64,000 nt of DNA from Actinomycetota bacterium. GTDB taxonomy: Bacteria > Actinomycetota > Acidimicrobiia > Acidimicrobiales > Aldehydirespiratoraceae. The stretch lies in assembly GCA_029979265.1 (NCBI GenBank), contig JAPOHW010000011.1:62001-126000 (forward strand), written 5' to 3'. Below are positions 1 through 64,000 of the stretch, one piece after another (within the stretch, counting starts at the first letter, position 1; every line of letters begins with the position of its first letter). The notes beneath the pieces were generated by a model. That model searched no databases, was not told where the DNA came from, and saw only the letters and a list, made by a program, of their open reading frames with translations. The translations under genes and the position numbers were made by a program.

Positions 1-548
1 AGATCATCGATCCTCTGGTGTACGCCGAGGCCATCGAGTTGATCGATTCCCACCACGCGGCAGGCCGCCGGGTGTATCTGGTCTCGGCGTCGCCGGAAGA
101 GATCGTGCTCCCGCTCGCTCGTCATCTCGGCGTCGACCACGCCATCGCCACCCGTGCCCGCACTGACGCCACCGGCCGCTACACCGGCGAGATCGAGTTC
201 TACTCGGCAGGCGAGAACAAAGTGACCGCCATCAACGACGAAGCGAAGAACTACGGTCTCGACCTTTCCCAGTCGTTCGCGTACTCCGACTCCATCACCG
301 ATCTTCCGATGCTCGAGGCCGTCGGTCATCCGGTGGCCGTCAACCCGGACCGAGCCCTGCTTCGCGAAGCGACACAACGAGGCTGGGAAATCCGGGTCTT
401 CGACAATCCACAACTGCTGCTCCAGGGTCGAACGGTTCGAGTGCCGCACCCCGGCACACTCGGAGCGATCGGCGCAGCAGTGGCCTTCGGTACCGCCTAT
501 TGGTGGAAGAGCCGCAAACCGGTGGCGTCTCGTTGGTGGCAGCGCTGA
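1..548 (+). CDS. HAD-IB family phosphatase, 5' end missing
   Basis: The reading frame is open from the window edge (first whole codon at base 3), so the gene starts upstream and the N-terminal DxDxT nucleophile motif is outside the window. What remains carries the later HAD subfamily IB motifs: LVSASPEE (motif II Ser) and YSDSITDLPMLEAVG with the motif IV acidic pair, followed by HPVAVNPD. This resembles SerB/CicA-type phosphatases of phosphoserine or lysophospholipid-like substrates; the substrate cannot be read from this part. The C-terminus ends in a hydrophobic stretch (GAIGAAVAFGTAYWW) and a basic tail, so it may touch the membrane. The TGA stop overlaps the ATG of the next gene by one base, suggesting translational coupling. 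Confidence 0.85.
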   Translation, partial: IIDPLVYAEAIELIDSHHAAGRRVYLVSASPEEIVLPLARHLGVDHAIATRARTDATGRYTGEIEFYSAGENKVTAINDEAKNYGLDLSQSFAYSDSITDLPMLEAVGHPVAVNPDRALLREATQRGWEIRVFDNPQLLLQGRTVRVPHPGTLGAIGAAVAFGTAYWWKSRKPVASRWWQR

Positions 549-1876
549 TGGGAGCGGGTCACGTGCACGGCAACGGGGAGGACAAGCTGATCGACGGGTG
601 GGCCCGGCTGTCGCACGACACCACAATGCGAGCCACCGTGATCGGCGTTGGCATCGCCACCCTGTTCACCCTCCTTGGCGTGATCCTCCTCTGGCCCACC
701 GGGGAGGGTCGAGACGAAGCGATCGCCGCCGGTCGACAACTCGGCATCGTCACCGAACGGCTCTCCGCCACCGTCGACGACGAATCCCTCGTCGAGTGCA
801 GCTACTCGACCCCCGACGACATCCAGTTCTGTCGGCAGATCACCTTCATCGTGAACGAAGGCCCAGAAGCAGGCGCCCTGGTCGCTATCCCACCGATCAA
901 TGCTCGATTCGACAGCTCGATCCCGCCACTCGAGGCCGGTGACGAGGTGATCCTCGGGTTCGAGGCAAGCACCAACAACTACTTCTTCGCCGACTTCGAC
1001 CGGCGAGGTTCGCTGGTTTGGCTCGCATTGCTCTTTGCGGTGTTCGTCATCGCACTCAGCCGAGTTCGCGGAGTGCTCGCTCTTGTGTCGATGGTGACCA
1101 CGATCGTCGTGTTGCTCGGCTTCGTTGCGCCTTCGGTGCTCGACGGCAACGACCCGCTGCTCGTGTGCATCGTCGCCGCGGCCGCCATCGCGATCACCAG
1201 CCTCACCCTCACCCACGGGCTTTCGCCCTCCACCACGGTTGCCCTCGCCGGCACGCTCGCTGCACTCGTGCTCACCCTCGGCCTGTCGTACGTGTTCTGG
1301 GAGCTCACCTCCATCACCGGCCTCGGAACCGACGAAGCGCTCCTGATCCCGTACCTCAGTGTCGAACTCGACCTCTCCAAGTTGCTCCTCGGCGGCGCGA
1401 TCATCGGCGCGCTCGGCGCGCTTGACGACGTGACGGTGACGCAAGCAGCAACGATCACCGAGATGCGACGCCGGGAGCCGACCGCCTCCACCGGCAGCCT
1501 CATCACCTCGGGTATCGCGGTCGGGCGGGAGCACATTGCGGCCACGGTGAACACCCTGCTGCTGGCCTACGCCGGGGCTTCGATGCCGCTGCTCTTGCTC
1601 TTCAGCATCTCCGACCAATCCTTCGACATGGTCGCCAACGCCGAGCTGATCGCCGTGGAGATCGTTCGCACACTGTGCGGGTCGATCGGCCTGGTCGCAG
1701 CAGTGCCGCTCACCACAGTGCTTGCCGCCGTCGCCACCAGTGGGACCGTGACCCACGGGCTCCCTGTGAAGGATCGCATCGACGCTGATCCGGCGCCCCC
1801 GGCAGGCTCACCTCCCAACACAGCGCAACCGCCTCGATGGGAGGACTTCGCTCCCGAGGATGGCGAGTTCGACTAG
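548..1876 (+). CDS. YibE/F family multipass membrane protein
   Basis: This 442-residue protein has one N-terminal membrane segment (about residues 29-50), an extracytoplasmic domain of about 110 residues, then a block of six or more hydrophobic helices from about residue 155. The conserved YibE/F stretch GALGALDDVTVTQ lies between the later helices. YibE/F proteins are known only as membrane proteins of uncertain function; Lactococcus members affect efflux phenotypes. I chose ATG 548, which overlaps the stop of the HAD gene (TGATG), over a longer frame that would run well inside that gene. The tail after the last helix is short, proline-rich and acidic. The pairing with a phosphatase is only seen, not explained. 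Confidence 0.85.
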   Translation: MGAGHVHGNGEDKLIDGWARLSHDTTMRATVIGVGIATLFTLLGVILLWPTGEGRDEAIAAGRQLGIVTERLSATVDDESLVECSYSTPDDIQFCRQITFIVNEGPEAGALVAIPPINARFDSSIPPLEAGDEVILGFEASTNNYFFADFDRRGSLVWLALLFAVFVIALSRVRGVLALVSMVTTIVVLLGFVAPSVLDGNDPLLVCIVAAAAIAITSLTLTHGLSPSTTVALAGTLAALVLTLGLSYVFWELTSITGLGTDEALLIPYLSVELDLSKLLLGGAIIGALGALDDVTVTQAATITEMRRREPTASTGSLITSGIAVGREHIAATVNTLLLAYAGASMPLLLLFSISDQSFDMVANAELIAVEIVRTLCGSIGLVAAVPLTTVLAAVATSGTVTHGLPVKDRIDADPAPPAGSPPNTAQPPRWEDFAPEDGEFD

Positions 1877-1897
1877 CCGTGTCGCCCGGAGGCCCGC

Positions 1898-1978
1898 TCA
1901 GACATCCTTGACCTTCTTGGAGAGCACCACCACGAGAGCGGCGAGAACAACCAGGAGGAGGGCACGGTTCTTCGACAT
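1898..1978 (-). CDS. 26-residue single-span membrane microprotein
   Basis: A short frame reads MSKNRALLLVVLAALVVVLS followed by KKVKDV. It is one hydrophobic helix bracketed by lysines, typical of small inner-membrane proteins. A perfect TANNNT box (TACGGT, 1985-1990) ends six bases before its ATG, exactly as for the leaderless genes elsewhere in the window, which is the main reason to believe it is real. No family is recognised. It lies between the YibE/F gene and the selenocysteine tRNA, on the opposite strand to both. Confidence 0.5.
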   Translation of the reverse strand: MSKNRALLLVVLAALVVVLSKKVKDV

Positions 1979-1984
1979 CGCCCG

Positions 1985-1990
1985 ACCGTA
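1985..1990 (-). promoter_or_regulatory. -10 box of leaderless microprotein gene
   Basis: On the minus strand this reads TACGGT and ends six bases before the ATG at 1978, placing the likely transcription start at the start codon. Confidence 0.45.
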
Positions 1991-2038
1991 GCGACCTTGC
2001 TGCGAGATTTCCGGTCGCCCGCAGCTATGGTCCTCGGC

Positions 2039-2134
2039 GGAGGTGTCCGAGCGCCTGGTGGGCTCCCCCGCCTTCAAAGCGGGTGGGATGGGTGATCCCT
2101 GTCCGGCGGGTTCGATTCCCGTCCACCTCCGCCA
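2039..2134 (+). tRNA. selC: tRNA-Sec (UCA anticodon)
   Basis: The acceptor strand GGAGGTG (2039-2045) pairs with CACCTCC (2124-2130), followed by discriminator G and an encoded CCA (2132-2134). The anticodon stem CCCGC/GCGGG (2067-2071, 2079-2083) holds the loop CTTCAAA with anticodon TCA at 2074-2076, which reads UGA. The long variable arm GGGAT/ATCCC (2085-2089, 2095-2099) and the long D stem (six positions, one mismatch) are typical of selenocysteine tRNA. The T arm is GCGGG/CCCGT with loop TTCGATT. The expected eighth acceptor pair (T2046 with C2123) is a mismatch; G2105 could pair with C2123 instead. SelA and SelB are encoded 15 kb downstream, which supports the call. Confidence 0.96.
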
Positions 2135-2168
2135 CCACTGCGCAGCTGCTGCCAGTGGCTCGCACGAC

Positions 2169-2174
2169 TATTCT
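2169..2174 (+). promoter_or_regulatory. -10 box before cotransporter gene
   Basis: TATTCT ends seven bases before ATG 2182. It supports that start and argues against a longer frame that would run back through the tRNA gene. Confidence 0.5.
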
Positions 2175-2181
2175 CCACCCG

Positions 2182-4701
2182 ATGACCACGACCGATCGCG
2201 GCGGCGCAACCGGCACGCTGGGAACGTTCGGCGGCGTCTTCACACCGAGCATCCTCACCATCCTCGGCCTGGTGCTCTTCCTCCGCGTTGCGTATGTGGT
2301 GGGATCGGTCGGGCTTGGCCGAGCCCTCGTCATTCTCGTGCTGGCGACATCGGTCTCGGTCCTCACGAGCATCTCGTTGGCGGTCGTCGCAACGAACATG
2401 CGGGTCGGTGGCGGCGGCGAGTACTACCTGATCTCACGCACCCTCGGCGTCGAGTTCGGGGGCGCGGTCGGGCTCGTGCTCTACCTGGCCATCTCGGTGT
2501 CGATCGCCTTCTACGCAATCGGGTTTGCAGAAGCGGCCGTGGTTGCAACCGGAACCTCCAGCACCGTGTGGATCCGCCTCGTGGCCGCTGCAGTCGTGCT
2601 TGCACTGGCGCTCATCGGATTCGTCGGTGCCGATCTGGCGACCCGACTCCAGTACGTCGTGATGGTCCTCCTCGTGCTGGCGCTCGGATCGTTCTTCCTG
2701 GGCGCGGCCGGGGACTTCGACGGCGGCCAGTTCCGCGACAATCTCGCCGGGGGCGCAGACGGTGTCGGCTTCTGGGAAGCGTTCGCCATCTTCTTTCCCG
2801 CAGTGACCGGTTTCAGCCAGGGCGTCGCCATGTCAGGCGATCTCAAGGATCCCGGCCGCTCCATCACACGAGGAACGTTCGCCGCAGTCGGCCTGTCGAC
2901 CGTCGTCTACCTCAGTGTGATCATCCTCCTCGCCGGTACCACATCCGCACGAACGCTCGTCGACGACACCACGACAATCATGGGTGATCTCTCGTTGGCC
3001 GGTTGGACAATGCTCGCCGGCGTGCTCGCCGCGACGCTGTCGTCGGCACTTGCGTCGACCCTTGGTGCCCCGAGAGTGCTGCAGCGCCTTGGAGAAGATC
3101 GCATCCTCCCTCGCCTCGAGACGTTCGCCCTGGGCGCAGGACCGGCCAACAATCCGCGTCGAGCCCTTGCCCTGTCGGTGGTGATCGCACTGGCGACCGT
3201 CGCCGCTGGTGACCTCAACCTCATTGCGCCGATCATCTCCATGTTCTTCTTGGCCAGTTACGGAATGATCAACTACGCCACCTATTTCGAGTTTCGGGCC
3301 GGCAGCACGTCCTTTCGTCCGCGGTTCCGATGGGGGGACCACCGTGCCAGCCTTGCGGGGACCGTGCTGTGCGGTGGGGCGATCATCGCCATCAACCCGC
3401 TCGCCGGCGCGCTTGCCGCGGTCGTGCTGCTCGCGCTCTACACCTACCTGCGAAATCGGGATGCGCCCGACCGCTGGGTCGACAGCAGCGGTGCCCACCA
3501 CTTCACCCGGGCCCGCAGTCATCTGAGAGCGTTGGCCGACGCACCGTCGACGCCGCGCGACTGGCGGCCCTGCATCCTCGCCTTCGTCCCTCGCGATCCC
3601 GACAATCGACAACGCATGCTCACCGTGGCCTCCTGGCTCGAAGGCGATTCCGGCTACCTGACCGCCATACGGCTGCTCGACGGAGCCGGTCCAAAGCATC
3701 GTCGACAGTCCCGTGAGGTCCAGACAGACCTTGCGGGCGAACTCTCGGTGATTGCGCCGGGTGCCTTTGCGCGCGTGCTGGCCGTCGACGACGCCCAAGC
3801 TGCCGTCCAGACGTTGCTCCAGGCCCATGGCATTGGACGTGTCCGCCCAAACCTCACGGTCTTCGGCGTGCGCGATCTGCGCGGTTCCGAGATCGATCGC
3901 GTGGCCTACGGCTCGATGCTGCAGACGTGCGTTCGGTTCGGTACGAACGTCGCGGTCGTGAATGTGCGTTCCGACGCCTGGAAACGGTTTGCGTCGACCG
4001 ATCCGAAGAAGCGGTCGATCGCGCTGTGGTGGTCCAACGAGCAGACCGGCCAGCTCACGACCCTCCTGGGTTGGCTGTGTACCCGCCACCCGGACTGGTC
4101 TCACTCGACGATCGTCGTCTACGTGCCCCACGACGACGACACCGATCCGGGCCGAGTCGACGCGCTCCTCGCCGCCGCTCGCATCACAGCCAAGGTCGTG
4201 CCTGTCGATCCGACCCCCGCTGCGTTCACCGCGGCAATGTCGAGCGCCACGATGGCCCTCGCACCGTTGCGCATCCGTCGGGGGGCGGCTCTGGGACCGT
4301 TCGGGACACCCCTCGGCATGTTGGTCGAGAGCTTGCCGCTCGCGGTCATGACCCTCGTCTCCGAGGAGGTCGACCTCGATGCAGAGCCGGATGAATCCGA
4401 CCAGGCCGAGTTGGCTCGGCTCACCGATCAAGTGGCGACCACGTCGCGCTGGGTTGCCGACCTCGACCGCGAGGCCGCCCGACTGCTCGTCGCCGCCGAG
4501 GAACAGCGACTCGAGTCCGACGACCCCGACGATCCTGCGGTGCAGGCGGCCGATGCCGCTGCCGCTGCCGCCTATCGAACCTACGTCGATGCCCGCGTGC
4601 GCCTCGAGGCCCTCCAGGCCGACGTCGACTCGTTCGGTCCGACCTCGCCCGACAGCGATCCCGATCCCGATGTCTGGCTTCGCTCGACGAGCGCCGGCTG
4701 A
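2182..4701 (+). CDS. SLC12-like cation-chloride cotransporter / APC-fold permease
   Basis: This 839-residue protein begins with GTLGTFGGVFTPSILTILGLVLFLR, split here as in Na-K-Cl and K-Cl cotransporters: GTLGTFGGVFTPSI then TILGLVLFLRVAYVVG. GGGGEYYLISRTLG and a run of about 12 hydrophobic helices follow, to about residue 430. The C-terminal half (about 450-760) is a soluble domain like the SLC12 C-terminal regulatory domain. The last 80 residues are acidic and alanine-rich with likely coiled-coil character. Known relatives move chloride with Na+ or K+; the ions moved here cannot be told. I chose ATG 2182 because it has a -10 box just upstream and lies after the tRNA. Confidence 0.85.
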   Translation: MTTTDRGGATGTLGTFGGVFTPSILTILGLVLFLRVAYVVGSVGLGRALVILVLATSVSVLTSISLAVVATNMRVGGGGEYYLISRTLGVEFGGAVGLVLYLAISVSIAFYAIGFAEAAVVATGTSSTVWIRLVAAAVVLALALIGFVGADLATRLQYVVMVLLVLALGSFFLGAAGDFDGGQFRDNLAGGADGVGFWEAFAIFFPAVTGFSQGVAMSGDLKDPGRSITRGTFAAVGLSTVVYLSVIILLAGTTSARTLVDDTTTIMGDLSLAGWTMLAGVLAATLSSALASTLGAPRVLQRLGEDRILPRLETFALGAGPANNPRRALALSVVIALATVAAGDLNLIAPIISMFFLASYGMINYATYFEFRAGSTSFRPRFRWGDHRASLAGTVLCGGAIIAINPLAGALAAVVLLALYTYLRNRDAPDRWVDSSGAHHFTRARSHLRALADAPSTPRDWRPCILAFVPRDPDNRQRMLTVASWLEGDSGYLTAIRLLDGAGPKHRRQSREVQTDLAGELSVIAPGAFARVLAVDDAQAAVQTLLQAHGIGRVRPNLTVFGVRDLRGSEIDRVAYGSMLQTCVRFGTNVAVVNVRSDAWKRFASTDPKKRSIALWWSNEQTGQLTTLLGWLCTRHPDWSHSTIVVYVPHDDDTDPGRVDALLAAARITAKVVPVDPTPAAFTAAMSSATMALAPLRIRRGAALGPFGTPLGMLVESLPLAVMTLVSEEVDLDAEPDESDQAELARLTDQVATTSRWVADLDREAARLLVAAEEQRLESDDPDDPAVQAADAAAAAAYRTYVDARVRLEALQADVDSFGPTSPDSDPDPDVWLRSTSAG

Positions 4702-4746
4702 ACTGCGGACTGGAACCGCAGTTTCGCCGCAGAGCATCATCGGGTG

Positions 4747-5895
4747 ATGGGTGACGACGAGTCCTTGGGTCGCCGGCCGCTGTTTCGTGGTGCGCCGATG
4801 CACGACTACTTCCCGATCATGATGAAGGCGCAGCCGTCGAAGCGCATGGATGCTTCGCCGGAGCCGTACACCTTCCCAACCGGGGAGTTGTTCGAGCTAC
4901 CCGAGACGATGTGGTTCGACGGTGCCGAACGATCCGTCGAAGACTGCCTCGTCCGGACCGACACGGTTGCCCTGCTGGTCTTGCAACGCGGCGAGATCCG
5001 CCACGAGGAGTACCGCCTCACCGGCGGCGCAGACGTCCACTGGATCTCCTGGTCGGTCGCCAAGAGTTTCATCTCGACCCTGATCGGTATCGCGGTCGAA
5101 GAGGGACACATCCGACACATCAGCGACGCAATCAGCGACTACCACCCCAAACTCGTCGGTTCCGCCTACGAAGCTGTCTCGATCGAAGACGTCCTCCAGA
5201 TGTCGTCCGGTGCTCGGTGGAACGAGGATTACGCCGACCCCGACTCCGACATCCACCGCTTCGGCGCTGCCATGACCGGTCAGCTCACGCTCGACGAGTT
5301 CGTGCACGGCACGGAGACGGAGTACCCACCGGGCGCACTCTGTCGTTACAACTCCGCCGACACCCAGGCCCTCGGCATGATGCTCGCCGGAGCGGTCGGC
5401 CGCTCGGTCGCCGAGTACATGAAGGACAAGCTCGTCGACCCGTTGGGGTTCACGGCTGAGGGCTACTGGATCACCGACACAGCGGGTGTCGAGATGACTG
5501 CCGGTGGACTGATGCTCACGCCACACGACTTCGCCAAGCTCGGAGAACTGTTCCGGCGCAACGGTGACTGGATGGGCGAACAAGTCGTGCCTGCCGACTG
5601 GGTGGCGGCTGCGACTCGCGCCGACAAGCCACATACCCAGCCCGGCAAGCCCGTCATCGCAGGTGGGACCCTTCCCACCGGTTACGGCTACCAGTGGTGG
5701 CTGCCACCCGGTGACCGCGGCGCCTACCAGGCGATTGGCATCTACAACCAATACATCCACGTCGATCCCTTGACGGAATCGGTGATCGTGAAGCTGTCCG
5801 CCAATCGCACCTACGGAACGGCGACCACCGAGGAGGCCGACATGGAGGGCGCAAACGACGCGCTCTTCGCCACCATCGTGGCTGCGCTCGAGTAG
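4747..5895 (+). CDS. Beta-lactamase-fold (class C) serine hydrolase
   Basis: The protein is 382 residues. The class C / penicillin-binding-protein core is visible: SVAK in WSVAKSFISTLIG is the SxxK motif with the nucleophile serine, RYNSADTQALG supplies the YxN motif, and a glycine-rich segment GGTLPTGYGYQWW near the C-terminus corresponds to the third motif region. There is no obvious signal peptide, so a cytoplasmic esterase or peptidase is as likely as a cell-wall enzyme. A GTG codon one triplet before ATG 4747 is an alternative start. It is a single gene, convergent with the sigma factor gene, with an inverted repeat between them. The substrate is unknown. Confidence 0.85.
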   Translation: MGDDESLGRRPLFRGAPMHDYFPIMMKAQPSKRMDASPEPYTFPTGELFELPETMWFDGAERSVEDCLVRTDTVALLVLQRGEIRHEEYRLTGGADVHWISWSVAKSFISTLIGIAVEEGHIRHISDAISDYHPKLVGSAYEAVSIEDVLQMSSGARWNEDYADPDSDIHRFGAAMTGQLTLDEFVHGTETEYPPGALCRYNSADTQALGMMLAGAVGRSVAEYMKDKLVDPLGFTAEGYWITDTAGVEMTAGGLMLTPHDFAKLGELFRRNGDWMGEQVVPADWVAAATRADKPHTQPGKPVIAGGTLPTGYGYQWWLPPGDRGAYQAIGIYNQYIHVDPLTESVIVKLSANRTYGTATTEEADMEGANDALFATIVAALE

Positions 5896-5928
5896 GCGTC
5901 GACGCGCCTACCCTCGTGCCGTCGACGC
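5896..5928. terminator. Inverted repeat between convergent genes
   Basis: GCGTCGACG (5896-5904) and CGTCGACGC (5920-5928) form a perfect 9-bp inverted repeat with a 15-base loop, between the ends of the serine hydrolase and sigma factor genes. No T-run follows on either strand. Confidence 0.5.
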
Positions 5929-5934
5929 TGCAGG

Positions 5935-6873
5935 TCAGACGCTCAGGAGGTCGCGGGCACCCGTGTCCGACGACGGGTGCCGCAGTTTCGACATGGCTCG
6001 AGCTTCGATCTGCCGAATGCGCTCGCGAGTCAGATTGAAATGTTCCCCAACCTCTTCGAGCGTGCGTGGCTCGCCGCGATCGAGACCGAACCGGAGTTTG
6101 AGAATCTCGCGTTCTCGCTCGTCGAGCGGCCCGAGCAACCGGGCGATCTCCTCGGGAAGCAGTGCCGTGGCTGCGACCTCGAACGGCGAGTCGGCACCAC
6201 GGTCTTCGACGACGTCACCGAGTTCGGCATCACCGTCCTCCCGGAGTGGTTCGGACAGTGACAGCGGCTCCGCTGCGAAGCGCAGCGCCTCGGTGACCTT
6301 GTCCTCGGGCATCTCGACTTCGATCGCCAACTCCGAGAGCGTGGCCGGACGTCCGTACTTCAGTTCGAGACGAGCACGCGCCTTCTGCAGGCGAGCGAGC
6401 GTGTCACCGGCGTGCACCGGGAGGCGGATGGTCCGGCCGGTATTGGCAATACCCCGGGTGATCGCCTGACGAATCCACCACGTGGCGTAGGTCGAAAACT
6501 TGAATCCCTTGCGCCAGTCGAACTTCTCGACTGCGTGCATGAGGCCGAGGTTGCCCTCTTGAATGAGGTCGAGCAACGGCAGTCCCGACGCCTGGTACTT
6601 CTTTGCGATGGAGACGACCAGTCGCAGGTTGGACTGTACGAACGTTCGCTCAGCCTGCTCGCCCTTTTGTATGGCCCGCCGGAGTTCACGCTTCTTGGCC
6701 GGAGTGAGTTCGGTTTCGACGGACTCGAACTCGGTTCGAGCCTCGGCACCGGCCTCGATTGCCTGCGCGAGTCGAACTTCGTCTTCCTTGGTGAGCAGCG
6801 GGTACTGACCGATATCGGTCAGATACAGCCGAACAAGGTCTTCTTCGTCCCGCTCGACTCGCTCCTTCGCCAC
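5935..6873 (-). CDS. RNA polymerase sigma-70 factor (RpoD/SigB-like)
   Basis: The 312-residue protein has region 1.2 (VRLYLTDIGQYPLLTKEDE), region 2 with FVQSNLRLVVSIAKKY, GLPLLDLIQEGNLGLMHAV and FSTYATWWIRQAI, then regions 3 and 4. The region 4 helix-turn-helix is RTLEEVGEHFNLTRERIRQ. The acidic extension of a large primary sigma factor is missing, so this may be the group 1 factor in compact form or a group 2 paralogue. It begins at GTG 6873 with an AAGGAGGG ribosome site six bases upstream. It directs RNA polymerase to promoters; the many TANNNT boxes seen in this window fit such a factor. Confidence 0.95.
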   Translation of the reverse strand: MAKERVERDEEDLVRLYLTDIGQYPLLTKEDEVRLAQAIEAGAEARTEFESVETELTPAKKRELRRAIQKGEQAERTFVQSNLRLVVSIAKKYQASGLPLLDLIQEGNLGLMHAVEKFDWRKGFKFSTYATWWIRQAITRGIANTGRTIRLPVHAGDTLARLQKARARLELKYGRPATLSELAIEVEMPEDKVTEALRFAAEPLSLSEPLREDGDAELGDVVEDRGADSPFEVAATALLPEEIARLLGPLDEREREILKLRFGLDRGEPRTLEEVGEHFNLTRERIRQIEARAMSKLRHPSSDTGARDLLSV

Positions 6874-6915
6874 CGAAGACCCTCCTTCGATCAGTTCGTT
6901 CGTGGAACTGTATCC

Positions 6916-6943
6916 ATCGCGCGGTTGCTACCCACCGCGCGAT
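6916..6943 (-). terminator. Hairpin after nadE
   Basis: ATCGCGCGGT (6916-6925) and ACCGCGCGAT (6934-6943) make a perfect 10-bp stem with an 8-base loop, between the end of nadE and the start of the sigma factor gene. A terminator for nadE is the simplest reading; a leader element of the sigma gene is the alternative. Confidence 0.55.
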
Positions 6944-6991
6944 CTCGCCGGACAGGAATCGGTCCACCGAAAAGTTGGTGCGAGAAGAAAC

Positions 6992-8737
6992 TCAACCGCG
7001 GTACCGGTTGACAATCGGGATTCGCCGATCACGACCAAAGGCCTTATGGGTGACGCGGGTTCCGAGTGGTGTCTGCCGCCGCTTGAACTCAGCGACATCG
7101 ACTAATCGGCACACCCGACGGACCATCTCGGGGTCGGCACCGTCGATCTCCAGTGCGATGATCTCTGCCACGGTTTTGTCGCCCTCGACGTACGCCCGCA
7201 GTACCGGATCGAGAATGTCGTAGGGCGGCAGCGACTGATCGTCTCGCTGACCGGGCCGGAGTTCGGCCGACGGTGCCTTGGTGAGCACATGGCGCGGGAT
7301 GAGATCTCGACCCTCCTGCTCGTTGCGCCAGTGACACAGCTCGTAGACGGTGAGCTTCCAGACATCGCGAATCACGGCGAACGCGCCGGCGGTGTCGCCA
7401 TAGAGCGTGGAGTAGCCGACCGCCGCCTCGGACTTGTTCCCGGTGGTCAGCACGAGCCAGTCATGCTCGTTGGCCATCGCCATGAGAACCATGCCACGGA
7501 TTCGCGACTGCAGGTTCTGATCGGTGAGGTCGCCCACCTCGATCTTTTCGTCGCTCACGACCGGCACGAGCATGTCGGTGAATGCGGCATGAGCGGGTTC
7601 GATGGGAACGATGGACGTTTCGATGCCAAGGTTGGCCGCCAGTTGTTCGGCATCGGTGACCGAGTGATCACTCGAGTACCGGGAAGGCATGAGGATTCCG
7701 TGGACGTTGTCGGCGCCGAGGGCGTCGACCGCAATCGCGGCAACGATCGACGAGTCGACACCACCCGACAGCGCGATTGCGACCTTCGAGAATCCCGACT
7801 TCGTCACATAATCACGGGTGCCGACCACGAGGGTCTCCCACGTTTCGGCGAGCTCGCCGAGCGGCTCGACCAGAGGCGGCAGGATCGGTGCCCGTTCGAT
7901 CGTCACCGGTGGAGTGACCTGAATGCACGGATACGAGCGCCCGCCTCCAGAGCTCGTGTTTCCGACATCGGGCGCCGGAGCGACGGTGACGTCGAAGATG
8001 TCGAGCGACTCGCGAAACGACCTGCACCGAGCGATCACGACCGGGCCCTCATTCGACGGACTCATCACGAACGAACCGCCGTCGAACACGAGTTCGTCCT
8101 GTCCGCCAACGAGATTGGCGTAGACGACCGGCACACCGGCCTCCTCGACTCGACGGCCGATGACCGCCTCACGGAGCTGTTGCTTCCCGGTCGCAAAGGG
8201 AGAGCCGTTGACATTGATCACGAGACGGGCACCGCCGTGGGCGAGCTGCGCCACCGGCCCTCCCGCAATCCACGAGTCTTCACAGATCGTGACGCCGAGC
8301 GAAATGCCGGCTATCTCGAAGAGGTGCAGCGGCTCCTGACCGGCTCGGAAGTGGCGAACCTCGTCGAACACGTCGTAGTTAGGCAGATGTCGCTTGTGAT
8401 ACGTGCCGCAGATCTTTCCGCCGGCACACACAGCAACCGCGTTCCACACATCTCCGCTGCTCGGATCGCCCCCATCGGCAAATCCGATGACTGCTGCAGT
8501 GCGCCCGCTGCCGGCGGCGAACTTTTCGAGCGCGGCTCGCACATCGGCGAGAAAACCGGGCTTGAAGACGAGGTCTTCGGGCGGGTAGCCGGTGATCATC
8601 ATCTCGGGGAGAACGACGACATCAGCGCCCCCATCGGTCGCCGTGCCGAGCGCGTCGAGTGCCAGTGCGACGTTGCCGTCGAGGTCACCGACCGTCGGGT
8701 TCAGCTGTGCGATGGCGAGGCGAAGCGTGTCGGCCAC
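6992..8737 (-). CDS. nadE: Glutamine-dependent NAD+ synthetase
   Basis: This is a two-domain enzyme of 581 residues that amidates nicotinic acid adenine dinucleotide to NAD+ with ammonia from glutamine. The N-terminal nitrilase-fold glutaminase shows the Glu-Lys-Cys triad in LPEMMITGYPPEDL, YHKRHLPNYDVFDE and VTICEDSWIAGGP. The C-terminal ATP-pyrophosphatase domain shows LSGGVDSSIVAAIAVDALG. Length fits the glutaminase-fused form. A GTG at 8743 would add two residues, but the -10 box TAGACT (8744-8749) lies directly against it and ends six bases before GTG 8737, so I prefer 8737. It stands alone, with a hairpin downstream. Confidence 0.96.
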   Translation of the reverse strand: MADTLRLAIAQLNPTVGDLDGNVALALDALGTATDGGADVVVLPEMMITGYPPEDLVFKPGFLADVRAALEKFAAGSGRTAAVIGFADGGDPSSGDVWNAVAVCAGGKICGTYHKRHLPNYDVFDEVRHFRAGQEPLHLFEIAGISLGVTICEDSWIAGGPVAQLAHGGARLVINVNGSPFATGKQQLREAVIGRRVEEAGVPVVYANLVGGQDELVFDGGSFVMSPSNEGPVVIARCRSFRESLDIFDVTVAPAPDVGNTSSGGGRSYPCIQVTPPVTIERAPILPPLVEPLGELAETWETLVVGTRDYVTKSGFSKVAIALSGGVDSSIVAAIAVDALGADNVHGILMPSRYSSDHSVTDAEQLAANLGIETSIVPIEPAHAAFTDMLVPVVSDEKIEVGDLTDQNLQSRIRGMVLMAMANEHDWLVLTTGNKSEAAVGYSTLYGDTAGAFAVIRDVWKLTVYELCHWRNEQEGRDLIPRHVLTKAPSAELRPGQRDDQSLPPYDILDPVLRAYVEGDKTVAEIIALEIDGADPEMVRRVCRLVDVAEFKRRQTPLGTRVTHKAFGRDRRIPIVNRYRG

Positions 8738-8743
8738 CGCCAC

Positions 8744-8749
8744 AGTCTA
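8744..8749 (-). promoter_or_regulatory. -10 box of nadE
   Basis: On the minus strand TAGACT ends six bases before GTG 8737; this leaderless geometry picks 8737 over the GTG at 8743. Confidence 0.45.
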
Positions 8750-8766
8750 CGGAGCGGTGCCGACAA

Positions 8767-8804
8767 CGCGAAGAAGCGGCGCCCGAAGGCACCGCTTCTT
8801 CGCG
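8767..8804 (-). terminator. Strong hairpin after glnII
   Basis: CGCGAAGAAGCGG (8767-8779) pairs perfectly with CCGCTTCTTCGCG (8792-8804), a 13-bp stem with a 12-base loop, just downstream of the type II glutamine synthetase stop. Confidence 0.7.
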
Positions 8805-8826
8805 TGCGTCGGGCTGACGGGGGGAA

Positions 8827-9840
8827 TCAGGCCAACGCGGCGCAGATGGTGTTGGTGAGCAGGGTGCTCACCACATACGGGTCGGCGTTGGCATTGGGAC
8901 GGCGGTCCTCGATGTAGCCCTTCCCGTCCTTCGCAACCTGCCACGGGATCCGGATTGAGGCACCGCGGTCCGAAACGCCGTAGCTGAACTGGTCGTAGCG
9001 CTGGGTCTCGTGGGCGCCGGTGAGCCGATCCTCGATACCGACGCCGTAGCCGGCCAGGTGCTCTTCGGGCTTGCCGGGGGCGCCCATCGCTTCGCAGGCA
9101 GCCTCGATTGCGTCGTAGCTCTCGCGCATGGCGGCAGTCGAGAAGTTGGTGTGCATACCAGCCCCGTTCCAGTCGCCCTTCATCGGCTTCGCCTCGATGC
9201 TGACCTCGACGTTGTACTTTTCGGCGAGACGGAACAGCAGGTAGCGGGCAACCCACAGATGGTCGCCGACCTCAACGGTGTCGGCTGGGCCGATCTGGAA
9301 CTCCCACTGACCCGGCATCACCTCGGCGTTGGTACCGGAGATCTTGAGGCCGGCTGCGATGCAGGCGCTGGTGTGCTCTTCGATGAGGTCACGACCGTGG
9401 ATCTTCAGTGCACCGACGCCGCAGTAGTACGGGCCCTGTGGCGCCGGGAACCCGTTGTTCGGGAAGCCGGCGGGCCAGCCGGTTGCAGGGTTGATGAGCG
9501 TGTACTCCTGCTCGAGGCCGAACCACGGCTGCTGATCGCCGAACTGCTCCATCGCAGCGCGAGCCGCCGCACGGGTGTTGGTCGGGTGCGGGGACAGATC
9601 GCCGGTGAGCAGTGTCTCGCACAGCACCAGGATGTTGTCGCCACCGCGAATCGGGTCGGGACATTCGAAGACCGGCTGCAAGACGACATCGGAGTTGTCA
9701 CCGGTCGCCTGATTGGTGCTGGAACCGTCGTAGCCCCAGATGCCAGGCGTATCGCCGTCAGCCAGGATCTTGGTCTTGGAACGGATTTCACGAGTCGGCT
9801 CCGACCCGTCGATCCAGAGATATTCAGCCCTGTAGGCCAT
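8827..9840 (-). CDS. glnII: Glutamine synthetase type II (eukaryotic type)
   Basis: The 337-residue protein matches GSII enzymes, the short form shared by eukaryotes, Streptomyces and rhizobia, which make glutamine from glutamate, ammonia and ATP. The N-terminus AEYLWIDGSE, the GYDGSSTNQA segment, the ATP/glutamate-site stretch GLEQEYTLI, the catalytic NGAGMHTNFST and the C-terminal IRIPWQVAKDGKGYIEDRRP are all present. ATG 9840 has an AAGAGGAA ribosome site at good spacing, so this gene keeps a leader. It is divergent from a type I synthetase and a GlnR-like regulator, which suggests nitrogen control from the shared 229-bp region. Confidence 0.96.
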   Translation of the reverse strand: MAYRAEYLWIDGSEPTREIRSKTKILADGDTPGIWGYDGSSTNQATGDNSDVVLQPVFECPDPIRGGDNILVLCETLLTGDLSPHPTNTRAAARAAMEQFGDQQPWFGLEQEYTLINPATGWPAGFPNNGFPAPQGPYYCGVGALKIHGRDLIEEHTSACIAAGLKISGTNAEVMPGQWEFQIGPADTVEVGDHLWVARYLLFRLAEKYNVEVSIEAKPMKGDWNGAGMHTNFSTAAMRESYDAIEAACEAMGAPGKPEEHLAGYGVGIEDRLTGAHETQRYDQFSYGVSDRGASIRIPWQVAKDGKGYIEDRRPNANADPYVVSTLLTNTICAALA

Positions 9841-9957
9841 GGTGCATTCCTCTTGCGGTGGTTGTGGGCGCCCGATCGGCGCACATGACGTCGAGCGGCG
9901 AACAGCCGCCTCGGCGAGCAGGTTCGCAGCCGTCGTTTTCAACGCTGTTGCTCGATT

Positions 9958-9974
9958 GTGAACGGAGTGTGAAC
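9958..9974. promoter_or_regulatory. Direct repeat GTGAAC-N5-GTGAAC, candidate GlnR-type site
   Basis: GTGAAC occurs at 9958-9963 and 9969-9974, one helical turn (11 bp) apart, in the region between divergent glnII and glnA. OmpR-family regulators such as GlnR bind tandem half-sites with this spacing. Assignment to the neighbouring regulator is an inference. Confidence 0.4.
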
Positions 9975-10069
9975 GAGCCCCCGCAGGCCTTCCGCGGTGC
10001 GTCCGCGCCCGCCACGCTGTGAAATGGCTCGTCGTTCCGGCAAGCTGAACCTCACCAGTGGGAGTCGTC

Positions 10070-11407
10070 ATGTCGAGAGAACAGGAATACGTCCTTCGCA
10101 CGGTCGAAGAGCGCGGCGTGCGCCTCATCCGGCTGTGGTTCACCGACGTCCTCGGCCAGCTCAAGTCGGTTGCCATTTCACCGGCCGAGCTCGATGCCGT
10201 GTTCGACGAAGGTGTGCAGTTCGATGGCACAGCCATCGACGGGTTCAGCCGGGTGCACGAGTCCGACGTTCTCGCCCGACCCGACGCGACCACGTTCGAG
10301 TTGTTGCCGTGGGCCAAGGCCGACGAACCGTCCGGGCGAATGTTTTGCAACATCGAGAATCTCGACGGCACGGCGTTCGAAGGCGATCCACGCCAGATCC
10401 TGCAGCGGAATCTGCAACTGGCGCGGGGCCACGGGTACACGTTCTTTGCCGCTCCCGAAGCAGAGTTCTTCTATTTCGAGTCGGGCGATCCGGCAAGTGG
10501 TCGTCCCACGCCGCTCGATCGAGCCAGCTATTTCGATCTCACCACCTCTGACGTGTCGAGCGATCTGCGCAAGACGACGATCCACATGCTCGAGGCGATG
10601 GGGATCCCCGTCGAGTACTCGTTCCACGAAGACTCGCCGAGCCAGCACGAAATCGATCTTCGGTACACCGAAGCACTCGACATGGCCGACAACATCATGA
10701 CGCTGCGTCTCGTCGTGAAGAAGATCGCCATGGATCGCGGTTGCTACGCCACGTTCATGCCCAAGCCGCTCAACGGCGTGCAGGGCTCAGGAATGCACAC
10801 CCACCTATCGCTGTTCGAGGGCGAGCAGAACGTGTTCCACGACCCCGACGATGAGTATGGCCTGTCGGCTACCGGGCGGCAGTTCACCGCTGGCGTGTTG
10901 CATCACGCGCGGGAGATCACTGCGGTCACCAATCAGTTGGTCAACAGCTACAAGCGTTTCGCCGAGAAGTCGGAGGCGCCACCGTTCGTGGCCTGGGCCA
11001 GAAACAATCGATCAGCGCTCGTACGGGTCCCGGTTCGCAAAGCCGGCAAGCCCGAATCGGCCCGCATCGAGTACCGGGGCCTCGACGGCGCAACGAACCC
11101 CTATCTCGCCTTCTCGTTGATACTCGCCGCTGGGCTTCGGGGCATCACCGAGCGCTACGACCTCCCCACCGAAATCAATGTCAACCTGTTCGAAATGAAC
11201 GACCATCAACGCCGCGAGATCGGTATCGAACCGCTCCCCCGGTCCCTCGACGAGGCGCTCGACATCATGGAAGAGTCGAAGCTTGCTCGCGACACCCTGG
11301 GGGAACACGTCTTCGAGTGGTTCCTGCGCAACAAGCGGACCGAGTGGGCCGAGTTTCAGGCTCAGGTGACCCCGTTCGAACTCGACCGGTACCTCTCCAC
11401 CTGGTAG
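10070..11407 (+). CDS. glnA: Glutamine synthetase type I, short alpha-like form
   Basis: The 445-residue protein matches the type I fold: FTDVLGQLKSVAI, QFDGTAIDGFSR, PEAEFFYFE, the catalytic region NGVQGSGMHTHLSLF and RIEYRGLDGATNPYLAFS. It resembles actinobacterial GlnA2-class proteins, some of which are true synthetases and some gamma-glutamylpolyamine synthetases, so the substrate is not certain. The adenylylation tyrosine segment NLYDLP of beta-type enzymes is replaced here by NLFEMN, so control by GlnE is unlikely. ATG 10070 follows a GGGAG ribosome site; a slightly longer start is possible. The regulator gene follows after 11 bases. Confidence 0.93.
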   Translation: MSREQEYVLRTVEERGVRLIRLWFTDVLGQLKSVAISPAELDAVFDEGVQFDGTAIDGFSRVHESDVLARPDATTFELLPWAKADEPSGRMFCNIENLDGTAFEGDPRQILQRNLQLARGHGYTFFAAPEAEFFYFESGDPASGRPTPLDRASYFDLTTSDVSSDLRKTTIHMLEAMGIPVEYSFHEDSPSQHEIDLRYTEALDMADNIMTLRLVVKKIAMDRGCYATFMPKPLNGVQGSGMHTHLSLFEGEQNVFHDPDDEYGLSATGRQFTAGVLHHAREITAVTNQLVNSYKRFAEKSEAPPFVAWARNNRSALVRVPVRKAGKPESARIEYRGLDGATNPYLAFSLILAAGLRGITERYDLPTEINVNLFEMNDHQRREIGIEPLPRSLDEALDIMEESKLARDTLGEHVFEWFLRNKRTEWAEFQAQVTPFELDRYLSTW

Positions 11408-11418
11408 GTCGCACCGAA

Positions 11419-12096
11419 ATGGACCCACTGCTCGTCTTTCCGTCCCCGGCACCGCCGGAACTGGCCCAAGCGCTCGATCTCGGTGGCTGGGCGTGGAAGG
11501 CCGCGGCTGACCTCGACCAGGCCCGAAGCGAACAACCCCCCGACGGCTGGGTCGGCGCGCTGATCGTGGCCGGGAACGAACCCGACGATGCCTTCCGGCT
11601 CTGTCGGTCGATCCGCAGCGGTGACGTCCACGTGGGCTCGGTGCTATTGCTGATCGGTGGTGGCCGACTCGCGTCTCTCGACTTTCGCGAGGACCTTTTC
11701 GACGACTTCTGTCTGTACCCGTTCCACCCCGTCGAACTCGAGGCGCGCCTCAAGCACCTGTTCCGCCGCACCGGTCAAGCCGAACGCGCCGAGATCATCG
11801 AGTACGGCCCCCTCGGCATGAACCTCGAGACCTACCAGGCCGCGATCGAGGGGAAGCCGCTCGACCTCACCTACATGGAGTACGAGCTCTTGCGGTTCCT
11901 GGCCCAGCATCCCGGCAAAGTGTTCACCCGGGAGACACTGCTGAGCCGCGTCTGGGGCTACGACTACTACGGCGGTGCTCGCACCGTCGACGTCCATGTG
12001 CGCCGTCTTCGCTCGAAGCTGGGTGAGGAACACGCGAATCTGATCCAGACCGTTCGGTCGGTCGGCTACAGCTTCGGCACGAGTCGCTGGGTCTGA
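11419..12096 (+). CDS. glnR: GlnR-like orphan OmpR-family regulator
   Basis: The 225-residue protein has a receiver-like domain (about 1-115) and a C-terminal winged helix (about 128-222), with TYMEYELLRFLAQHPGKVFT and GGARTVDVHVRRLRSKLG. The winged helix closely resembles actinomycete GlnR, the global nitrogen regulator. The receiver is degenerate: the phospho-acceptor strand reads GALIVAGNEPDD, with no aspartate where response regulators carry it, as expected of phosphorylation-independent orphans. It sits 11 bases after glnA and close to glnII, the classic GlnR targets. The GlnR name rests on domain type and context; MtrA-like regulators are the alternative. Confidence 0.8.
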   Translation: MDPLLVFPSPAPPELAQALDLGGWAWKAAADLDQARSEQPPDGWVGALIVAGNEPDDAFRLCRSIRSGDVHVGSVLLLIGGGRLASLDFREDLFDDFCLYPFHPVELEARLKHLFRRTGQAERAEIIEYGPLGMNLETYQAAIEGKPLDLTYMEYELLRFLAQHPGKVFTRETLLSRVWGYDYYGGARTVDVHVRRLRSKLGEEHANLIQTVRSVGYSFGTSRWV

Positions 12097-12109
12097 GACC
12101 GGCTGGCAC

Positions 12110-12304
12110 TCAGTCGTCGTAGGGGTTCGACTCCGACAGCGCGAGGTACTCGTTGGGCTCGCCATCGTCGGTCGTGTTCTCCCGGTCACTGTTGCGCCCG
12201 ATCAGTGAACCGAGGAAGCCGGCCAGGGGCAGCATGCTCATGAGCACGCCCACGGGCATGACCACGAGCAAGACCACGATGAAGATGATGGTTCCGACGT
12301 CCAT
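12110..12304 (-). CDS. Small membrane protein, unknown function
   Basis: This 64-residue protein has an N-terminal hydrophobic hairpin (IIFIVVLLVVMPVGVLMSML and AGFLGSLIG) followed by a charged acidic tail ending ESNPYDD. No family is recognised. The ATG at 12304 lies just downstream of RidA on the same strand. The 14-bp palindrome at 12316-12329 lies between the two genes. Confidence 0.65.
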   Translation of the reverse strand: MDVGTIIFIVVLLVVMPVGVLMSMLPLAGFLGSLIGRNSDRENTTDDGEPNEYLALSESNPYDD

Positions 12305-12315
12305 GGCGATAGTTA

Positions 12316-12329
12316 ACCCGATATCGGGT
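12316..12329. repeat. 14-bp perfect palindrome
   Basis: ACCCGATATCGGGT is a perfect palindrome spanning the end of ridA, 11 bases before the small membrane protein gene. It could be an operator for that gene; there is no further evidence. Confidence 0.3.
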
Positions 12330-12673
12330 CAGACCGTCGCAATCGCTTCGATCTCGACCTGGGCACCGAGCGGCAGCTTGGCAACCGCCACGGCGGATCG
12401 AGCCGGGCGATGGTCGCCGAACTCCTCCATGTAGATCTCGTTCATCGTGGCGTAGTCATCCATGTCGACCAAGAACACTGTGGTCTTCACGACGTCGGCG
12501 AGTGATGCGTTGGCCGACGAGAGCACACTGCGGAGGTTGACGAACACCTGCCGAAGTTCGGCTTCGAGGCCACCTTCGACGATTGCGCCGTCGGCAATAC
12601 CGACCTGGCCGGCGGTGAAGAGAAGATCGCCGCCTCGGACGATCGGGGTGTAGGGACCGACAGGCTTGCTCAT
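12329..12673 (-). CDS. ridA: RidA/YjgF family enamine/imine deaminase
   Basis: The 114-residue protein matches the RidA family, which hydrolyses reactive enamines and imines made by PLP enzymes and amine oxidation. Visible are GPYTPIVRGGDLLFTAGQVG, the central TTVFLVDMDDYATMNEIY and the C-terminal RSAVAVAKLPLGAQVEIEAIA containing the conserved substrate arginine of RSAV. It follows the compact xanthine-dehydrogenase-like gene on the same strand. A -10 box TAGGCT (minus strand, 12682-12687) ends eight bases before the ATG, so it may have its own start inside the end of that gene. Confidence 0.93.
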   Translation of the reverse strand: MSKPVGPYTPIVRGGDLLFTAGQVGIADGAIVEGGLEAELRQVFVNLRSVLSSANASLADVVKTTVFLVDMDDYATMNEIYMEEFGDHRPARSAVAVAKLPLGAQVEIEAIATV

Positions 12674-12684
12674 AGTCTGTCAGC

Positions 12685-14229
12685 CTACGTTGTTTGCGTC
12701 GGCCACGACGAAGGCAGCGCTGCGTGCAGCCAGGCTGCCGCGGCAACAGCAGCCATGACGGCGTCGCTTGCATTGACCGGTTCGCCATCGCTCGACTCCA
12801 ACGTCACGTCGATGGTGGGGGTGTCGACCGCGCGCAGAATGCCGAACGAACGAATGGTGAGGTCGTGGATCGAACCATCGTCGGGATCGACGGCAAGGTG
12901 CTCGCTGCGAACCAGCCCGAGTCCCATGTGTGCTGCACCGGTGCAATACGACCGCAGGACGGTCGCCTCCACTTCGTCGGCAACCGCGCCGGCCCGGACC
13001 CTGACTTCGACACTGCCGTCGTCGGCGATGGCAGCCGTTGCGGACCCACCTCCAGGTGAATCGATCCAACCGACCTCACCGCGAATTGCTGCGGCCAGCA
13101 CCGATGCTTCCAACCACCCCGCGCCGCGCACCACCCCATCGGTCGCCGGGCCGGGGATGTCGACCTCCTCGACAGTGACCTCGGGAAGCACCCGCACGAT
13201 CGCATCGACGATGCCGGCGGTTCGGGCAACGCGTATCACACCCGTGCCGTCCAACCTGAGTCCCGCTGCGAGCGGGGGACGCTTGGCGCCAAGCCGGACC
13301 ACATCTTCTCGGGCGTAGAGCACGCGAACCGGTCGATCGTGCTCATCGGCCAACCGGCGCGCCGCAGCGACCACCTCGGTGTTGGCCTTTCCCCCGAACG
13401 CGCCCCCGTTGGCCAGCGCTGACGCCGGGGGACCACCCGGAGCACACCACGAGGCATCGGTCTCGAGATACCCCGGCTCGACCCAGGATGTTTGCAGCGT
13501 GATGTCCCAATCCCCCACCGGAAGGTCGATGGGCGGGCGGAAGGTTGCGGTGGTGCGCCGACCCTGCACCTTGCCGGCGGCGCGCACGGCATCGGTGCGG
13601 GATGCGGCAACGATCCACTCCCCGGCCAGGTTCGGGTGCGGCACGGCGACCAGCGCATCCGCAGGAGCCGTGTCGTCGGCGAATCCACCCTCGCCGAGCG
13701 CGACGTTCGAGCCGACACCTTGGGCTGCGCCGCCCTCGATCTCGGCTCGTCGGATGGCGGCGTCCGTCACCGAGACCGACGGCGCAGCCGGAAATGCCAC
13801 CCACGCATCGACGATCGGCTGCCAGCCGGTGCACCGACAGAGGTGCGCGAGAAGCGCGTCTTCGGCTGTGCTGCGGTCGTCATGCTGCCCACCCTTCGCT
13901 CGCAAGCTCTCGAACCGGCACACGATGCCCGGTGTGCAGAACCCGCACTGACTCCCACCGGTCGACGTGAACGCCTCACCCCACGCGGTACGGGTTCGGT
14001 GGTCGAGCCCCTCCACCGTGGTGATCGCGCGACCGCTGACCCGACGAACCGGCGTGACACACGACACTCGCGCCTGGCCGTCGACGAGCACCGTGCAGCA
14101 ACCACACTGACCCTGCGGTGAGCAGCCGTCTTTGACCGAGGTGATGCCACACTCCCCACGAAGAACGTCGAGCAGCGTCGACGTCTCGTCGGCGACCGTC
14201 CGAGCCTCACCGTTGACGATGATCTCCAT
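12685..14229 (-). CDS. Compact fused 2Fe-2S / molybdopterin xanthine-dehydrogenase-like protein
   Basis: The 514-residue protein has two complete 2Fe-2S modules: a plant-type one (DGCSPQGQCGCC, VSC) and an all-helical one (CGFCTPGIVC, LCRCTGW). From about residue 165 there is only about 350 residues of molybdopterin-subunit-like sequence, against about 700 in xanthine dehydrogenases. Recognisable pieces are GGAFGGK, then RPVRVLYAREDVVRLG, and a C-terminal SFGILRAVDTPTIDV and NASDAVMAAVAAAAWL. The long second half of the cofactor-binding region is absent. There is no frameshift, and coding quality is uniform. A -10 box TAACCT ends seven bases before ATG 14229. Whether it binds cofactor, and its substrate, are unknown. 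Confidence 0.8.
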   Translation of the reverse strand: MEIIVNGEARTVADETSTLLDVLRGECGITSVKDGCSPQGQCGCCTVLVDGQARVSCVTPVRRVSGRAITTVEGLDHRTRTAWGEAFTSTGGSQCGFCTPGIVCRFESLRAKGGQHDDRSTAEDALLAHLCRCTGWQPIVDAWVAFPAAPSVSVTDAAIRRAEIEGGAAQGVGSNVALGEGGFADDTAPADALVAVPHPNLAGEWIVAASRTDAVRAAGKVQGRRTTATFRPPIDLPVGDWDITLQTSWVEPGYLETDASWCAPGGPPASALANGGAFGGKANTEVVAAARRLADEHDRPVRVLYAREDVVRLGAKRPPLAAGLRLDGTGVIRVARTAGIVDAIVRVLPEVTVEEVDIPGPATDGVVRGAGWLEASVLAAAIRGEVGWIDSPGGGSATAAIADDGSVEVRVRAGAVADEVEATVLRSYCTGAAHMGLGLVRSEHLAVDPDDGSIHDLTIRSFGILRAVDTPTIDVTLESSDGEPVNASDAVMAAVAAAAWLHAALPSSWPTQTT

Positions 14230-14236
14230 CAGTCGC

Positions 14237-14246
14237 AGGTTACGGT
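14237..14246. promoter_or_regulatory. Bidirectional promoter with overlapping -10 boxes
   Basis: AGGTTACGGT contains TAACCT on the minus strand (14237-14242), seven bases from ATG 14229, and TACGGT on the plus strand (14241-14246), eight bases from ATG 14255. The two boxes share the central TA, so two divergent leaderless genes would start from one 25-bp gap. Confidence 0.55.
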
Positions 14247-14254
14247 CAGCAGCA

Positions 14255-15139
14255 ATGGCTCAGTTCGACCGGCGTACCTTCTTGCTCGGCACCTCCACCC
14301 TGGCCCTCACCGCTGCATGCGGCGGCAACGACGACGTTTCGGTGTTCGGCGAGGGCGGGACCGGCGAGATCGCGTTCTTGATCCCGGTCTTCGCGACCGG
14401 GGCCCGACAGGACCCGACGGTCGTTGCCAACACGCCACAACGGCTGCCGTTCATCGTCGCCGACGAGATCGACAACCTGCGCGAGCAGGCCCCTGCGACC
14501 CTCGACATCCGGATCGAACGGGCCGGTGAGCTCGTCATCGATGCACAGGTCGATCGGCGGGCCGACGGCATCATCACGCCCTACTTTGCGCTGACGGTCG
14601 AATTCGGCGAGCCGGGCGAGTACTCGGCGTCGCTCCCTGGTCACCCCAAGGTCGCCGCCGTTCCCTTCACTGTCGTCGATGCCGACCAGGTGGCACTTCC
14701 ACAGGTGGGCGACACCATTGCACCGACCGCCACACCCACCAACGACGACGACCGGGGTGTGAGTCCGATCTGTACCCGGGCGATCCCGTGCCCGTTCCAC
14801 GACCGTTCCCATGCCGACGTCGCCACCAACGGTCGGCCAACAGTCCTTCTGATTGCGACACCGGGCTTTTGTCAGACCGACATCTGCGGACCGGTCGTCG
14901 ATCTTTTGATCGATGCAGCAGCCGACCGCGACGATGTCGATGTCATCCACGCCGAGGTGTACGTCGACCCGTCCGACTTCGCATCAGGCAGCTTCCCCGA
15001 GCTGACCTCGATCGTGCAGGCCACCAATCTGCCGTTCGAACCGGTCCTGTTCGTCCTCGACGGCGATGGTGTCGTGCTGGCACGCGTCGACACGACATTC
15101 GATCGCTCCGAACTGGCCGAGGCACTCGCGCTGGCATGA
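14255..15139 (+). CDS. Tat-exported lipoprotein with thioredoxin-like fold
   Basis: The 294-residue protein starts MAQFDRRTFLLGTSTLALTA then ACGG: a twin-arginine motif, a hydrophobic core and a lipobox cysteine, so it should be exported folded and lipid-anchored. A linker domain (about 30-160) precedes a thioredoxin-like domain: RPTVLLIATPGFCQTDICG puts two cysteines, four residues apart, at the usual redox position, and LPFEPVLFVLDGDGVVLARV supplies the conserved cis-proline region. The wide CxxxxC spacing is not the usual CxxC. It may handle thiols or metals at the cell surface. ATG 14255 is fixed by the -10 box just upstream. Confidence 0.8.
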   Translation: MAQFDRRTFLLGTSTLALTAACGGNDDVSVFGEGGTGEIAFLIPVFATGARQDPTVVANTPQRLPFIVADEIDNLREQAPATLDIRIERAGELVIDAQVDRRADGIITPYFALTVEFGEPGEYSASLPGHPKVAAVPFTVVDADQVALPQVGDTIAPTATPTNDDDRGVSPICTRAIPCPFHDRSHADVATNGRPTVLLIATPGFCQTDICGPVVDLLIDAAADRDDVDVIHAEVYVDPSDFASGSFPELTSIVQATNLPFEPVLFVLDGDGVVLARVDTTFDRSELAEALALA

Positions 15140-15152
15140 TCCGGGACGCGAA

Positions 15153-15179
15153 ACGATGCCGACCGAAGGCCGGCATCGT
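15153..15179. terminator. Hairpin between convergent lipoprotein and erpA genes
   Basis: ACGATGCCG (15153-15161) pairs with CGGCATCGT (15171-15179), with two more pairs inside after one mismatch. It lies between two gene ends and can serve both strands. Confidence 0.65.
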
Positions 15180-15203
15180 CGAGTTGGCCGGAGCGGGTGA
15201 CCG

Positions 15204-15524
15204 TCAGCTGAAGGACTGACCGCAACCGCAGGTGCGCTGCGCATTCGGGTTGTCGATCGAGAACCCGGCGTCCTGCAGACCGTCCTTGTAGTCGAGCGTG
15301 GCGCCCTCGAGGAGTTGGGCCGACTGCGGGTCGACGACCACGTCGACTCCCGAGAAATCTTTGGTGATGTCGTCGGCGGCCCTGTCGGTGTCGAAGTACA
15401 TCTCGTACGAGAAGCCCGAGCATCCACCGGGGCGAACTGCGACGCGCAGTGCCAGGCCTTCCTCACCTTCAGCGGTGATGAGTTCACTGACCTTCGACGC
15501 TGCGTTGTCGGTGAGCGTGATCAT
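15204..15524 (-). CDS. erpA: A-type Fe-S cluster insertion protein
   Basis: The 106-residue HesB/IscA-family protein carries the three conserved cysteines: one in GGCSGFSYEM and two in the C-terminal CGCG. These hold a cluster for transfer to client proteins. The start at ATG 15524 has a GGAGG ribosome site eight bases upstream; a longer frame from 15566 would skip it. It is divergent from the Mrp gene with 113 bases between, so two Fe-S assembly genes share a promoter region, near several multi-cluster molybdenum enzymes that need clusters. Confidence 0.93.
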   Translation of the reverse strand: MITLTDNAASKVSELITAEGEEGLALRVAVRPGGCSGFSYEMYFDTDRAADDITKDFSGVDVVVDPQSAQLLEGATLDYKDGLQDAGFSIDNPNAQRTCGCGQSFS

Positions 15525-15625
15525 GTCGGGGCCTCCAGAGATGGGCGTCAACCGGAACGAACCCAAGTGTACCGGTCGATATTCCTTCGGCGGTAGCCGG
15601 CCAGTTCTTTGGCCACGGTGGGACC

Positions 15626-15631
15626 TATCCT
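15626..15631 (+). promoter_or_regulatory. -10 box of mrp
   Basis: TATCCT ends six bases before GTG 15638, giving a leaderless start. Confidence 0.5.
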
Positions 15632-15637
15632 GAGAGC

Positions 15638-16825
15638 GTGACCACCGCGCCCCCCACCGCAGATCATGTCATGGGTCTGATGAGCGGCGTGATCGATCCC
15701 GAGCTCGGCTCCGACATCGTCGAACTCGGGATGGCCAAGAGCGCAGACGTCTCCGACGACGGCGTCATCACCCTCGAGATCGCACTGACGACGTCGGGAT
15801 GCCCTCTTCGGGCCCAGATCCAAAAAGACATCCGAAGTCGACTCACCAACCTGCCCGGCGTCACCCGGGTGAAGATCAATTGGGGGGAACTCTCCCAGGA
15901 CGAGCGCGCCGAAGCGATGGCGAAAGCTCGTTTCAACGTCAGCCAGAACGCCCCCGACACCTCGATTCCGTCGACCACCAAGGTCATCATGATCGCCTCG
16001 GGCAAGGGTGGGGTCGGCAAGTCGTCGATCACCACCAACCTCGCAGCCGCACTCGCCGAGAACGGTCATGCGGTCGGCGTCATGGACGCCGACATCTGGG
16101 GTTTCTCCGTGCCCCGCATGCTGGGAGTCGACGGTGAGCTGCTCAGCAAGGGCGGCAAGATCCAGCCCCTGGTGCGCACCATCGGTACGGGCCGTCTCGA
16201 GGTCGTCTCGATGGGGTTCTTGGTCGCCCAGGAAGACACCGCCCTGATGTGGCGGGGCTTGATGCTCAACCGCGCCGTGCAGCACTTCTGTCAAGACGTC
16301 GACTGGCCCGCTGACCTCGACTATCTCCTGATCGACATGCCACCCGGGACCGGCGATGTCCAGATGGGGCTGGCCAAGATGTTGCCGAGAGCCGAGATGA
16401 TCATCGTCACCACGCCTGCGCTCAACGCCCAGAAGGTCGCAGCCCGCGTGGCCGACATGGGACGCAAGAACTATCTCCGTATCGTCGGAGTGATCGAGAA
16501 CATGTCGGAGTTCGTCGCTCCCGATGGCAGCCGCCATCCGATCTTCGGCGCCGGCGGTGGTGCACAACTCGCGGCCGATGTCGGTGCGCCGATGCTCGGC
16601 AGCGTGCCGATCGAGTCGGCGGTGAGCGAGGGGGGTGACAGGGGCGAACCCGCTGCACTCGGTGACGGTCCAGCTGCTGAGTCCCTCCGCGCGATCGCAA
16701 CCCTCATCGCCGAGGAATACGTGCCGCCTGTGGAGATGGCGGGTTGTAGCGCCCGCATGCTCGACGCCGCCATGGCAGCCCTCGACGCGCTCGACGATCA
16801 CGACGTCGACACAGCCGCCTCCTGA
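15638..16825 (+). CDS. mrp: Mrp/ApbC-type Fe-S carrier ATPase
   Basis: The 395-residue protein has an N-terminal MIP18/DUF59 domain (about 5-90, with TTSGCPLR) and a deviant Walker A, SGKGGVGKSSITTNLA, in a P-loop domain. The family binds an Fe-S cluster at a dimer interface and hands it on. In most members a CxxC motif follows ENMS; here that segment is ENMSEFVAPDGSRHPIFGAGGG split as ENMSEFVAPDGSRHPIF, with no cysteine, so cluster binding by the usual ligands is not possible. A lone cysteine is near the C-terminus (GCSARM). It is divergent from erpA. Confidence 0.92.
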   Translation: MTTAPPTADHVMGLMSGVIDPELGSDIVELGMAKSADVSDDGVITLEIALTTSGCPLRAQIQKDIRSRLTNLPGVTRVKINWGELSQDERAEAMAKARFNVSQNAPDTSIPSTTKVIMIASGKGGVGKSSITTNLAAALAENGHAVGVMDADIWGFSVPRMLGVDGELLSKGGKIQPLVRTIGTGRLEVVSMGFLVAQEDTALMWRGLMLNRAVQHFCQDVDWPADLDYLLIDMPPGTGDVQMGLAKMLPRAEMIIVTTPALNAQKVAARVADMGRKNYLRIVGVIENMSEFVAPDGSRHPIFGAGGGAQLAADVGAPMLGSVPIESAVSEGGDRGEPAALGDGPAAESLRAIATLIAEEYVPPVEMAGCSARMLDAAMAALDALDDHDVDTAAS

Positions 16826-16873
16826 TCGCCACATTGGCCGGCACGGCCGGCCGCACTGCGCAGTGAGAGCCCG

Positions 16874-17392
16874 TCAGTCGGTGGCGCCGGATCCCGGCTG
16901 ATCGTCGTCTCGGGCGTCGTAGGTCGCCTCACCGATATCGATCACCTGACCGCTACGGAACCCACCACCGGGGTTGAACCCGGGGCCGAAGCCGAACGAT
17001 CCCGTTGCAGCTCCCCCCGTCGTTGTCGTCCGAATCCGATTGCCGTAGCGCGCCATCGACCAGGACCGCGCAACCACACGAGTCGGTGGGAACAGCAGGA
17101 GCAGGCTCACGGCGTCGGTGATGAAGCCAGGAGTGAGCATCAGGGCACCACCAACAGCGATGAGAACACCGTCGACGAGTTCTTTGCTGGGAAGCGACCC
17201 CTCGGCCAGGCGCTGTTCGACACGACGAATGGTTCCGAGGCCCTGCTGCTTCACCATCCATGCCCCGACGACGGAAACGACGATGACGAGAGAGATGGCG
17301 TTCAGCCACCCGATTCCGCCTGCAACCTGGGTCAGCACCCAGATCTCGAGGATCGGGACAACGATGAACGAAACCGCCAAGATGCGAAACAT
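16874..17392 (-). CDS. fxsA: FxsA family membrane protein
   Basis: The 172-residue protein has FIVVPILEIWVLTQVAGGIG and a second hydrophobic segment with GALMLTPGFITDAVSLLLL, the two conserved parts of FxsA, followed by a glycine-rich, charged cytoplasmic tail. FxsA in E. coli relieves phage T7 exclusion; its normal role is unknown. A TACGCT box (minus strand, 17402-17407) ends nine bases before ATG 17392. It is divergent from selA with 65 bases between. Confidence 0.9.
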   Translation of the reverse strand: MFRILAVSFIVVPILEIWVLTQVAGGIGWLNAISLVIVVSVVGAWMVKQQGLGTIRRVEQRLAEGSLPSKELVDGVLIAVGGALMLTPGFITDAVSLLLLFPPTRVVARSWSMARYGNRIRTTTTGGAATGSFGFGPGFNPGGGFRSGQVIDIGEATYDARDDDQPGSGATD

Positions 17393-17445
17393 GCGCCACT
17401 CAGCGTACGACGAATCGCGAACGGCGAGATGGGCGACGCGACTTC

Positions 17446-17451
17446 TAAGCT
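17446..17451 (+). promoter_or_regulatory. -10 box of selA-selB
   Basis: TAAGCT ends six bases before GTG 17458, a leaderless start for the sel operon. Confidence 0.5.
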
Positions 17452-17457
17452 GCCGAC

Positions 17458-18735
17458 GTGCCTACCCCCGGTCCAGCCGACCGTCCACCCTCCGTCGACA
17501 CGCTTGCCCGGTCGATCGCCGACGTCGGCCTGCCGCACCCGATGCTGGTCGATGCGGCCCGGACTGCCATCGCGAACAGAGATCCCGAGTCGGCCCGTGC
17601 CCTCGCAATCGCTGCACGTCGTCGAATGTTGCGACCCGTGATCAACGCAACCGGCACGATCCTGCACACCAACCTCGGCCGGGCACCACTGGCCGTCCAC
17701 CAGGACGAGCGCTACACCAACCTCGAACTCGACCTGACCAACGGTGAGCGCGGGAGCCGAATGGCCACGGCCGGTGATCTCATCGCCAAGGCATGTGGCG
17801 CCGAGAAGGCGATCATCGTGAACAACTGCGCAGCTGCCGTTCTCCTCGTGCTCAGCGGCCTGGCCGACGGACGCGACGTCGTGGTCAGCCGCAGCGAACT
17901 GGTCGAGATCGGGGGTGGCTTTCGGATCCCCGATGTCATGGCCCGCAGCGGAGCCAACCTGATCGAAGTCGGCACGACCAACCGGACCCGAGTGGCCGAC
18001 TTCGCCGGAGCCGTGGAGGACCCCGCAACCGATGTCGGCGTGGTGTTGCACGTCCACCAGTCGAACTACAAGATCGTCGGTTTCACCGAGGCCCCGACCA
18101 TTGCCGAACTCGCCGGGCTCGATGCGCCGCTCGTGGCCGACATCGGTTCCGGACTTCTCGACAGCCGTTGCCCCTGGCTGAAGGGAGGACCACCGGGTTG
18201 GCTCGCCGAGGAACCCGCCGCCCGCCAGACACTCGCCGCCGGGGCCGGTCTCGTTGCCTTTTCCGGTGACAAACTCTTCGGCGGACCGCAGGCCGGCATC
18301 ATCGCCGGCGATGCCGAACTGGTCGACCGCTGCGCCAACCATCCCCTGGCACGAGCCCTCCGACCCGGAGATCTCGTCCTTGGTGCACTCCAGGACACCG
18401 CTCTCGCCTACCTGCGCGAAGACGGTGATGCCATCCCGTTCTGGCGAATGGCCACCCTCACTGTCGCCGAACTGCGCGTTCGTGCGAACGCCTTCGAGGC
18501 CGCAGGTGTCGGTGACATCGCCGACGTAACGTCGACCCCGGGTGGTGGCACCCTTCCCGGCGTGGAGATCGACTCGATCGGCATCGCTCGGGTCGGCGAC
18601 CATCGCGACGCGCTGCGCAATCGTTCCCGGCCGGTGATCGCCCGAGTCGACGACGACACGACGTACATCGACCTGCGCACCGTGCACCCCGACGATGACG
18701 GCAACGTCATCGAGGCGTTGCGTTCGCTCGACTGA
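17458..18735 (+). CDS. selA: L-seryl-tRNA(Sec) selenium transferase
   Basis: The 425-residue PLP enzyme converts seryl-tRNA(Sec) to selenocysteyl-tRNA(Sec) with selenophosphate. Conserved features are INATGTILHTNLGRAPL, NNCAAAVLLVLSGLA, EIGGGFRIPDVM, TTNRTR, VADIGSGLLD and the PLP lysine in FSGDKLFGGPQAGI (Lys 272). At 425 residues it is slightly shorter than the E. coli enzyme. GTG 17458 lies six bases after a -10 box. Its TGA stop overlaps the selB ATG by one base. The selenium donor enzyme SelD is not in the window. Confidence 0.97.
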   Translation: MPTPGPADRPPSVDTLARSIADVGLPHPMLVDAARTAIANRDPESARALAIAARRRMLRPVINATGTILHTNLGRAPLAVHQDERYTNLELDLTNGERGSRMATAGDLIAKACGAEKAIIVNNCAAAVLLVLSGLADGRDVVVSRSELVEIGGGFRIPDVMARSGANLIEVGTTNRTRVADFAGAVEDPATDVGVVLHVHQSNYKIVGFTEAPTIAELAGLDAPLVADIGSGLLDSRCPWLKGGPPGWLAEEPAARQTLAAGAGLVAFSGDKLFGGPQAGIIAGDAELVDRCANHPLARALRPGDLVLGALQDTALAYLREDGDAIPFWRMATLTVAELRVRANAFEAAGVGDIADVTSTPGGGTLPGVEIDSIGIARVGDHRDALRNRSRPVIARVDDDTTYIDLRTVHPDDDGNVIEALRSLD

Positions 18736-20453
18736 TGCATGTCGTCGCCACCGCCGGACATGTCGACCACGGCAAGTCGACCCTCGTCACCGCCCTCACC
18801 GGGACAGACCCCGACCGACTCGAGGAGGAAAAGACACGAGGCCTCACGATCGATCTCGGGTTCGCCGGTGCAACGCTGCCGTCGGGTCGTGGCATCTCGT
18901 TCATCGACGTACCGGGCCACGTTCGATTCCTCAAAAACATGCTCGCAGGCGTCGGCGGAGTCGATGCGTGCCTGTTCGTCGTTGCGGCCACCGAGGGTTG
19001 GAAGCCGCAGTCCGAGGAGCACCTTCGGATCCTGAGTCTGCTCGGGATCCAGCGCGGCGTGATCGCACTCACCAAGATCGGTCAGGCCGATGATGATCTC
19101 GTCGAACTGGCCGAGATGGAGATCGCAGAGCGGACCGAGGGCACCTTTCTGGCCGATGCCGAGGTCGTGCCAGTCGACGCGGTCGATGGCGTGGGTCTGC
19201 GCAGCCTGACGGAGGCGATCGACCGGTTGCTCGACGTCACGCCGACCGCAGCCGACCGCAAACAGCCTCGACTCTGGGTCGACCGGGTGTTCGCCGCCAA
19301 AGGGGCGGGAACCGTGGTGACCGGGACACTCGCCGGCGGCATGCTCCGGGTCGACGACGAACTGATCGTGCTCCCTCACGGCCATGCGGTCCGAATTCGT
19401 GCGCTGCAGAGCCACTACGCCGATCGCACGAAGGTCGGTCCTGGAAATCGTGTTGCCGCAAACCTGTCAGGGGTTTCGTACGATCTCCTCTCGAGGGGTG
19501 ACGTGCTCGTGCGGCGCAGCGACTGGCACGTGACCCGACGGGTCGATGCCTCACTCCACGTGCTCGACTCGCTCGACCGACCGGTCACCAGACGCGGAGC
19601 CCACCTCGCCTACATCGGCTCGGGGGAACATCCTGTGCGGGTCCGCGTGCTCGGTCCCGATGCGATCGACCCGGGAGCCACGGGCGCTATTCGACTTCAT
19701 CTCCCGATCGACTTGCCGCTCGTGCCCGGCGACCGCTTCATCCTTCGCGAGTCCGGGCAGGGTGTGACGCTGGGTGGTGGCGAGATCCTCGACGTTGATC
19801 CCCTGGTCGCGGCGGCGAGAGCCACACCCGACCGGGATGTCGACCGCGTGGTCCGAGAGCGCGGCAAAGTGGAGGTCGAGCATCTCCGCCGCCTCACCGG
19901 CGAGCACCTCGAGCCGACGGTCGGGAAGTGGGTGGTGGACCCTGACCTCCTTGCGGTCGAAACGGATCGGCTCCGAACCGAGGTCGCCGATGCAGGCCCA
20001 CTCGGACTCGACCTCGCTCGGGTCGACGACTTCGGACGAGCAGTGCTGGAAACGCTCACCGATCTGGTGATCGACGGGGGCCATGTTCGTTCAGTAGCCA
20101 CGGGTGACGCGCTTGCCGAAAGCGATCTCGTCGCCCGCTTCGCAGCTGATCCCTTCAATCCACCCGACCCTGTACCACGTGAGGCGGCAGAGATCCGCGA
20201 ACTCGTCCGACGCGGCGACTTGATTTCGCAGTCCGGCGTCGTCTTCGCTGCCTCCGCGGTCGACGAGGCCGCACGGGTCGTCGCTCGACTGCTTGCCGAT
20301 CAGCCCGACGGCATCACGGTGGCCGAGGCTCGAGATGCGTGGGGCACGACCCGCAAGTTCGCCATTCCCCTGATCACCCGACTCGACGAGACAGGGGTGA
20401 CCCGCCGTCGCGACGACCTTCGCATCGCTGGACCACGGCTCCCCGAGATCTGA
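18735..20453 (+). CDS. selB: Selenocysteine-specific elongation factor
   Basis: The 572-residue protein carries the SelB GTPase domain: AGHVDHGKST, the G2 segment EKTRGLTIDLGFA, DVPGHVRFLKNML and TKIGQADD. Beta-barrel domains follow (about 170-340) and then winged-helix repeats (about 350-570), which in this family bind the SECIS hairpin in the mRNA. It delivers selenocysteyl-tRNA to in-frame UGA codons. It is coupled to selA by a one-base overlap. The G4 element TKIG departs from NKxD but SelB proteins commonly vary there. Together with the tRNA at 2039 it shows a working selenocysteine system. Confidence 0.97.
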   Translation: MHVVATAGHVDHGKSTLVTALTGTDPDRLEEEKTRGLTIDLGFAGATLPSGRGISFIDVPGHVRFLKNMLAGVGGVDACLFVVAATEGWKPQSEEHLRILSLLGIQRGVIALTKIGQADDDLVELAEMEIAERTEGTFLADAEVVPVDAVDGVGLRSLTEAIDRLLDVTPTAADRKQPRLWVDRVFAAKGAGTVVTGTLAGGMLRVDDELIVLPHGHAVRIRALQSHYADRTKVGPGNRVAANLSGVSYDLLSRGDVLVRRSDWHVTRRVDASLHVLDSLDRPVTRRGAHLAYIGSGEHPVRVRVLGPDAIDPGATGAIRLHLPIDLPLVPGDRFILRESGQGVTLGGGEILDVDPLVAAARATPDRDVDRVVRERGKVEVEHLRRLTGEHLEPTVGKWVVDPDLLAVETDRLRTEVADAGPLGLDLARVDDFGRAVLETLTDLVIDGGHVRSVATGDALAESDLVARFAADPFNPPDPVPREAAEIRELVRRGDLISQSGVVFAASAVDEAARVVARLLADQPDGITVAEARDAWGTTRKFAIPLITRLDETGVTRRRDDLRIAGPRLPEI

Positions 20454-20464
20454 CGAAACGCTGG

Positions 20465-20520
20465 ACAGAACCGTTCAGACAGAACCGTTCAGACAGTGCT
20501 GTTCAGACAGTGCTGAGGCT
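20465..20520. repeat. Four tandem 14-bp repeats at the selB/whiB junction
   Basis: ACAGAACCGTTCAG occurs at 20465-20478 and again, identical, at 20479-20492. A variant ACAGTGCTGTTCAG (20493-20506) and a further partial ACAGTGCTGAGGCT (20507-20520) follow. The array begins 12 bases after the selB stop and runs into the last codons of whiB, which encode STV and stop. Confidence 0.8.
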
Positions 20521-20757
20521 GCGGCGCTCGGCTTCGGAGAGCCCACCCCAGATCCCGTGCTGCTCACGGATCTGCAAGGCGTAGTCGAGGCATTCCGACT
20601 GGACAGGGCACGTCTTGCAGATGGCCTTCGCGGAGGCTTCACGAAAGCGCTTTTCGTCACGCCGTTCGGGTGCAGGCGGAGGGAAGAACACCGAGGCTTG
20701 CGGGCCCCGACAGGCTGCCCGAAACTGCCACTCCACCTGGTTGGTGCTGCTCGCCAT
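20503..20757 (-). CDS. WhiB-family Fe-S transcription factor
   Basis: The 84-residue protein has the four [4Fe-4S] cysteines of WhiB proteins (C16, C47, C50, C56; ICKTCPVQSEC) and the G(I/V)WGG turn (GIWGG at 68-72) followed by a basic segment. WhiB proteins bind the sigma factor and respond to NO or redox. ATG 20757 has a GGGAG ribosome site. The start is much shorter than the full open frame, but family length is 80-100 residues. Its place beside nfeD and paired ArsA-like ATPases recalls the mycobacterial whiB4 region. The last codons lie in a tandem repeat. Confidence 0.95.
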   Translation of the reverse strand: MASSTNQVEWQFRAACRGPQASVFFPPPAPERRDEKRFREASAKAICKTCPVQSECLDYALQIREQHGIWGGLSEAERRSLSTV

Positions 20758-20887
20758 GGAAACTCCCGAGTACTGGGCAACTACATAGCAGACGCCGTAC
20801 TCGGACCACAAACGAACCCGGTAGCGGTTGGGTCGTCGCACTCCCGGTGGCAGCACCGGCATGAACGACACGAAGATGGCGCTCTGT

Positions 20888-22291
20888 TCAGCTCTCTGGC
20901 GCGGGCTCGTTCTCGTCGATGCGGTTGCGGTGTTCGCGATAATCGCGGGCGCCGCCCTCCTCGGGCTCGATCTCGAGGTACAACCCCTCGATGGCCACGA
21001 CCCGAACAGGGTCACCAGCGGCGATGGGGGTCGTGCGGTTGACCCTGGCCCTCCACGGAGCGCCGTCGACCAACACGACGCCTTCCTTCTTGATGTCCTC
21101 AGCCGCTTCGCCCATCGACCCGACCATCCATTCGCGGCCGATGGTCGGGGTCCCGAATCGGGTGCGAATCATGGCTGGCATGCCAGAGATCATCGAAAGC
21201 GACATCCCGACGATGCCGGCGAGCAGGGTGATGATCGAAATCCCCAAGCCATCGAAGAGAAACAGCGAACCGATGATCAGGCAGATCGTCGCGATCACCG
21301 ACCACGCCTGGGAAACCCCCGTCTGGACGTCGACCGCATATCCGAGCATCGCAATCACCAGCAGCGCAACCGCCCACGGACGGGTCGGGAGCACGTCGAG
21401 GCCGTAGCAGCCCAGAATGAAGCAACCCGCCCCGAGCACACCGGCGATACCGACGCCTGCCGTGTAGAGCTCGAAGATCAGCAGACCGGCCCCGATGAGA
21501 AACAACAGGTAGGTCATGGGTGGGCTGGCGAAGGTGTGCATCCAGCCGTCGAAGAGCGGAAGCTTCCAGAAGCGGATACTGGAGACGGGCACTCGAACCG
21601 CTTCGTCACCGGAAGTGTCGACCTCCGACTCGAAACCAGGCAGGTCCAGCACGAAAAAGGCAATGGTCGGCGAGTCACGATCGGCGAGGTCGAACTCACG
21701 GACCGAGTTCTCGTCGACCGTGCGATCACGCAGCGTTTCGGCGACCGCCAGAAACTGCTCGGAGAGCAGTTTCTCGTCGATCACCAGTTCGCCGATGTTG
21801 CCGTAACTCGAGCCGACCGACACGGCGAGTTCATCGGTTGCTGCCAGCAGTTGGGCGACCTTGCCGTGGGCTGCTGCACCTGACGGGCCAACCCATGCAT
21901 AGATCGGGAGTTCAGCATCGTGAATACGCCGGGCGAGCGCGTCGAGGCGTTCATCGCTGATCACGGCGTCGGTGCTGTTGACCTGAAGGACGAGGCCGGC
22001 GGAGCCGGCCCGTTCCGTCTCGTCGATGAGCCGCTCGAGGTAATCGGCGACGATGTCGTCGAGCAGACCCGACATCTGGAAGACGTCGAACACGCTCGGA
22101 TCAAGGGAGTCCTGTGCCAACCCGATCGGGGCCGAGTGTGCCCGCGCCGGGTTCGTCAGCGACAACAGCCCGATCAGAACTGCCACAAAGGCGGCCGATA
22201 GGGTGATTCGACGTCGCCGCAACGGCGAACGGGCCCCCGAGCCGACTGACGGGCCCGAGGAGGCAGATGGATCCCGGTCGTTTCTTCGCAT
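20888..22291 (-). CDS. NfeD-family membrane protein with ClpP-like domain
   Basis: The 467-residue protein has an N-terminal signal-type helix, a ClpP-fold NfeD domain (about 50-230), a set of hydrophobic helices (about 270-380) and a C-terminal OB fold (about 400-450). NfeD proteins work with membrane-organising stomatin-like partners. In active ClpP-like members a serine sits in an ASAG-type turn after GPSG; here the segment reads GPSGAAAHGKVAQL, so the nucleophile seems lost. The start is uncertain: ATG 22291 overlaps the divergent ATPase gene by 25 bases, and an even longer start exists at 22354. Confidence 0.8.
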   Translation of the reverse strand: MRRNDRDPSASSGPSVGSGARSPLRRRRITLSAAFVAVLIGLLSLTNPARAHSAPIGLAQDSLDPSVFDVFQMSGLLDDIVADYLERLIDETERAGSAGLVLQVNSTDAVISDERLDALARRIHDAELPIYAWVGPSGAAAHGKVAQLLAATDELAVSVGSSYGNIGELVIDEKLLSEQFLAVAETLRDRTVDENSVREFDLADRDSPTIAFFVLDLPGFESEVDTSGDEAVRVPVSSIRFWKLPLFDGWMHTFASPPMTYLLFLIGAGLLIFELYTAGVGIAGVLGAGCFILGCYGLDVLPTRPWAVALLVIAMLGYAVDVQTGVSQAWSVIATICLIIGSLFLFDGLGISIITLLAGIVGMSLSMISGMPAMIRTRFGTPTIGREWMVGSMGEAAEDIKKEGVVLVDGAPWRARVNRTTPIAAGDPVRVVAIEGLYLEIEPEEGGARDYREHRNRIDENEPAPES

Positions 22292-23226
22292 CGTCGCGAG
22301 TCCTGATCGTGGCGGGGAAAGGTGGAGTGGGCAAGACGGTGACCGCGGCGACAATCGCCTCGGCTGCGTCGAGGTCCGGGCGTTCCGTTCTCCTCGTGGA
22401 GGTCGCAGGTCGCTCGGCGTCGGCTCCGATCTTCGGAGTCGAACCTCAAGGCTACGAGCAAGTCACCGCAGTCGACGAGGCGGAGCACAGTGATCCGCCG
22501 AGCGGCCGGATCATGCTTCGGTCGATCACGCCCGATCAGGCGCTGGTGGAGTGGCTCACCACCCACGGTTTCAAGGGCATCGTGACCCGCATGGCGTCAT
22601 CCGGCATCCTCGAGGTGGTCGCCACGGCCACGCCCGGAATCAAGGATCTGCTCGTACTCGGTCGCATCAAGGCACTCGAGAGCGAGGGAGCGTTCGACCT
22701 CATCGTCGTCGATGCGCCCGCTGCGGGTCATGCGCTCGGCTTTCTCCGTTCCCCCGCAGGCGTGCGGGACGCGGCCCGCACCGGGACGATCCATCGTCAA
22801 GCGGTCGAGGTGCTCGAGCTGATCTCTGATCCGGCTCGATGCCAGGTGGTCCTGGTCACGATCCCGGAGGAGACGCCGGTGAACGAACTCATCGAGACGT
22901 CGTTTGCGATCGAAGACGAGATGGGCGTGCGACTCGGGCCGGTCGTGGTGAACAGCGTGCTCCCCACCGTCGATGGGCTCGACGTCGATCTTTCATCGCT
23001 CGACGTCTCCGACACGGAACGGAATGCCTTACAGATGGCGGTCACTTTTCGAGTTGGGCGGTCTGCGCTGCAAGACGAACAACTCACTCGGCTCGGCTCC
23101 GAACTTCCCCTCGAGCAGCTCCGACTGCCGCAGTTGTTCAGCACCACCGTCGGTCCCGACGAGCTGTCGGTACTCACCGATGCGTTGCTTGCGGAGATCG
23201 AGGCGCTGCCGGAGGTCGACTCGTGA
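22267..23226 (+). CDS. ArsA/Get3-like ATPase, first of a pair
   Basis: The 319-residue protein has the deviant Walker A AGKGGVGKTVTAATIA and the switch segment LIVVDAPAAGHALGF. It belongs to the ArsA/Get3 group. In mycobacteria the corresponding pair (Rv3679-Rv3680) forms a complex and lies next to whiB4; the order here is similar. ATG 22267 has a GAGGAGG ribosome site very close upstream. The stop overlaps the second ATPase gene by four bases (GTGA). Arsenite transport is unlikely, as no arsB or arsR is nearby. Confidence 0.9.
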   Translation: MDPGRFFASSRVLIVAGKGGVGKTVTAATIASAASRSGRSVLLVEVAGRSASAPIFGVEPQGYEQVTAVDEAEHSDPPSGRIMLRSITPDQALVEWLTTHGFKGIVTRMASSGILEVVATATPGIKDLLVLGRIKALESEGAFDLIVVDAPAAGHALGFLRSPAGVRDAARTGTIHRQAVEVLELISDPARCQVVLVTIPEETPVNELIETSFAIEDEMGVRLGPVVVNSVLPTVDGLDVDLSSLDVSDTERNALQMAVTFRVGRSALQDEQLTRLGSELPLEQLRLPQLFSTTVGPDELSVLTDALLAEIEALPEVDS

Positions 23227-24302
23227 ACGCTCCTTCCTGTGCCGAACTGCTTGCGCAACGGCAGGTCGTCATCGTCTGCGGGACCGGTGGCGTCGGCAAG
23301 ACCACCACCTCGGCTGCCATCGCTCTTGCCGCGGCCGAGGCCGGCCGACGCGCTGTGGTCGTCACGATCGACCCGGCGAAGCGCTTGGCCGATGCGCTCG
23401 GGGTCAGCCGACTCGACAACACCCCGACGGTGATCGATGGACCGTGGCCAGGCTTGCTCGGTGCACTCATGCTCGACACCAAGTCGACGTTCGACGAGGT
23501 CGTTCGGCGAAATGCAACCGATGACGACCAGGCCGAGCGGATCCTGTCGAGCCGCTTCTACCGAAACGTCTCGGGCACGCTTTCCGGGACACAGGACTAC
23601 ATGGCGGTCGAGAAGCTCGCCGAGCTGCACGCCGACGGCGACTGGGACCTGGTGGTGGTCGACACGCCACCGACCCGCGACGCCCTCGCGTTTCTCGAGG
23701 CTCCCCAGATGCTCTCGCGGCTGCTCGACAATCCGATCTACAAGCTGATCACCGCCGGCAATCGCGGTGTGCTCGGGGTGGCGAACAGGGCGGCACAGAC
23801 GGTTGTGCGCCAACTCGCCCGTGTCGTCGGGGCTCATGTGGTCGACGAGGCAGTTGCGTTCTTTCAATCGTTCGACGGGATGGAACGGGGGTTCAAGGAA
23901 CGAGCCGAGGCAACCCTCGCCCTCATGGGTGACGAGCGCACCGCATTCGTTCTGGTGGCGTCACCGCGCCGCGACACCCTCGACGAGGCGCGCTATTTCT
24001 TGGACCGAATCCGCCGCGCCGATCTCGATGCAGCCGCCGTGATCGTCAACCGGATGCTCCCGAGGACCGGGCTGTCGGTGACGCAGGCGCAGACCCTTCA
24101 CACCTCGTTGGCCGACTCCGGTGGAGGCGGTGCCGCACAAGCCTTGCTCGACCTCACCACCGCAGGCGAGGCGGACGACGATCGGGTCGCTGATCTCTCC
24201 AGGGCCGCACCGAACGCGGTGCTTGCCACGGTGCCAATGTTGGCCGACGACATCCACGACATCGATGGGCTTCGTGTCATCGCCGAACTGTTGACCCGCT
24301 GA
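23223..24302 (+). CDS. ArsA/Get3-like ATPase, second of a pair
   Basis: The 359-residue partner has CGTGGVGKTTTSAAIALAA as P-loop, then IDPAKRLADALG and LVVVDTPPTRDALAFLEAP. The GTG start at 23223 overlaps the previous stop (GTGA), so the two are coupled and probably form a heteromer like the mycobacterial BagA/BagB pair. A C-terminal hydrophobic client groove as in Get3 cannot be judged from sequence alone. A hairpin follows at 24309-24326. Confidence 0.9.
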   Translation: MNAPSCAELLAQRQVVIVCGTGGVGKTTTSAAIALAAAEAGRRAVVVTIDPAKRLADALGVSRLDNTPTVIDGPWPGLLGALMLDTKSTFDEVVRRNATDDDQAERILSSRFYRNVSGTLSGTQDYMAVEKLAELHADGDWDLVVVDTPPTRDALAFLEAPQMLSRLLDNPIYKLITAGNRGVLGVANRAAQTVVRQLARVVGAHVVDEAVAFFQSFDGMERGFKERAEATLALMGDERTAFVLVASPRRDTLDEARYFLDRIRRADLDAAAVIVNRMLPRTGLSVTQAQTLHTSLADSGGGGAAQALLDLTTAGEADDDRVADLSRAAPNAVLATVPMLADDIHDIDGLRVIAELLTR

Positions 24303-24308
24303 GCCGAA

Positions 24309-24326
24309 CGGTCGGTCCGCCGACCG
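24309..24326. terminator. Hairpin between convergent genes
   Basis: CGGTCGG (24309-24315), loop TCCG, and CCGACCG (24320-24326) form a perfect 7-bp stem between the ATPase pair and the lipoprotein hydrolase. Confidence 0.6.
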
Positions 24327-24350
24327 GGCGCGGCGGCGCAGTTCGCTGCC

Positions 24351-25586
24351 CTAGCGCTCGAACCAGATCAGATCTTCGGGAAGCGCGTGGGTCTGCGACG
24401 AGATCATTTCGTCACGTCCGAACACCGAATCGAGGAACCGCACTGCGAGCGTGTTGGTCAGTTCCTTGACCCGCTCGGGGCTCATCGTCGGTGGCGAACA
24501 GGTTGTGTCGGCCCACGCCCGCAGAAACTCGACGACCAGTTCGTTTGCATCCGGGCGCTCGGCGACCTCGTCGAGGTAGTCGCACACGTCACTGAACGAC
24601 GCATGGGCGGCATCGACGAACTCGGCCCGGTAGGCCGTTGTCGAGACGCTTGCGCCCCACAGTGCAGTCACGTTCGGGTCGATCGGGGTCGACTGGTCGG
24701 CCGTGCCGACCAGGATCAGCATGGGCTGGTCGATGCGAGCGAAGTCCTCGTCGGAAAAGAAGCGTGACGCCGGCGCAAGCGGGATGATCGCATCGACTCG
24801 CTCGTCGGCCGCGACGGTGCCACCCTCCAGTTCGATCCCTGCTGCCACCGCAAGCGCGGTGTAGCCGCCGAAGCTGTGACCGGCGACAGCGACCGACTCC
24901 GGGTCGACGATGTCGACCCAGCCCTTCGTCTCGGGGTCATCGGCTGCCGTCATCGCATCGATCACGGCGATCACGTCCAGCGGTCGGTTGAGAGCGATCG
25001 TCTCGAGCTCGTCCTGGGTGCCCAGCACCTGTTCGACTGCGGTATTGCCGGTGTGGTCGGGGGCGACCACCACATAGCCGTGACCAGCCAGCGTCTCGGT
25101 GAAATCGGAATGGTTGAAACGAAGTCCTCCAGAGCCGTGGGAGTACACGACAAGGGGGAAGCGGCCCGGCGCTGCATCGGCCGCCGCCGCGGAGACGGCA
25201 CGGGGCGATTCGTAGTAGTCGCCGGTGATGAACGAGTAGCGATGGGGGGCGACCTCGTCGTCAGCTCGACCGACCGGGAACCAGATCTCGACAGTCAGGG
25301 GACGCGCCCGAGTCTCGTCGGTGACGATGATCGTGGCGACCCCGACCTGGTAGTCACCGCTGCCCACATACTCGACCGGCTCCAGGGGTGCGGCGGTGGT
25401 CGTCGTAGTGGTCGTCACTGCAGCAGGCGAAGAGGTGGTCGACGCGGACGCGAGCGTGGAAGTGGTCGACGCAACCGTGGTTGTCGTCGTCACCAACGCG
25501 GCGGTCTGCTCACCGCTGCCGCCGCACGACACGGCGGCAAGGGCGAGAACGATCAGAAAGGAGAAACGTCGTCGCATCGAGGACAT
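24351..25586 (-). CDS. Alpha/beta-hydrolase lipoprotein
   Basis: The 411-residue protein has a lipoprotein signal (RRRFSFLIVLALAAVSCGG with the lipobox cysteine), then a threonine/alanine-rich linker of about 50 residues, as in surface enzymes. The hydrolase domain shows VVYSHGSGG, the nucleophile elbow GHSFGGYTAL, an acid in LVGTADQ and the histidine in DAAHASFSD. It resembles dienelactone-hydrolase and PAF-acetylhydrolase type esterases. It starts right after the dioxygenase stop (no gap), so it is the second gene of that operon; a later ATG at 25577 is possible. The substrate is unknown. Confidence 0.85.
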   Translation of the reverse strand: MSSMRRRFSFLIVLALAAVSCGGSGEQTAALVTTTTTVASTTSTLASASTTSSPAAVTTTTTTTAAPLEPVEYVGSGDYQVGVATIIVTDETRARPLTVEIWFPVGRADDEVAPHRYSFITGDYYESPRAVSAAAADAAPGRFPLVVYSHGSGGLRFNHSDFTETLAGHGYVVVAPDHTGNTAVEQVLGTQDELETIALNRPLDVIAVIDAMTAADDPETKGWVDIVDPESVAVAGHSFGGYTALAVAAGIELEGGTVAADERVDAIIPLAPASRFFSDEDFARIDQPMLILVGTADQSTPIDPNVTALWGASVSTTAYRAEFVDAAHASFSDVCDYLDEVAERPDANELVVEFLRAWADTTCSPPTMSPERVKELTNTLAVRFLDSVFGRDEMISSQTHALPEDLIWFER

Positions 25587-26609
25587 TCAGATGATCTCGA
25601 CGTCGGTTGCGTAGCTCGGCTGCCGTCCGGGCAACGCCTGGATGCCGGCGCCCCCCGGATACAGGAACGTCTCGGGCCGTACGGGGCGAGGCTGATGGGC
25701 CTCGAGCCAGAGTCGGAGCAAGAGTCGCTTGGCGGCGCCCGGAGGATCGGAGAAGGCGTCGCGACTGTGCATCACGGTGTAGTTGTTGGCGAAGACAGCT
25801 TCACCTGATTGCAGGGTGAACGTGAGGGCCATGGCGGGATCGCGCCCGAGGGTGTCGATCATCTCGAGCGCCTCTCGATCGATGTCGTCGAGCGGACACT
25901 GCTCAGGATCTTCGGCATGGGCAATCTCGATGTACTGCCGGAGATAGCGATTCGACAGCACCCCATCGACTTCGGAATAGGTCGGCACGAGATACTCGGT
26001 GATGGGTTCGTGGGTGTCGGGCTGTTCGCCGAAGCGGTGGTATCGCCAGCCACGGACATGGCGTTCGAGCAGTCGAGGGTGCTCACTGCGCAGCGTCTCG
26101 TAGATCGTCATCGAGCTGACGAAGTGATTCGCCCCGCCCTGCGATGCAGGCCGGATGCACAGGAACGACAACACATCGCCAGGGTCGGTGTGAGGTGACA
26201 GTTCCTCGCTGCGTCGATACGCACGGGCATTCGGATCGACGTCGGTCATGTCGATCACATGGCCGAGTCGGTCACCCATCACACTCTGGCTCACCGGTTC
26301 GCCGAGTTCGAGTCCAACTCTCCAGAAGATCAGTTCGGCAATGGCAAGATCGTCGACCGGGAACCCTCGGACGATGCGGATGCCCTGGCCGTGCATGACG
26401 TCGTGCTGCATCTGGGCGACGGCATCGGTGGCAGGACCGAGCGGCAGGTCTTCTCGAGCGAGGTCGAGGTAGCTACGTCCCGAGGCGAGCAGGTCTGCCG
26501 CGTGGTCGACGAGGTGGGAAAGGTCGATCTCGACGGTCACTGCAGCCGGTCCGCCGAGTTCGTCGGACCGCCAGCACGAAATCGGATCCGGCTCCGCAGT
26601 CAACAGCAT
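25587..26609 (-). CDS. TauD/TfdA-like 2-oxoglutarate Fe(II) dioxygenase
   Basis: The 340-residue protein has the facial triad: H140 and D142 in SPHTDPGDVLSF and the distal H281 in VMHSRDAF. An arginine in KRLLLRLWLE is suited to bind 2-oxoglutarate. It fits the TauD/clavaminate-synthase-like superfamily, which hydroxylates small metabolites. The substrate is unknown; position opposite a molybdenum hydroxylase operon hints at the same pathway. A TAGGTT box ends six bases before ATG 26609, so it is leaderless. The divergent operator at 26654-26668 lies within 60 bases. Confidence 0.85.
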   Translation of the reverse strand: MLLTAEPDPISCWRSDELGGPAAVTVEIDLSHLVDHAADLLASGRSYLDLAREDLPLGPATDAVAQMQHDVMHGQGIRIVRGFPVDDLAIAELIFWRVGLELGEPVSQSVMGDRLGHVIDMTDVDPNARAYRRSEELSPHTDPGDVLSFLCIRPASQGGANHFVSSMTIYETLRSEHPRLLERHVRGWRYHRFGEQPDTHEPITEYLVPTYSEVDGVLSNRYLRQYIEIAHAEDPEQCPLDDIDREALEMIDTLGRDPAMALTFTLQSGEAVFANNYTVMHSRDAFSDPPGAAKRLLLRLWLEAHQPRPVRPETFLYPGGAGIQALPGRQPSYATDVEII

Positions 26610-26615
26610 GCGCAG

Positions 26616-26621
26616 AACCTA
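26616..26621 (-). promoter_or_regulatory. -10 box of dioxygenase gene
   Basis: On the minus strand TAGGTT ends six bases before ATG 26609. Confidence 0.5.
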
Positions 26622-26653
26622 GTCGTGCCGCTTCCAACCAGCCCGGCGGTTGC

Positions 26654-26668
26654 TTTACACTTTGTAAA
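26654..26668. promoter_or_regulatory. 15-bp palindromic operator on a leaderless promoter
   Basis: TTTACAC-T-TTGTAAA is a palindrome with one mismatched pair. It covers the -10 box TACACT (26656-26661) and the start point of the hydroxylase operon, so a bound protein should block it. A matching site (12 of 15 bases) lies at 34651-34665. Confidence 0.65.
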
Positions 26669-28122
26669 TGTCAGCATCGTCGACGCCGAACGCATCCTGG
26701 TCCCTCCACCAGGTGCAACAACCGGGTCGCTCGGTGACGAAGGTCCTGCGGCCCACCACTCTCGACGAGGCGCTCTCGCTCCTGCGCAATCCGTCGGTAC
26801 ACCCGATTGCCGGTGGGACCGATCTCCTGCTCGACCTCGAACGCGGTGGCCCTGGCCCCGACGTCGAACTCCTCGATCTCACTGGGATCGAGGAACTCCG
26901 GCGTGTCACGGTCTCCGCCGATCGTGTCACCCTCGGCGCCCTCACCACCCACAACGACGTCGTCGCCCACCCCCACCTGCGCCGTGTGGCGCTTCCACTG
27001 GCACAGGCATGTCTCGAGATCGGGTCACCCCAACTCCGAAACCGAGCCACCGTCGCCGGCAATGTCGCAACCGCCAGCCCCGCCAACGACACGATCTCTG
27101 CCCTGCTCGCCCTCGACGCCGCAGTGGTACTGCGCTCGGCGACCGGTTCGCGCCGGGTCGACCTCGACGAGTTCTTCACCGGCTTTCGATCGACCGATCT
27201 ACGGCCCGGCGAATTGATCACGGCGATCGAGTTCCCCCCGATGGGACCCGCAACCGTCGGGATGTGGGTGAAGCTCGGGAATCGCGCTGCTCAGGCAATC
27301 TCGGTCGTTCATCTTGCTGCGCTCATCACCCGCAACGACGAGGGCATCGTCGTCGACGCCAGGTTGGCCATCGGTTCCGTCGCCGCCCGGGTCGTCCGCC
27401 TCCCCCAGGCCGAAGCTGCACTCGTCGGCGACCGACTCAGCGACCAATCGATCGCTGCCGCCGGGTTGGCTGCCACCGCAGCAGTGTCACCGATCGACGA
27501 CATCCGAGCAACGGGTGACTACCGCACCGAGACGATCCCGACGCTGGTGCGTCGGACGCTCATCACGCTGCGAGACGACAACGGGGCTAGCCGGTGGCCG
27601 AGCGATCCGCCCTGCCTCGGCCGCAGGCAACAGACGACCCCGACTGTTCCGGTAATCGACGAGCCCACCGAGATCGCCGTCGTCGTCAACGGTGAGACAT
27701 ATCGATCGACGAGCGCGCAGAACCGATCGCTGCTGACCTGGCTTCGGGACGAAGCGGGCATGACCGGTGCCAAAGAAGGGTGCGGTGAAGGTGAATGCGG
27801 AGCATGCACCGTCACCCTCGACGGCCAAGCCGTCATGAGCTGCCTTGTGAACGCAGCACAGGCCGAGGGCAGCACGATCGTCACCGTCGAGGGAGTCGGC
27901 AACGACGGGCCCACGCGTCTGCAAGAAGCGTTCATCGACGAGTTCGCCGTCCAATGCGGGTTCTGTATTCCTGGTTTCATCGTCGCCGGATCCGCATTGC
28001 TCACCGAGATTCCCGAGCCGACCGATGAGCAAATCCATCTGGGACTGTCGGGCAACCTGTGCCGCTGCACCGGTTACTACCCGATCGAGCAAGCCATCCG
28101 CGCTGCAGCAACGAGGGACTGA
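26668..28122 (+). CDS. Molybdenum hydroxylase FAD plus 2Fe-2S subunit fusion
   Basis: The 484-residue protein joins what are usually two subunits. The N-terminal FAD domain (about 25-300) has PIAGGTDLLLDL and TVAGNVATASPANDTISAL. The C-terminal 2Fe-2S part (about 325-480) has GCGEGECGACTV, CGFCIPGF and CRCTGYY. It passes electrons from the molybdenum centre of the next gene to an acceptor. ATG 26668 is six bases after the -10 box TACACT; GTG 26734, closer to the conserved start of the FAD domain, is the alternative. Its stop overlaps the next ATG by one base. Confidence 0.92.
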   Translation: MSASSTPNASWSLHQVQQPGRSVTKVLRPTTLDEALSLLRNPSVHPIAGGTDLLLDLERGGPGPDVELLDLTGIEELRRVTVSADRVTLGALTTHNDVVAHPHLRRVALPLAQACLEIGSPQLRNRATVAGNVATASPANDTISALLALDAAVVLRSATGSRRVDLDEFFTGFRSTDLRPGELITAIEFPPMGPATVGMWVKLGNRAAQAISVVHLAALITRNDEGIVVDARLAIGSVAARVVRLPQAEAALVGDRLSDQSIAAAGLAATAAVSPIDDIRATGDYRTETIPTLVRRTLITLRDDNGASRWPSDPPCLGRRQQTTPTVPVIDEPTEIAVVVNGETYRSTSAQNRSLLTWLRDEAGMTGAKEGCGEGECGACTVTLDGQAVMSCLVNAAQAEGSTIVTVEGVGNDGPTRLQEAFIDEFAVQCGFCIPGFIVAGSALLTEIPEPTDEQIHLGLSGNLCRCTGYYPIEQAIRAAATRD

Positions 28123-30365
28123 TGAGCGTCGGTGACTCCCCACGTCGCGACGACGCAGCGGCGAAGGCGGATGGCTCGGCCCGCTACGCCGGCGATGCCG
28201 TACCGTCCGGCGCGCTCCATGCCACAGCAGTCTTCTCGGGCAAACCGCACGCCCGTATGGTGTCGATGTCGACCGCAGCAGCCGAAGCGACCGACGGGGT
28301 CGTCGCTGTCCTGACCGCAGCCGACGTGCCGGTGAACGAGTACGGCCTCACCAAGTTCGACCAACCGGTCCTCATCGGCGTGGAGGACAGTGGCGAAGCG
28401 GCGACACCGAGCGATGTCTCGCGCTGGGAAGCAGACCACGTCGCCATCGTCGTCGCCGAGACGGCAACGGCCGCCAGCGCCGGAGCCGCTGCGCTCGAGA
28501 TCGAGTGGGAGGACCTGCCCCTCGTCGAGGACATCGATGCTGCGCTTGCCGCTGGCGCCCCGATCATTCATCCCGAGGACGGCCTCGACTCCAACGCCTA
28601 TCACCACCTCAAGATCCGCAAGGGCGATCTCGATGCGGGCTGGGACGAGGCGGACGTCGTGGTCGACAGCATCTACGAGGTTCCCCACCAAGAACATGCG
28701 TTCCTCCAACCGGAAGCGGGCACGTCGTACGTCGACGACCAGGGCCGGATCACGATCGAGGTCGGCGGTCAGTGGACCTCCGAGGATCAGGAGCAGGTCG
28801 CCCATGCGCTCGGACTCGACAGGGAGCAGGTCAGGATCATCTATCGAGCAATCGGCGGAGCGTTCGGCGGCAAGGAGGACATGTCGATCCAGATCGTGCT
28901 CGGGTTGGCGGCAATGCGATTGGCCGAACGCGGCGAACGACGGCCGATCCACTGCCAGTGGTCACGCGAAGAGTCGATCGTCGGCCACCACAAACGACAT
29001 CGCGGCCGCATCCGGCTCCGACTCGGCGCCACCGCCACCGGTCACATCACTGCGCTCGAAGCCGACATCGATCTCGACGCAGGCGCCTACAACTACACGT
29101 CGAACAAGGTCCTCGGGAACGCGCACCTGTCGGTCGGGGGGGCCTACCGGATCCCGAACGCCCGCATCGACAGTCGAGCGATCTACACCACGACCGTGCC
29201 CGGCGGCGCGTTCCGAGGGTTCGGTGGCCCCCAGGGTCACTTTGCCATCGAATCAGCGATGAACAAGTTGGCGCGTGAACTCGAGATCGATCCGGTCGAA
29301 CTTCGCCTGCGCAATGCCCTGGTCGATGGCGACGACGGCATCACCCAGACCACGATGCCGGAGGGAGTGACCGTTGCCGAGGTCATCACCGCCTGCGCGC
29401 AACGCGCTGGCCACGGTGTGCCGCTGCGCGACCCAGCTCCCTTTTCGCCAGTGGCCTCGTTGCCGTCGGAATCGTCATCGCTGCGTCGTGGCCGCGGGTT
29501 CGCGTCTGGATTCAAGAACGTCGGCTTCTCGTTCGGCTTTCCCGAACGATGCGAAGCAGAGATCCACCTCCACGGTTCCGACGACGACACCGAACCGACG
29601 CACGCCGACCTCTTCCATGGAGGCGCCGAAGTCGGCCAGGGTGCCCACCTCGCAATGCGACAGATGGCAGCCGATGCCACCGGTCTCCCGCTGGATGCGG
29701 TCACCGGCCATTTTTCCGACACGGCAACCTCGGGCGACCCGGGATCGGCATCGGCCAGCAGACTCACCTTCATGTCCGGCAACTCGATTCTCGGTGCGGC
29801 CGAGGAGGCCGAGAAGGCATGGCGCGACGGAGCTCGCCCAGCCGTCGGTCGATTCCGCTACACCCCTCCGCCCACCGAGCAACTCGATCCCGAAACCGGC
29901 AGAGGAACCCCGAACTTCTGCTACGGCTACATGGCGCAGTGCATCGAGGTCACCGTCGACATCGAGACTGGCCACATCCGCGTCGACCGAGTCACCAGTA
30001 CCCACGACGTCGGCAAGGCGATCAACCCGAGGCTCGTGCGCGGGCAGATCGAGGGTGCCGTCGTCCAGGCCCACGGCTATGCGCTGTCCGAAGATCTCCA
30101 ACTTCGTGACGGCATGATCACCAACCCTCGCTTCTCCGGGTACCTCATTCCCGGCATCGGCGACATCCCGACCGTCGTCGACAGTCAGATCCTGGAACTC
30201 GCAGATCCGCTCGGGCCGTTCGGCGCGCGCGGCGTGGCCGAAATGCCGTTCATCACCTATGCACCTGCGCTCACCGCAGCCGTGTACGACGCCACCGGCG
30301 TCTGGTTCGATCGGTTCCCGCTCACGCCGAGTCGGGTGCTGGCCGGTCTGCGGGCCAACGGTTGA
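28122..30365 (+). CDS. Molybdenum hydroxylase large subunit (xanthine dehydrogenase/CoxL family)
   Basis: The 747-residue molybdopterin subunit shows GGAFGGKEDMS, the active-site loop GGAFRGFGGPQGHFAIESA and a C-terminal GPFGARGVAEMPFITYAPAL around the conserved catalytic glutamate region. The FRGFGGPQ loop is that of xanthine- or aldehyde-oxidising members, not of CO dehydrogenase. The substrate is probably a purine, other N-heterocycle or aldehyde. It is coupled to the FAD/2Fe-2S gene by TGATG. No other gene follows on this strand; a convergent operon ends 26 bases away. Confidence 0.92.
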   Translation: MSVGDSPRRDDAAAKADGSARYAGDAVPSGALHATAVFSGKPHARMVSMSTAAAEATDGVVAVLTAADVPVNEYGLTKFDQPVLIGVEDSGEAATPSDVSRWEADHVAIVVAETATAASAGAAALEIEWEDLPLVEDIDAALAAGAPIIHPEDGLDSNAYHHLKIRKGDLDAGWDEADVVVDSIYEVPHQEHAFLQPEAGTSYVDDQGRITIEVGGQWTSEDQEQVAHALGLDREQVRIIYRAIGGAFGGKEDMSIQIVLGLAAMRLAERGERRPIHCQWSREESIVGHHKRHRGRIRLRLGATATGHITALEADIDLDAGAYNYTSNKVLGNAHLSVGGAYRIPNARIDSRAIYTTTVPGGAFRGFGGPQGHFAIESAMNKLARELEIDPVELRLRNALVDGDDGITQTTMPEGVTVAEVITACAQRAGHGVPLRDPAPFSPVASLPSESSSLRRGRGFASGFKNVGFSFGFPERCEAEIHLHGSDDDTEPTHADLFHGGAEVGQGAHLAMRQMAADATGLPLDAVTGHFSDTATSGDPGSASASRLTFMSGNSILGAAEEAEKAWRDGARPAVGRFRYTPPPTEQLDPETGRGTPNFCYGYMAQCIEVTVDIETGHIRVDRVTSTHDVGKAINPRLVRGQIEGAVVQAHGYALSEDLQLRDGMITNPRFSGYLIPGIGDIPTVVDSQILELADPLGPFGARGVAEMPFITYAPALTAAVYDATGVWFDRFPLTPSRVLAGLRANG

Positions 30366-30390
30366 CCTCGACCATCGGCGCGCTCGTCGA

Positions 30391-31140
30391 TCAGCGGCCC
30401 GGCCAGTCCGGGGTTCGACGCTCGAAGAACGCAGCGAGACCTTCGCTGCGATCTTCGCTGGCCATGATCGTGTCCTTCGCCACGGTTGTGGCTGCCCAAC
30501 CGGCTTCGTCACCGGCGGCGAACACGGTTTCGAGCGCAGTGAGCGTTGCCCGGACGGAGGTGGGGGCGTTCACCGCAGTTCGAGCGGCGAGGCCGACCGC
30601 AGCATCGACGGCGAGACCCGGAGCAACGACCTGGTTGACGACACCAAGCCGTTCCAGTCGTTCGACCGAGACCGGGTCACCGGTCAGCAGCATCTCACGA
30701 GCGACGTTGAGGGGGAGCGCTCGCGGGACTCGGAACAGGCCGGCGCTGGTGGCGACGAGGCCGCGGCGCACCTCGGGCAATCCGAACGTGGCCGTCGTCG
30801 ATGCGACGATCATGTGACACGCAAGGGCGATCTCGAACCCTCCTCCGAGCGCCGCGCCTTCGACCGCTGCCACGATCGGTTTGGACGATCGGCGTCGGAT
30901 GATTCCGTACTCGCCACCTCGGACCGTGGGCTCGCCAGCCCCCTCGGCGATGTCGGTGCCTGCGCAAAAGACCTGCCGGCCACCGGCAAGGACGGCAGCC
31001 CGTGCGGTCGGATCGTCCTCGATCTCGTTGAGCGCCGAGTCGATCGCCTCGGTCATCTCGGCATTGATCGCGTTGCGTTTCTCGTCGCGGTCGAGCTGGA
31101 CCACGACGACGCCGTCCCTGCGCTCCAGCGTCACCGGCAC
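30391..31140 (-). CDS. Enoyl-CoA hydratase/isomerase family
   Basis: The 249-residue protein shows crotonase features: the oxyanion-hole segment AEGAGEP near CAGTD, and ALGGGFEIALACHMIVAS with the first catalytic glutamate, followed by FGLPEVRRGL with the second. Both glutamates kept means true hydratase activity is plausible. I chose GTG 31140, seven bases after the ligase stop; longer frames run back into the ligase gene. It is the last gene of the operon regulator - deaminase - ligase - hydratase. Confidence 0.9.
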   Translation of the reverse strand: MPVTLERRDGVVVVQLDRDEKRNAINAEMTEAIDSALNEIEDDPTARAAVLAGGRQVFCAGTDIAEGAGEPTVRGGEYGIIRRRSSKPIVAAVEGAALGGGFEIALACHMIVASTTATFGLPEVRRGLVATSAGLFRVPRALPLNVAREMLLTGDPVSVERLERLGVVNQVVAPGLAVDAAVGLAARTAVNAPTSVRATLTALETVFAAGDEAGWAATTVAKDTIMASEDRSEGLAAFFERRTPDWPGR

Positions 31141-31147
31141 GTCGGCA

Positions 31148-32683
31148 TCAACCGTTCTTTTGGAGTTCTCGCTTGAGAACCTTGCCGGCCGGATTTCTCG
31201 GCAGCGCATCGACCACGTCGACCCGTTCGGGTAGTGCCTGGTTCCGGAGTCCAGCGGCCCTCAGGAACGCCCCGATCGATTCGACCGTCGGCGACGCACC
31301 GGCGGTCGGCACCACCGCAGCCACCACCCGCTCTCCGGTCCCTTCGTCGGGCACACCGAACACGGCGACATCGGCGATGTCGGCGCACGTGTAGAGGAGG
31401 TCTTCGACCTCCTTCGCCGAGATGTTCTCGCCGTGACGAATGATGATGTCCTTGAGGCGACCGGTGATCGTGACGTAGCCGTCCTCGTCGATAACGCCGA
31501 GATCACCGGTGCGGAAGTACCCGTTCGCATCGAAAGCCTCGGCATCGAGCGACGGATCGACATACCCCAGCATGACCTGTGGGCCCTTTGCCCGCAGCTC
31601 GCCTTCGACGCCGGGGGCACAGATCGACCCGTCGTCGGCCACAGCGATCAGGTCGACACCCGGCATCGCTCGACCCTCCGACACTGCGATCTTCTCGTCG
31701 GGGTCGGTCACGTCGAGATTGGTGAGCACTGGAGCCTCGGTGAGACCCCAACCAGAGCACACCCCGACCCCACCAAGTTCGTTCACGACCCGATGGTGCA
31801 GTGCGGGCGGGATCGGCGCACCACCGCCCGGACAGACCTTGAGCGTTGGAAAGAGCGGACCCTGGCCAGCCTCGGTCCGACGCGCTTGCGCAGCCAGGTA
31901 CATGAGGAAGAAGGGAGTGCCAGTCCCGGCATGAGTGCAGTCGTGTTCCGACAGGAAATCGATGGTGGCAACCGGATCGACCGTCTCGTCGAGCAGGTGC
32001 AGGCACCCCGTCTGCAGCGCCATGAACAACAACCCGAGCCCACCGATGTGGGGAAAGGGGAAGGTCAGCGAATACCGATCGCCGGCCTGCACATCGAGGC
32101 GCTGGCCGAGCGCGTAGGGAAAGGCAGCGACGGTCTGATCGGTGTGACGAGCACCCTTCGGATCAGCCGTGGTACCGGATGTGTAGGTGAGCCAACGCAC
32201 GGTGTCGGGGGCCGGTGGCGCAAGCGCAGGCAGCGACGATGCGTCACCGGTCGGAACGTTGCCGGGCGTGAAGACCAGCGTGCGGAGACCGGGCTGCGCC
32301 GCAGCGATCCGCTCTGCCATCGCACCGAAGTCGAAACCACCGAAGACACCGGGGGTGATAAGCAACGTCGTGTTGGCCTGCCGGCAACAAAAGCCGACCT
32401 CCCGATCGCGATAGATCGTGATGATCGGGTTCTGCACGGCACCCACCCGGGCCAGCGCACCGGCGAGGACCACCGTGTCGACCCAGGTCGGCAAGATCCA
32501 ACTGACCACATCACCCTCACCGATCCCCAGATCGGCGAAGCCGGCTGCCATCTCCTCGACCCGGCGCCGATACTCGCCGTACGTGGCTGTGTCGCCCTGC
32601 CGGGCCAACAGCATCGGCAGATCCGGCCAGTTGGCCGCGCCATGGTCGATCAGTTCGACGAGGGTCGTCGGTGGAGTGCGCAT
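31148..32683 (-). CDS. Acyl-CoA synthetase (AMP-forming)
   Basis: The 511-residue protein matches the ANL adenylate-forming family: YTSGTTADPKGARHT as the phosphate-binding loop, GWGLTEAPVL, GYFRTGDLGVIDEDGYV and the hinge GRLKDIIIRHGENISAKEVE, ending with the catalytic lysine in NPAGKVLKREL. It activates a carboxylic acid to its CoA thioester. The substrate is unknown; relatives act on cyclohexanecarboxylate and aromatic or medium-chain acids. ATG 32683 is seven bases after a TACGTT box, which favours it over 32725 and suggests an extra start inside the operon. Confidence 0.92.
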   Translation of the reverse strand: MRTPPTTLVELIDHGAANWPDLPMLLARQGDTATYGEYRRRVEEMAAGFADLGIGEGDVVSWILPTWVDTVVLAGALARVGAVQNPIITIYRDREVGFCCRQANTTLLITPGVFGGFDFGAMAERIAAAQPGLRTLVFTPGNVPTGDASSLPALAPPAPDTVRWLTYTSGTTADPKGARHTDQTVAAFPYALGQRLDVQAGDRYSLTFPFPHIGGLGLLFMALQTGCLHLLDETVDPVATIDFLSEHDCTHAGTGTPFFLMYLAAQARRTEAGQGPLFPTLKVCPGGGAPIPPALHHRVVNELGGVGVCSGWGLTEAPVLTNLDVTDPDEKIAVSEGRAMPGVDLIAVADDGSICAPGVEGELRAKGPQVMLGYVDPSLDAEAFDANGYFRTGDLGVIDEDGYVTITGRLKDIIIRHGENISAKEVEDLLYTCADIADVAVFGVPDEGTGERVVAAVVPTAGASPTVESIGAFLRAAGLRNQALPERVDVVDALPRNPAGKVLKRELQKNG

Positions 32684-32690
32684 GGTCGCG

Positions 32691-32696
32691 AACGTA
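32691..32696 (-). promoter_or_regulatory. -10 box before CoA ligase gene
   Basis: On the minus strand TACGTT ends seven bases before ATG 32683, a possible internal promoter between the deaminase and the ligase. Confidence 0.4.
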
Positions 32697-32761
32697 GTCC
32701 GGGGCCCAGGGAGCGCGCAGGTCATGACATCGGACGCTGGCGGCCGAGTCGGACCGACCGG

Positions 32762-34129
32762 TCAGGCGATGGGCTGGAACCGTCGAGCAGCAGCGCTGTG
32801 AGCAGCCAACTTCTCGTCGAGATCGGGGGCGAGGAGCATGCCGGCCTCGACAACCGACCTACCACCCACGATGGTGTGCCACGCGGCATGAGGACCGGTC
32901 CGCAGCCATCCCTCGACCAGATCGTCGAGCACGCCTGCGAAGATCGGCCCGTCGAGCTTCCAGATCGCGACGTCGCCGACGGCACCGACCGACAATTCAC
33001 CGAGTTCACCGTCGCGACCGAGGCAACCAGCGCCACCCCGGGTCGAGATCTCGAGCACGGTGCGGGCATCCATTGCCCCAGGCCCCGACGTCAACTTCCC
33101 CTGCAACAGTGCGAGCCGAGCCTCCTGCCAAAGCGACGCCGAATCGGCTGACGACGAACCGTCACAGCCCAGACCAACCGGACACCCGGCTCGGCGAAGG
33201 GCCGTGATCGGGGCAATACCCGACGCAAGGATCATGTTGGAACTGGGGCAATGAGCAACCCCGACACCGGCGGCGCCGAGGCGCTCGATCTCCCCGGGAT
33301 CGGGCATCACGACGTGGGCACCCCAGGCCCGACTCGACATCCACCCGCAGTGCTCGAGATAGTCGACGGGACGCATGCCGAAGGTAGCGATGGCGAAGTC
33401 GTCGTCCTCGGCGTTCTCGGCCAGGTGTGTGTGCAGTCGCACATCGAGCCGCTCGGCAAGTTCCGCCGACCGGATCATCAGATCGGTTGACACCGTGAAC
33501 GGCGAGCACGGCGCGAGCGCCACCTGCAGCATCGAGCCGTGTGACGGGTCGTGGTGGCGTTCCACTGCGCGCTGCGACTCGGCGAGAATGTCGTCCTCGT
33601 CCCGCACGGCATCGTCGGGGGGAAGCCCACCCTTCGACTCCCCGAGCGACATCGAGGCGTACGTCGGATGGAATCGCATCCCGAGATCGACGGCGGCGCG
33701 GATCTCGGCACCGAGGAGGTCACCGGCCCGAACAGGATGGAGATAGTGGTGATCCGACGACGTCGTACAGCCGCTCAGCGCCAGTTCGGCCAACCCGATC
33801 CAGGCCGCGAGATACTCGGCTTCCTCGTCGATTGCTGCGGTCCACAGTGGGTACAACGACTGGAGCCAGCCGAACAATGGGGCCGAGGTCATCGGCGAAT
33901 ACGCCCGCGTCAGATTCTGAAAGAGGTGATGGTGGGTATTGACCAGTCCCGGTGTCACCAGACAGCCGTCAGCATCGATCAGCCGGTCGGCCATGGGCTC
34001 GGCATCGAGGGACGAGCCGACTCCGGAGATCAACCCGTCGGTGATCGCCACCCATCCACCGGGGAGTTCACGACGTTGCGCATCGACGGTGGCAACCAGC
34101 GCTGCATTCCGAATCAGAAGGTCGGTCAT
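32762..34129 (-). CDS. 8-oxoguanine deaminase / hydroxyatrazine-hydrolase-like amidohydrolase
   Basis: The 455-residue protein has the amidohydrolase metal ligands: HHH in VNTHHHLFQNLTRAYSP, the histidine of HTHLAEN, and the aspartate of GLGCDGSSSADSA. The stretch from TRAYSP to LFGWLQSLYPLW is typical of the 8-oxoguanine deaminase/hydroxydechloroatrazine group. It should hydrolytically deaminate an oxidised purine or triazine-like ring. The ATG overlaps the regulator stop by four bases (ATGA), so the regulator is made together with this enzyme. The neighbouring molybdenum hydroxylases could supply oxidised purines. Confidence 0.88.
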   Translation of the reverse strand: MTDLLIRNAALVATVDAQRRELPGGWVAITDGLISGVGSSLDAEPMADRLIDADGCLVTPGLVNTHHHLFQNLTRAYSPMTSAPLFGWLQSLYPLWTAAIDEEAEYLAAWIGLAELALSGCTTSSDHHYLHPVRAGDLLGAEIRAAVDLGMRFHPTYASMSLGESKGGLPPDDAVRDEDDILAESQRAVERHHDPSHGSMLQVALAPCSPFTVSTDLMIRSAELAERLDVRLHTHLAENAEDDDFAIATFGMRPVDYLEHCGWMSSRAWGAHVVMPDPGEIERLGAAGVGVAHCPSSNMILASGIAPITALRRAGCPVGLGCDGSSSADSASLWQEARLALLQGKLTSGPGAMDARTVLEISTRGGAGCLGRDGELGELSVGAVGDVAIWKLDGPIFAGVLDDLVEGWLRTGPHAAWHTIVGGRSVVEAGMLLAPDLDEKLAAHSAAARRFQPIA

Positions 34130-34629
34130 CGGGGATCAGCATCGCCCGGCTCGGGGGGAGCGAGGGCATTCAGATAGTTGTAGATCGTGATGCGGCTCAC
34201 ACCCATCAATTCCCCCACCGACTCGACAGCCTTGCGCAGGAGAAACGCGCCGCGCTCGTCGAGCAGCCGAACTGCGGCCTGCTTGTCCTTGCGAGAGAGT
34301 TCCGAGAGTGATCCGCCGAGCTCTTCTTCCACCGCTGCCACCATCTGGGCGAGGGCATCGTGGAGATCTCCGAACCGGGTTGCCGTGGGCGACTCACCGA
34401 AGCGGATCTGGACCGCAGTCGCTCCACTGGCGAGCGCGGCTCGGCTCATGTCGTGTACCGCGGTGGTGACCGCATCGACCGATCCGACGATGGTGGTGGC
34501 GAACGGACCGACATCTGGTTCGAGTCCGTTGGCCCGACACGCTTCGAGTGCCGCCGAGACGTGCGGCCCCGGGAGACCCTCGACGAACGGCTCGACCAAG
34601 AACTCGGCACGAACGGCATCCACGGCCAC
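34126..34629 (-). CDS. Regulator: thiamine-binding-type domain fused to YheO/DauR-type HTH
   Basis: The 167-residue protein has an N-terminal domain (about 5-78) like the MTH1187/YkoF thiamine-binding family: EFLVEPFVEGLPGPHVSAAL, GPFATTIVG and SGATAVQIRF. The C-terminal part (about 110-155) matches the HTH of YheO/DauR regulators: LSRKDKQAAVRLLDERGAFL then GVSRITIYNYL. YheO/DauR proteins normally carry a PAS-like sensor instead. It would sense a small ring compound and bind DNA. GTG 34629 is six bases after TACGGT. The operator at 34651-34665 lies just upstream, between it and the divergent carbamoylase operon. Confidence 0.75.
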   Translation of the reverse strand: MAVDAVRAEFLVEPFVEGLPGPHVSAALEACRANGLEPDVGPFATTIVGSVDAVTTAVHDMSRAALASGATAVQIRFGESPTATRFGDLHDALAQMVAAVEEELGGSLSELSRKDKQAAVRLLDERGAFLLRKAVESVGELMGVSRITIYNYLNALAPPEPGDADPR

Positions 34630-34635
34630 GGATCC

Positions 34636-34641
34636 ACCGTA
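34636..34641 (-). promoter_or_regulatory. -10 box of regulator operon
   Basis: On the minus strand TACGGT ends six bases before GTG 34629. The palindrome 34651-34665 is immediately upstream, in the spacer/-35 zone. Confidence 0.5.
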
Positions 34642-34650
34642 GCCGCACCT

Positions 34651-34665
34651 TTGACAATTTGTTAA
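34651..34665. promoter_or_regulatory. 15-bp palindromic operator between divergent operons
   Basis: TTGACAA-T-TTGTTAA is a palindrome with one mismatched pair. It overlaps the first bases of the plus-strand -10 box TAAGTT (34663-34668), which ends seven bases before ATG 34676. It matches the site at 26654-26668 in 12 of 15 positions. Confidence 0.65.
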
Positions 34666-34675
34666 GTTTTCCCCG

Positions 34676-35908
34676 ATGACCGATCTTCACATCGACATCG
34701 ATCGATTGATCGAGCGCCTCGCTGCGCTGGCCGAGATCGGCGCGATTGCGGGCACAGAGGGGTGCGCTCGCTTGGCGCTCACCGACGAGGACCGGGCCGG
34801 CCGCGACCTGGTCGTCTCGTGGATGCACGATCTCGAACTCAACGTCACGATCGACGGCATCGGCAACGTCGTCGGCGTGATGGCCGGCAGCACCGAGGGG
34901 GCACCGGTCATGACCGGTTCACACATCGACACCGTCCGTACCGGTGGCCGCTATGACGGCAACCTGGGCGTGCTCGCAGGCCTCGAGGTGATCGAGACCC
35001 TTCGCATCGCGAACGTGACCCCCGACCGTCCCCTCGCCGTCGCCTTCTTCACCGACGAGGAGGGAGCTCGCTTCCCGCCCGACATGCTCGGCAGCCTCGT
35101 CTACGTCGGTGGAATGGGAGTCGAGGAAGCACACGCCATCACGGGCATCGACGGGGCCACAGTCGGCAGCGAACTCGACCGGATCGGCTACCTCGGTTCC
35201 GCACCACTGCCCGGAGCCGCTCCGCATGCGTTCGTCGAGCTGCACGTCGAGCAGGGTCCGGTCCTCGAAACGGAGGGCCTCACGATCGGTGCTGTCACCG
35301 GCGTCCAGGGCATCAGTTGGACCGAGGTCACCGTGACCGGACAATCCAACCACGCCGGCACGACACCGATGGAACTTCGAAGAGATCCTGGCGTCGTCGC
35401 GTTCAAGGTCGGTTCGTTCGTGCACGAACTCGCCCACGAACTCGGTGCACCACAGGTCGCCACCGTCGGCAGGATCGAGATGCACCCCAACCTCGTCAAC
35501 GTGGTCCCTGCATCAGCCACATTCACCATCGATCTGCGGCACACCGACAACGACATGCTCCTCAAGGCCGAGCGCCGCACCAAGGACTTCCTCACTGCTG
35601 CGGCGGCGTCCGAGAACTGCACGATCGAGCTCCGCAGCCTCGCTCGATTCGACCCGGTGATCTTCGACGAGACCGTCGTCTGCGCTGTCGAGAACATTGC
35701 CACCGCGCAGGGTCACGCCGTACGCCGCATGCCGTCGGGAGCTGGCCACGACGCCCAGATGCTGGCGCGGGTCTGCCCGACCGGCATGGTGTTCGTCCCG
35801 AGCGTCGGCGGGGTCAGCCACAACCCTGCCGAATACACCTCGCCCGAAGATCTGGAGGCCGGCGCAAACGTGCTGCTCCACGTGATGCTCGACTTGGCGG
35901 CGACATGA
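34676..35908 (+). CDS. M20-family N-carbamoyl / allantoate / ureido amidohydrolase
   Basis: The 410-residue protein belongs to the hydantoinase/carbamoylase family of M20 metallohydrolases. Metal ligands are visible: GSHIDTVRTGGRYDGNLGV split as GSHIDTV and GRYDGNLGV, TDEEGARF, ELHVEQGPVLE and VGGVSHNPAEY. Relatives are N-carbamoyl-L-amino acid hydrolase, allantoate amidohydrolase and beta-ureidopropionase, all of which release ammonia and CO2 from ureido groups. It starts the operon with the nitrilase-family enzyme and the Se-XDH-like gene. It is leaderless, with the operator on its promoter. Confidence 0.92.
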   Translation: MTDLHIDIDRLIERLAALAEIGAIAGTEGCARLALTDEDRAGRDLVVSWMHDLELNVTIDGIGNVVGVMAGSTEGAPVMTGSHIDTVRTGGRYDGNLGVLAGLEVIETLRIANVTPDRPLAVAFFTDEEGARFPPDMLGSLVYVGGMGVEEAHAITGIDGATVGSELDRIGYLGSAPLPGAAPHAFVELHVEQGPVLETEGLTIGAVTGVQGISWTEVTVTGQSNHAGTTPMELRRDPGVVAFKVGSFVHELAHELGAPQVATVGRIEMHPNLVNVVPASATFTIDLRHTDNDMLLKAERRTKDFLTAAAASENCTIELRSLARFDPVIFDETVVCAVENIATAQGHAVRRMPSGAGHDAQMLARVCPTGMVFVPSVGGVSHNPAEYTSPEDLEAGANVLLHVMLDLAAT

Positions 35909-36894
35909 CCTCTACCCCCATCGACCCCGACGCCGCGGCCCCCACCGCCCACCAGGATCGACCACCGCGCCGTCTTAGGGTGGCTGCCGGCCAACTCGGA
36001 CCGATCAGCGCATCCGAACCACGCACATCGGTCGTCGACCGCTTGATCCATCTGCTCGAGCAAGCCCACCGCAACGGGGCCGAACTCATCGCCTTTCCCG
36101 AACTCGCGCTCACCACGTTCTTTCCGCGCTGGTACGTCGAAGGCGACCCGGCTCTGGATCTCGACTCGTTCTACGAGACCGAGATGCCCGGGCCTGAAAC
36201 CCAGCCGCTGTTCGATCGCGCGGCAGAACTCGGGATCGGATTCGCCCTCGGCTATGCCGAACTCACCCCGGACGAACACCGATACAACACCCAGATCCTC
36301 GTCGAGCGCGATGGCTCGATCGTGGGCCACTACCGCAAGGTCCATCTGCCCGGGCATCGCGAGCACGAGCCCTGGCGCGAGTTCCAGCACCTCGAGCGGC
36401 GATACTTCGAACCTGGCCCTGGCTTCGAGACCTGGAACGCCTTCGGCGGTGTCGTTGGCATGGCGACCTGCAACGATCGACGGTGGCCGGAAACCTACCG
36501 GGTCCTTGCGCTGCAGGGCGCCGAGCTCATCCTCATCGGCTACAACACGCCGAAGCACTACGCCCCCGATCCGAGCCAGAATCCGCTGCAGGGCTTCCAC
36601 AATCGACTCGTGATGCAGGCGGGCGCGTACCAGAACGGCTGTTACGTGATCGGCGTCGCCAAGGGTGGCTGCGAAGAGGGAGTCGACTCCCTCGCCGAAA
36701 GCTGCATCATCGGGCCGAGTGGGATGATCCTGGCCGAGTGTCACACCGAAGCCGACGAGGTCATCACGGTCGAGGTCGACCTCGCCGAGACCGCCAAATT
36801 CAAAGAAACGCTTTTCGACTTCGAGCGCTACCGGCGCCCCGAGGTGTACGGACCGATCACCGCCCAGCGGGGCGCGATCCCACCAAAGGACTGA
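35905..36894 (+). CDS. Nitrilase-superfamily N-carbamoyl-D-amino-acid-hydrolase-like enzyme
   Basis: The 329-residue protein has the Glu-Lys-Cys triad: FPELALTTFFPRWY, YRKVHLPGH and ATCNDRRWPETYR. The CNDRRWPE signature around the nucleophile is that of N-carbamoyl-D-amino acid amidohydrolases; beta-ureidopropionases are close. The first 20 residues are a variable proline-rich leader. ATG 35905 overlaps the stop of the M20 gene by four bases. Two unrelated carbamoyl-amide hydrolases in one operon suggest a ureido intermediate of purine or pyrimidine breakdown. Confidence 0.9.
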   Translation: MTSTPIDPDAAAPTAHQDRPPRRLRVAAGQLGPISASEPRTSVVDRLIHLLEQAHRNGAELIAFPELALTTFFPRWYVEGDPALDLDSFYETEMPGPETQPLFDRAAELGIGFALGYAELTPDEHRYNTQILVERDGSIVGHYRKVHLPGHREHEPWREFQHLERRYFEPGPGFETWNAFGGVVGMATCNDRRWPETYRVLALQGAELILIGYNTPKHYAPDPSQNPLQGFHNRLVMQAGAYQNGCYVIGVAKGGCEEGVDSLAESCIIGPSGMILAECHTEADEVITVEVDLAETAKFKETLFDFERYRRPEVYGPITAQRGAIPPKD

Positions 36895-36895
36895 G

Positions 36896-39484
36896 ATGCC
36901 TGGTTTCATCGTCAACGGAGAGGTCGTCGAGGTGGGCGAGCATCACGAGCATCTGCTCGCTGCACTGCGCGACGAACTCCGCATCACCTCACCCAAGGAC
37001 GGCTGCTCCCCGTCGGGGCAGTGCGGATGCTGCACCGTACTGATCGATGGCAAGGCCCGTATCTCGTGCCAGACGTCACTCGACAAGGCCAGCGGCGCCG
37101 AGATCACCACACTCGAGGGCGTTCCCGAAGCCGAGCGGGCTCGCATGGCCGACGCATTCGCTGCACATGGCGCGCTCCAATGCGGATTCTGCACTCCGGG
37201 CATCGTCATGCGCACGGTCGCCCTGCTCAGCCGCGACAAGGAAACCACCCGTGACGACGCTGCCCGCCACCTGGGAGCCCACCTGTGTCGCTGCACCGGC
37301 TATGTGAAGATCCTCGATGCGGTCGAATCGCTGGCCAAGGGCGAAACACCGGTTGCGATCAATGCTGGTGGCGTCGGCGACCGCGGCACCAAGTACGAGG
37401 GACAGTCCCTCACGCTCGGCGATCGCGACTTCATCGACGACATGGAGCCGGACGGGTGTCTGCACGGGGCGGTTGTTCTGAGCGAGCATGCACGGGCCGA
37501 CGTCCACGCAATCGATGCGTCGGCTGCGCTGGCCATGCCCGGCGTGGTCGCAGTTCTGACTGCAGCCGACGTTCCCGGTGAGCTTCGCAGTGGGCTGATC
37601 CACAAGGATTGGCCGGCATTCATCCCGGTCGGTGGCCGAACGTCGTATCTGGGCGACGTGATTGCGCTCGTGGTGGCCGAAACCCGCGCCCAAGCTCGCG
37701 CTGCGACATCGGCGGTGGCTGTCGAGTACGGCGTCCTGGCGCCGTTCACCAACCCGGCCGACGCGCTCGGCGCCGACGAGGACGCCGTGTGGACACTCGA
37801 GGGCAACATGCTCAGCCGCTCGGCGTATGCCCGCGGCGACATCGACGCTGCCTTCGAGCGAGCGACCCATATCGCTCGCGCCACCTTCCAGACCCAGCGC
37901 ATCGATCACGCCTTTCTCGAACCCGAGTCGACCCTGGCCGTACCCACCATCGGGCGCGGCGGTGCCACCGAATCGTTGTACGTCTACTCGGGTGGGCAGG
38001 GCGTGTGGGATGACCGCAACGACATTGCCCGCATGCTCGACGTCCCCACCGAACAGGTCACGGTCGAACTCGTCTCGAACGGTGGCGCCTTCGGCGGCAA
38101 GGAGGACATGTCGAACCAGGGCCAGACGGCGCTCGCCGCTTGGCTGCTCGGGCGGCCGGTGAAAACCACCTTCTCTCGCGAAGAATCGTTTCTCGTGCAC
38201 ACGAAACGGCACCCGATCCGCATGCAGTACGAGGTCGGCTGCGATGCCGACGGCACGCTCCTGGCCGTCCGAGCAAAAATGATCGGTGACTCCGGGCCCT
38301 ACGCCTCAGTTGGCATGAAGGTGCTGGAGCGCGCTGCGGGTCACGCGAGCGGTCCGTACGTGACCGAGACCATCGACATCGAGGCGATCGCAGTACGGAC
38401 CAACAACTCGGTCTGCGGTGCGTTCCGCGGCTTCGGCGCCAACCAGGCGCAGTTCGCCATGGAAGGCATGATGGATCGCCTCGCAGCCATGGTCGGCATC
38501 TCGGGATGGGAGATCCGCAGCCGCAACGTCGTCGAGCCCGGCGCCGTGTGGGGTCCCGGGCAGATCATGGACGAGGGTTGCCTCGGTGCCCGCGCCTGCC
38601 TCGATGCGGTCAAACCCGCCTGGGACGCAGCCGAAGCGGCAGGCAGCCCTGTGGGCGTGGGTCTGGGGCTGAAGAACTCCGGGCTCGGCAACGGCGCACA
38701 CGAGGTCAGTCGTTCGACCGTCCGCTTCGAGCCCGACGGCACCGTCGAAATCCGCCACTGCTGGACGGAGATGGGACAGGGAATCCACACCGTCGCTCGC
38801 CAGGTCGCCGTCGAAGAACTCGGCATCGACGCCGACCGCATTAAGGTCATCGTCGACACCACCCGTGAACTCGGTGCCGGACAGACCACCGGATCTCGGG
38901 GCACGGTCATGGGCGCAGGCTCGGTCGCCGATGCGTGCCGCAACGCCGTCGCCGGTGGCTGCGAGGTCGGGGTCGAGTACGAGGGTGTCTATGTGGTCGA
39001 CTGGACCAACTCGATCAACGACGGGCTCGAGCATCCGATCATCCATTCCACGTTCGGTTACGCAGCCCAACTCGTCGAACTCGACCCCGCATCCGGCGAC
39101 ATCGCGAAGGTGGTCGCGGCCCACGACGTCGGCCGAGCCGTCAACCCACTGCTGTGCGAGGGCCAGATCGAGGGAGCCGTACACATGGGTCTCGGGTATG
39201 CGCTCAGCGAGGGGTTTCCGTGCGACGAGAACGGCAAACCGCTCAACGAGACGCTCCGTTCACTCGACATCATTCGCCCGAAAGACATGCCCCAGACAGA
39301 GGTCATCCTCGTCGAATCGCCCGATCCCAACTCGCCGTACGGGATCAAGGGTGTCGGTGAGATCGGCCTCGTTCCCACCGCAGGCGCCGTCGCAGCCGCA
39401 CTCCAGTCCCATGACGGAGAGTGGCGCTACGAGCTACCCATGCGCACCAAAAAGAACCGCGAACGGGCCAGTGCGTGGCAGTGA
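36896..39484 (+). CDS. Fused 2Fe-2S / molybdopterin hydroxylase, selenium-dependent xanthine dehydrogenase type
   Basis: The 862-residue protein has 2Fe-2S modules at the N-terminus (DGCSPSGQCGCC, ISC; CGFCTPGIVM; LCRCTGY) followed by a full molybdopterin region with GGAFGGKEDMSNQGQ, CGAFRGFGANQAQFAMEG and PYGIKGVGEIG. There is no FAD domain. The layout, the FRGFG-Q-FAMEG loop and the SsnA neighbour match the proposed selenium-dependent xanthine dehydrogenase family, whose members carry a labile selenium ligand rather than selenocysteine. It begins one base after the previous stop. That it needs selenium is an inference. Confidence 0.85.
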   Translation: MPGFIVNGEVVEVGEHHEHLLAALRDELRITSPKDGCSPSGQCGCCTVLIDGKARISCQTSLDKASGAEITTLEGVPEAERARMADAFAAHGALQCGFCTPGIVMRTVALLSRDKETTRDDAARHLGAHLCRCTGYVKILDAVESLAKGETPVAINAGGVGDRGTKYEGQSLTLGDRDFIDDMEPDGCLHGAVVLSEHARADVHAIDASAALAMPGVVAVLTAADVPGELRSGLIHKDWPAFIPVGGRTSYLGDVIALVVAETRAQARAATSAVAVEYGVLAPFTNPADALGADEDAVWTLEGNMLSRSAYARGDIDAAFERATHIARATFQTQRIDHAFLEPESTLAVPTIGRGGATESLYVYSGGQGVWDDRNDIARMLDVPTEQVTVELVSNGGAFGGKEDMSNQGQTALAAWLLGRPVKTTFSREESFLVHTKRHPIRMQYEVGCDADGTLLAVRAKMIGDSGPYASVGMKVLERAAGHASGPYVTETIDIEAIAVRTNNSVCGAFRGFGANQAQFAMEGMMDRLAAMVGISGWEIRSRNVVEPGAVWGPGQIMDEGCLGARACLDAVKPAWDAAEAAGSPVGVGLGLKNSGLGNGAHEVSRSTVRFEPDGTVEIRHCWTEMGQGIHTVARQVAVEELGIDADRIKVIVDTTRELGAGQTTGSRGTVMGAGSVADACRNAVAGGCEVGVEYEGVYVVDWTNSINDGLEHPIIHSTFGYAAQLVELDPASGDIAKVVAAHDVGRAVNPLLCEGQIEGAVHMGLGYALSEGFPCDENGKPLNETLRSLDIIRPKDMPQTEVILVESPDPNSPYGIKGVGEIGLVPTAGAVAAALQSHDGEWRYELPMRTKKNRERASAWQ

Positions 39485-39554
39485 CCACCCGGCAACCTCC
39501 CCAGCGGGCGTGACGACCGAGCACGCAGCCGTCCCGAGGTGAGATGATCGCGCG

Positions 39555-40583
39555 GTGACGATCACGACGCCGGGCATGGTCTGCGCCCACCATCACCTCT
39601 ACAGTTCGCTGGCTCGGGGGATGCCGGCTCCACCTCGCACACCGAGTGACTTCCGGGAGGTCCTCGATCTCGTGTGGTGGCGCCTCGACCGGGCGCTCGA
39701 TCTCGAGACGATCGAGTGGTCGGCAAAGCTCGGGGCCCTGGAGGCGCTCGAACGAGGCACCACCGCCATCATCGATCACCACGAGTCACCGAACGCCATC
39801 GAAGGTTCGCTCACCGTCATCGCCGACGCATGCGAGGAGGTCGGTGTCCGCGTGTCGTGCTCCTATGGCATCACCGATCGCCACGGCGCCGACGGAGCAG
39901 CAGCCGGATTGGCGGAGAACGACCGGTTCCTCGGCGACGGGGAACGAGAGGGCTATGTCGGCCTCCACGCTGCATTCACGTGCTCCGACGAGACGATCGC
40001 CGCCGCAGCCGAGCTGGCCGACAAGCACGGAGTCGGCGTCCACGTCCATGTCGCCGAGGGCGCCGACGACACCTGGGACCGCCTCGTCGATCACAGTGAG
40101 GACGACTGGCTGATCGTGCACGGTGTCCATCTCCCCGACGAACACGGCCTGCGAGGCACCCTCGTCCACAACCCGCGATCCAACATGAACAACTCGGTCG
40201 GCTACGCCCGGCCCCGTCGGCTCGGTCTCGAGGTTGCTCTCGGTACCGACGGAATCGGTGCCGACATGCTCGAAGAGTTCCGACTCGCCTACGTGGCCGC
40301 CCGAGCCGACGATGTCACCGTCGATCCCGAACTCGCCTGGAACTGGCTCCGGACAGGTTGGGATCTCATGCCTGCTGCACTCGACGACGAGGTCTGCTGG
40401 GCGGCCGAGTCCGATGACCCGTGGCACCTCGCCTTCACCACCGGCGTCTCACCACTCGAGGTGCTCCGTGACGGTGAAGTCGTCTGGGACGGTGAGCCGA
40501 CACTGGTCGACGGGGACGAGATTCGCGCCAAGGCGGCAGAAGCAGCATCGAAGCTCCACGCACGACTCGCAGACATCGAGTGA
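39555..40583 (+). CDS. ssnA: SsnA-like aminohydrolase lacking the N-terminal strand domain
   Basis: The 342-residue protein follows SsnA closely: PGMVCAHHHLYSSLARGMP, LVWWRLDRALD, TTAIIDHHESPNAIEGSL, HNPRSNMNNSVGY and LGTDGIGADMLEEF with the metal aspartate. Typical SsnA proteins are about 440 residues and begin with some 55 residues of beta-strands, absent here: the frame has a TGA at 39540 and only GTG 39555 fits. In E. coli ssnA sits in the selenium-dependent purine cluster. The reaction is unproven; hydrolytic deamination of a purine is the usual guess. Confidence 0.82.
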   Translation: MTITTPGMVCAHHHLYSSLARGMPAPPRTPSDFREVLDLVWWRLDRALDLETIEWSAKLGALEALERGTTAIIDHHESPNAIEGSLTVIADACEEVGVRVSCSYGITDRHGADGAAAGLAENDRFLGDGEREGYVGLHAAFTCSDETIAAAAELADKHGVGVHVHVAEGADDTWDRLVDHSEDDWLIVHGVHLPDEHGLRGTLVHNPRSNMNNSVGYARPRRLGLEVALGTDGIGADMLEEFRLAYVAARADDVTVDPELAWNWLRTGWDLMPAALDDEVCWAAESDDPWHLAFTTGVSPLEVLRDGEVVWDGEPTLVDGDEIRAKAAEAASKLHARLADIE

Positions 40584-40586
40584 TTG

Positions 40587-41324
40587 ATGATTCCGTACGA
40601 CGACACGCTGCGCAAACGCCTGCGCGTCAACCTGGCGACTCACGACATCCGCCGTCACCCACTCGAAGGCCGACGGCATGCGGCGGTGAGTGTGATCGTG
40701 CTCGACAGTGACCAGCAGATACACGGGACCGACCACATCTATGAGCAACTCGGTCCGGCGGCGCGTCGCCAACTGATGCAGGGTGTTCCCGGTATCGAAG
40801 ACGATCCGAGCTTCGATGGGTCGGTGAGCGGCACCGCGGGCGGCGCCGCCGTGCTGTTGACCCGGCGGGGAGCCCGCATGAAAGATCACCCCGGCCAATG
40901 GGCACTCCCCGGTGGCCGGCTCGACACAGGCGAGACGCCGGAGGAGGCAGCGCGGCGAGAGATCCGCGAGGAAGTGGGGCTGACCGATCTCGAGTTGCTC
41001 GGTCAACTCGACGACTACCCCACTCGTTCGGGCTACGTCATCACCCCCTTCGTCTTCTGGGCCGGCACCAACGCCGAACCTGTTGCCGAACCCGGTGAAG
41101 TCCAGTCGGTCCACCGCATCGCCATCACCGAACTCCTCCGAGCGGACTCACCACGGTTCGTGTCCATTCCAGAGAGCCCTCGACCGGTGATCCAGGTACC
41201 GGTCGGCGGTGATCTCATCCATGCCCCGACCGGTGCGGTGATGTACCAGTTCCGCGCCGTCGCCTACGACGGCACCGCCGAGCGGGTCGACGAATACGAA
41301 CAGCCCGTGTTCGCCTGGCAGTAA
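40587..41324 (+). CDS. Nudix hydrolase
   Basis: The 245-residue protein has a complete Nudix box in [20 protein letters not shown] followed by VGL. The layout resembles CoA-pyrophosphatase-like members, with a conserved N-terminal strand region and [12 protein letters not shown] 40587 lies just after the SsnA stop, so it is the last gene of the operon. The substrate, a nucleoside diphosphate derivative, is not defined. Confidence 0.88.
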
Positions 41325-41401
41325 CCCCTCGTCGAGGCATCGAGCCGTCCGACTCGACGCGAGCTGCGCGGTTCGCGCTCGTTGGCCGTCGGTCGGACCG
41401 A

Positions 41402-41407
41402 TAACGT
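41402..41407 (+). promoter_or_regulatory. -10 box of ribH-like gene
   Basis: TAACGT ends six bases before ATG 41414. Confidence 0.5.
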
Positions 41408-41413
41408 GCCGGC

Positions 41414-41860
41414 ATGAGTGACATTCGTGTGGCTTTCGTGATGGCGACCTGGCACGACGACCTGGTCGACCGGACCAAGCTGGGCTTCTTCGAGCGAATG
41501 GCCGAACTCGGCCACAGCGAGGACGTCATTGATGTGCACAAGTTGCCGGGCGCTCTCGAATTTCCGCTCCACTGCAAAAAGCTGGCCGAGACCGGGCGCT
41601 ACGACGTCATCGTCACAGCTGCGCTCGTGGTCGACGGCGGGATCTACCGCCACGAGTTCGTCGCCCACGCAGTCCTGCAGGGAATGATGAACGTGATGCT
41701 CGAGACGGGGGTGCCGATCATGTCGGCCGTTCTCACGCCGCAACAGTTCCACGAGCACGACGTACACCACGCCTTTTTCTTCGACCACCTGGTGAAGAAG
41801 GGTCGTGAGGCCGCCGACGCAGCCGTCGCCACCGTCGCCAATCTCAACGCGATCGGCTGA
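41414..41860 (+). CDS. ribH: Lumazine synthase, type II (RibH2-like)
   Basis: The 148-residue protein matches the RibH2 (decameric) form known from rhizobia and Brucella: the substrate-ring aromatic in ATWHDDLVD, LPGALEFPLHCKKLAETGRY, DGGIYRHEFVAHAV and PIMSAVLTPQQFHE with the catalytic histidines before FFFDH. It condenses 5-amino-6-ribitylaminouracil with a butanone phosphate to give the riboflavin precursor. No other rib gene is near, so it may be a second lumazine synthase. It is leaderless. Confidence 0.9.
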   Translation: MSDIRVAFVMATWHDDLVDRTKLGFFERMAELGHSEDVIDVHKLPGALEFPLHCKKLAETGRYDVIVTAALVVDGGIYRHEFVAHAVLQGMMNVMLETGVPIMSAVLTPQQFHEHDVHHAFFFDHLVKKGREAADAAVATVANLNAIG

Positions 41861-41926
41861 CACCGACACTCCTGGCTGACGTGCCGAGCAACGAGCCCTC
41901 CACCTGACACGGGACCGAACCGCGCC

Positions 41927-43105
41927 ATGACTGAGACGGCCGAACAAACGGTTCTCATACGCGTCAACGGTCCCGATCGTCCCGGAATCAACGCCGGACT
42001 CATGGCGGTTCTGGCTCGCTGCGATGCGTCGGTGCAAGACATCGAGCAGATCGTGATCCGCGGACAGATCGCACTCGGCGTGGTCGTGACCGTTCCCAAG
42101 GGTCGAGACATGCTGCGCGAGGTGCTGTTGTGGGGATGGGAGGAAGGCATCGAGGTCGACTTCGATGTCGTGTCGACCGTGCCGACACCCTCGACACCAG
42201 GACTGGTGGTCACCGTCCTCGGCCCAAACGTCACCCCGGCCGAGTTCGAGACGGTCACCCGTGCGATCGCCGATGTCGGCGCAAACATCGACCGGATCGT
42301 GCGACTCTCGAAATACCCGGTCATGAGCTACGAACTCCTGGTTCGTGCCAGCGAGGAAGCCAAACTGCGACGGGCGCTGCTCTTGGTTGCAGCATCGCAG
42401 CCCGGGGTCGACATCGCAGTACAGCGTGAGGGTCTGGGTCGGCGAGCGAAACGATTGGTCGTGCTCGACGTCGATTCGACCCTCATCCAGGACGAGGTCA
42501 TCGAGCTGCTCGCAGCCGAAGCAGGCTGCGCCGACGAGGTCCGGACCATGACCGAAGCCGCGATGGCAGGCGACGTCGAGTTCGAACACTCACTGCGAGA
42601 ACGGGTGCGCCTGCTCGCGGGACTCGACGTCGCCGCCGTCGACCGTGCATGGCAGCACCTGCGTTACACGCCCGGTGCGGCCACGTTCCTTCGCACGCTG
42701 CGCCGGCTCGGCTATCACGTCGCTGTTGTTTCGGGTGGCTTCACCGTATTCACCGATCGACTCTGCGACGACCTCGGTCTCGACGCCGCCTACGCCAACG
42801 AACTCGAAGTGCAGGATGGGCGGTTCACCGGCAACCTGGTTGGCCGACTCATCGATCGCGAAGCAAAAGCTGATCTTCTGCGGGCCATTGCCGACAGCTA
42901 CGACATCCCGATGGAGCAAACGGTGGCGGTCGGTGATGGCGCAAACGACCTTGCGATGCTCGAGGCCGCCGGACTCGGTATCGCATTCAACGGCAAGCCG
43001 ATGGTCGCCGCAGCGGCCGACACTGCGCTCACGGTGCCGTACCTCGACGCCGTGCTCTTCTTCCTCGGGATCCGCCGCGAAGACATCGAAGCGGCCGACA
43101 CCTGA
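41927..43105 (+). CDS. serB: Phosphoserine phosphatase with N-terminal ACT-type domains
   Basis: The 392-residue protein has two ACT-like regions (about 5-80 and 90-165), then a HAD domain with the nucleophile motif VLDVDSTLIQDEVIE, SGGFTVFTD, and VGDGANDLAMLEAAGLGIAFN. It removes phosphate from phosphoserine in serine synthesis; the ACT domains may sense serine. This matches actinobacterial SerB2 in length. ATG 41927 gives a start just before the first ACT strand. A hairpin follows at 43131-43158. Confidence 0.95.
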   Translation: MTETAEQTVLIRVNGPDRPGINAGLMAVLARCDASVQDIEQIVIRGQIALGVVVTVPKGRDMLREVLLWGWEEGIEVDFDVVSTVPTPSTPGLVVTVLGPNVTPAEFETVTRAIADVGANIDRIVRLSKYPVMSYELLVRASEEAKLRRALLLVAASQPGVDIAVQREGLGRRAKRLVVLDVDSTLIQDEVIELLAAEAGCADEVRTMTEAAMAGDVEFEHSLRERVRLLAGLDVAAVDRAWQHLRYTPGAATFLRTLRRLGYHVAVVSGGFTVFTDRLCDDLGLDAAYANELEVQDGRFTGNLVGRLIDREAKADLLRAIADSYDIPMEQTVAVGDGANDLAMLEAAGLGIAFNGKPMVAAAADTALTVPYLDAVLFFLGIRREDIEAADT

Positions 43106-43130
43106 TGCTTCGTTCCGACCTTCGAAGACG

Positions 43131-43158
43131 CCGCCGAGGACGAATCAGGGCTCGGCGG
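43131..43158 (+). terminator. Hairpin after serB
   Basis: CCGCCGAG (43131-43138) pairs with CTCGGCGG (43151-43158), an 8-bp perfect stem with a 12-base loop, 25 bases after the serB stop. Confidence 0.55.
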
Positions 43159-43178
43159 TGAAGGCCTGCGTGCGCCGA

Positions 43179-43184
43179 TAGCGT
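43179..43184 (+). promoter_or_regulatory. -10 box of thioesterase gene
   Basis: TAGCGT ends eight bases before ATG 43193. Confidence 0.45.
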
Positions 43185-43192
43185 GCCCCGAC

Positions 43193-43987
43193 ATGCCGGG
43201 CTTCTTCGAGACCGAGACCGAGATCGAACCCGCAGGCTCCGGCCGTTGGACCGCCCAGATCTCGTCGGCATGGAACATCAACGACAACGCAAACGGCGGC
43301 TATCTCCTCACCCCGGCACTGCGAGCCATTCAGGAGTTGACGGGCCACCCGGATCCGCTCACGGTCACCACGCATTTCTTTCGCCCCGGCCGAGGTGATC
43401 AACCCGCCGAGATCAGCGCCGAGATCCTGAAGTCCGGTCGTACCCTCTCGACCGCGTCAGCGACGCTCTCGCAGGAAGGCAAGCCTCGAATCCACGTCAT
43501 CGCCGGCTTCGGCGATGTCGACGCCACCACCCAACATGATGCGGCCTGGTCGATCGAGATGCCCGACATGCCGCCTCCCGACGACTGTGTCGACCGAAGC
43601 ACGATTGCCCAGGGCATCACGGTCGCCCTCAACGATCGCAACGAGATCCGGGTCGATCCCGCATGCTTCGACGCCGTCCACGACGGCTCCCCGACCGAAA
43701 TGCGAGGCTGGGCACGGTTCCGCGACGGCAGTGAACCATCGGCGATGGCGTTGCCGTTCTTCGCTGATTCGTTCCCACCGACGGTGTTCACGAGGCTCGG
43801 TCCGATCGGCTGGGTCCCGACCCTCGAGTTGACCGTGCACGTGCGTCGACGTCCAACCCCAGGGTGGCTCGCCTGCCAGGTGTGGACCGACGATCTCCAC
43901 AACGGCAAGCTGATTGAGTCGTGTCGTCTCTGGGACTCGAGTGGTGCACTGGTTGCCCAGGGACGTCAGCTCGGTCTGTTGATCTGA
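43193..43987 (+). CDS. Thioesterase-like superfamily protein
   Basis: The 264-residue protein fits the double-hotdog acyl-CoA thioesterase group related to TesB: WNINDNANGGYLLTPALRAIQE, THFFRPGRGDQPAEISAEIL for the first hotdog and a second from about residue 150 ending DSSGALVAQGRQLGLL. It should hydrolyse acyl-CoA or bind acyl chains. It is a single leaderless gene; the substrate is unknown. Confidence 0.85.
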   Translation: MPGFFETETEIEPAGSGRWTAQISSAWNINDNANGGYLLTPALRAIQELTGHPDPLTVTTHFFRPGRGDQPAEISAEILKSGRTLSTASATLSQEGKPRIHVIAGFGDVDATTQHDAAWSIEMPDMPPPDDCVDRSTIAQGITVALNDRNEIRVDPACFDAVHDGSPTEMRGWARFRDGSEPSAMALPFFADSFPPTVFTRLGPIGWVPTLELTVHVRRRPTPGWLACQVWTDDLHNGKLIESCRLWDSSGALVAQGRQLGLLI

Positions 43988-44020
43988 GCCCACAGCAACA
44001 CCGTGGGCGATACTTGCCGC

Positions 44021-45166
44021 ATGGATCCTGCCATCCGTTTTCCGAGCGTCGCACACCTGCAAGAACATGCACGCAAGCGAATCCCGCACTTCGCCTGGGA
44101 GTACCTCGACAGCGGCGAGATGGCCGAAGCGACTCGCGACGACAACATCGACGCCCTCCAGCGGGTCACGCTGACACCGCGCTTCATGAAGGGGCTGATG
44201 ACTCCGGTTGTCGAGACCGAGCTCTTCGGACACTGCTATGACGCACCGATCGGCATTGCCCCGGTCGGTCTCACCGGTCTCATCTGGCCCGGCGCCGACC
44301 ATGCGCTCGCAGCGTGTGGAGCCAACGCAAATATCCCGTACGTCGCATCGACGGTCAGCACCGGTTTGGCGGAGGAGATCGGCCCGATCGCCGACGGCCG
44401 CGGCTGGTTCCAGCTGTACCCACCGCGCGACAAGGACCAGCGCGACGACCTCCTGCAGCGGGTGGCTGCATCCGGGTTCACGACGATCGTTGTCACCGCC
44501 GACGTTCCGGCCCCATCTCGGCGGGCCCGACAGACGCGGGCCCGGATCGCGATCCCACCGCGCATCACTCCGAAGCTGATCGGGCAGACCCTGCGCCGTC
44601 CGGCCTGGGCGCTCGGCACCCTGCGTCATGGCCTCCCCCGGTTCCGAACGCTCGGGAAGTACCACGACGAGTCATCGATGCGTGCCTCTGCCGGCTTCGT
44701 CGGAGCAAGTCTCGGCGGCACGCTCGACTGGGAGTATTTCCGGGAAGTCTGCGAGCAGTGGGACGGACCCGTCGTCTTGAAAGGTGTGCTTCATCCCGAC
44801 GATGCTGCATTGACGATCGACAACGGGGGCGCCGGCGTCGTGGTGTCCAACCACGGCGGCCGCCAACTCGACTCGGCACCGGCCCCGATCACCGCACTTC
44901 CCGCCATCGTCGACCGTATCGGTGGTCGAGGAGCAGTGCTCTTCGACTCCGGAATCCGGACCGGTCTCGACGTTGCTCGGGCGATCGCCCTCGGCGCCGA
45001 CATGACATTCTCGGGCCGGTCGTTCATGTTCGGCCTCGGGGCGATGGGTGCGGCCGGACCGGCGCACGTGGCCACCCTGCTGCGACGCGAACTTGTCACG
45101 GTCATGCACCAACTTGGTTGCGGGACGCTCGACGAGCTTCGCGAACTCGAGGTCGGTCGGCGGTGA
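44021..45166 (+). CDS. FMN-dependent alpha-hydroxy acid oxidase/dehydrogenase
   Basis: The 381-residue TIM barrel belongs to the LldD/glycolate-oxidase family. Conserved are [23 protein letters not shown], the active-site base and arginine in [17 protein letters not shown] and the FMN phosphate loop in [19 protein letters not shown]. It oxidises L-lactate, mandelate or a similar 2-hydroxy acid. ATG 44021 starts at the conserved N-terminus; an upstream GTG adds six residues. The stop overlaps the methyltransferase start (GTGA). Confidence 0.9.
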
Positions 45167-45993
45167 ACCTCGATGACTACCGAGCGGCCAACCTTGCGAA
45201 CTGGAACGAGCGGGTGGCGGGCCACACCGGACCCGGGGGCTACAACCTCGTCGACCTGATCGAGGACCCGTCCTATCTCTCCGGGGTTGTCAGCTTCGAC
45301 CGCGACGTGTTCGGCGACGTCACCGGCAAAACGCTGTTGCACGCCCAGTGCCACATCGGTACCGACACCCTGTCGTGGGCCAAACTCGGTGCGCAGGTGA
45401 CAGGGTTCGATTTCTCGTCCGAAGCGTTGGCGGTGGCCCGAGCACTCGCCGCCGACGGGGGCTGGGACGCAACCTTCGTGGAGGCCGAGTTCTACGACGC
45501 CCCCCGCCACATCCACGATCGATTCGACCTCGTCTACACGAGCGTTGGTGCGATCAACTGGTTGCCCGACATGACGGCGTGGGCCACGATCCTTGCCGAT
45601 TTTTTGCACCCGGGGGGCCAGCTCTACCTCCGTGACACCCATCCCATGCTCGGGGCGCTCGACGACGAACGCGACGACGACCAACTGGTCGTCTCCTACC
45701 CCTACTTCAACCCGGGTGTCCCCCTGCGGTGGGAGTCCGACGAGAGCTATGCGGGCAGCGCCAAACTCACCAACATCGTCAACTTCGAATGGCCGCATTC
45801 GATCGGGGATGTCGTGACCGCCCTGCTCGACGCCGGCCTGGTGCTCGATCATCTCCGGGAATACCAGCATCTCGACTGGCGGTTCTTTTCGTGGATGGAG
45901 CAGGACGGTGATCGGTTCGTACTTCCCAAAGCGCGACGCGGTCACGTACCACTCCAGTTCTCTGTCCTCGCCCACAAACCGGAGCAACCGTGA
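45163..45993 (+). CDS. Class I SAM-dependent methyltransferase
   Basis: The 276-residue protein has the SAM-binding core: [19 protein letters not shown] (motif I), [18 protein letters not shown], and [17 protein letters not shown]. The aromatic-rich C-terminal part may bind the substrate, which is unknown. GTG 45163 overlaps the preceding stop by four bases, and its own stop adjoins the next ATG, so three small genes form a coupled run. Confidence 0.88.
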
Positions 45994-46487
45994 TGCCCGA
46001 TCCTTCCTTCGCCCCGACCGTCGGGCTTCGCCACGCCGTCCTGTGGGTCTCCGATCCGCATGCGAGTGCTCGGTTCTACGAGCACGCCCTCGGACTCGTC
46101 GTGAAGAACGACATGGGCGATGCCGTCTTTCTCACCTCACCGGCCAGTATCACCGATCACGACCTCGGCTTGTTCCGAGCTACCGTGCCGCACGCACCTG
46201 CGTCCCGCCAGATCGGGTTGTACCACCTTGCGTGGGAGGTCCCGACGCTCGCCGACCTCGAACTGGCAAAGGCCCGCCTGTCGGCCATGGGTGCGCTCAT
46301 CGGCGAGAACAACCACGGCGTCAGCCGCAGCCTCTACTGCCACGACCCTGACGGCCTCGAATTCGAGATCATGTGGGAGGTCCCGGTCGAACTGCTCCGA
46401 TCAGACGAACCCGAGAACCTTCCGCTCGACTTCCGAGCCGACCAAGCTCGCTTCGGTGCCGACACCCGCGGAAACGGCGCACGGTAA
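45993..46487 (+). CDS. VOC-fold (glyoxalase/extradiol dioxygenase-like) protein
   Basis: The 164-residue protein has two beta-alpha-beta-beta-beta modules: LRHAVLWVSDPHASARFYEH and YHLAWEVPTLADLELAKARL, and ends CHDPDGLEFEIMWEVP. Metal ligands could be the histidines of LRHAV and YHLAW and the glutamate of GLEFEI. It resembles catechol-2,3-dioxygenase and glyoxalase relatives; the reaction is not assigned. Its ATG overlaps the methyltransferase stop by one base. Confidence 0.85.
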   Translation: MPDPSFAPTVGLRHAVLWVSDPHASARFYEHALGLVVKNDMGDAVFLTSPASITDHDLGLFRATVPHAPASRQIGLYHLAWEVPTLADLELAKARLSAMGALIGENNHGVSRSLYCHDPDGLEFEIMWEVPVELLRSDEPENLPLDFRADQARFGADTRGNGAR

Positions 46488-46494
46488 ACGCGGC

Positions 46495-46500
46495 TACCGT
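46495..46500 (+). promoter_or_regulatory. -10 box of xseA-xseB operon
   Basis: TACCGT ends eight bases before ATG 46509. Confidence 0.5.
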
Positions 46501-46508
46501 CGCTTGCG

Positions 46509-47843
46509 ATGAGCGACCAGACCCTCACTGTCTCGGAGTTGGGAGTCGTCATCCGCGCTGCACTCGAACAGGCGGTGCCGTTCGGCGTCTGGGTCGAAGG
46601 TGAGATCCAGGACATCTCCCGCAGCCGAAACGGGCACGTCTATTTCGAGTTGATCGAGTCGTCCGAAACCCCGGGGGCGCCACCTGTCGCCACCATTCCG
46701 GTCGTGCTGTTTCGCGACATCCGCGAACGGGTCAACAAGCTCCTCAGACGCCACGGCGACCCGATCCGGATGACTGATGGCGTGGCGGTCCGCATCCAGG
46801 GCATGGTCGACTTCTACCCACCGGCGGGCCGTCTCCAACTCCGGATGTCGGGCATCGATCCGACCTACACGCTGGGGATCATCGCCGCTGAACGTGAAGC
46901 GCTCATGCGCAAGCTGGCCGACGCCGACCTCCTGCGAGCCAACGCTCGCCACGCCCTCGCCCCGGTGCCACTGCGGATCGGTGTGGTGACGTCGCTCGGA
47001 TCTGCTGCCCATGCCGACATCACCACCGTCTTCGAGCAGTCACCGCACAGCTTCACCCTCGTCGAGGTCGACACTGCCGTGCAGGGAGCAGGAGCGGAGA
47101 GGCAGATCGCCGCCGCAGTGCGCGCCGCGGGCGCTGCCGACGTCGACGTCCTCCTGGTCGCTCGGGGTGGTGGCTCGAAGACCGATCTCGCGGTCTTCGA
47201 CCACGAGGTGGTGGCCACTGCGATCGCCGGCGCGCCGGTGCCGGTGTTCACCGGTATCGGTCACGACATCGATCGTTCGGTTGCCGACGAGGTGGCCCAT
47301 ACCGCCCACACCACGCCAACCGCCGCAGCCCAAGCGATCGTTGCCCTCGTCGACGAGTGGCTCGGCCGACTCGCCCTGATCGAAGCCGATGTCGCCCACT
47401 CGGCCCGCCGGGCGGTCGATCGCGCCACCCACCGAGTGACCGGCCACCGCCAACACATCGGCCGGGCTGCCTCGACGGCGATCGGGCGGGCCGATGACCG
47501 GCTGATGCAAGCATCAGCCCGAATCCGTCGCGCCACGATGCGGGCCGAGTCGAGCGCCCACACCCAGCTCGACCGCGCCGCAGCTCGGCTGGCACTCGCA
47601 AGTCGCCATGGCCTGCGAGCCGCCGACCTTCGCCTCGACGCTGCGGCATCGCGAAGACGGGTCCTCGACCCGGCGTTGGCTCTCGCCCGCGGCTGGTCGA
47701 TCACCCGGGGACCCAACGGCTCGGTGATCCGTTCGACGAGCGACGTCGCAAATGGGGATGCGGTGACCACCACGCTTGCCGACGGATTCATCACCAGTAC
47801 GATCACCGCGACCGAGCCGGCAGGAGCACACGACGATGACTGA
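46509..47843 (+). CDS. xseA: Exodeoxyribonuclease VII large subunit
   Basis: The 444-residue protein starts with an OB fold (FGVWVEGEIQDISRSRNGHVYF) and has the nuclease core RIGVVTSLGSAAHADI, DVLLVARGGGSKTDLAVF and FTGIGHDIDRSVADEVAHT. A long helical stretch (about 270-390), probably coiled coil, and the RGWSITRGPNGSVIRS tail follow. It degrades single-stranded DNA with XseB, whose start overlaps this stop by eight bases. Confidence 0.96.
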   Translation: MSDQTLTVSELGVVIRAALEQAVPFGVWVEGEIQDISRSRNGHVYFELIESSETPGAPPVATIPVVLFRDIRERVNKLLRRHGDPIRMTDGVAVRIQGMVDFYPPAGRLQLRMSGIDPTYTLGIIAAEREALMRKLADADLLRANARHALAPVPLRIGVVTSLGSAAHADITTVFEQSPHSFTLVEVDTAVQGAGAERQIAAAVRAAGAADVDVLLVARGGGSKTDLAVFDHEVVATAIAGAPVPVFTGIGHDIDRSVADEVAHTAHTTPTAAAQAIVALVDEWLGRLALIEADVAHSARRAVDRATHRVTGHRQHIGRAASTAIGRADDRLMQASARIRRATMRAESSAHTQLDRAAARLALASRHGLRAADLRLDAAASRRRVLDPALALARGWSITRGPNGSVIRSTSDVANGDAVTTTLADGFITSTITATEPAGAHDDD

Positions 47844-48105
47844 CGACGAGGCCGCCGACCACATCGGTTACGCCGACGCGATGTCCGAACTCGAAGCCAT
47901 TCTCGACGACCTCGAAGACGACGCACTCGACGTGGACGTCCTCGCCGCCAAAGTCGAACGCGCCAGTGACCTGATTCAGCTCTGTCGCAATCGCATCGGC
48001 GCAGCGCGAGTGCAGGTCGAACGAGTCGTCGCATCACTCGACGACGCCGGGCCGGGGACCGAGGATACAGACGACGCGGAAACCCTGTTCGACGGCGACG
48101 ACTGA
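47836..48105 (+). CDS. xseB: Exodeoxyribonuclease VII small subunit
   Basis: The 89-residue acidic helical protein matches XseB: YADAMSELEAILDDLEDDAL, then AAKVERASDLIQLCRNRIGA. It starts at ATG 47836 inside the end of xseA. Several copies wrap the helical part of the large subunit. The C-terminal tail is very acidic. Confidence 0.93.
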   Translation: MTDDEAADHIGYADAMSELEAILDDLEDDALDVDVLAAKVERASDLIQLCRNRIGAARVQVERVVASLDDAGPGTEDTDDAETLFDGDD

Positions 48106-48106
48106 C

Positions 48107-49153
48107 ATGACCGCAGCTCCTTGGCAGCTCACGGAGGTTGCGCAGCGCACGTCCGATGCCTTGGACGCGATCGTTGCGGCCGAGATCACAACATGGTCCG
48201 ATCTCGACCCCTCGATCGAGATGCCGCTCTCCGATCTCGCGACGTTCATTTCGGGCGGCGGAAAGCGCATTCGTCCCGCCTACTGCCACTGGGGCTTCGT
48301 CGCCGGAGGTGGCGATCCGTCCGGGGACGACGCCCTCGCCGCCTGCTGCGCAGTCGAGATGCTGCAGGCATTCGCCCTGGTCCACGACGACGTGATGGAC
48401 GGATCTCCGACCCGACGCGGCAGCCCGACCGTCTGGGCTCGCTACATCGAACGTCACCAGGCCGGGGCCTGGCAGGGCGAGGCCCGACGTTTCGGCGAAG
48501 CCGCCGCGATCCTCGTCGGTGACATCGCCATGGTCATGGCTGATCGCCAGATGTCGGCGTACGCCGATGACGCGCGGCGAATCTGGGATCTCCTCCGAAC
48601 CGAGCTCAACTTCGGCCAATACCTCGACGTGCTCGGCACCGCCAGAGGCCATGTGTCGGTCGAGGGTGCTCGGACGATCATGCGGAACAAGACGGCCGGC
48701 TACACCATCGTCCGCCCACTGCAGCTCGGTGCTGCTGTCGCCGACGCAGCACATCTCCACCCGTGGCTCGACGCGCACGGCATGCCACTCGGCGTTGCGT
48801 TCCAGCTCCGCGACGACATGCTCGGCGCATTCGGCGACGAGGCGAAGACGGGAAAACCGGTTGGGGACGATCTCCGGGAGGCGAAACCCACTGTCCTGCT
48901 GGCCCGAGCCCGAGCCACCGCCTCTCCGGAGCAACTCGAGGTGCTCGACCGGGTTGGCCCCGACATCACCGACGACGAGGTGGCATCGATCCAAACAGTG
49001 ATGATCGAGACCGGGGCGGTCGAGGCGTGTGAGCGGGAGATCGCAGAACTCCTCGAACAGGCAACCGCAGCACTCGACCTGCTACCTGACGTCAACGGGA
49101 GCCGGGACGCACTCACCGCACTCGCCGACTTCGTCGTCCGTCGCGACGGCTGA
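48107..49153 (+). CDS. Polyprenyl diphosphate synthase (geranylgeranyl type)
   Basis: The 348-residue protein has the first Asp-rich motif DDVMDGSPTRRG and the second RDDMLGAFGDEAKTGKPVGDD, plus GGKRIRP for diphosphate binding. It joins isopentenyl units onto an allylic diphosphate; product length (C15-C20 or more) cannot be set with certainty. The start lies one base after the xseB stop, so it is in the same operon. Confidence 0.92.
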   Translation: MTAAPWQLTEVAQRTSDALDAIVAAEITTWSDLDPSIEMPLSDLATFISGGGKRIRPAYCHWGFVAGGGDPSGDDALAACCAVEMLQAFALVHDDVMDGSPTRRGSPTVWARYIERHQAGAWQGEARRFGEAAAILVGDIAMVMADRQMSAYADDARRIWDLLRTELNFGQYLDVLGTARGHVSVEGARTIMRNKTAGYTIVRPLQLGAAVADAAHLHPWLDAHGMPLGVAFQLRDDMLGAFGDEAKTGKPVGDDLREAKPTVLLARARATASPEQLEVLDRVGPDITDDEVASIQTVMIETGAVEACEREIAELLEQATAALDLLPDVNGSRDALTALADFVVRRDG

Positions 49154-49208
49154 CCCCAACGGCATACGACGACCGCCCCGCCGCCGACGTGTTCCAGCAC
49201 ACCGGCCC

Positions 49209-49214
49209 TAGCGT
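49209..49214 (+). promoter_or_regulatory. -10 box of prfC
   Basis: TAGCGT ends six bases before GTG 49221. Confidence 0.5.
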
Positions 49215-49220
49215 GAGGGA

Positions 49221-50801
49221 GTGGCTGAACCGAAGGCCGAAGCCTCCCGCCGTCGAACGTTCGCAATCATCTCGCACCCCGACGCGGGCAAGACCACCCT
49301 GACCGAGAAATTCCTCCTGTACGGCGGCGCACTGACATCCGGAGCCGGTTCGGTGAAGGCGAAGGGGGATCGTCGCAGCGCAACGTCGGATTGGATGGAA
49401 CTCGAGCAACAGCGTGGCATTTCGATCACGTCGACCGTGCTGCAATTTCCGTACCGCGGCAATGTGCTCAACCTGCTCGACACACCGGGTCACCGTGACT
49501 TCTCCGAGGACACCTACCGGGTGCTCGCAGCGACCGACGCCGCAATCATGGTGCTCGACGGATCGAAGGGCATCGAGGCGCAGACCCGCAAACTCTTCGA
49601 GGTCTGCCGCGATCGCGAGATCCCTATCGTCACGTTCATCAACAAGTGGGACCGTCCGGGGCGTGATGCACTCGAGTTGCTGGACGAGATCGAAGAACAG
49701 TTGATCCTCGAGCCGGTGCCGATCTCCTGGCCGGTCGGCGACGGGGACCGTTTCCGGGGTCTGATCGACCGCCGCACCGGAGATTTCATTCGCTACACCC
49801 GCACCGCCGGCGGCTCGACCGAGGCGCCCGAGGAGCTGCTCGACGCCGAGCAAGCCGCCGCCGAAGAGGGCGATCGCTGGCTCGAGGCGCAGGAGGGCAT
49901 CGAACTCCTCGACGTCATGGAGCGCGACTTCGATGCCAAGCGGTTCGAGTCGGGCGAGCTCTCTCCCGTGTTCTTCGGATCGGCGCTGACCAACTTCGGG
50001 GTGCGACTCATCCTCGATGCCATGGTCGATCTTGTCCCTTCACCGTCGCCCCGTGTCGATCGCAAGGGTGATCCGCGACCACTCGACGCCCCCTTCTCGG
50101 GAATTGTGTTCAAGGTCCAGGCGAACATGGACAAAGCCCACCGCGACCGCGTCGCATTTCTCCGGGTGTGTTCCGGAAGGTTCGATCGGGGCATGGTCGT
50201 CACTCACGAGCCGAGCGGCAAGCCGTTTGCCACCAAGTACGCCCAATCGGTCAGCGGCCAAGCCCGGGAAACCGTCGAGCAGGCATTTCCCGGCGACGTT
50301 GTCGGGCTGGTCAACGCAACCGACTTCCGGGTCGGCGATGCCGTCTACGTCGACGAGGCCGTTCAGTGGCCACTGGTCCCGGCATTTGCACCGGCCCACT
50401 TTCGCATCGCCCGCACACTGGACACGTCGAAAGCCAAGCAATTCCGCAGCGGCATCACACAACTCGACGAGGAAGGGGTGGTGCAGGTCCTTCGCGAGCC
50501 CGACATCGGAGATCAGGCCCCGATCTTGGCTGCGGTCGGTCCGCTGCAATTCGAGGTCGTCCAGCATCGACTGGAGAACGAATTCGGGGCGCCAGTCGAA
50601 CTCGTGCCTTGCTCGTGGACCACGGCTCGAATCACCGATGCTCCGTCGGCAGAAAAGCTCCGAGGCATGTCGGGGGTCACGGTTGCGGCCCGGTCTGACG
50701 GCGAACTGCTGGCCCTGTTCGAGTCGCCGTACTGGCTGCAACGCCTCGAGATGGATCAGCCCGAATTGACCCTTGCGAAGTTGATTGCCGAGGGCTCCTG
50801 A
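49221..50801 (+). CDS. prfC: Peptide chain release factor 3
   Basis: The 526-residue translational GTPase has ISHPDAGKTTLTEKFL (P-loop), the G2 segment EQQRGISITSTVLQF, DTPGHRDFSEDTYR and NKWDRPGRDALEL. This is the RF3 subgroup pattern: SHPDAGKTT with the RGISIT switch. It removes RF1/RF2 from the ribosome after termination. RF3 is patchily distributed in bacteria. The gene is leaderless from GTG 49221. Confidence 0.96.
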   Translation: MAEPKAEASRRRTFAIISHPDAGKTTLTEKFLLYGGALTSGAGSVKAKGDRRSATSDWMELEQQRGISITSTVLQFPYRGNVLNLLDTPGHRDFSEDTYRVLAATDAAIMVLDGSKGIEAQTRKLFEVCRDREIPIVTFINKWDRPGRDALELLDEIEEQLILEPVPISWPVGDGDRFRGLIDRRTGDFIRYTRTAGGSTEAPEELLDAEQAAAEEGDRWLEAQEGIELLDVMERDFDAKRFESGELSPVFFGSALTNFGVRLILDAMVDLVPSPSPRVDRKGDPRPLDAPFSGIVFKVQANMDKAHRDRVAFLRVCSGRFDRGMVVTHEPSGKPFATKYAQSVSGQARETVEQAFPGDVVGLVNATDFRVGDAVYVDEAVQWPLVPAFAPAHFRIARTLDTSKAKQFRSGITQLDEEGVVQVLREPDIGDQAPILAAVGPLQFEVVQHRLENEFGAPVELVPCSWTTARITDAPSAEKLRGMSGVTVAARSDGELLALFESPYWLQRLEMDQPELTLAKLIAEGS

Positions 50802-50839
50802 TCGACCGCGCAAGTGGGTCGAACCCGCTGCCGCTCGCC

Positions 50840-50845
50840 TACGAT
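50840..50845 (+). promoter_or_regulatory. -10 box of 50-residue membrane protein gene
   Basis: TACGAT ends six bases before GTG 50852. Confidence 0.45.
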
Positions 50846-50851
50846 CCTGGC

Positions 50852-51004
50852 GTGCTGTTCGTTCCGATCGTGATCGCCCAGTCGACAACCGACATCGGCA
50901 ACGACGTCGCTACCGGCTCGGGCGCCGTTGCCGTCATCGGATTCGTGATTGTCGGATTCGCTGCGGTGCTCGGTGCCTACCTCTTCCGCAAGCGAAAAGG
51001 CTGA
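50852..51004 (+). CDS. Small single-span membrane protein
   Basis: The frame encodes 50 residues: a short N-terminal part with QSTTDIGNDVATGSG, one membrane helix (AVAVIGFVIVGFAAVLGAYL) and a basic tail FRKRKG. That gives an outside-N, inside-C topology by the positive-inside rule. A TACGAT box ends six bases before GTG 50852. No family is recognised. It lies alone between prfC and the MAPEG gene. Confidence 0.6.
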   Translation: MLFVPIVIAQSTTDIGNDVATGSGAVAVIGFVIVGFAAVLGAYLFRKRKG

Positions 51005-51085
51005 GCCCGAAGCGGTGGAACCGGAGCGACCAGTGGGCTGTACCCATCCACGAACCCGTTGCGACGAGATGGGAACCTTGACGCC

Positions 51086-51469
51086 ATGGACTTGACCTCA
51101 TCGCTCACTTATCTGGCCTGGACGTCTGCGCTCTGCCTGGTGCTTTGGATTCCCTATGTTTTGGAAACCATCGGCCGGCGGGGGCTACTGACCGTCCTTC
51201 GTTACGAAGAGAGCGACGTCGAACCCGCAGCGTGGGCACAGCGCTCCCACCGCGCCCACCTGAATCTTCTCGAGAATCTTCCTCCTTTCGCAGCGCTCGT
51301 GCTCATCGCCAACCTGACCGACGTGGCTGTGGGGGGCGCCGCAGCCGTGTTCTTCTGGGCCCGTGTTGCCCATGCGATCGTGCACATTGCTGGGGTGCCA
51401 TACCTTCGCACGGCGGCATTCTTCGTCAGTTGGGCTGCGATGTTCACCATCTTCTTCCGGATCATCTGA
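51086..51469 (+). CDS. MAPEG-family membrane protein
   Basis: The 127-residue protein has four predicted helices and the MAPEG-type loop: WAQRSHRAHLNLLENLPPFAALVLIA split as AQRSHRAHLNLLENLPPFA, with FFWARVAHAIVHIAGVPYLR after it. MAPEG proteins are small membrane enzymes or binders of glutathione and eicosanoids in eukaryotes; the bacterial role is open. ATG 51086 is chosen as it starts directly before the first helix. Confidence 0.88.
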   Translation: MDLTSSLTYLAWTSALCLVLWIPYVLETIGRRGLLTVLRYEESDVEPAAWAQRSHRAHLNLLENLPPFAALVLIANLTDVAVGGAAAVFFWARVAHAIVHIAGVPYLRTAAFFVSWAAMFTIFFRII

Positions 51470-51570
51470 ACGAATCGGCCAGCTCCCTGCGTTCATCGCC
51501 TCGGTCCTAGTGCGGAGCTGCAATGCACGGCGTCTTTCTAGGTCGTTGTACCCAGCTGGCGAGGAGCCGA

Positions 51571-51576
51571 TATCGT
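51571..51576 (+). promoter_or_regulatory. -10 box of H-NOX operon
   Basis: TATCGT ends seven bases before ATG 51584. Confidence 0.5.
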
Positions 51577-51583
51577 CCCCTCG

Positions 51584-52129
51584 ATGGTGATGGGCATGAT
51601 CTTGCAGGTACTCGAGGAAACCGTGACCGACATCGGGGGCGATGGCCTGTGGGATCAGGTCACAGAGGAGGCAGGAGTCTCTGCGGTCTACAGCAGGTTC
51701 GACCGCTATCCGAGCTCTGATTTCCTGGCCATTGTCGAGGCGGTCGCCAACACGCTCTCCATCAGCATGGATGAGGCAATGGCGATCGGGGGAGAAAAGG
51801 CCTTCCCCCACCTCTTTCGCCGCTGGCCCGACGGAGGCGCTTCCTACACAGACGCAGTGAGCCTGATCGGTGACTTGGATCTGGTCATCCATGCCGAGGT
51901 CAGAACGTGGGCTCCTCATTCCGACCCCCCCACGTTCGACATCCAGCCGAAGGACGACGGCTACGTGGTGAGTTACACCTCTGCACGCGGACTCGTACCC
52001 TTCTGCCAAGGACTCCTGAAAGGTGCCTTCACCCATTTCGGTACGTCGTGTGACGTCGAGATCATGCTGACCGAAGGCACGACCACATCGTTTTCCGTCC
52101 GACCCACTGATCCGTTGCGTTCGGGCTGA
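51584..52129 (+). CDS. H-NOX heme-based NO sensor
   Basis: The 181-residue protein fits the heme-NO/oxygen-binding domain. H103 in LDLVIHAEVRTW is placed as the proximal heme ligand, Pro115 as the conserved heme-distorting proline, and Y131-x-S133-x-R135 (YTSAR) as the heme-propionate clamp; numbering agrees with the Thermoanaerobacter H-NOX. The distal position 140 is Phe, not the Tyr that stabilises O2, so selective NO binding is predicted. The next gene, two bases downstream, is a c-di-GMP enzyme, the classic bacterial H-NOX partner. Confidence 0.92.
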   Translation: MVMGMILQVLEETVTDIGGDGLWDQVTEEAGVSAVYSRFDRYPSSDFLAIVEAVANTLSISMDEAMAIGGEKAFPHLFRRWPDGGASYTDAVSLIGDLDLVIHAEVRTWAPHSDPPTFDIQPKDDGYVVSYTSARGLVPFCQGLLKGAFTHFGTSCDVEIMLTEGTTTSFSVRPTDPLRSG

Positions 52130-52131
52130 TC

Positions 52132-55119
52132 ATGAGCAACACCCCCTCAGCCGCGCAGTCCGACGCTGACGGCGTCGTTTCTGGCGGGTTTGCGCCAGAG
52201 ATCGACGCGCTCAGGCGCCGACTCGGGCGCGAGCAGGAACGTTTGCGTCTGGCAGAGGAGCAGGCGATTGGACGAGTCTCGACGTTGCTTGACGACATCG
52301 CGTCCATCACCGAAGAACGAGACTCCCTGCGAGCGCAGCTCTCTACGGCACTGGTCGGCTGGTCGGCCGGTACCGACGACACGGACGTGGGCACAGCGCT
52401 CTGGAACTTCACGCTCGACCTGCAGCATGACGGCAGCAATCCGCTGACATCCGCCGGCGAAAGCATCGAGCGACTCCGACACGAGTGCAGCCTGTGGGGT
52501 GTGGCGTTGTTCGAGGGCTCCGCTGCGACCGGCTTCGACCTCGTCGTCGGCTCCAACGACCTTCAGGAACAAGACCGTGCGTTCGATGTCAGCCGATCGG
52601 TCGATTTCGAAAAGATCTCCGATCGCTGTCGTTCCAACACGGTCACCTCCCTCGCACTCGTAGACCTTGTCACCGATCAAGACCTCCTCGACTCACGAGT
52701 GCTCGATGACCTGTGGGTCTCGTTCGGCTTGGCACTCGAGAGCGACGGCACAGAACACATCGTGATGTGTGTCAGCGAAGGCGACCAGGGCAGAGGGCTT
52801 CGTGAGGTTGTCTGCGTCTACACCATGGCGGAAATGAACTATGTCCTCATGGACAAGCTCTCGGCCGACAGGGCTGCAGAGGAGGCGGCTGGTGATCATC
52901 ACTTTTTGGAGACCGTTGTTCACTGCCTGCAGAAGCTCGAATCCATCGAACACGCCTCCGCCGAAACCGTCATCGAGGACGCCCTCGAGGCGTTCGCACG
53001 AATCGAGAACGTCAATGCCCTTGTCTGGTGGGAGATCGACGAGCAGAACGAGCAGTACCGCCGTCTCTTCACCGTTGTCGAGGAAGCGTACGGCGGCCGC
53101 CCGATTGTGCCCGCAGCTGCGTTCGGAACGCGTCCGTTCATGGATCGGGTCAGGTTGGAAGGGACAAGTTGGGTCATACCTGACAAGCCAACACCGCTGA
53201 ACCCGAGCATGCTCGGCGTGGTTCCTGTCACCGACTCCACCCGCCGCGGGTTCTTGCTCGCAGCACGAGAGAGTTCAGAAGCGTGGGATCCGTCGTTGAC
53301 AGAGCGCCTGCAAACCGTGTCGAACCTGATCCACTTGGGATTGATCTCGCTTTCGCAGACGAGTCGAATCGATGCGGTCGTCGCCCGATCCTCGATTCCG
53401 GTCGTGGTACGGAGACAAAGCGACCTCAGCTTGGTCGACTGCAACAACGCGTTCAGTGAACTCGTCGGAATGCAGAAGGAGGAACTGCTCGGCACCGGTC
53501 CAGAACATGTCCTGTACCCCTCGGTTCTCGAGGTTCCGAATGATCTGCGAGACGAATCCGCATGGATGTTCGAACACGTCGGGGAGTACAACGCATTCGA
53601 AGGCCATCCGGGAGTCAAGCGCGTCTATCGAACCGAAGCGGGGCCGCCACGTCTCACGCTCACCTTCTGCACTGCGCCACTCGATTCCGGCGAGATCATC
53701 AACTTCATCTTCGACGAGACCGAATCTGCCACCGCGCTGAAGGATGCGCATTCGCTGGCCGCCACGGATCCGCTCACTCACCTGCTGAATCGGCTCGGTT
53801 TCCTCGACGAGGTGGGAAAGCTGTACCAACGCGCCCACGGGCTTTTGATCGCCGTTGTCGACATCGATCGTTTTCGACACATCAACGAGGACTTCGATGT
53901 TGCCGTCGGCGACTCTGTGCTCTGCGCCATTGCCGAGCGTCTGTCACACGGTGCTGCGTCCTTCTTCGATGAACGCGAAGTTCGAAGCGGGAGGGTCGGA
54001 CCGGACACCTTTGCAATCGCCGTCCAAGGACCACTCGCACGGCACCAGTCCGAGCACCTTGCCCGCCACTTGATCGAGGAGAGCGGTCGGTCGATCGATC
54101 TACCGCCAGAACTGCAAACTCCCTGGGGTGCAGCGCTCGAACCATCGGTGAGCATCGGCCTCGTGAACGTGACCAAAGGTCACGACATCGACGAACGCCT
54201 GGATCATGAACTGAAGACAGCGCTGAGCAAGGCGACGGATGCGGCACAGAGGCCCAAAGAGCAGGGTGGCCGAAGTTTCCGCTGGTACGAGGAACGTGCA
54301 ACAAGTACTTCGGCAGCTCGCCTCGCGCTGGAGACGGAGCTTCGCCGGGCGTTGCACAACGACGAGTTCCGCGCGTTCTTCCAACCGATCGTGTCGATGG
54401 CAACCGGCGAGATCCTCGGTGCCGAGGCGCTCGTGCGCTGGCAGCATCCACGCGATGGGCTGACGGGTCCGGGTGCCTTCATCGAGTTGGCCGAACAGGT
54501 CGGCCTGGCCGAAGAAATCAGCAATGTCGTGCTCCAACAGGCGGCCCAGGAATGCCAAAACTGGGATGGACCGTACGTGAGCGTGAATCTGGCGCCAAAG
54601 CAGCTCGGACATCTGGCGGGCACACCAGACTTCATTCGCGGCGTGTTGACAAAAACCGGTCTGCCCCCAGGCCGACTTAAGGTGGAAGTCACCGAGCGTT
54701 CGATCATCAGAGACATCGCCGAAGCAAGGACGACCCTGCAACACCTTCGGGACTATGGCGTGTCGATCCTGTTGGATGACTTCGGAACGGGCTACAACGC
54801 GATTTCCTACCTGCGTGACCTCCCGGTTGACGGGCTCAAAATCGATCGATCGTTCGTCTCGAACCTGTCGGCCGCAGACGCGAGCAGCGAGCAAAGCGTC
54901 TCGACAGATGCCAAGTTCATCAGAATCATCACCGGTGTCGCAGACACGTTTGCACTGGACTGCATCGCAGAGGGAATCGAGAACGACGACCAGCGACTCG
55001 CTCTCCAACGAGCAGGCATCGACGCAGCCCAGGGCTACTTCTTCTACCGTCCCATGCCCCCCAGACAGTTCCAGGAATTGGTCCTGTCGCAGCGCACAGC
55101 GAACATTGCCGGCTCATAG
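52132..55119 (+). CDS. GGDEF-EAL c-di-GMP protein with GAF and PAS regions
   Basis: The 995-residue protein has an N-terminal coiled coil (about 20-70), a region of unknown fold, a GAF-like domain (about 260-405), a PAS domain (about 415-530, VVARSSIPVVVRR and NNAFSELVGM), a GGDEF domain (about 545-700) and an EAL domain (about 722-990). The GGDEF signature reads GPDTF, so cyclase activity is unlikely. The EAL domain keeps AEALVRW, the glutamate of VEVTERS, DDFGTGYNAISYL, LKIDRSFV and IAEGIEND, so it should degrade c-di-GMP. It probably answers to the H-NOX protein encoded just before it. It looks less GC-rich than its neighbours. Confidence 0.93.
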   Translation: MSNTPSAAQSDADGVVSGGFAPEIDALRRRLGREQERLRLAEEQAIGRVSTLLDDIASITEERDSLRAQLSTALVGWSAGTDDTDVGTALWNFTLDLQHDGSNPLTSAGESIERLRHECSLWGVALFEGSAATGFDLVVGSNDLQEQDRAFDVSRSVDFEKISDRCRSNTVTSLALVDLVTDQDLLDSRVLDDLWVSFGLALESDGTEHIVMCVSEGDQGRGLREVVCVYTMAEMNYVLMDKLSADRAAEEAAGDHHFLETVVHCLQKLESIEHASAETVIEDALEAFARIENVNALVWWEIDEQNEQYRRLFTVVEEAYGGRPIVPAAAFGTRPFMDRVRLEGTSWVIPDKPTPLNPSMLGVVPVTDSTRRGFLLAARESSEAWDPSLTERLQTVSNLIHLGLISLSQTSRIDAVVARSSIPVVVRRQSDLSLVDCNNAFSELVGMQKEELLGTGPEHVLYPSVLEVPNDLRDESAWMFEHVGEYNAFEGHPGVKRVYRTEAGPPRLTLTFCTAPLDSGEIINFIFDETESATALKDAHSLAATDPLTHLLNRLGFLDEVGKLYQRAHGLLIAVVDIDRFRHINEDFDVAVGDSVLCAIAERLSHGAASFFDEREVRSGRVGPDTFAIAVQGPLARHQSEHLARHLIEESGRSIDLPPELQTPWGAALEPSVSIGLVNVTKGHDIDERLDHELKTALSKATDAAQRPKEQGGRSFRWYEERATSTSAARLALETELRRALHNDEFRAFFQPIVSMATGEILGAEALVRWQHPRDGLTGPGAFIELAEQVGLAEEISNVVLQQAAQECQNWDGPYVSVNLAPKQLGHLAGTPDFIRGVLTKTGLPPGRLKVEVTERSIIRDIAEARTTLQHLRDYGVSILLDDFGTGYNAISYLRDLPVDGLKIDRSFVSNLSAADASSEQSVSTDAKFIRIITGVADTFALDCIAEGIENDDQRLALQRAGIDAAQGYFFYRPMPPRQFQELVLSQRTANIAGS

Positions 55120-55233
55120 CTCGCCGAGTTTGGCCATGGCGTCCGACACAGCGACCGCCCAGGACGTTCGACCCGTTCTCCCTCCCATCATCTGCACCGA
55201 ATCCGGTAGCTCCGACCGACCGATTGGAAAATC

Positions 55234-56511
55234 GTGACCGACACGCAATCCACTCCGTCCGACGCGAACGGATCTGGCCCGATGCACGACAGCGGCAACG
55301 ATCACTCGCGCCCCTCGGTGCAGAACTGGCAAACCGACTTCGATCATCAACATCCCGACTACGCAGCTGCAGCACCAACGATTTGGGAACAGATCCGTAC
55401 CAGCGGCTGTCCTATCGCTCACTCCGAGCGCTACGGCGGTACCTGGCTACCCACCAGTCATGACGATGTTGCGGCGATCAGCAAGGACTACGAACACTTC
55501 TCGAGCCAGGGGGTTGTGGTCACCGAATACCGACCCGACATTCCCGCACCGATGGGCTACGCCCCGCCGATCACGAGCGATCCGCCGTTCCACCAGATCG
55601 CGCGCAGCATTCTGCTGAAGTTCTTCTCGCCCAGGGCCATCGACGGCTGGGAACCAGTGGCCCGGGACACCTGTCGCCGACTCATCGCCGACATCCAGGG
55701 CCGGATCGCCGTCGGTGACGACGTCATCGATTGTGCGCAGAGCTACAGCCAGCACATCCCAGTGATGATCATGGCCGACATGCTCGGCCTGCCTCGCGAG
55801 GACGGCGACCTCTTTCGTCGTTTCATCCACAACATCATGGAGCAGGGTGGCGGCGGTGAGGAACTGCCGTACGAGGACACGATCGACTTCTATCTCGACA
55901 GTCATGTTGCGGCCCGTCGAGCCAACCTCGGTGAGGATCTGATCTCCTATCTCTGCCAAGCCGAGATCGAGGGCATGGCCCTGCTCGACGAGCACGTGCG
56001 CGGCACGATCGCCCTGCTCATCATCGCCGGCATCGACACCACGTGGTCGGCGATCGGTGCGTCCATGTGGCACATGGCCCAGCATCCCGACCACCGAGCT
56101 CGATGGATCAACGAGCCCGACGTACAGCCTTTCGCCCTGGAGGAGTTTCTCCGCTTCTACGCGCCGGTGACGATGGCACGACTCCTGGCCAAAGACATCG
56201 AGTTCGAGGGGTGCCCGATGAAAGCCGGTGAGTGGACACTGCTCCCGTTCCCCGCAGCCAACCGAGACCCTGCGTTCTTCGACCGAGCCGACGAGTTCGT
56301 CATGGACCGCGCCCGGAACCGGCACGCGGCGTTCGGGCTGGGCATCCATCGCTGCATCGGTTCGAACCTTGCCCGAATGGAACTGCGCGTTGCCATGGAG
56401 GAATGGATGCAGGCGTTCCCGGAGTTCGAACTCGCCGATCCCGACGCTGTCACCTGGTCGACCGGGCAGGTCCGCGGACCCCGTCAGCTTCCCATGCGCT
56501 TCCCCGCATGA
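55234..56511 (+). CDS. Cytochrome P450
   Basis: The 425-residue protein has the I-helix AGIDTTWSAIGASMWHMAQ, the ExxR in EEFLRFYAP and the heme loop FGLGIHRCIGSNLARME with the cysteine ligand. It is soluble, like other bacterial P450s fed by small ferredoxins; a ferredoxin gene follows within 20 bases. The substrate is unknown. GTG 55234 has no clear ribosome site; the first 30 residues are not conserved, so a later start is possible. Confidence 0.93.
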   Translation: MTDTQSTPSDANGSGPMHDSGNDHSRPSVQNWQTDFDHQHPDYAAAAPTIWEQIRTSGCPIAHSERYGGTWLPTSHDDVAAISKDYEHFSSQGVVVTEYRPDIPAPMGYAPPITSDPPFHQIARSILLKFFSPRAIDGWEPVARDTCRRLIADIQGRIAVGDDVIDCAQSYSQHIPVMIMADMLGLPREDGDLFRRFIHNIMEQGGGGEELPYEDTIDFYLDSHVAARRANLGEDLISYLCQAEIEGMALLDEHVRGTIALLIIAGIDTTWSAIGASMWHMAQHPDHRARWINEPDVQPFALEEFLRFYAPVTMARLLAKDIEFEGCPMKAGEWTLLPFPAANRDPAFFDRADEFVMDRARNRHAAFGLGIHRCIGSNLARMELRVAMEEWMQAFPEFELADPDAVTWSTGQVRGPRQLPMRFPA

Positions 56512-56513
56512 CC

Positions 56514-56519
56514 TAAGGT
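56514..56519 (+). promoter_or_regulatory. -10 box of ferredoxin gene
   Basis: TAAGGT ends seven bases before GTG 56527 and selects it over the GTG at 56518. Confidence 0.45.
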
Positions 56520-56526
56520 GCCATCC

Positions 56527-56721
56527 GTGAAGATCAAGTACGACCGTTCCGCGTGCCAGGGCCACAACCGGTGCTACATGCTCGCCCCTGAGCTGTTCGA
56601 CACCGACGACGAGGGCTACGCCGTCTTGCTCGTCGAAGGTGATGTGCCCGCCGACCTCGAGGAAAAAGCGCGACTCGCCGCCGACAACTGCCCCGAGTTC
56701 GCCATCGAAATCGAGGAGTAG
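56527..56721 (+). CDS. P450-associated 3Fe-4S-type ferredoxin
   Basis: The 64-residue protein has CQGHNRC (CxxxxxC) and a third cysteine in NCPEFAIEI, the three-ligand pattern of the ferredoxins that donate electrons to actinobacterial P450s. The place of a fourth ligand is filled by histidine (QGH), as in many of these. It lies directly after the P450 gene. A -10 box and a short leader suggest it can also be transcribed alone. Confidence 0.92.
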   Translation: MKIKYDRSACQGHNRCYMLAPELFDTDDEGYAVLLVEGDVPADLEEKARLAADNCPEFAIEIEE

Positions 56722-56724
56722 GAT
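56719..56724 (+). promoter_or_regulatory. -10 box overlapping ferredoxin stop codon
   Basis: TAGGAT begins with the TAG stop of the ferredoxin gene and ends seven bases before ATG 56732. Confidence 0.4.
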
Positions 56725-56731
56725 CCGCGCC

Positions 56732-57754
56732 ATGCGGATCCTCAAATTCGAATCGACCGAGGCCTTCATTGCGCTCGACCTCGACGGCGCTGACGCGTCG
56801 TCCGGCCCGGTTCGATGGGCACCGAAAGTGCTGCAGGGTGGGGCCAAGGATTTGGCGAGATCGCAGACCTATACCTACGCCGCACTCGAGATGCGCCGGG
56901 GTGGTGCCTCCGCTGGAATCTCGGCGGCTCCCGATGCTCGTGGTCCGGCCGTCGAAGCGTTCGTTGCCGAGGTTGCCGCCCTCGTCGCAGACAGCACCTA
57001 CCTGCCCGATGCCGCCAAGGGTGTGAGCATCGACGACCTCGCCGTCCTGCGTGCCGATGACCCCCGTGACTCGGCCCGCCTCGATGCAGCTGCGACCCGA
57101 TTCGACTCGCTGTCGGCAGCCGTCACCGCCGATGCCATCGTCGGCCTCGACGGTCGCACCGTCGCCATCGAGGGCTTCGGTGAAGCGGGTCCCGACCTTG
57201 CAGCCGCAATCGCCACTCGCGGAGGGAAGCTCATCGCTGTCTCCACCTCCGTGGGAACCGTGACCGACGACACCGGTATCGAGACGGCTGCCCTCACCGA
57301 GGCCTTCGCTGCCGAGGGCGCCGACTCGGTCCAACGGTTCGGCGATGTCGGCCACCCGATGGCCATCTTCGGAAGTGGTGCAGACATCACATTCACCGGT
57401 TCGAAGACCGGCATCGTCGATCACACGGTCGCTGGTCAGTTGGCCGACTCGGTTGCCCTTGTCGCCTCGGGTCGCCTCCCGCTGACCGCTCGAGCCTTGG
57501 CCGTGCTCCGCGCCGCCGATGTCGCCGTACCGGCTGATTTCATCTCGCTCGCTGGCGGAACCATCGCAGCATGGAGTGACCCAGCCCGTGCCGACGCCGA
57601 GGTGACCAACGAGATCACTGCGACGGTGACCGAACTCTGCAACGAGCACCGAAACCACGACGAGGGTCCATTCCTCGCTGCGTGCTTCGTCGCCGAGTCA
57701 TTCCTCTCGACCTGGCAGGACGCGTTGCCGTTCGGGCGCCCGCTCGCGCCGTAG
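56732..57754 (+). CDS. Degenerate Glu/Leu/Phe/Val-dehydrogenase-like protein
   Basis: The 340-residue protein resembles amino acid dehydrogenases: a Rossmann-type VAIEGFGEAGPDLAAAIA then KLIAVSTSVGTV, and an upstream segment SQTYTYAALEMRRGGASAGI. In active enzymes that segment carries two lysines (MTYK and GGGK); here they appear as tyrosine and serine. So the fold is kept but normal amino acid oxidation is doubtful. It follows P450 and ferredoxin within 11 bases and may be part of their pathway, or a reductase-like partner; this is a guess. Confidence 0.7.
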   Translation: MRILKFESTEAFIALDLDGADASSGPVRWAPKVLQGGAKDLARSQTYTYAALEMRRGGASAGISAAPDARGPAVEAFVAEVAALVADSTYLPDAAKGVSIDDLAVLRADDPRDSARLDAAATRFDSLSAAVTADAIVGLDGRTVAIEGFGEAGPDLAAAIATRGGKLIAVSTSVGTVTDDTGIETAALTEAFAAEGADSVQRFGDVGHPMAIFGSGADITFTGSKTGIVDHTVAGQLADSVALVASGRLPLTARALAVLRAADVAVPADFISLAGGTIAAWSDPARADAEVTNEITATVTELCNEHRNHDEGPFLAACFVAESFLSTWQDALPFGRPLAP

Positions 57755-57837
57755 CGCCGCTCGAGTCTCGACAGTCCTTGTCACCGCCATCGGCTCGACA
57801 AGCCCGCCTCGGCCGAAGGACGCACAGCGACGACAGT

Positions 57838-57865
57838 TGACGGGGGTGGGCGTGCACCCCCGTCA
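57838..57865. terminator. Strong bidirectional hairpin
   Basis: TGACGGGGGTG (57838-57848), loop GGCGTG, and CACCCCCGTCA (57855-57865) form a perfect 11-bp stem between the convergent P450 operon and cox operon. Confidence 0.75.
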
Positions 57866-57894
57866 GCTTGTCAGCATGTTGTGGGCAGGTCGGG

Positions 57895-58713
57895 TCAGCC
57901 CGACGCCTCGGTGATACCCCGGCCGACGAGGACGCGAGCGAGGTGCTTGCGGTACTCGGCGTCGGCGTTGAGATCCTCGGGCGGGTCGGTGTCGTCACCG
58001 GCAACCGAAGCTGCGTCGGCGCCACCGCCACCGGCGAGGCCCGCCTCGACACCGCTGTGACGCATCGGAGCGGAGCCCATGTTGACCAATGCAACCTTCG
58101 GCGCATCACCGAGCATCACGGCTGCACCAACGATTGCCCAGTCCTGGGCACGACGATTGAACTTCTGGTAACTCCAGCCCACGCCGGCCGCTTTGGGAAT
58201 ACGGATCTCGGTGATGATCTCGTCGCCGGCGAGGGCGGTCTCAAGAAAGCCGGTGAAGAAATCGCTCGCTGCGATCTCGCGTTCACCGCCGGGTCCCCTT
58301 GCTACCAAGACGCCTCCGTGGGCGAGCAGCGCAGCGGGCAGGTCTGATGCTGGGTCTCCATGGGCGAGCGAGCCACCCAGGGTGCCCCGGTGACGAACCT
58401 GAGGATCGCCGACCTGACCGGCCACATGACGCAGCAACGGTGCCTCGGTGGCCAACAATTCGCTGGTCTCGATCGCCCGATGCGTGGTCATTGCGCCGAT
58501 GGCGACATGGTCGCCGCCGTCGTTGATGTAACTGAGGTCGCTGATCCGACCGATGTCGACCACGACACCGGGTGTGGCGAGCCGGAACCGCATCAGCGGG
58601 ATGAGGCTGTGGCCACCAGCCAGCAACTTCGCGTCGTCGCCGTGCTCGGCCAACGCAGCAATCGCAGCGTCGGCCGAATCGGCCACCTGGTAGTCGAATG
58701 CGGCCGGGATCAT
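57895..58713 (-). CDS. coxM: CO-dehydrogenase-type FAD subunit
   Basis: The 272-residue protein has the two flavin motifs LLAGGHSLIPLMRFRLATP and TLGGSLAHGDPASDLPAALLA of the CoxM/CutM family. It carries electrons from the Fe-S subunit to an acceptor. ATG 58713 overlaps the coxL stop by four bases. It is the last gene of coxS-coxL-coxM, in the order S-L-M rather than M-S-L as in the classical Oligotropha operon. Confidence 0.93.
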   Translation of the reverse strand: MIPAAFDYQVADSADAAIAALAEHGDDAKLLAGGHSLIPLMRFRLATPGVVVDIGRISDLSYINDGGDHVAIGAMTTHRAIETSELLATEAPLLRHVAGQVGDPQVRHRGTLGGSLAHGDPASDLPAALLAHGGVLVARGPGGEREIAASDFFTGFLETALAGDEIITEIRIPKAAGVGWSYQKFNRRAQDWAIVGAAVMLGDAPKVALVNMGSAPMRHSGVEAGLAGGGGADAASVAGDDTDPPEDLNADAEYRKHLARVLVGRGITEASG

Positions 58714-61106
58714 GCCTGGCCTCCCTTCGCCTCGTTGATGGTTCGCCACACTCGTTGGGGTGTGGCCGGCATGTCCATGTCGACCACGCCGTATGGGCTG
58801 AGCGCATCGACCACTGCGTTCATCACCGCAGCAGCCGAACTGATGGTGCCGGCCTCGCCAGCACCCTTCACCCCGAGTGGATTGCTGGTGCTCGGGGTGA
58901 CGGTGTAGTCGGTGACCATGCTCGGCACGTCCGCCGCCGACGGGACCAGGTAGTCCATCATCGACGGGTTGGTGAGATTGCCGTCCTCGTCGTAGCAAGC
59001 CTCTTCAAAGAGCGCTTGTGCGACGCCTTGCACGATGCCGCCGTGGACCTGGCCCTCGACGATCATCGGGTTGATCTGGTTGCCGCAATCGTCGACAGCC
59101 ACGTAGCTGAGCAGCTCGACCGCGCCGGTGTCTTCGTCGATCTCGACCGCACACACGTGGGTGCCGAACGGGAAGACGAAGTTGGTCGGATCGAACGTGA
59201 CCTGCTCCTGCAAGTTCGGCTCCATGCCGTCGGGGAGATTGTGCGCAGTGAACGCGCCGAAAGCGATCGCCTGAATCGGCATGGCTTGGTCGGGCGATCC
59301 CGACACCGAGAACATGCCGCCGGCGAACTCCAAGTCGTCGGCCGACGCCTCCATCTGATGGGCTGCGATCTGCTTGGCCTTCTCGACGACCTTGTCGCAC
59401 GCTGCCGCAATGGCAACACCGCCAACGGCGAGTGACCGCGAGCCGTAGGTATCGAGCCCGAGCGGACTGATGGCGGTGTCGGAGTGCAACACGGTGACGT
59501 CTTCGGGTGGGATCCCGAGCTTGTCGGCAACGATCTGCGACCAGGTGGTCTCGTGGCCCTGCCCGTGGGGGGTGGAGCCCGACACGACCTCGGCCTTGCC
59601 TGTAGGCAAGAGCCTCACCGTGGCGTGCTCCCATCCACCTGCGCCGTAGCTGAGACCACCGAGCGCACGGCTCGGGGCCAGGCCACAGATCTCGACATAG
59701 GTGACCATCCCGATCCCGAGCTGCTTCGACTCGCCGGCCGCACGACGACGAGCCTGTTCGGCTCGCAGGCCGTCGTAGTCGGCGAGTTCGAGGGCTCGGT
59801 CGAGGTTCGGGCCGTAGTGACCGGAATCGAACACCAGCGTCGACGGCACTTCGAGGTTTTCGAAGTACTCGCCACCGGCAAGGTAGTTGCGACGCCGGAT
59901 CTCATCCGGGCCGATACCGACCTGGGCAGCGAGGATGTCCATCGCCCGCTCGATCGCGTAGCTGGCTTCGGGCCGACCCGCACCGCGATAGGCATCCGTC
60001 GGGGTCAGGTTGGTGAAGTAGCCGTCACAGGTGAACCCGAAGGCGGGGACGTCATACACACCCGTGTAAAGGAAACTCCCGAGGAGCGGAACGCCGGGGG
60101 TGATCAGCATCATGTAGGCGCCCATGTCGGCATCGATATGGACCCGGACACCTTGCAGCTTGCCGTCGGCATCGGCGGCGAGCTCGATCGTCTGCAACTG
60201 ACCGCGACCTTGATGGGTCGAGAAGGCTGCTTCACTGCGAGACTCGGTCCAACGCACTGCCCGTCCCAGTCTGTTGGCGAGGGTGACGGCAAGGATCTCG
60301 TCGGGGTTGATGTTGAGCTTCGCTCCAAAGCCACCACCGACTGCCGGGGCCACCACGCGGATCTTGCTCTCGGGAATGCCGGTCGTAGCCGCAATCATCA
60401 CCTTGAGAATGTGCGGCACCTGCGTTGCGCTGTACAGGGTCACGTCACCACCCATCGGTGACGGGACGGCGAGCACCCCGCGAGGCTCCATCGCTGCGGG
60501 GATGAGCCGCTGCTGCACGAAGTTTGCCTTCACGTGGTGGGCAGGATTGGCAAACGCAGCCTCAAGGGCGTCGGGGTCGGGCACGAGGGGCCAGTGGAAG
60601 GCTTTGTTCGTCTCGTGCTCGGAGTGCGCCGTGGCAGAACCGTCACGGGCCGCCGCGATCGATGCGACGGCATCGAGCGGCTCGTAGTCGACGATGACCT
60701 GTTCGGCTGCGTCGGCTGCGCCGTAACGCGAGTCGGCGAGCACCACCGCCACGATCTCGCCGACGTGATGAACCTCATCGATCGCGGTCGGGTAGTGGGG
60801 CGGGTTCACCATGTCTTCGGTGACCGGCCAGGCACAGGGCAGTGGGGCGAGCCACAACCCCATCTCCTGCAGTTGTGGGCCGGTGAGTACCGAATGCACA
60901 CCTTCGGCGGCCTCCGCTGCCGATGTGTCGATCGATGTGATCCGGGCGTGCGCCAGCGGGCTTCGCACCATTCCCATCCAGAGTTGACCGACGACGTGGA
61001 TGTCGTCGACGTACTTGCCCTCACCAGCGAGGAGCTTCGGGTCCTCGCGGCGCTTCATCGGTGTACCGATGGCGGTCGTCGTGATCGGATCTTCAACTGC
61101 GGTCAT
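58710..61106 (-). CDS. coxL: CO-dehydrogenase-like large molybdopterin subunit, form II
   Basis: The 798-residue protein shows [15 protein letters not shown] and the active-site loop [13 protein letters not shown]. Form I CO dehydrogenases have AYxCSFR in this loop with the Mo-Cu cysteine; AYRGAGR marks form II, whose activity on CO is disputed and whose true substrates are mostly unknown. The ATG at 61106 has a perfect AGGAGG ribosome site, and the frame overlaps coxS (ATGA). Confidence 0.94.
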
Positions 61107-61567
61107 GCCGCACCTCCTACCGAGAGCACCGCTTTCACGATGTTGTGGTACCCGGTGCAGCGGCAGAGGTTGCCCTCGAGGCCCTCGCGCACACCCGCTT
61201 CGTCGAGCCCTCCGGGGTTCTCGGCGACAAGCGATGTTGCGGCCATGACCATGCCCGGGGTGCAGTATCCGCACTGGAGGCCATGGCAATCCATGAAGGC
61301 CTGCTGCATCGGATGCAACTCGCCGTCCTCGCTGGCAAGACCTTCGATCGTGGTGATTTCGGCGCCGTCGGCCTGGACCGCGAACATGGTGCAGCTCTTG
61401 GCAGATTCACCATTGACGTGAATGGTGCAGGCACCGCACGACGACGTGTCACAGCCGACGTTGGTGCCGGTGAGCCCGAGTGTTTCTCTCAGGAAATGAA
61501 CCAGCAGGGTTCTTGGCTCGACGTCGGCTGACCGACGCTCACCGTTGACGGTGACGGAGACTTCCAC
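61103..61567 (-). CDS. coxS: CO-dehydrogenase-type 2Fe-2S subunit
   Basis: The 154-residue protein has [15 protein letters not shown], then [12 protein letters not shown] and [14 protein letters not shown], the ligands of two 2Fe-2S clusters. It links the molybdenum and flavin subunits. GTG 61567 has an AGAGGAG site about nine bases upstream. A 9-bp inverted repeat 41 bases upstream may control the operon. Confidence 0.95.
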
Positions 61568-61607
61568 GTACGCGCTCCTCTACTCGTTTGCGACAGCGCG
61601 TGTTTAG

Positions 61608-61632
61608 CATGTGACGCCAGTCACGTCACATG
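61608..61632. promoter_or_regulatory. Inverted repeat upstream of coxS
   Basis: CATGTGACG (61608-61616), a 7-base spacer, and CGTCACATG (61624-61632) form a perfect 9-bp inverted repeat upstream of the coxSLM operon. The spacing suits a dimeric repressor or activator such as a TetR- or Crp-type protein; which one is unknown. Confidence 0.5.
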
Positions 61633-61750
61633 CGCAGATCCGTTCCTCACTCGTGTGAACCTGCGAACCGCCTGATTTCGGCAGTTCCACAGGCTCGTGC
61701 GCGCCGCACATCATCGGCGCGCTGTGCACAACTCAACGACCGATGTCTCC

Positions 61751-62407
61751 TCAGCCGAGGACGAGAATCACGAGAACAACGACTGCAACCACGGCGATCA
61801 CCGTCGGGATCAGTCGCTTCGCAACCGCACCACCTGCAACCTCGAGCAGATCGAGGACATCGTCTTCCTGCTCTCCCTTGCCATCACCAGGATCGGTAGC
61901 AGGAGCGGCTGCACGATCATCGATCGCAGCAGACTCCTCGGCCGCGAATCCATCCCCGCCCTCGGGGCGATCGAGCTTGCCTTCGATGCACTCGGCGAAC
62001 TGTCCGAGCAGCTTCTTCGACACATCGGCCATGACACCGCGGCCGAACTGCGCAACCTTGCCCGACACCTTGAGATCGGTCGAGATCGCAACCACCGTGC
62101 CATCACCGTCCTCGGTCATGGTCGCAGTGATGTCGGCCGACGCATTGCCGGCGCCCCGCTTGTCACGGCCCGACGCCTTGAGGACCACGATGCGGTCGGT
62201 CTCGTTCATCTCCACCACGGTCGCAGTACCGGCGTATTCAGCGGTGACCGGTCCGACCTTCACCTTCATCTGGCCGTGGAAATCGTCGCCCTCCTGGCCG
62301 GTGAGCTCTGCACCCGGGAGACACGGAGCGATGGCGGGGATGTCGGTGAGTAGTGCCCACGCCTGCTCGATCGGCGCAGCCACCCGGAAATCGTTCTCGA
62401 TCTTCAT
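61751..62407 (-). CDS. coxG: CoxG-like SRPBCC protein with C-terminal membrane anchor
   Basis: The 218-residue protein has the CoxG fold: FRVAAPIEQAWALLTDIPAIAPCLPGAEL in parts, and VKVGPVTAEYAGTATV, followed by an acidic linker and a C-terminal hydrophobic helix (VIAVVAVVVLVILVLG). Recent work ties CoxG to anchoring CO dehydrogenase to the membrane and to quinone delivery; that would fit the anchor. ATG 62407 lies seven bases after a TACTGT box. It is divergent from the moxR gene. Confidence 0.92.
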   Translation of the reverse strand: MKIENDFRVAAPIEQAWALLTDIPAIAPCLPGAELTGQEGDDFHGQMKVKVGPVTAEYAGTATVVEMNETDRIVVLKASGRDKRGAGNASADITATMTEDGDGTVVAISTDLKVSGKVAQFGRGVMADVSKKLLGQFAECIEGKLDRPEGGDGFAAEESAAIDDRAAAPATDPGDGKGEQEDDVLDLLEVAGGAVAKRLIPTVIAVVAVVVLVILVLG

Positions 62408-62414
62408 GGTGATC

Positions 62415-62420
62415 ACAGTA
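62415..62420 (-). promoter_or_regulatory. -10 box of coxG
   Basis: On the minus strand TACTGT ends seven bases before ATG 62407. Confidence 0.5.
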
Positions 62421-62442
62421 TCCGCGATCGGGCGGCGGGCCG

Positions 62443-62448
62443 TAGGGT
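62443..62448 (+). promoter_or_regulatory. -10 box of moxR-coxE operon
   Basis: TAGGGT ends seven bases before ATG 62456; it overlaps the GTG at 62447, so that codon is not the start. Confidence 0.5.
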
Positions 62449-62455
62449 GAACGTC

Positions 62456-63373
62456 ATGTCGAGTCCGCACCCTTCGTTGTCATCGGTCGATGCGGTCACC
62501 GTCGCCCTCGCCGAACAGGGGTATTTCGCAGACCGAGGCCTCGCCACCACGATCTTTCTTGCTGCGTCGCTGCAGCGGCCACTACTGCTCGAGGGCGAGG
62601 CGGGCGTAGGGAAGACCGAGGTCGCCAAGGTGCTTGCCGCCATCACCGGTGGCGAACTGATCCGCCTGCAGTGCTACGAGGGAATCGACGCTGGCCAAGC
62701 GCTCTACGAATGGAATTACACCCATCAGCTCCTGCATCTTCGCACCGCCGAAGCAGCAGGAACGGCAAGCGCCGCAACTGCTGACGCGCTCGAGGAAGAA
62801 CTGTTCACCGACCGCTTCCTCGTCCGTCGACCGATCCTGCGTGCGATCGATCATCGAAGCGACGTTCCACCTGTGCTGCTGATCGACGAGGTCGACCGAG
62901 CCGACGACGAGTTCGAAGCGTTCCTGCTCGAGGCCCTCTCGGATTTCACCGTGACCGTGCCCGAACTCGGGACGTTCCAGGCGGAGATTCGGCCGATCGT
63001 GATCATCACGTCGAACCGGACCCGAGACGTTCACGATGCCCTCAAACGTCGGGCGCTGCACCACTGGGTCGAACATCCCGACTTCGAACGCGAGGTGGCG
63101 ATCCTTCGGGCCAAGGCGCCCGCCGTGCCCGAGCAACTCGCGAACCAGATCGCCCGAGCCACCGGCGCCGTCCGCGAGCTCGGCATGTACAAAACGCCAG
63201 GTGTCGCAGAGACCCTCGACTGGGCCAATGCCGTGCACCTCCTCGGGGAAACGACGCTGACCGAGGAGTCGGTCGACGCCACCCTCGGCACGCTGCTGAA
63301 GTACCGCGAGGATCAAGAGCGGGTACGACGCGAAGGTCTCACCAACATTCTCGCCGCGGCGCTGAGCGCCTGA
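62456..63373 (+). CDS. coxD: MoxR-family AAA+ ATPase (CoxD-like)
   Basis: The 305-residue protein has Walker A GEAGVGKTEVAKVLA, Walker B VLLIDEVDRADDEFEAFLLE and sensor residues in ITSNRTRDVHDALKRR. MoxR/CoxD proteins, with a VWA partner, help assemble or load the metal centre of CO-dehydrogenase-type enzymes. The partner gene follows after three bases. Confidence 0.93.
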   Translation: MSSPHPSLSSVDAVTVALAEQGYFADRGLATTIFLAASLQRPLLLEGEAGVGKTEVAKVLAAITGGELIRLQCYEGIDAGQALYEWNYTHQLLHLRTAEAAGTASAATADALEEELFTDRFLVRRPILRAIDHRSDVPPVLLIDEVDRADDEFEAFLLEALSDFTVTVPELGTFQAEIRPIVIITSNRTRDVHDALKRRALHHWVEHPDFEREVAILRAKAPAVPEQLANQIARATGAVRELGMYKTPGVAETLDWANAVHLLGETTLTEESVDATLGTLLKYREDQERVRREGLTNILAAALSA

Positions 63374-63376
63374 GTC

Positions 63377-64000
63377 GTGGCGACTGCTGCACCCGCCATC
63401 GACACTGATCGGCTGGTTGCCGGGTTCGTTCACACCCTGCGACGGGGCGGTCTCGAGGTCACCGTCAGCCAGAGCGCGCTGTTCCGAGAAGCGCTCAAGG
63501 TTGTCGGACTCGGGAACGGTCTCGACGTGTACTGGTCGGGTCGATCGACACTGGTGACCAAACAGGAACACGTCGCCATGTATGACGCGATGTTCCTTGC
63601 CTTCTTTCACCACAACACGTCTGGTTTCCAGATGCGATTCGACGACGTCGTGCAGATGCTCTCCGACTCCTTCGACGGTGACACCGACGCCGACACCGAC
63701 GGAAACGACGATGACGAGCCGGCACTGCAGTTCTCCCGCTCCGAGCGACTTCACGACAAGGACTTCGGAGACTTCGACGACGCCGAGTTAGCCGAGGCCG
63801 AGCGTGTGATGGCGGCGCTGCAGGTTCGTCCGGCCCGACGCCGATCCAACCGCCATCGCCGATCACGGAGAGGCGACACCCCCGACCTTCGTCGCACGGT
63901 TCGTGCCGCCATGCGACGTGCCGGCGAACCGATCGAGCTTGCGACCACCGAACCCGGCGACAAGACCCGTCGGCTCGTGCTGCTGCTCGACATCAGCGGC
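63377..64000 (+). CDS. coxE: CoxE-like VWA-domain protein, 3' end cut off
   Basis: The frame starts at GTG 63377 and is open to the window edge (208 codons). The N-terminal part is helical, with a strongly acidic stretch (FDGDTDADTDGNDDDEP) and an arginine-rich stretch. The last residues, RRLVLLLDISG, begin the VWA domain with the DxSxS metal site. CoxE-type proteins act with the MoxR ATPase encoded three bases upstream. Confidence 0.9.
   Translation, partial: MATAAPAIDTDRLVAGFVHTLRRGGLEVTVSQSALFREALKVVGLGNGLDVYWSGRSTLVTKQEHVAMYDAMFLAFFHHNTSGFQMRFDDVVQMLSDSFDGDTDADTDGNDDDEPALQFSRSERLHDKDFGDFDDAELAEAERVMAALQVRPARRRSNRHRRSRRGDTPDLRRTVRAAMRRAGEPIELATTEPGDKTRRLVLLLDISG

Follow-up and report, generated by a model that had tools for sequence, protein, structure and literature searches.

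A Putative Regulator of Purine Catabolism in Acidimicrobiia Joins a Thiamine_BP-Type Domain to an HTH_22 Domain

Gene cluster around the regulator

The window, which is the whole 64,000-nucleotide stretch of DNA analysed here, comes from a bacterium of the class Acidimicrobiia (Actinomycetota). It contains a small gene for a putative transcription regulator, which is surrounded by genes of purine breakdown. The features are as follows (window coordinates, strand, description):

26654..26668, no strand, second predicted operator TTTACACTTTGTAAA, directly next to the ATG start of the XdhFAD-FeS gene
26668..28122, plus, xanthine-dehydrogenase-type FAD and 2Fe-2S subunit (profiles), behind the second operator
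28119..30365, plus, xanthine-dehydrogenase-type molybdopterin subunit (profiles)
32762..34129, minus, 8-oxoguanine deaminase (NF006055, 570.8 bits, cut-off 532)
34126..34629, minus, fused regulator with Thiamine_BP-type N-domain and HTH_22 C-domain (167 aa, GTG start)
34168..34353, minus, HTH_22 DNA-binding domain of the regulator, residues 93-154 (Pfam, alignment)
34390..34614, minus, N-terminal sensor-like domain of the regulator, residues 6-80 (Pfam, alignment, conservation)
34651..34665, no strand, predicted operator TTGACAATTTGTTAA, in the 46 bp that separate the divergent regulator and M20 genes
34676..35908, plus, M20 amidohydrolase of allantoate amidohydrolase/YgeY type, the divergent target gene (NF006771, 425.2 against 399; TIGR01879, 408.9 against 204)
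35905..36894, plus, carbon-nitrogen hydrolase (PF00795)
36896..39484, plus, fused FeS/molybdopterin hydroxylase, nearest to the Se-dependent xanthine dehydrogenase of XdhD type (TIGR03311, 793 bits, below the cut-off of 830)
39555..40583, plus, SsnA-like aminohydrolase (best families NF005540/TIGR03314, below cut-off)

The start of the deaminase gene overlaps the regulator stop codon by 4 nt (ATGA), which places the two genes in one operon. The first-pass annotation had placed the regulator in a cluster for the breakdown of purines or related rings, and the deaminase, the M20 amidohydrolase, the Mo-hydroxylases and the SsnA-like gene confirm this setting.

SsnA, XdhD and YgeY act in the reductive pathway of uric-acid degradation, which has been described in Escherichia coli and Clostridioides difficile; its cluster comprises XdhD, YgfK/UacX, SsnA, HyuA, YgeW/UacY, YgeY and YgeX (PMC12507026). 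The cluster in the window shares the SsnA-, XdhD- and YgeY-type genes; however, HyuA and YgfK are absent, and the 8-oxoguanine deaminase, the carbon-nitrogen hydrolase and a second Mo-hydroxylase are additional. By gene content it thus resembles a shortened version of the reductive uric-acid cluster. Related loci further include a luciferase-family (LLM) reductase with a PLP enzyme (PALP; locus L073) and an Fe-S protein (L034), which we take to be YgfK-like from its position, its Fe-S domains and its resemblance to YgfK. Additions of the YgfK type, the luciferase-family reductase type and the PLP-enzyme type were also reported for the clusters of other phyla, and a term search of the same paper found no mention of a regulator (PMC12507026).

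The window also carries a tRNA-Sec gene (2039-2130, Rfam) and two ORFs (17458-18735 and 18735-20453) which were named SelA- and SelB-type by sequence reading. Therefore, the selenocysteine machinery shares the window with the cluster resembling SsnA and Se-dependent xanthine dehydrogenase genes. A third, short Mo-hydroxylase-like ORF (12685-14229) has FeS motifs but misses much of the large-subunit sequence, and is possibly degenerate or a different enzyme.

Domains and fold of the regulator

The Pfam search revealed two domains in the regulator. The Thiamine_BP profile (PF01910) matched residues 21-74 with 28.1 bits (gathering score 24.9, E 2e-6), and the HTH_22 profile (PF13309) matched residues 93-154 with 69.7 bits (gathering score 29.6, E 2.2e-19), spanning profile positions 2-63 of 63. 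Both halves had been read from the sequence in the first-pass annotation, as an MTH1187/YkoF-like N-terminus and a YheO/DauR-type HTH, and the HMM searches that it had proposed support both assignments. No PAS family was found in the fused regulator at E values up to 1, and the Pfam scan also detected no MarR winged-helix family.

The AlphaFold2 model (mean pLDDT 84.9) has two confident domains, a beta-alpha-beta-alpha-beta N-domain and a helical C-domain, which are joined by a linker of low confidence (residues 82-90). In a Foldseek comparison with the PDB, the 14 top matches were without exception DUF77/MTH1187 proteins (1yqh, 2eky/2epi, 1vk8, 1lxn, 1lxj and 2ibo), and the model shows the ferredoxin-like fold of the solved Thiamine_BP members. 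The DUF77 structures were also recovered by sequence in a profile search; phmmer searches from the single regulator sequence gave weak PDB matches.

The NCBIfam equivalog model for MTH1187 thiamine-binding proteins (TIGR00106) scored 14.7 bits against a trusted cut-off of 54.7, and therefore the name 'thiamine-binding' is not transferable to the regulator as a function. One alternative is that thiamine or HMP is still a ligand of the N-domain, which would couple purine breakdown to vitamin status. The Thiamine_BP match above the gathering score is in its favour; however, the low TIGR00106 score, the predicted targets, which include no thiamine genes, and the search of the window, which found no TPP riboswitch, make this reading highly improbable.

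The near-invariant motifs of the N-domain are EF..EPF.EG.PG.HV in the beta1-alpha1 loop, and GPF; the alignment of the HTH domain showed an invariant GVSR..IYNYLN motif. Among the 111 sequences compared, E9, P14, F15, G69 and A70 are retained in nearly all, including those from outside the class, where the remainder of the EF..EPF.EG.PG.HV loop is variable. This loop is a candidate place for the ligand, as judged from conservation.

Fused and split forms of the regulator

The fusion is present in 8/8 congeners, in many other Acidimicrobiia and in dozens of independent assemblies, and this recurrence rules out an assembly or frameshift artefact. Other lineages encode each half in a gene of its own; the two genes occupy the same cluster position and are usually adjacent. 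The junctions of the split pairs are usually ATGA or GTGA overlaps of start and stop codons, which excludes a programmed frameshift between the two ORFs. The divergent placement at the purine cluster is conserved in both forms. The window thus carries, as one fused gene, a regulator that is widely encoded as a pair; it has a recognisable operator and a small regulon. These points go beyond the first-pass annotation.

Matches were found in 72 of 247 class genomes, and both halves occur in 71 of these 72, which is strong evidence for a joint function of the two proteins. The occurrence of the regulator also follows that of SsnA: 68 genomes have both, 4 the regulator only, 30 SsnA only and 145 neither (Fisher test, 9e-32, with kinship ignored). 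In some genomes the halves are in inverted arrangement, are separated by kilobases or lie at the two ends of the cluster (L135-L140, L144); for example, in L144 the Thiamine_BP-type gene is about 12 kb from the HTH gene.

Ferredoxin-like domains often serve for assembly only, so the N-domain might be an oligomerisation module, with the true sensor elsewhere. The AlphaFold2 model, which says nothing about a pocket, would agree with such a role. On the other hand, the loop of the N-domain is strongly conserved, and the domain has been kept as a small protein of its own, even at the distance seen in L144; pure oligomerisation is thus quite unlikely.

The linkers of the fused proteins form two groups of 11-16 and 36-58 residues, and the longer group is near the length of the stretch that precedes the HTH in the split gene (roughly 53 residues). 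No Pfam match was found in the N-terminal stub of the split HTH protein (roughly 45 residues), and no PAS domain was detected in three split HTH proteins searched against Pfam at E values up to 0.5; the model of the split HTH protein gave no PDB match with Z of 5 or more. The long-linker fusions are L060, L067-L070, L092 and L096. Their linker and the N-terminal stub of the split HTH gene are of similar length, which suggests that these proteins represent an intermediate fusion stage. Parsimony requires 4 changes for the fusion history, and a single origin is compatible with the data (AU p 0.58; 0.81 without L122).

Predicted operator

A 15-bp palindrome, TTNACANNNTGTNAA, was found in the divergent promoter by comparison of upstream regions. 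It is kept ahead of fused and split regulators whose upstream regions otherwise share little, and occurs exactly in 52 of 110 upstream regions (mean of 0.1 in shuffles). Some regulators, including those of Ilumatobacteraceae, have no site ahead of their own gene. One genome, G021, has a fused copy together with a split pair (contigs 18 and 29), with an operator-like site near each.

A pattern search of the own genome (3.3 Mb, 94% complete) revealed three TTNACANNNTGTNAA sites and none of the reversed control pattern. Two of them are in the window. The third is on another contig (locus L151, 7215-10017; G000 contig 18, 231214 onward), where it overlaps the start of a PLP-enzyme gene that is followed by a second one, and this site is conserved across the genus. 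The first of these PLP enzymes is of a 514-aa type, and two split-pair loci from outside the class contain relatives of it (59-62% identity). The enzyme has no NCBIfam identification, and it possibly catalyzes a late step of the pathway.

Split lineages of deep divergence show the site in the altered form TYRACANNNTGTYRA, which still marks cluster promoters, including those of Mo-hydroxylase genes. Promoters of cluster genes, which make up 14.6% of the sequence, contain 23 of the 26 TYRACANNNTGTYRA sites, with a motif that was defined after the loci had been viewed; 360 permuted half-sites gave a median of 0. Five Ilumatobacteraceae-type genomes have the site at a distance of 2.6-5.4 kb from SsnA and the regulator pair on another contig, so that control would be in trans. 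As a control, 30 class genomes that have SsnA and no regulator were searched. The exact pattern occurred 5 times, in three genomes, and never near SsnA, which indicates that the site follows the regulator and not the pathway. The SsnA clusters of these 30 genomes (such as G105, G115 and G127) have neither regulator nor operator, and must be under the control of a different regulator.

About 10 bp separate the window operator from the M20 ATG. Toward the regulator, the operator supplies the hexamer TTAACA; TACGGT follows 18 bp on, and then the GTG start. Given that the sites touch or overlap start codons and hexamers that resemble promoter elements, repression is the simplest reading. Activation is an alternative, as the site is near promoters on both sides and, to our knowledge, the regulators with HTH_22 are not all known as repressors. 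However, the sites are close to the M20 ATG, touch the XdhFAD ATG or overlap the PLP-enzyme ATG, and promoter-like hexamers are overlapped or abutted, which makes an activator improbable.

Occurrence outside the class

In a search across the phylum, the pair was found side by side in 10 genomes called Streptomyces-like, an inferred label which rests partly on gene order. The locus that was read in detail (L128) has the order gcl-hyi-[pair]-OHCU decarboxylase, HIU hydrolase, uricase and 8-oxoguanine deaminase. The OHCU decarboxylase, the uricase and the deaminase were named from profiles, and the glyoxylate genes and the HIU hydrolase from sequence reading. The fused form occurs in another family, where it is followed by uricase, two nucleobase permeases and then the downstream genes of L128. 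One out-of-class split pair is located with a dihydropyrimidinase/hydantoinase, a carbamate kinase and two carbamoyltransferases. The palindrome is absent from the Streptomyces-like and other out-of-class loci examined, and the link between operator and regulator is therefore limited to Acidimicrobiia.

In S. coelicolor, SCO6208 neighbours the urate genes SCO6209-6211; it is listed as a 'putative transposase' in one data set (PMC3897704). The synteny suggests that SCO6208 may be the HTH half of the pair.

One regulator accompanies both routes of uric-acid breakdown, the oxidative (uricase) and the reductive (SsnA) clusters, which suggests an effector from before the routes diverge, that is urate, xanthine or 8-oxoguanine. 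The proposal of the first-pass annotation that the N-domain pocket could sense a ring compound of the pathway is consistent with this context. The same regulator and operator might instead respond to a non-purine effector, such as a later product (a hydantoin, a ureido compound or diaminopropionate) or another metabolite, with a reshaped N-domain. Several observations would fit: the third site of the own genome precedes two PLP-dependent enzymes of the late reductive-pathway type, the out-of-class pair described above is located with hydantoinase, carbamate kinase and carbamoyltransferase genes, and the beta1-alpha1 loop is near-invariant here, unlike in the solved relatives. However, uricase-linked clusters would not make reductive intermediates, whereas xanthine, 8-oxoguanine and urate are common to both pathways, and a non-purine effector appears fairly unlikely.

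Proposed function and mechanism

The preferred reading is that the protein is a ligand-controlled, autoregulatory repressor of purine and uric-acid catabolism with a purine-ring effector, with a probability of roughly 0.6. It would act as a one-component transcription regulator, whose HTH_22 domain most likely binds TTNACANNNTGTNAA as a dimer or higher oligomer. The predicted targets are the regulator-deaminase operon and, on the other side, the M20, CN-hydrolase, Mo-hydroxylase and SsnA genes, together with the xanthine-dehydrogenase genes and the distant PLP-enzyme operon. Repression, including autorepression, would be steric, and the DNA would be released once the Thiamine_BP-type N-domain has bound a small molecule. 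The likeliest effector would be a purine-ring compound common to both pathways, with urate first, and then xanthine or 8-oxoguanine. In the two-gene lineages, the fusion, the gene overlap and the co-occurrence suggest that the small Thiamine_BP protein may act as sensor partner to the HTH protein.

A wider proposal, to which we give even odds, is that these proteins form an undescribed class of purine/urate sensors in Actinomycetota. The class would consist of a DUF77/Thiamine_BP sensor subunit and an HTH_22 partner, encoded by two coupled genes (also in the Streptomyces-like uricase operons) or fused into one repressor in Acidimicrobiia, and would control both uric-acid pathways.

Comparison with known systems

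The regulator has a full-length HTH_22 domain like the YheO/DauR-type regulators (YheO-like PAS plus HTH_22), but a Thiamine_BP-type domain or partner protein stands in place of the PAS domain, which was not found. It shares the ferredoxin-like fold and a profile match above the Pfam cut-off with the MTH1187/YkoF/DUF77 family. Unlike in that family, the domain here has a DNA-binding protein as fusion or pairing partner and is located at purine genes; moreover, its beta1-alpha1 loop is re-specialised and its score is below the TIGR00106 cut-off.

The gene of the MarR-family repressor HucR is divergent from urate-degrading genes, with a site in the shared promoter and release by urate (PMC5487221). 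The regulator is similar to HucR and other urate-responsive MarR repressors in its divergent gene, its predicted shared-promoter site and its proposed ligand release; however, it is unrelated to HucR, PecS and MftR, with another sensor fold and another HTH type. The archaeal thiamine regulator ThiR consists of an HTH and a ThiN domain. Both ThiR and the present regulator join an HTH to a domain from thiamine metabolism, but the thiamine-related domain is different and the predicted targets here contain no thiamine genes. As the first-pass annotation had supposed, no described regulator of this architecture was found in the open-access literature, which was the part searched (subscription papers lay outside it). 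A one-component regulator with a sensor from a family not known for sensing, which also has a two-gene form, may therefore be new.

If the proposal is true, the DUF77/thiamine-binding-type proteins, which are usually annotated without a role, would gain a function as sensors of transcription factors. The missing regulator of the reductive uric-acid cluster of Acidimicrobiia would be named, and a likely regulator would be provided for the Streptomyces uricase operon, beside which SCO6208 stands. The two-gene and fused forms offer an evolutionary series, open to testing, that leads from a gene pair to a single fused gene, and the regulator could possibly serve as a new part for urate biosensors that does not belong to the MarR family.
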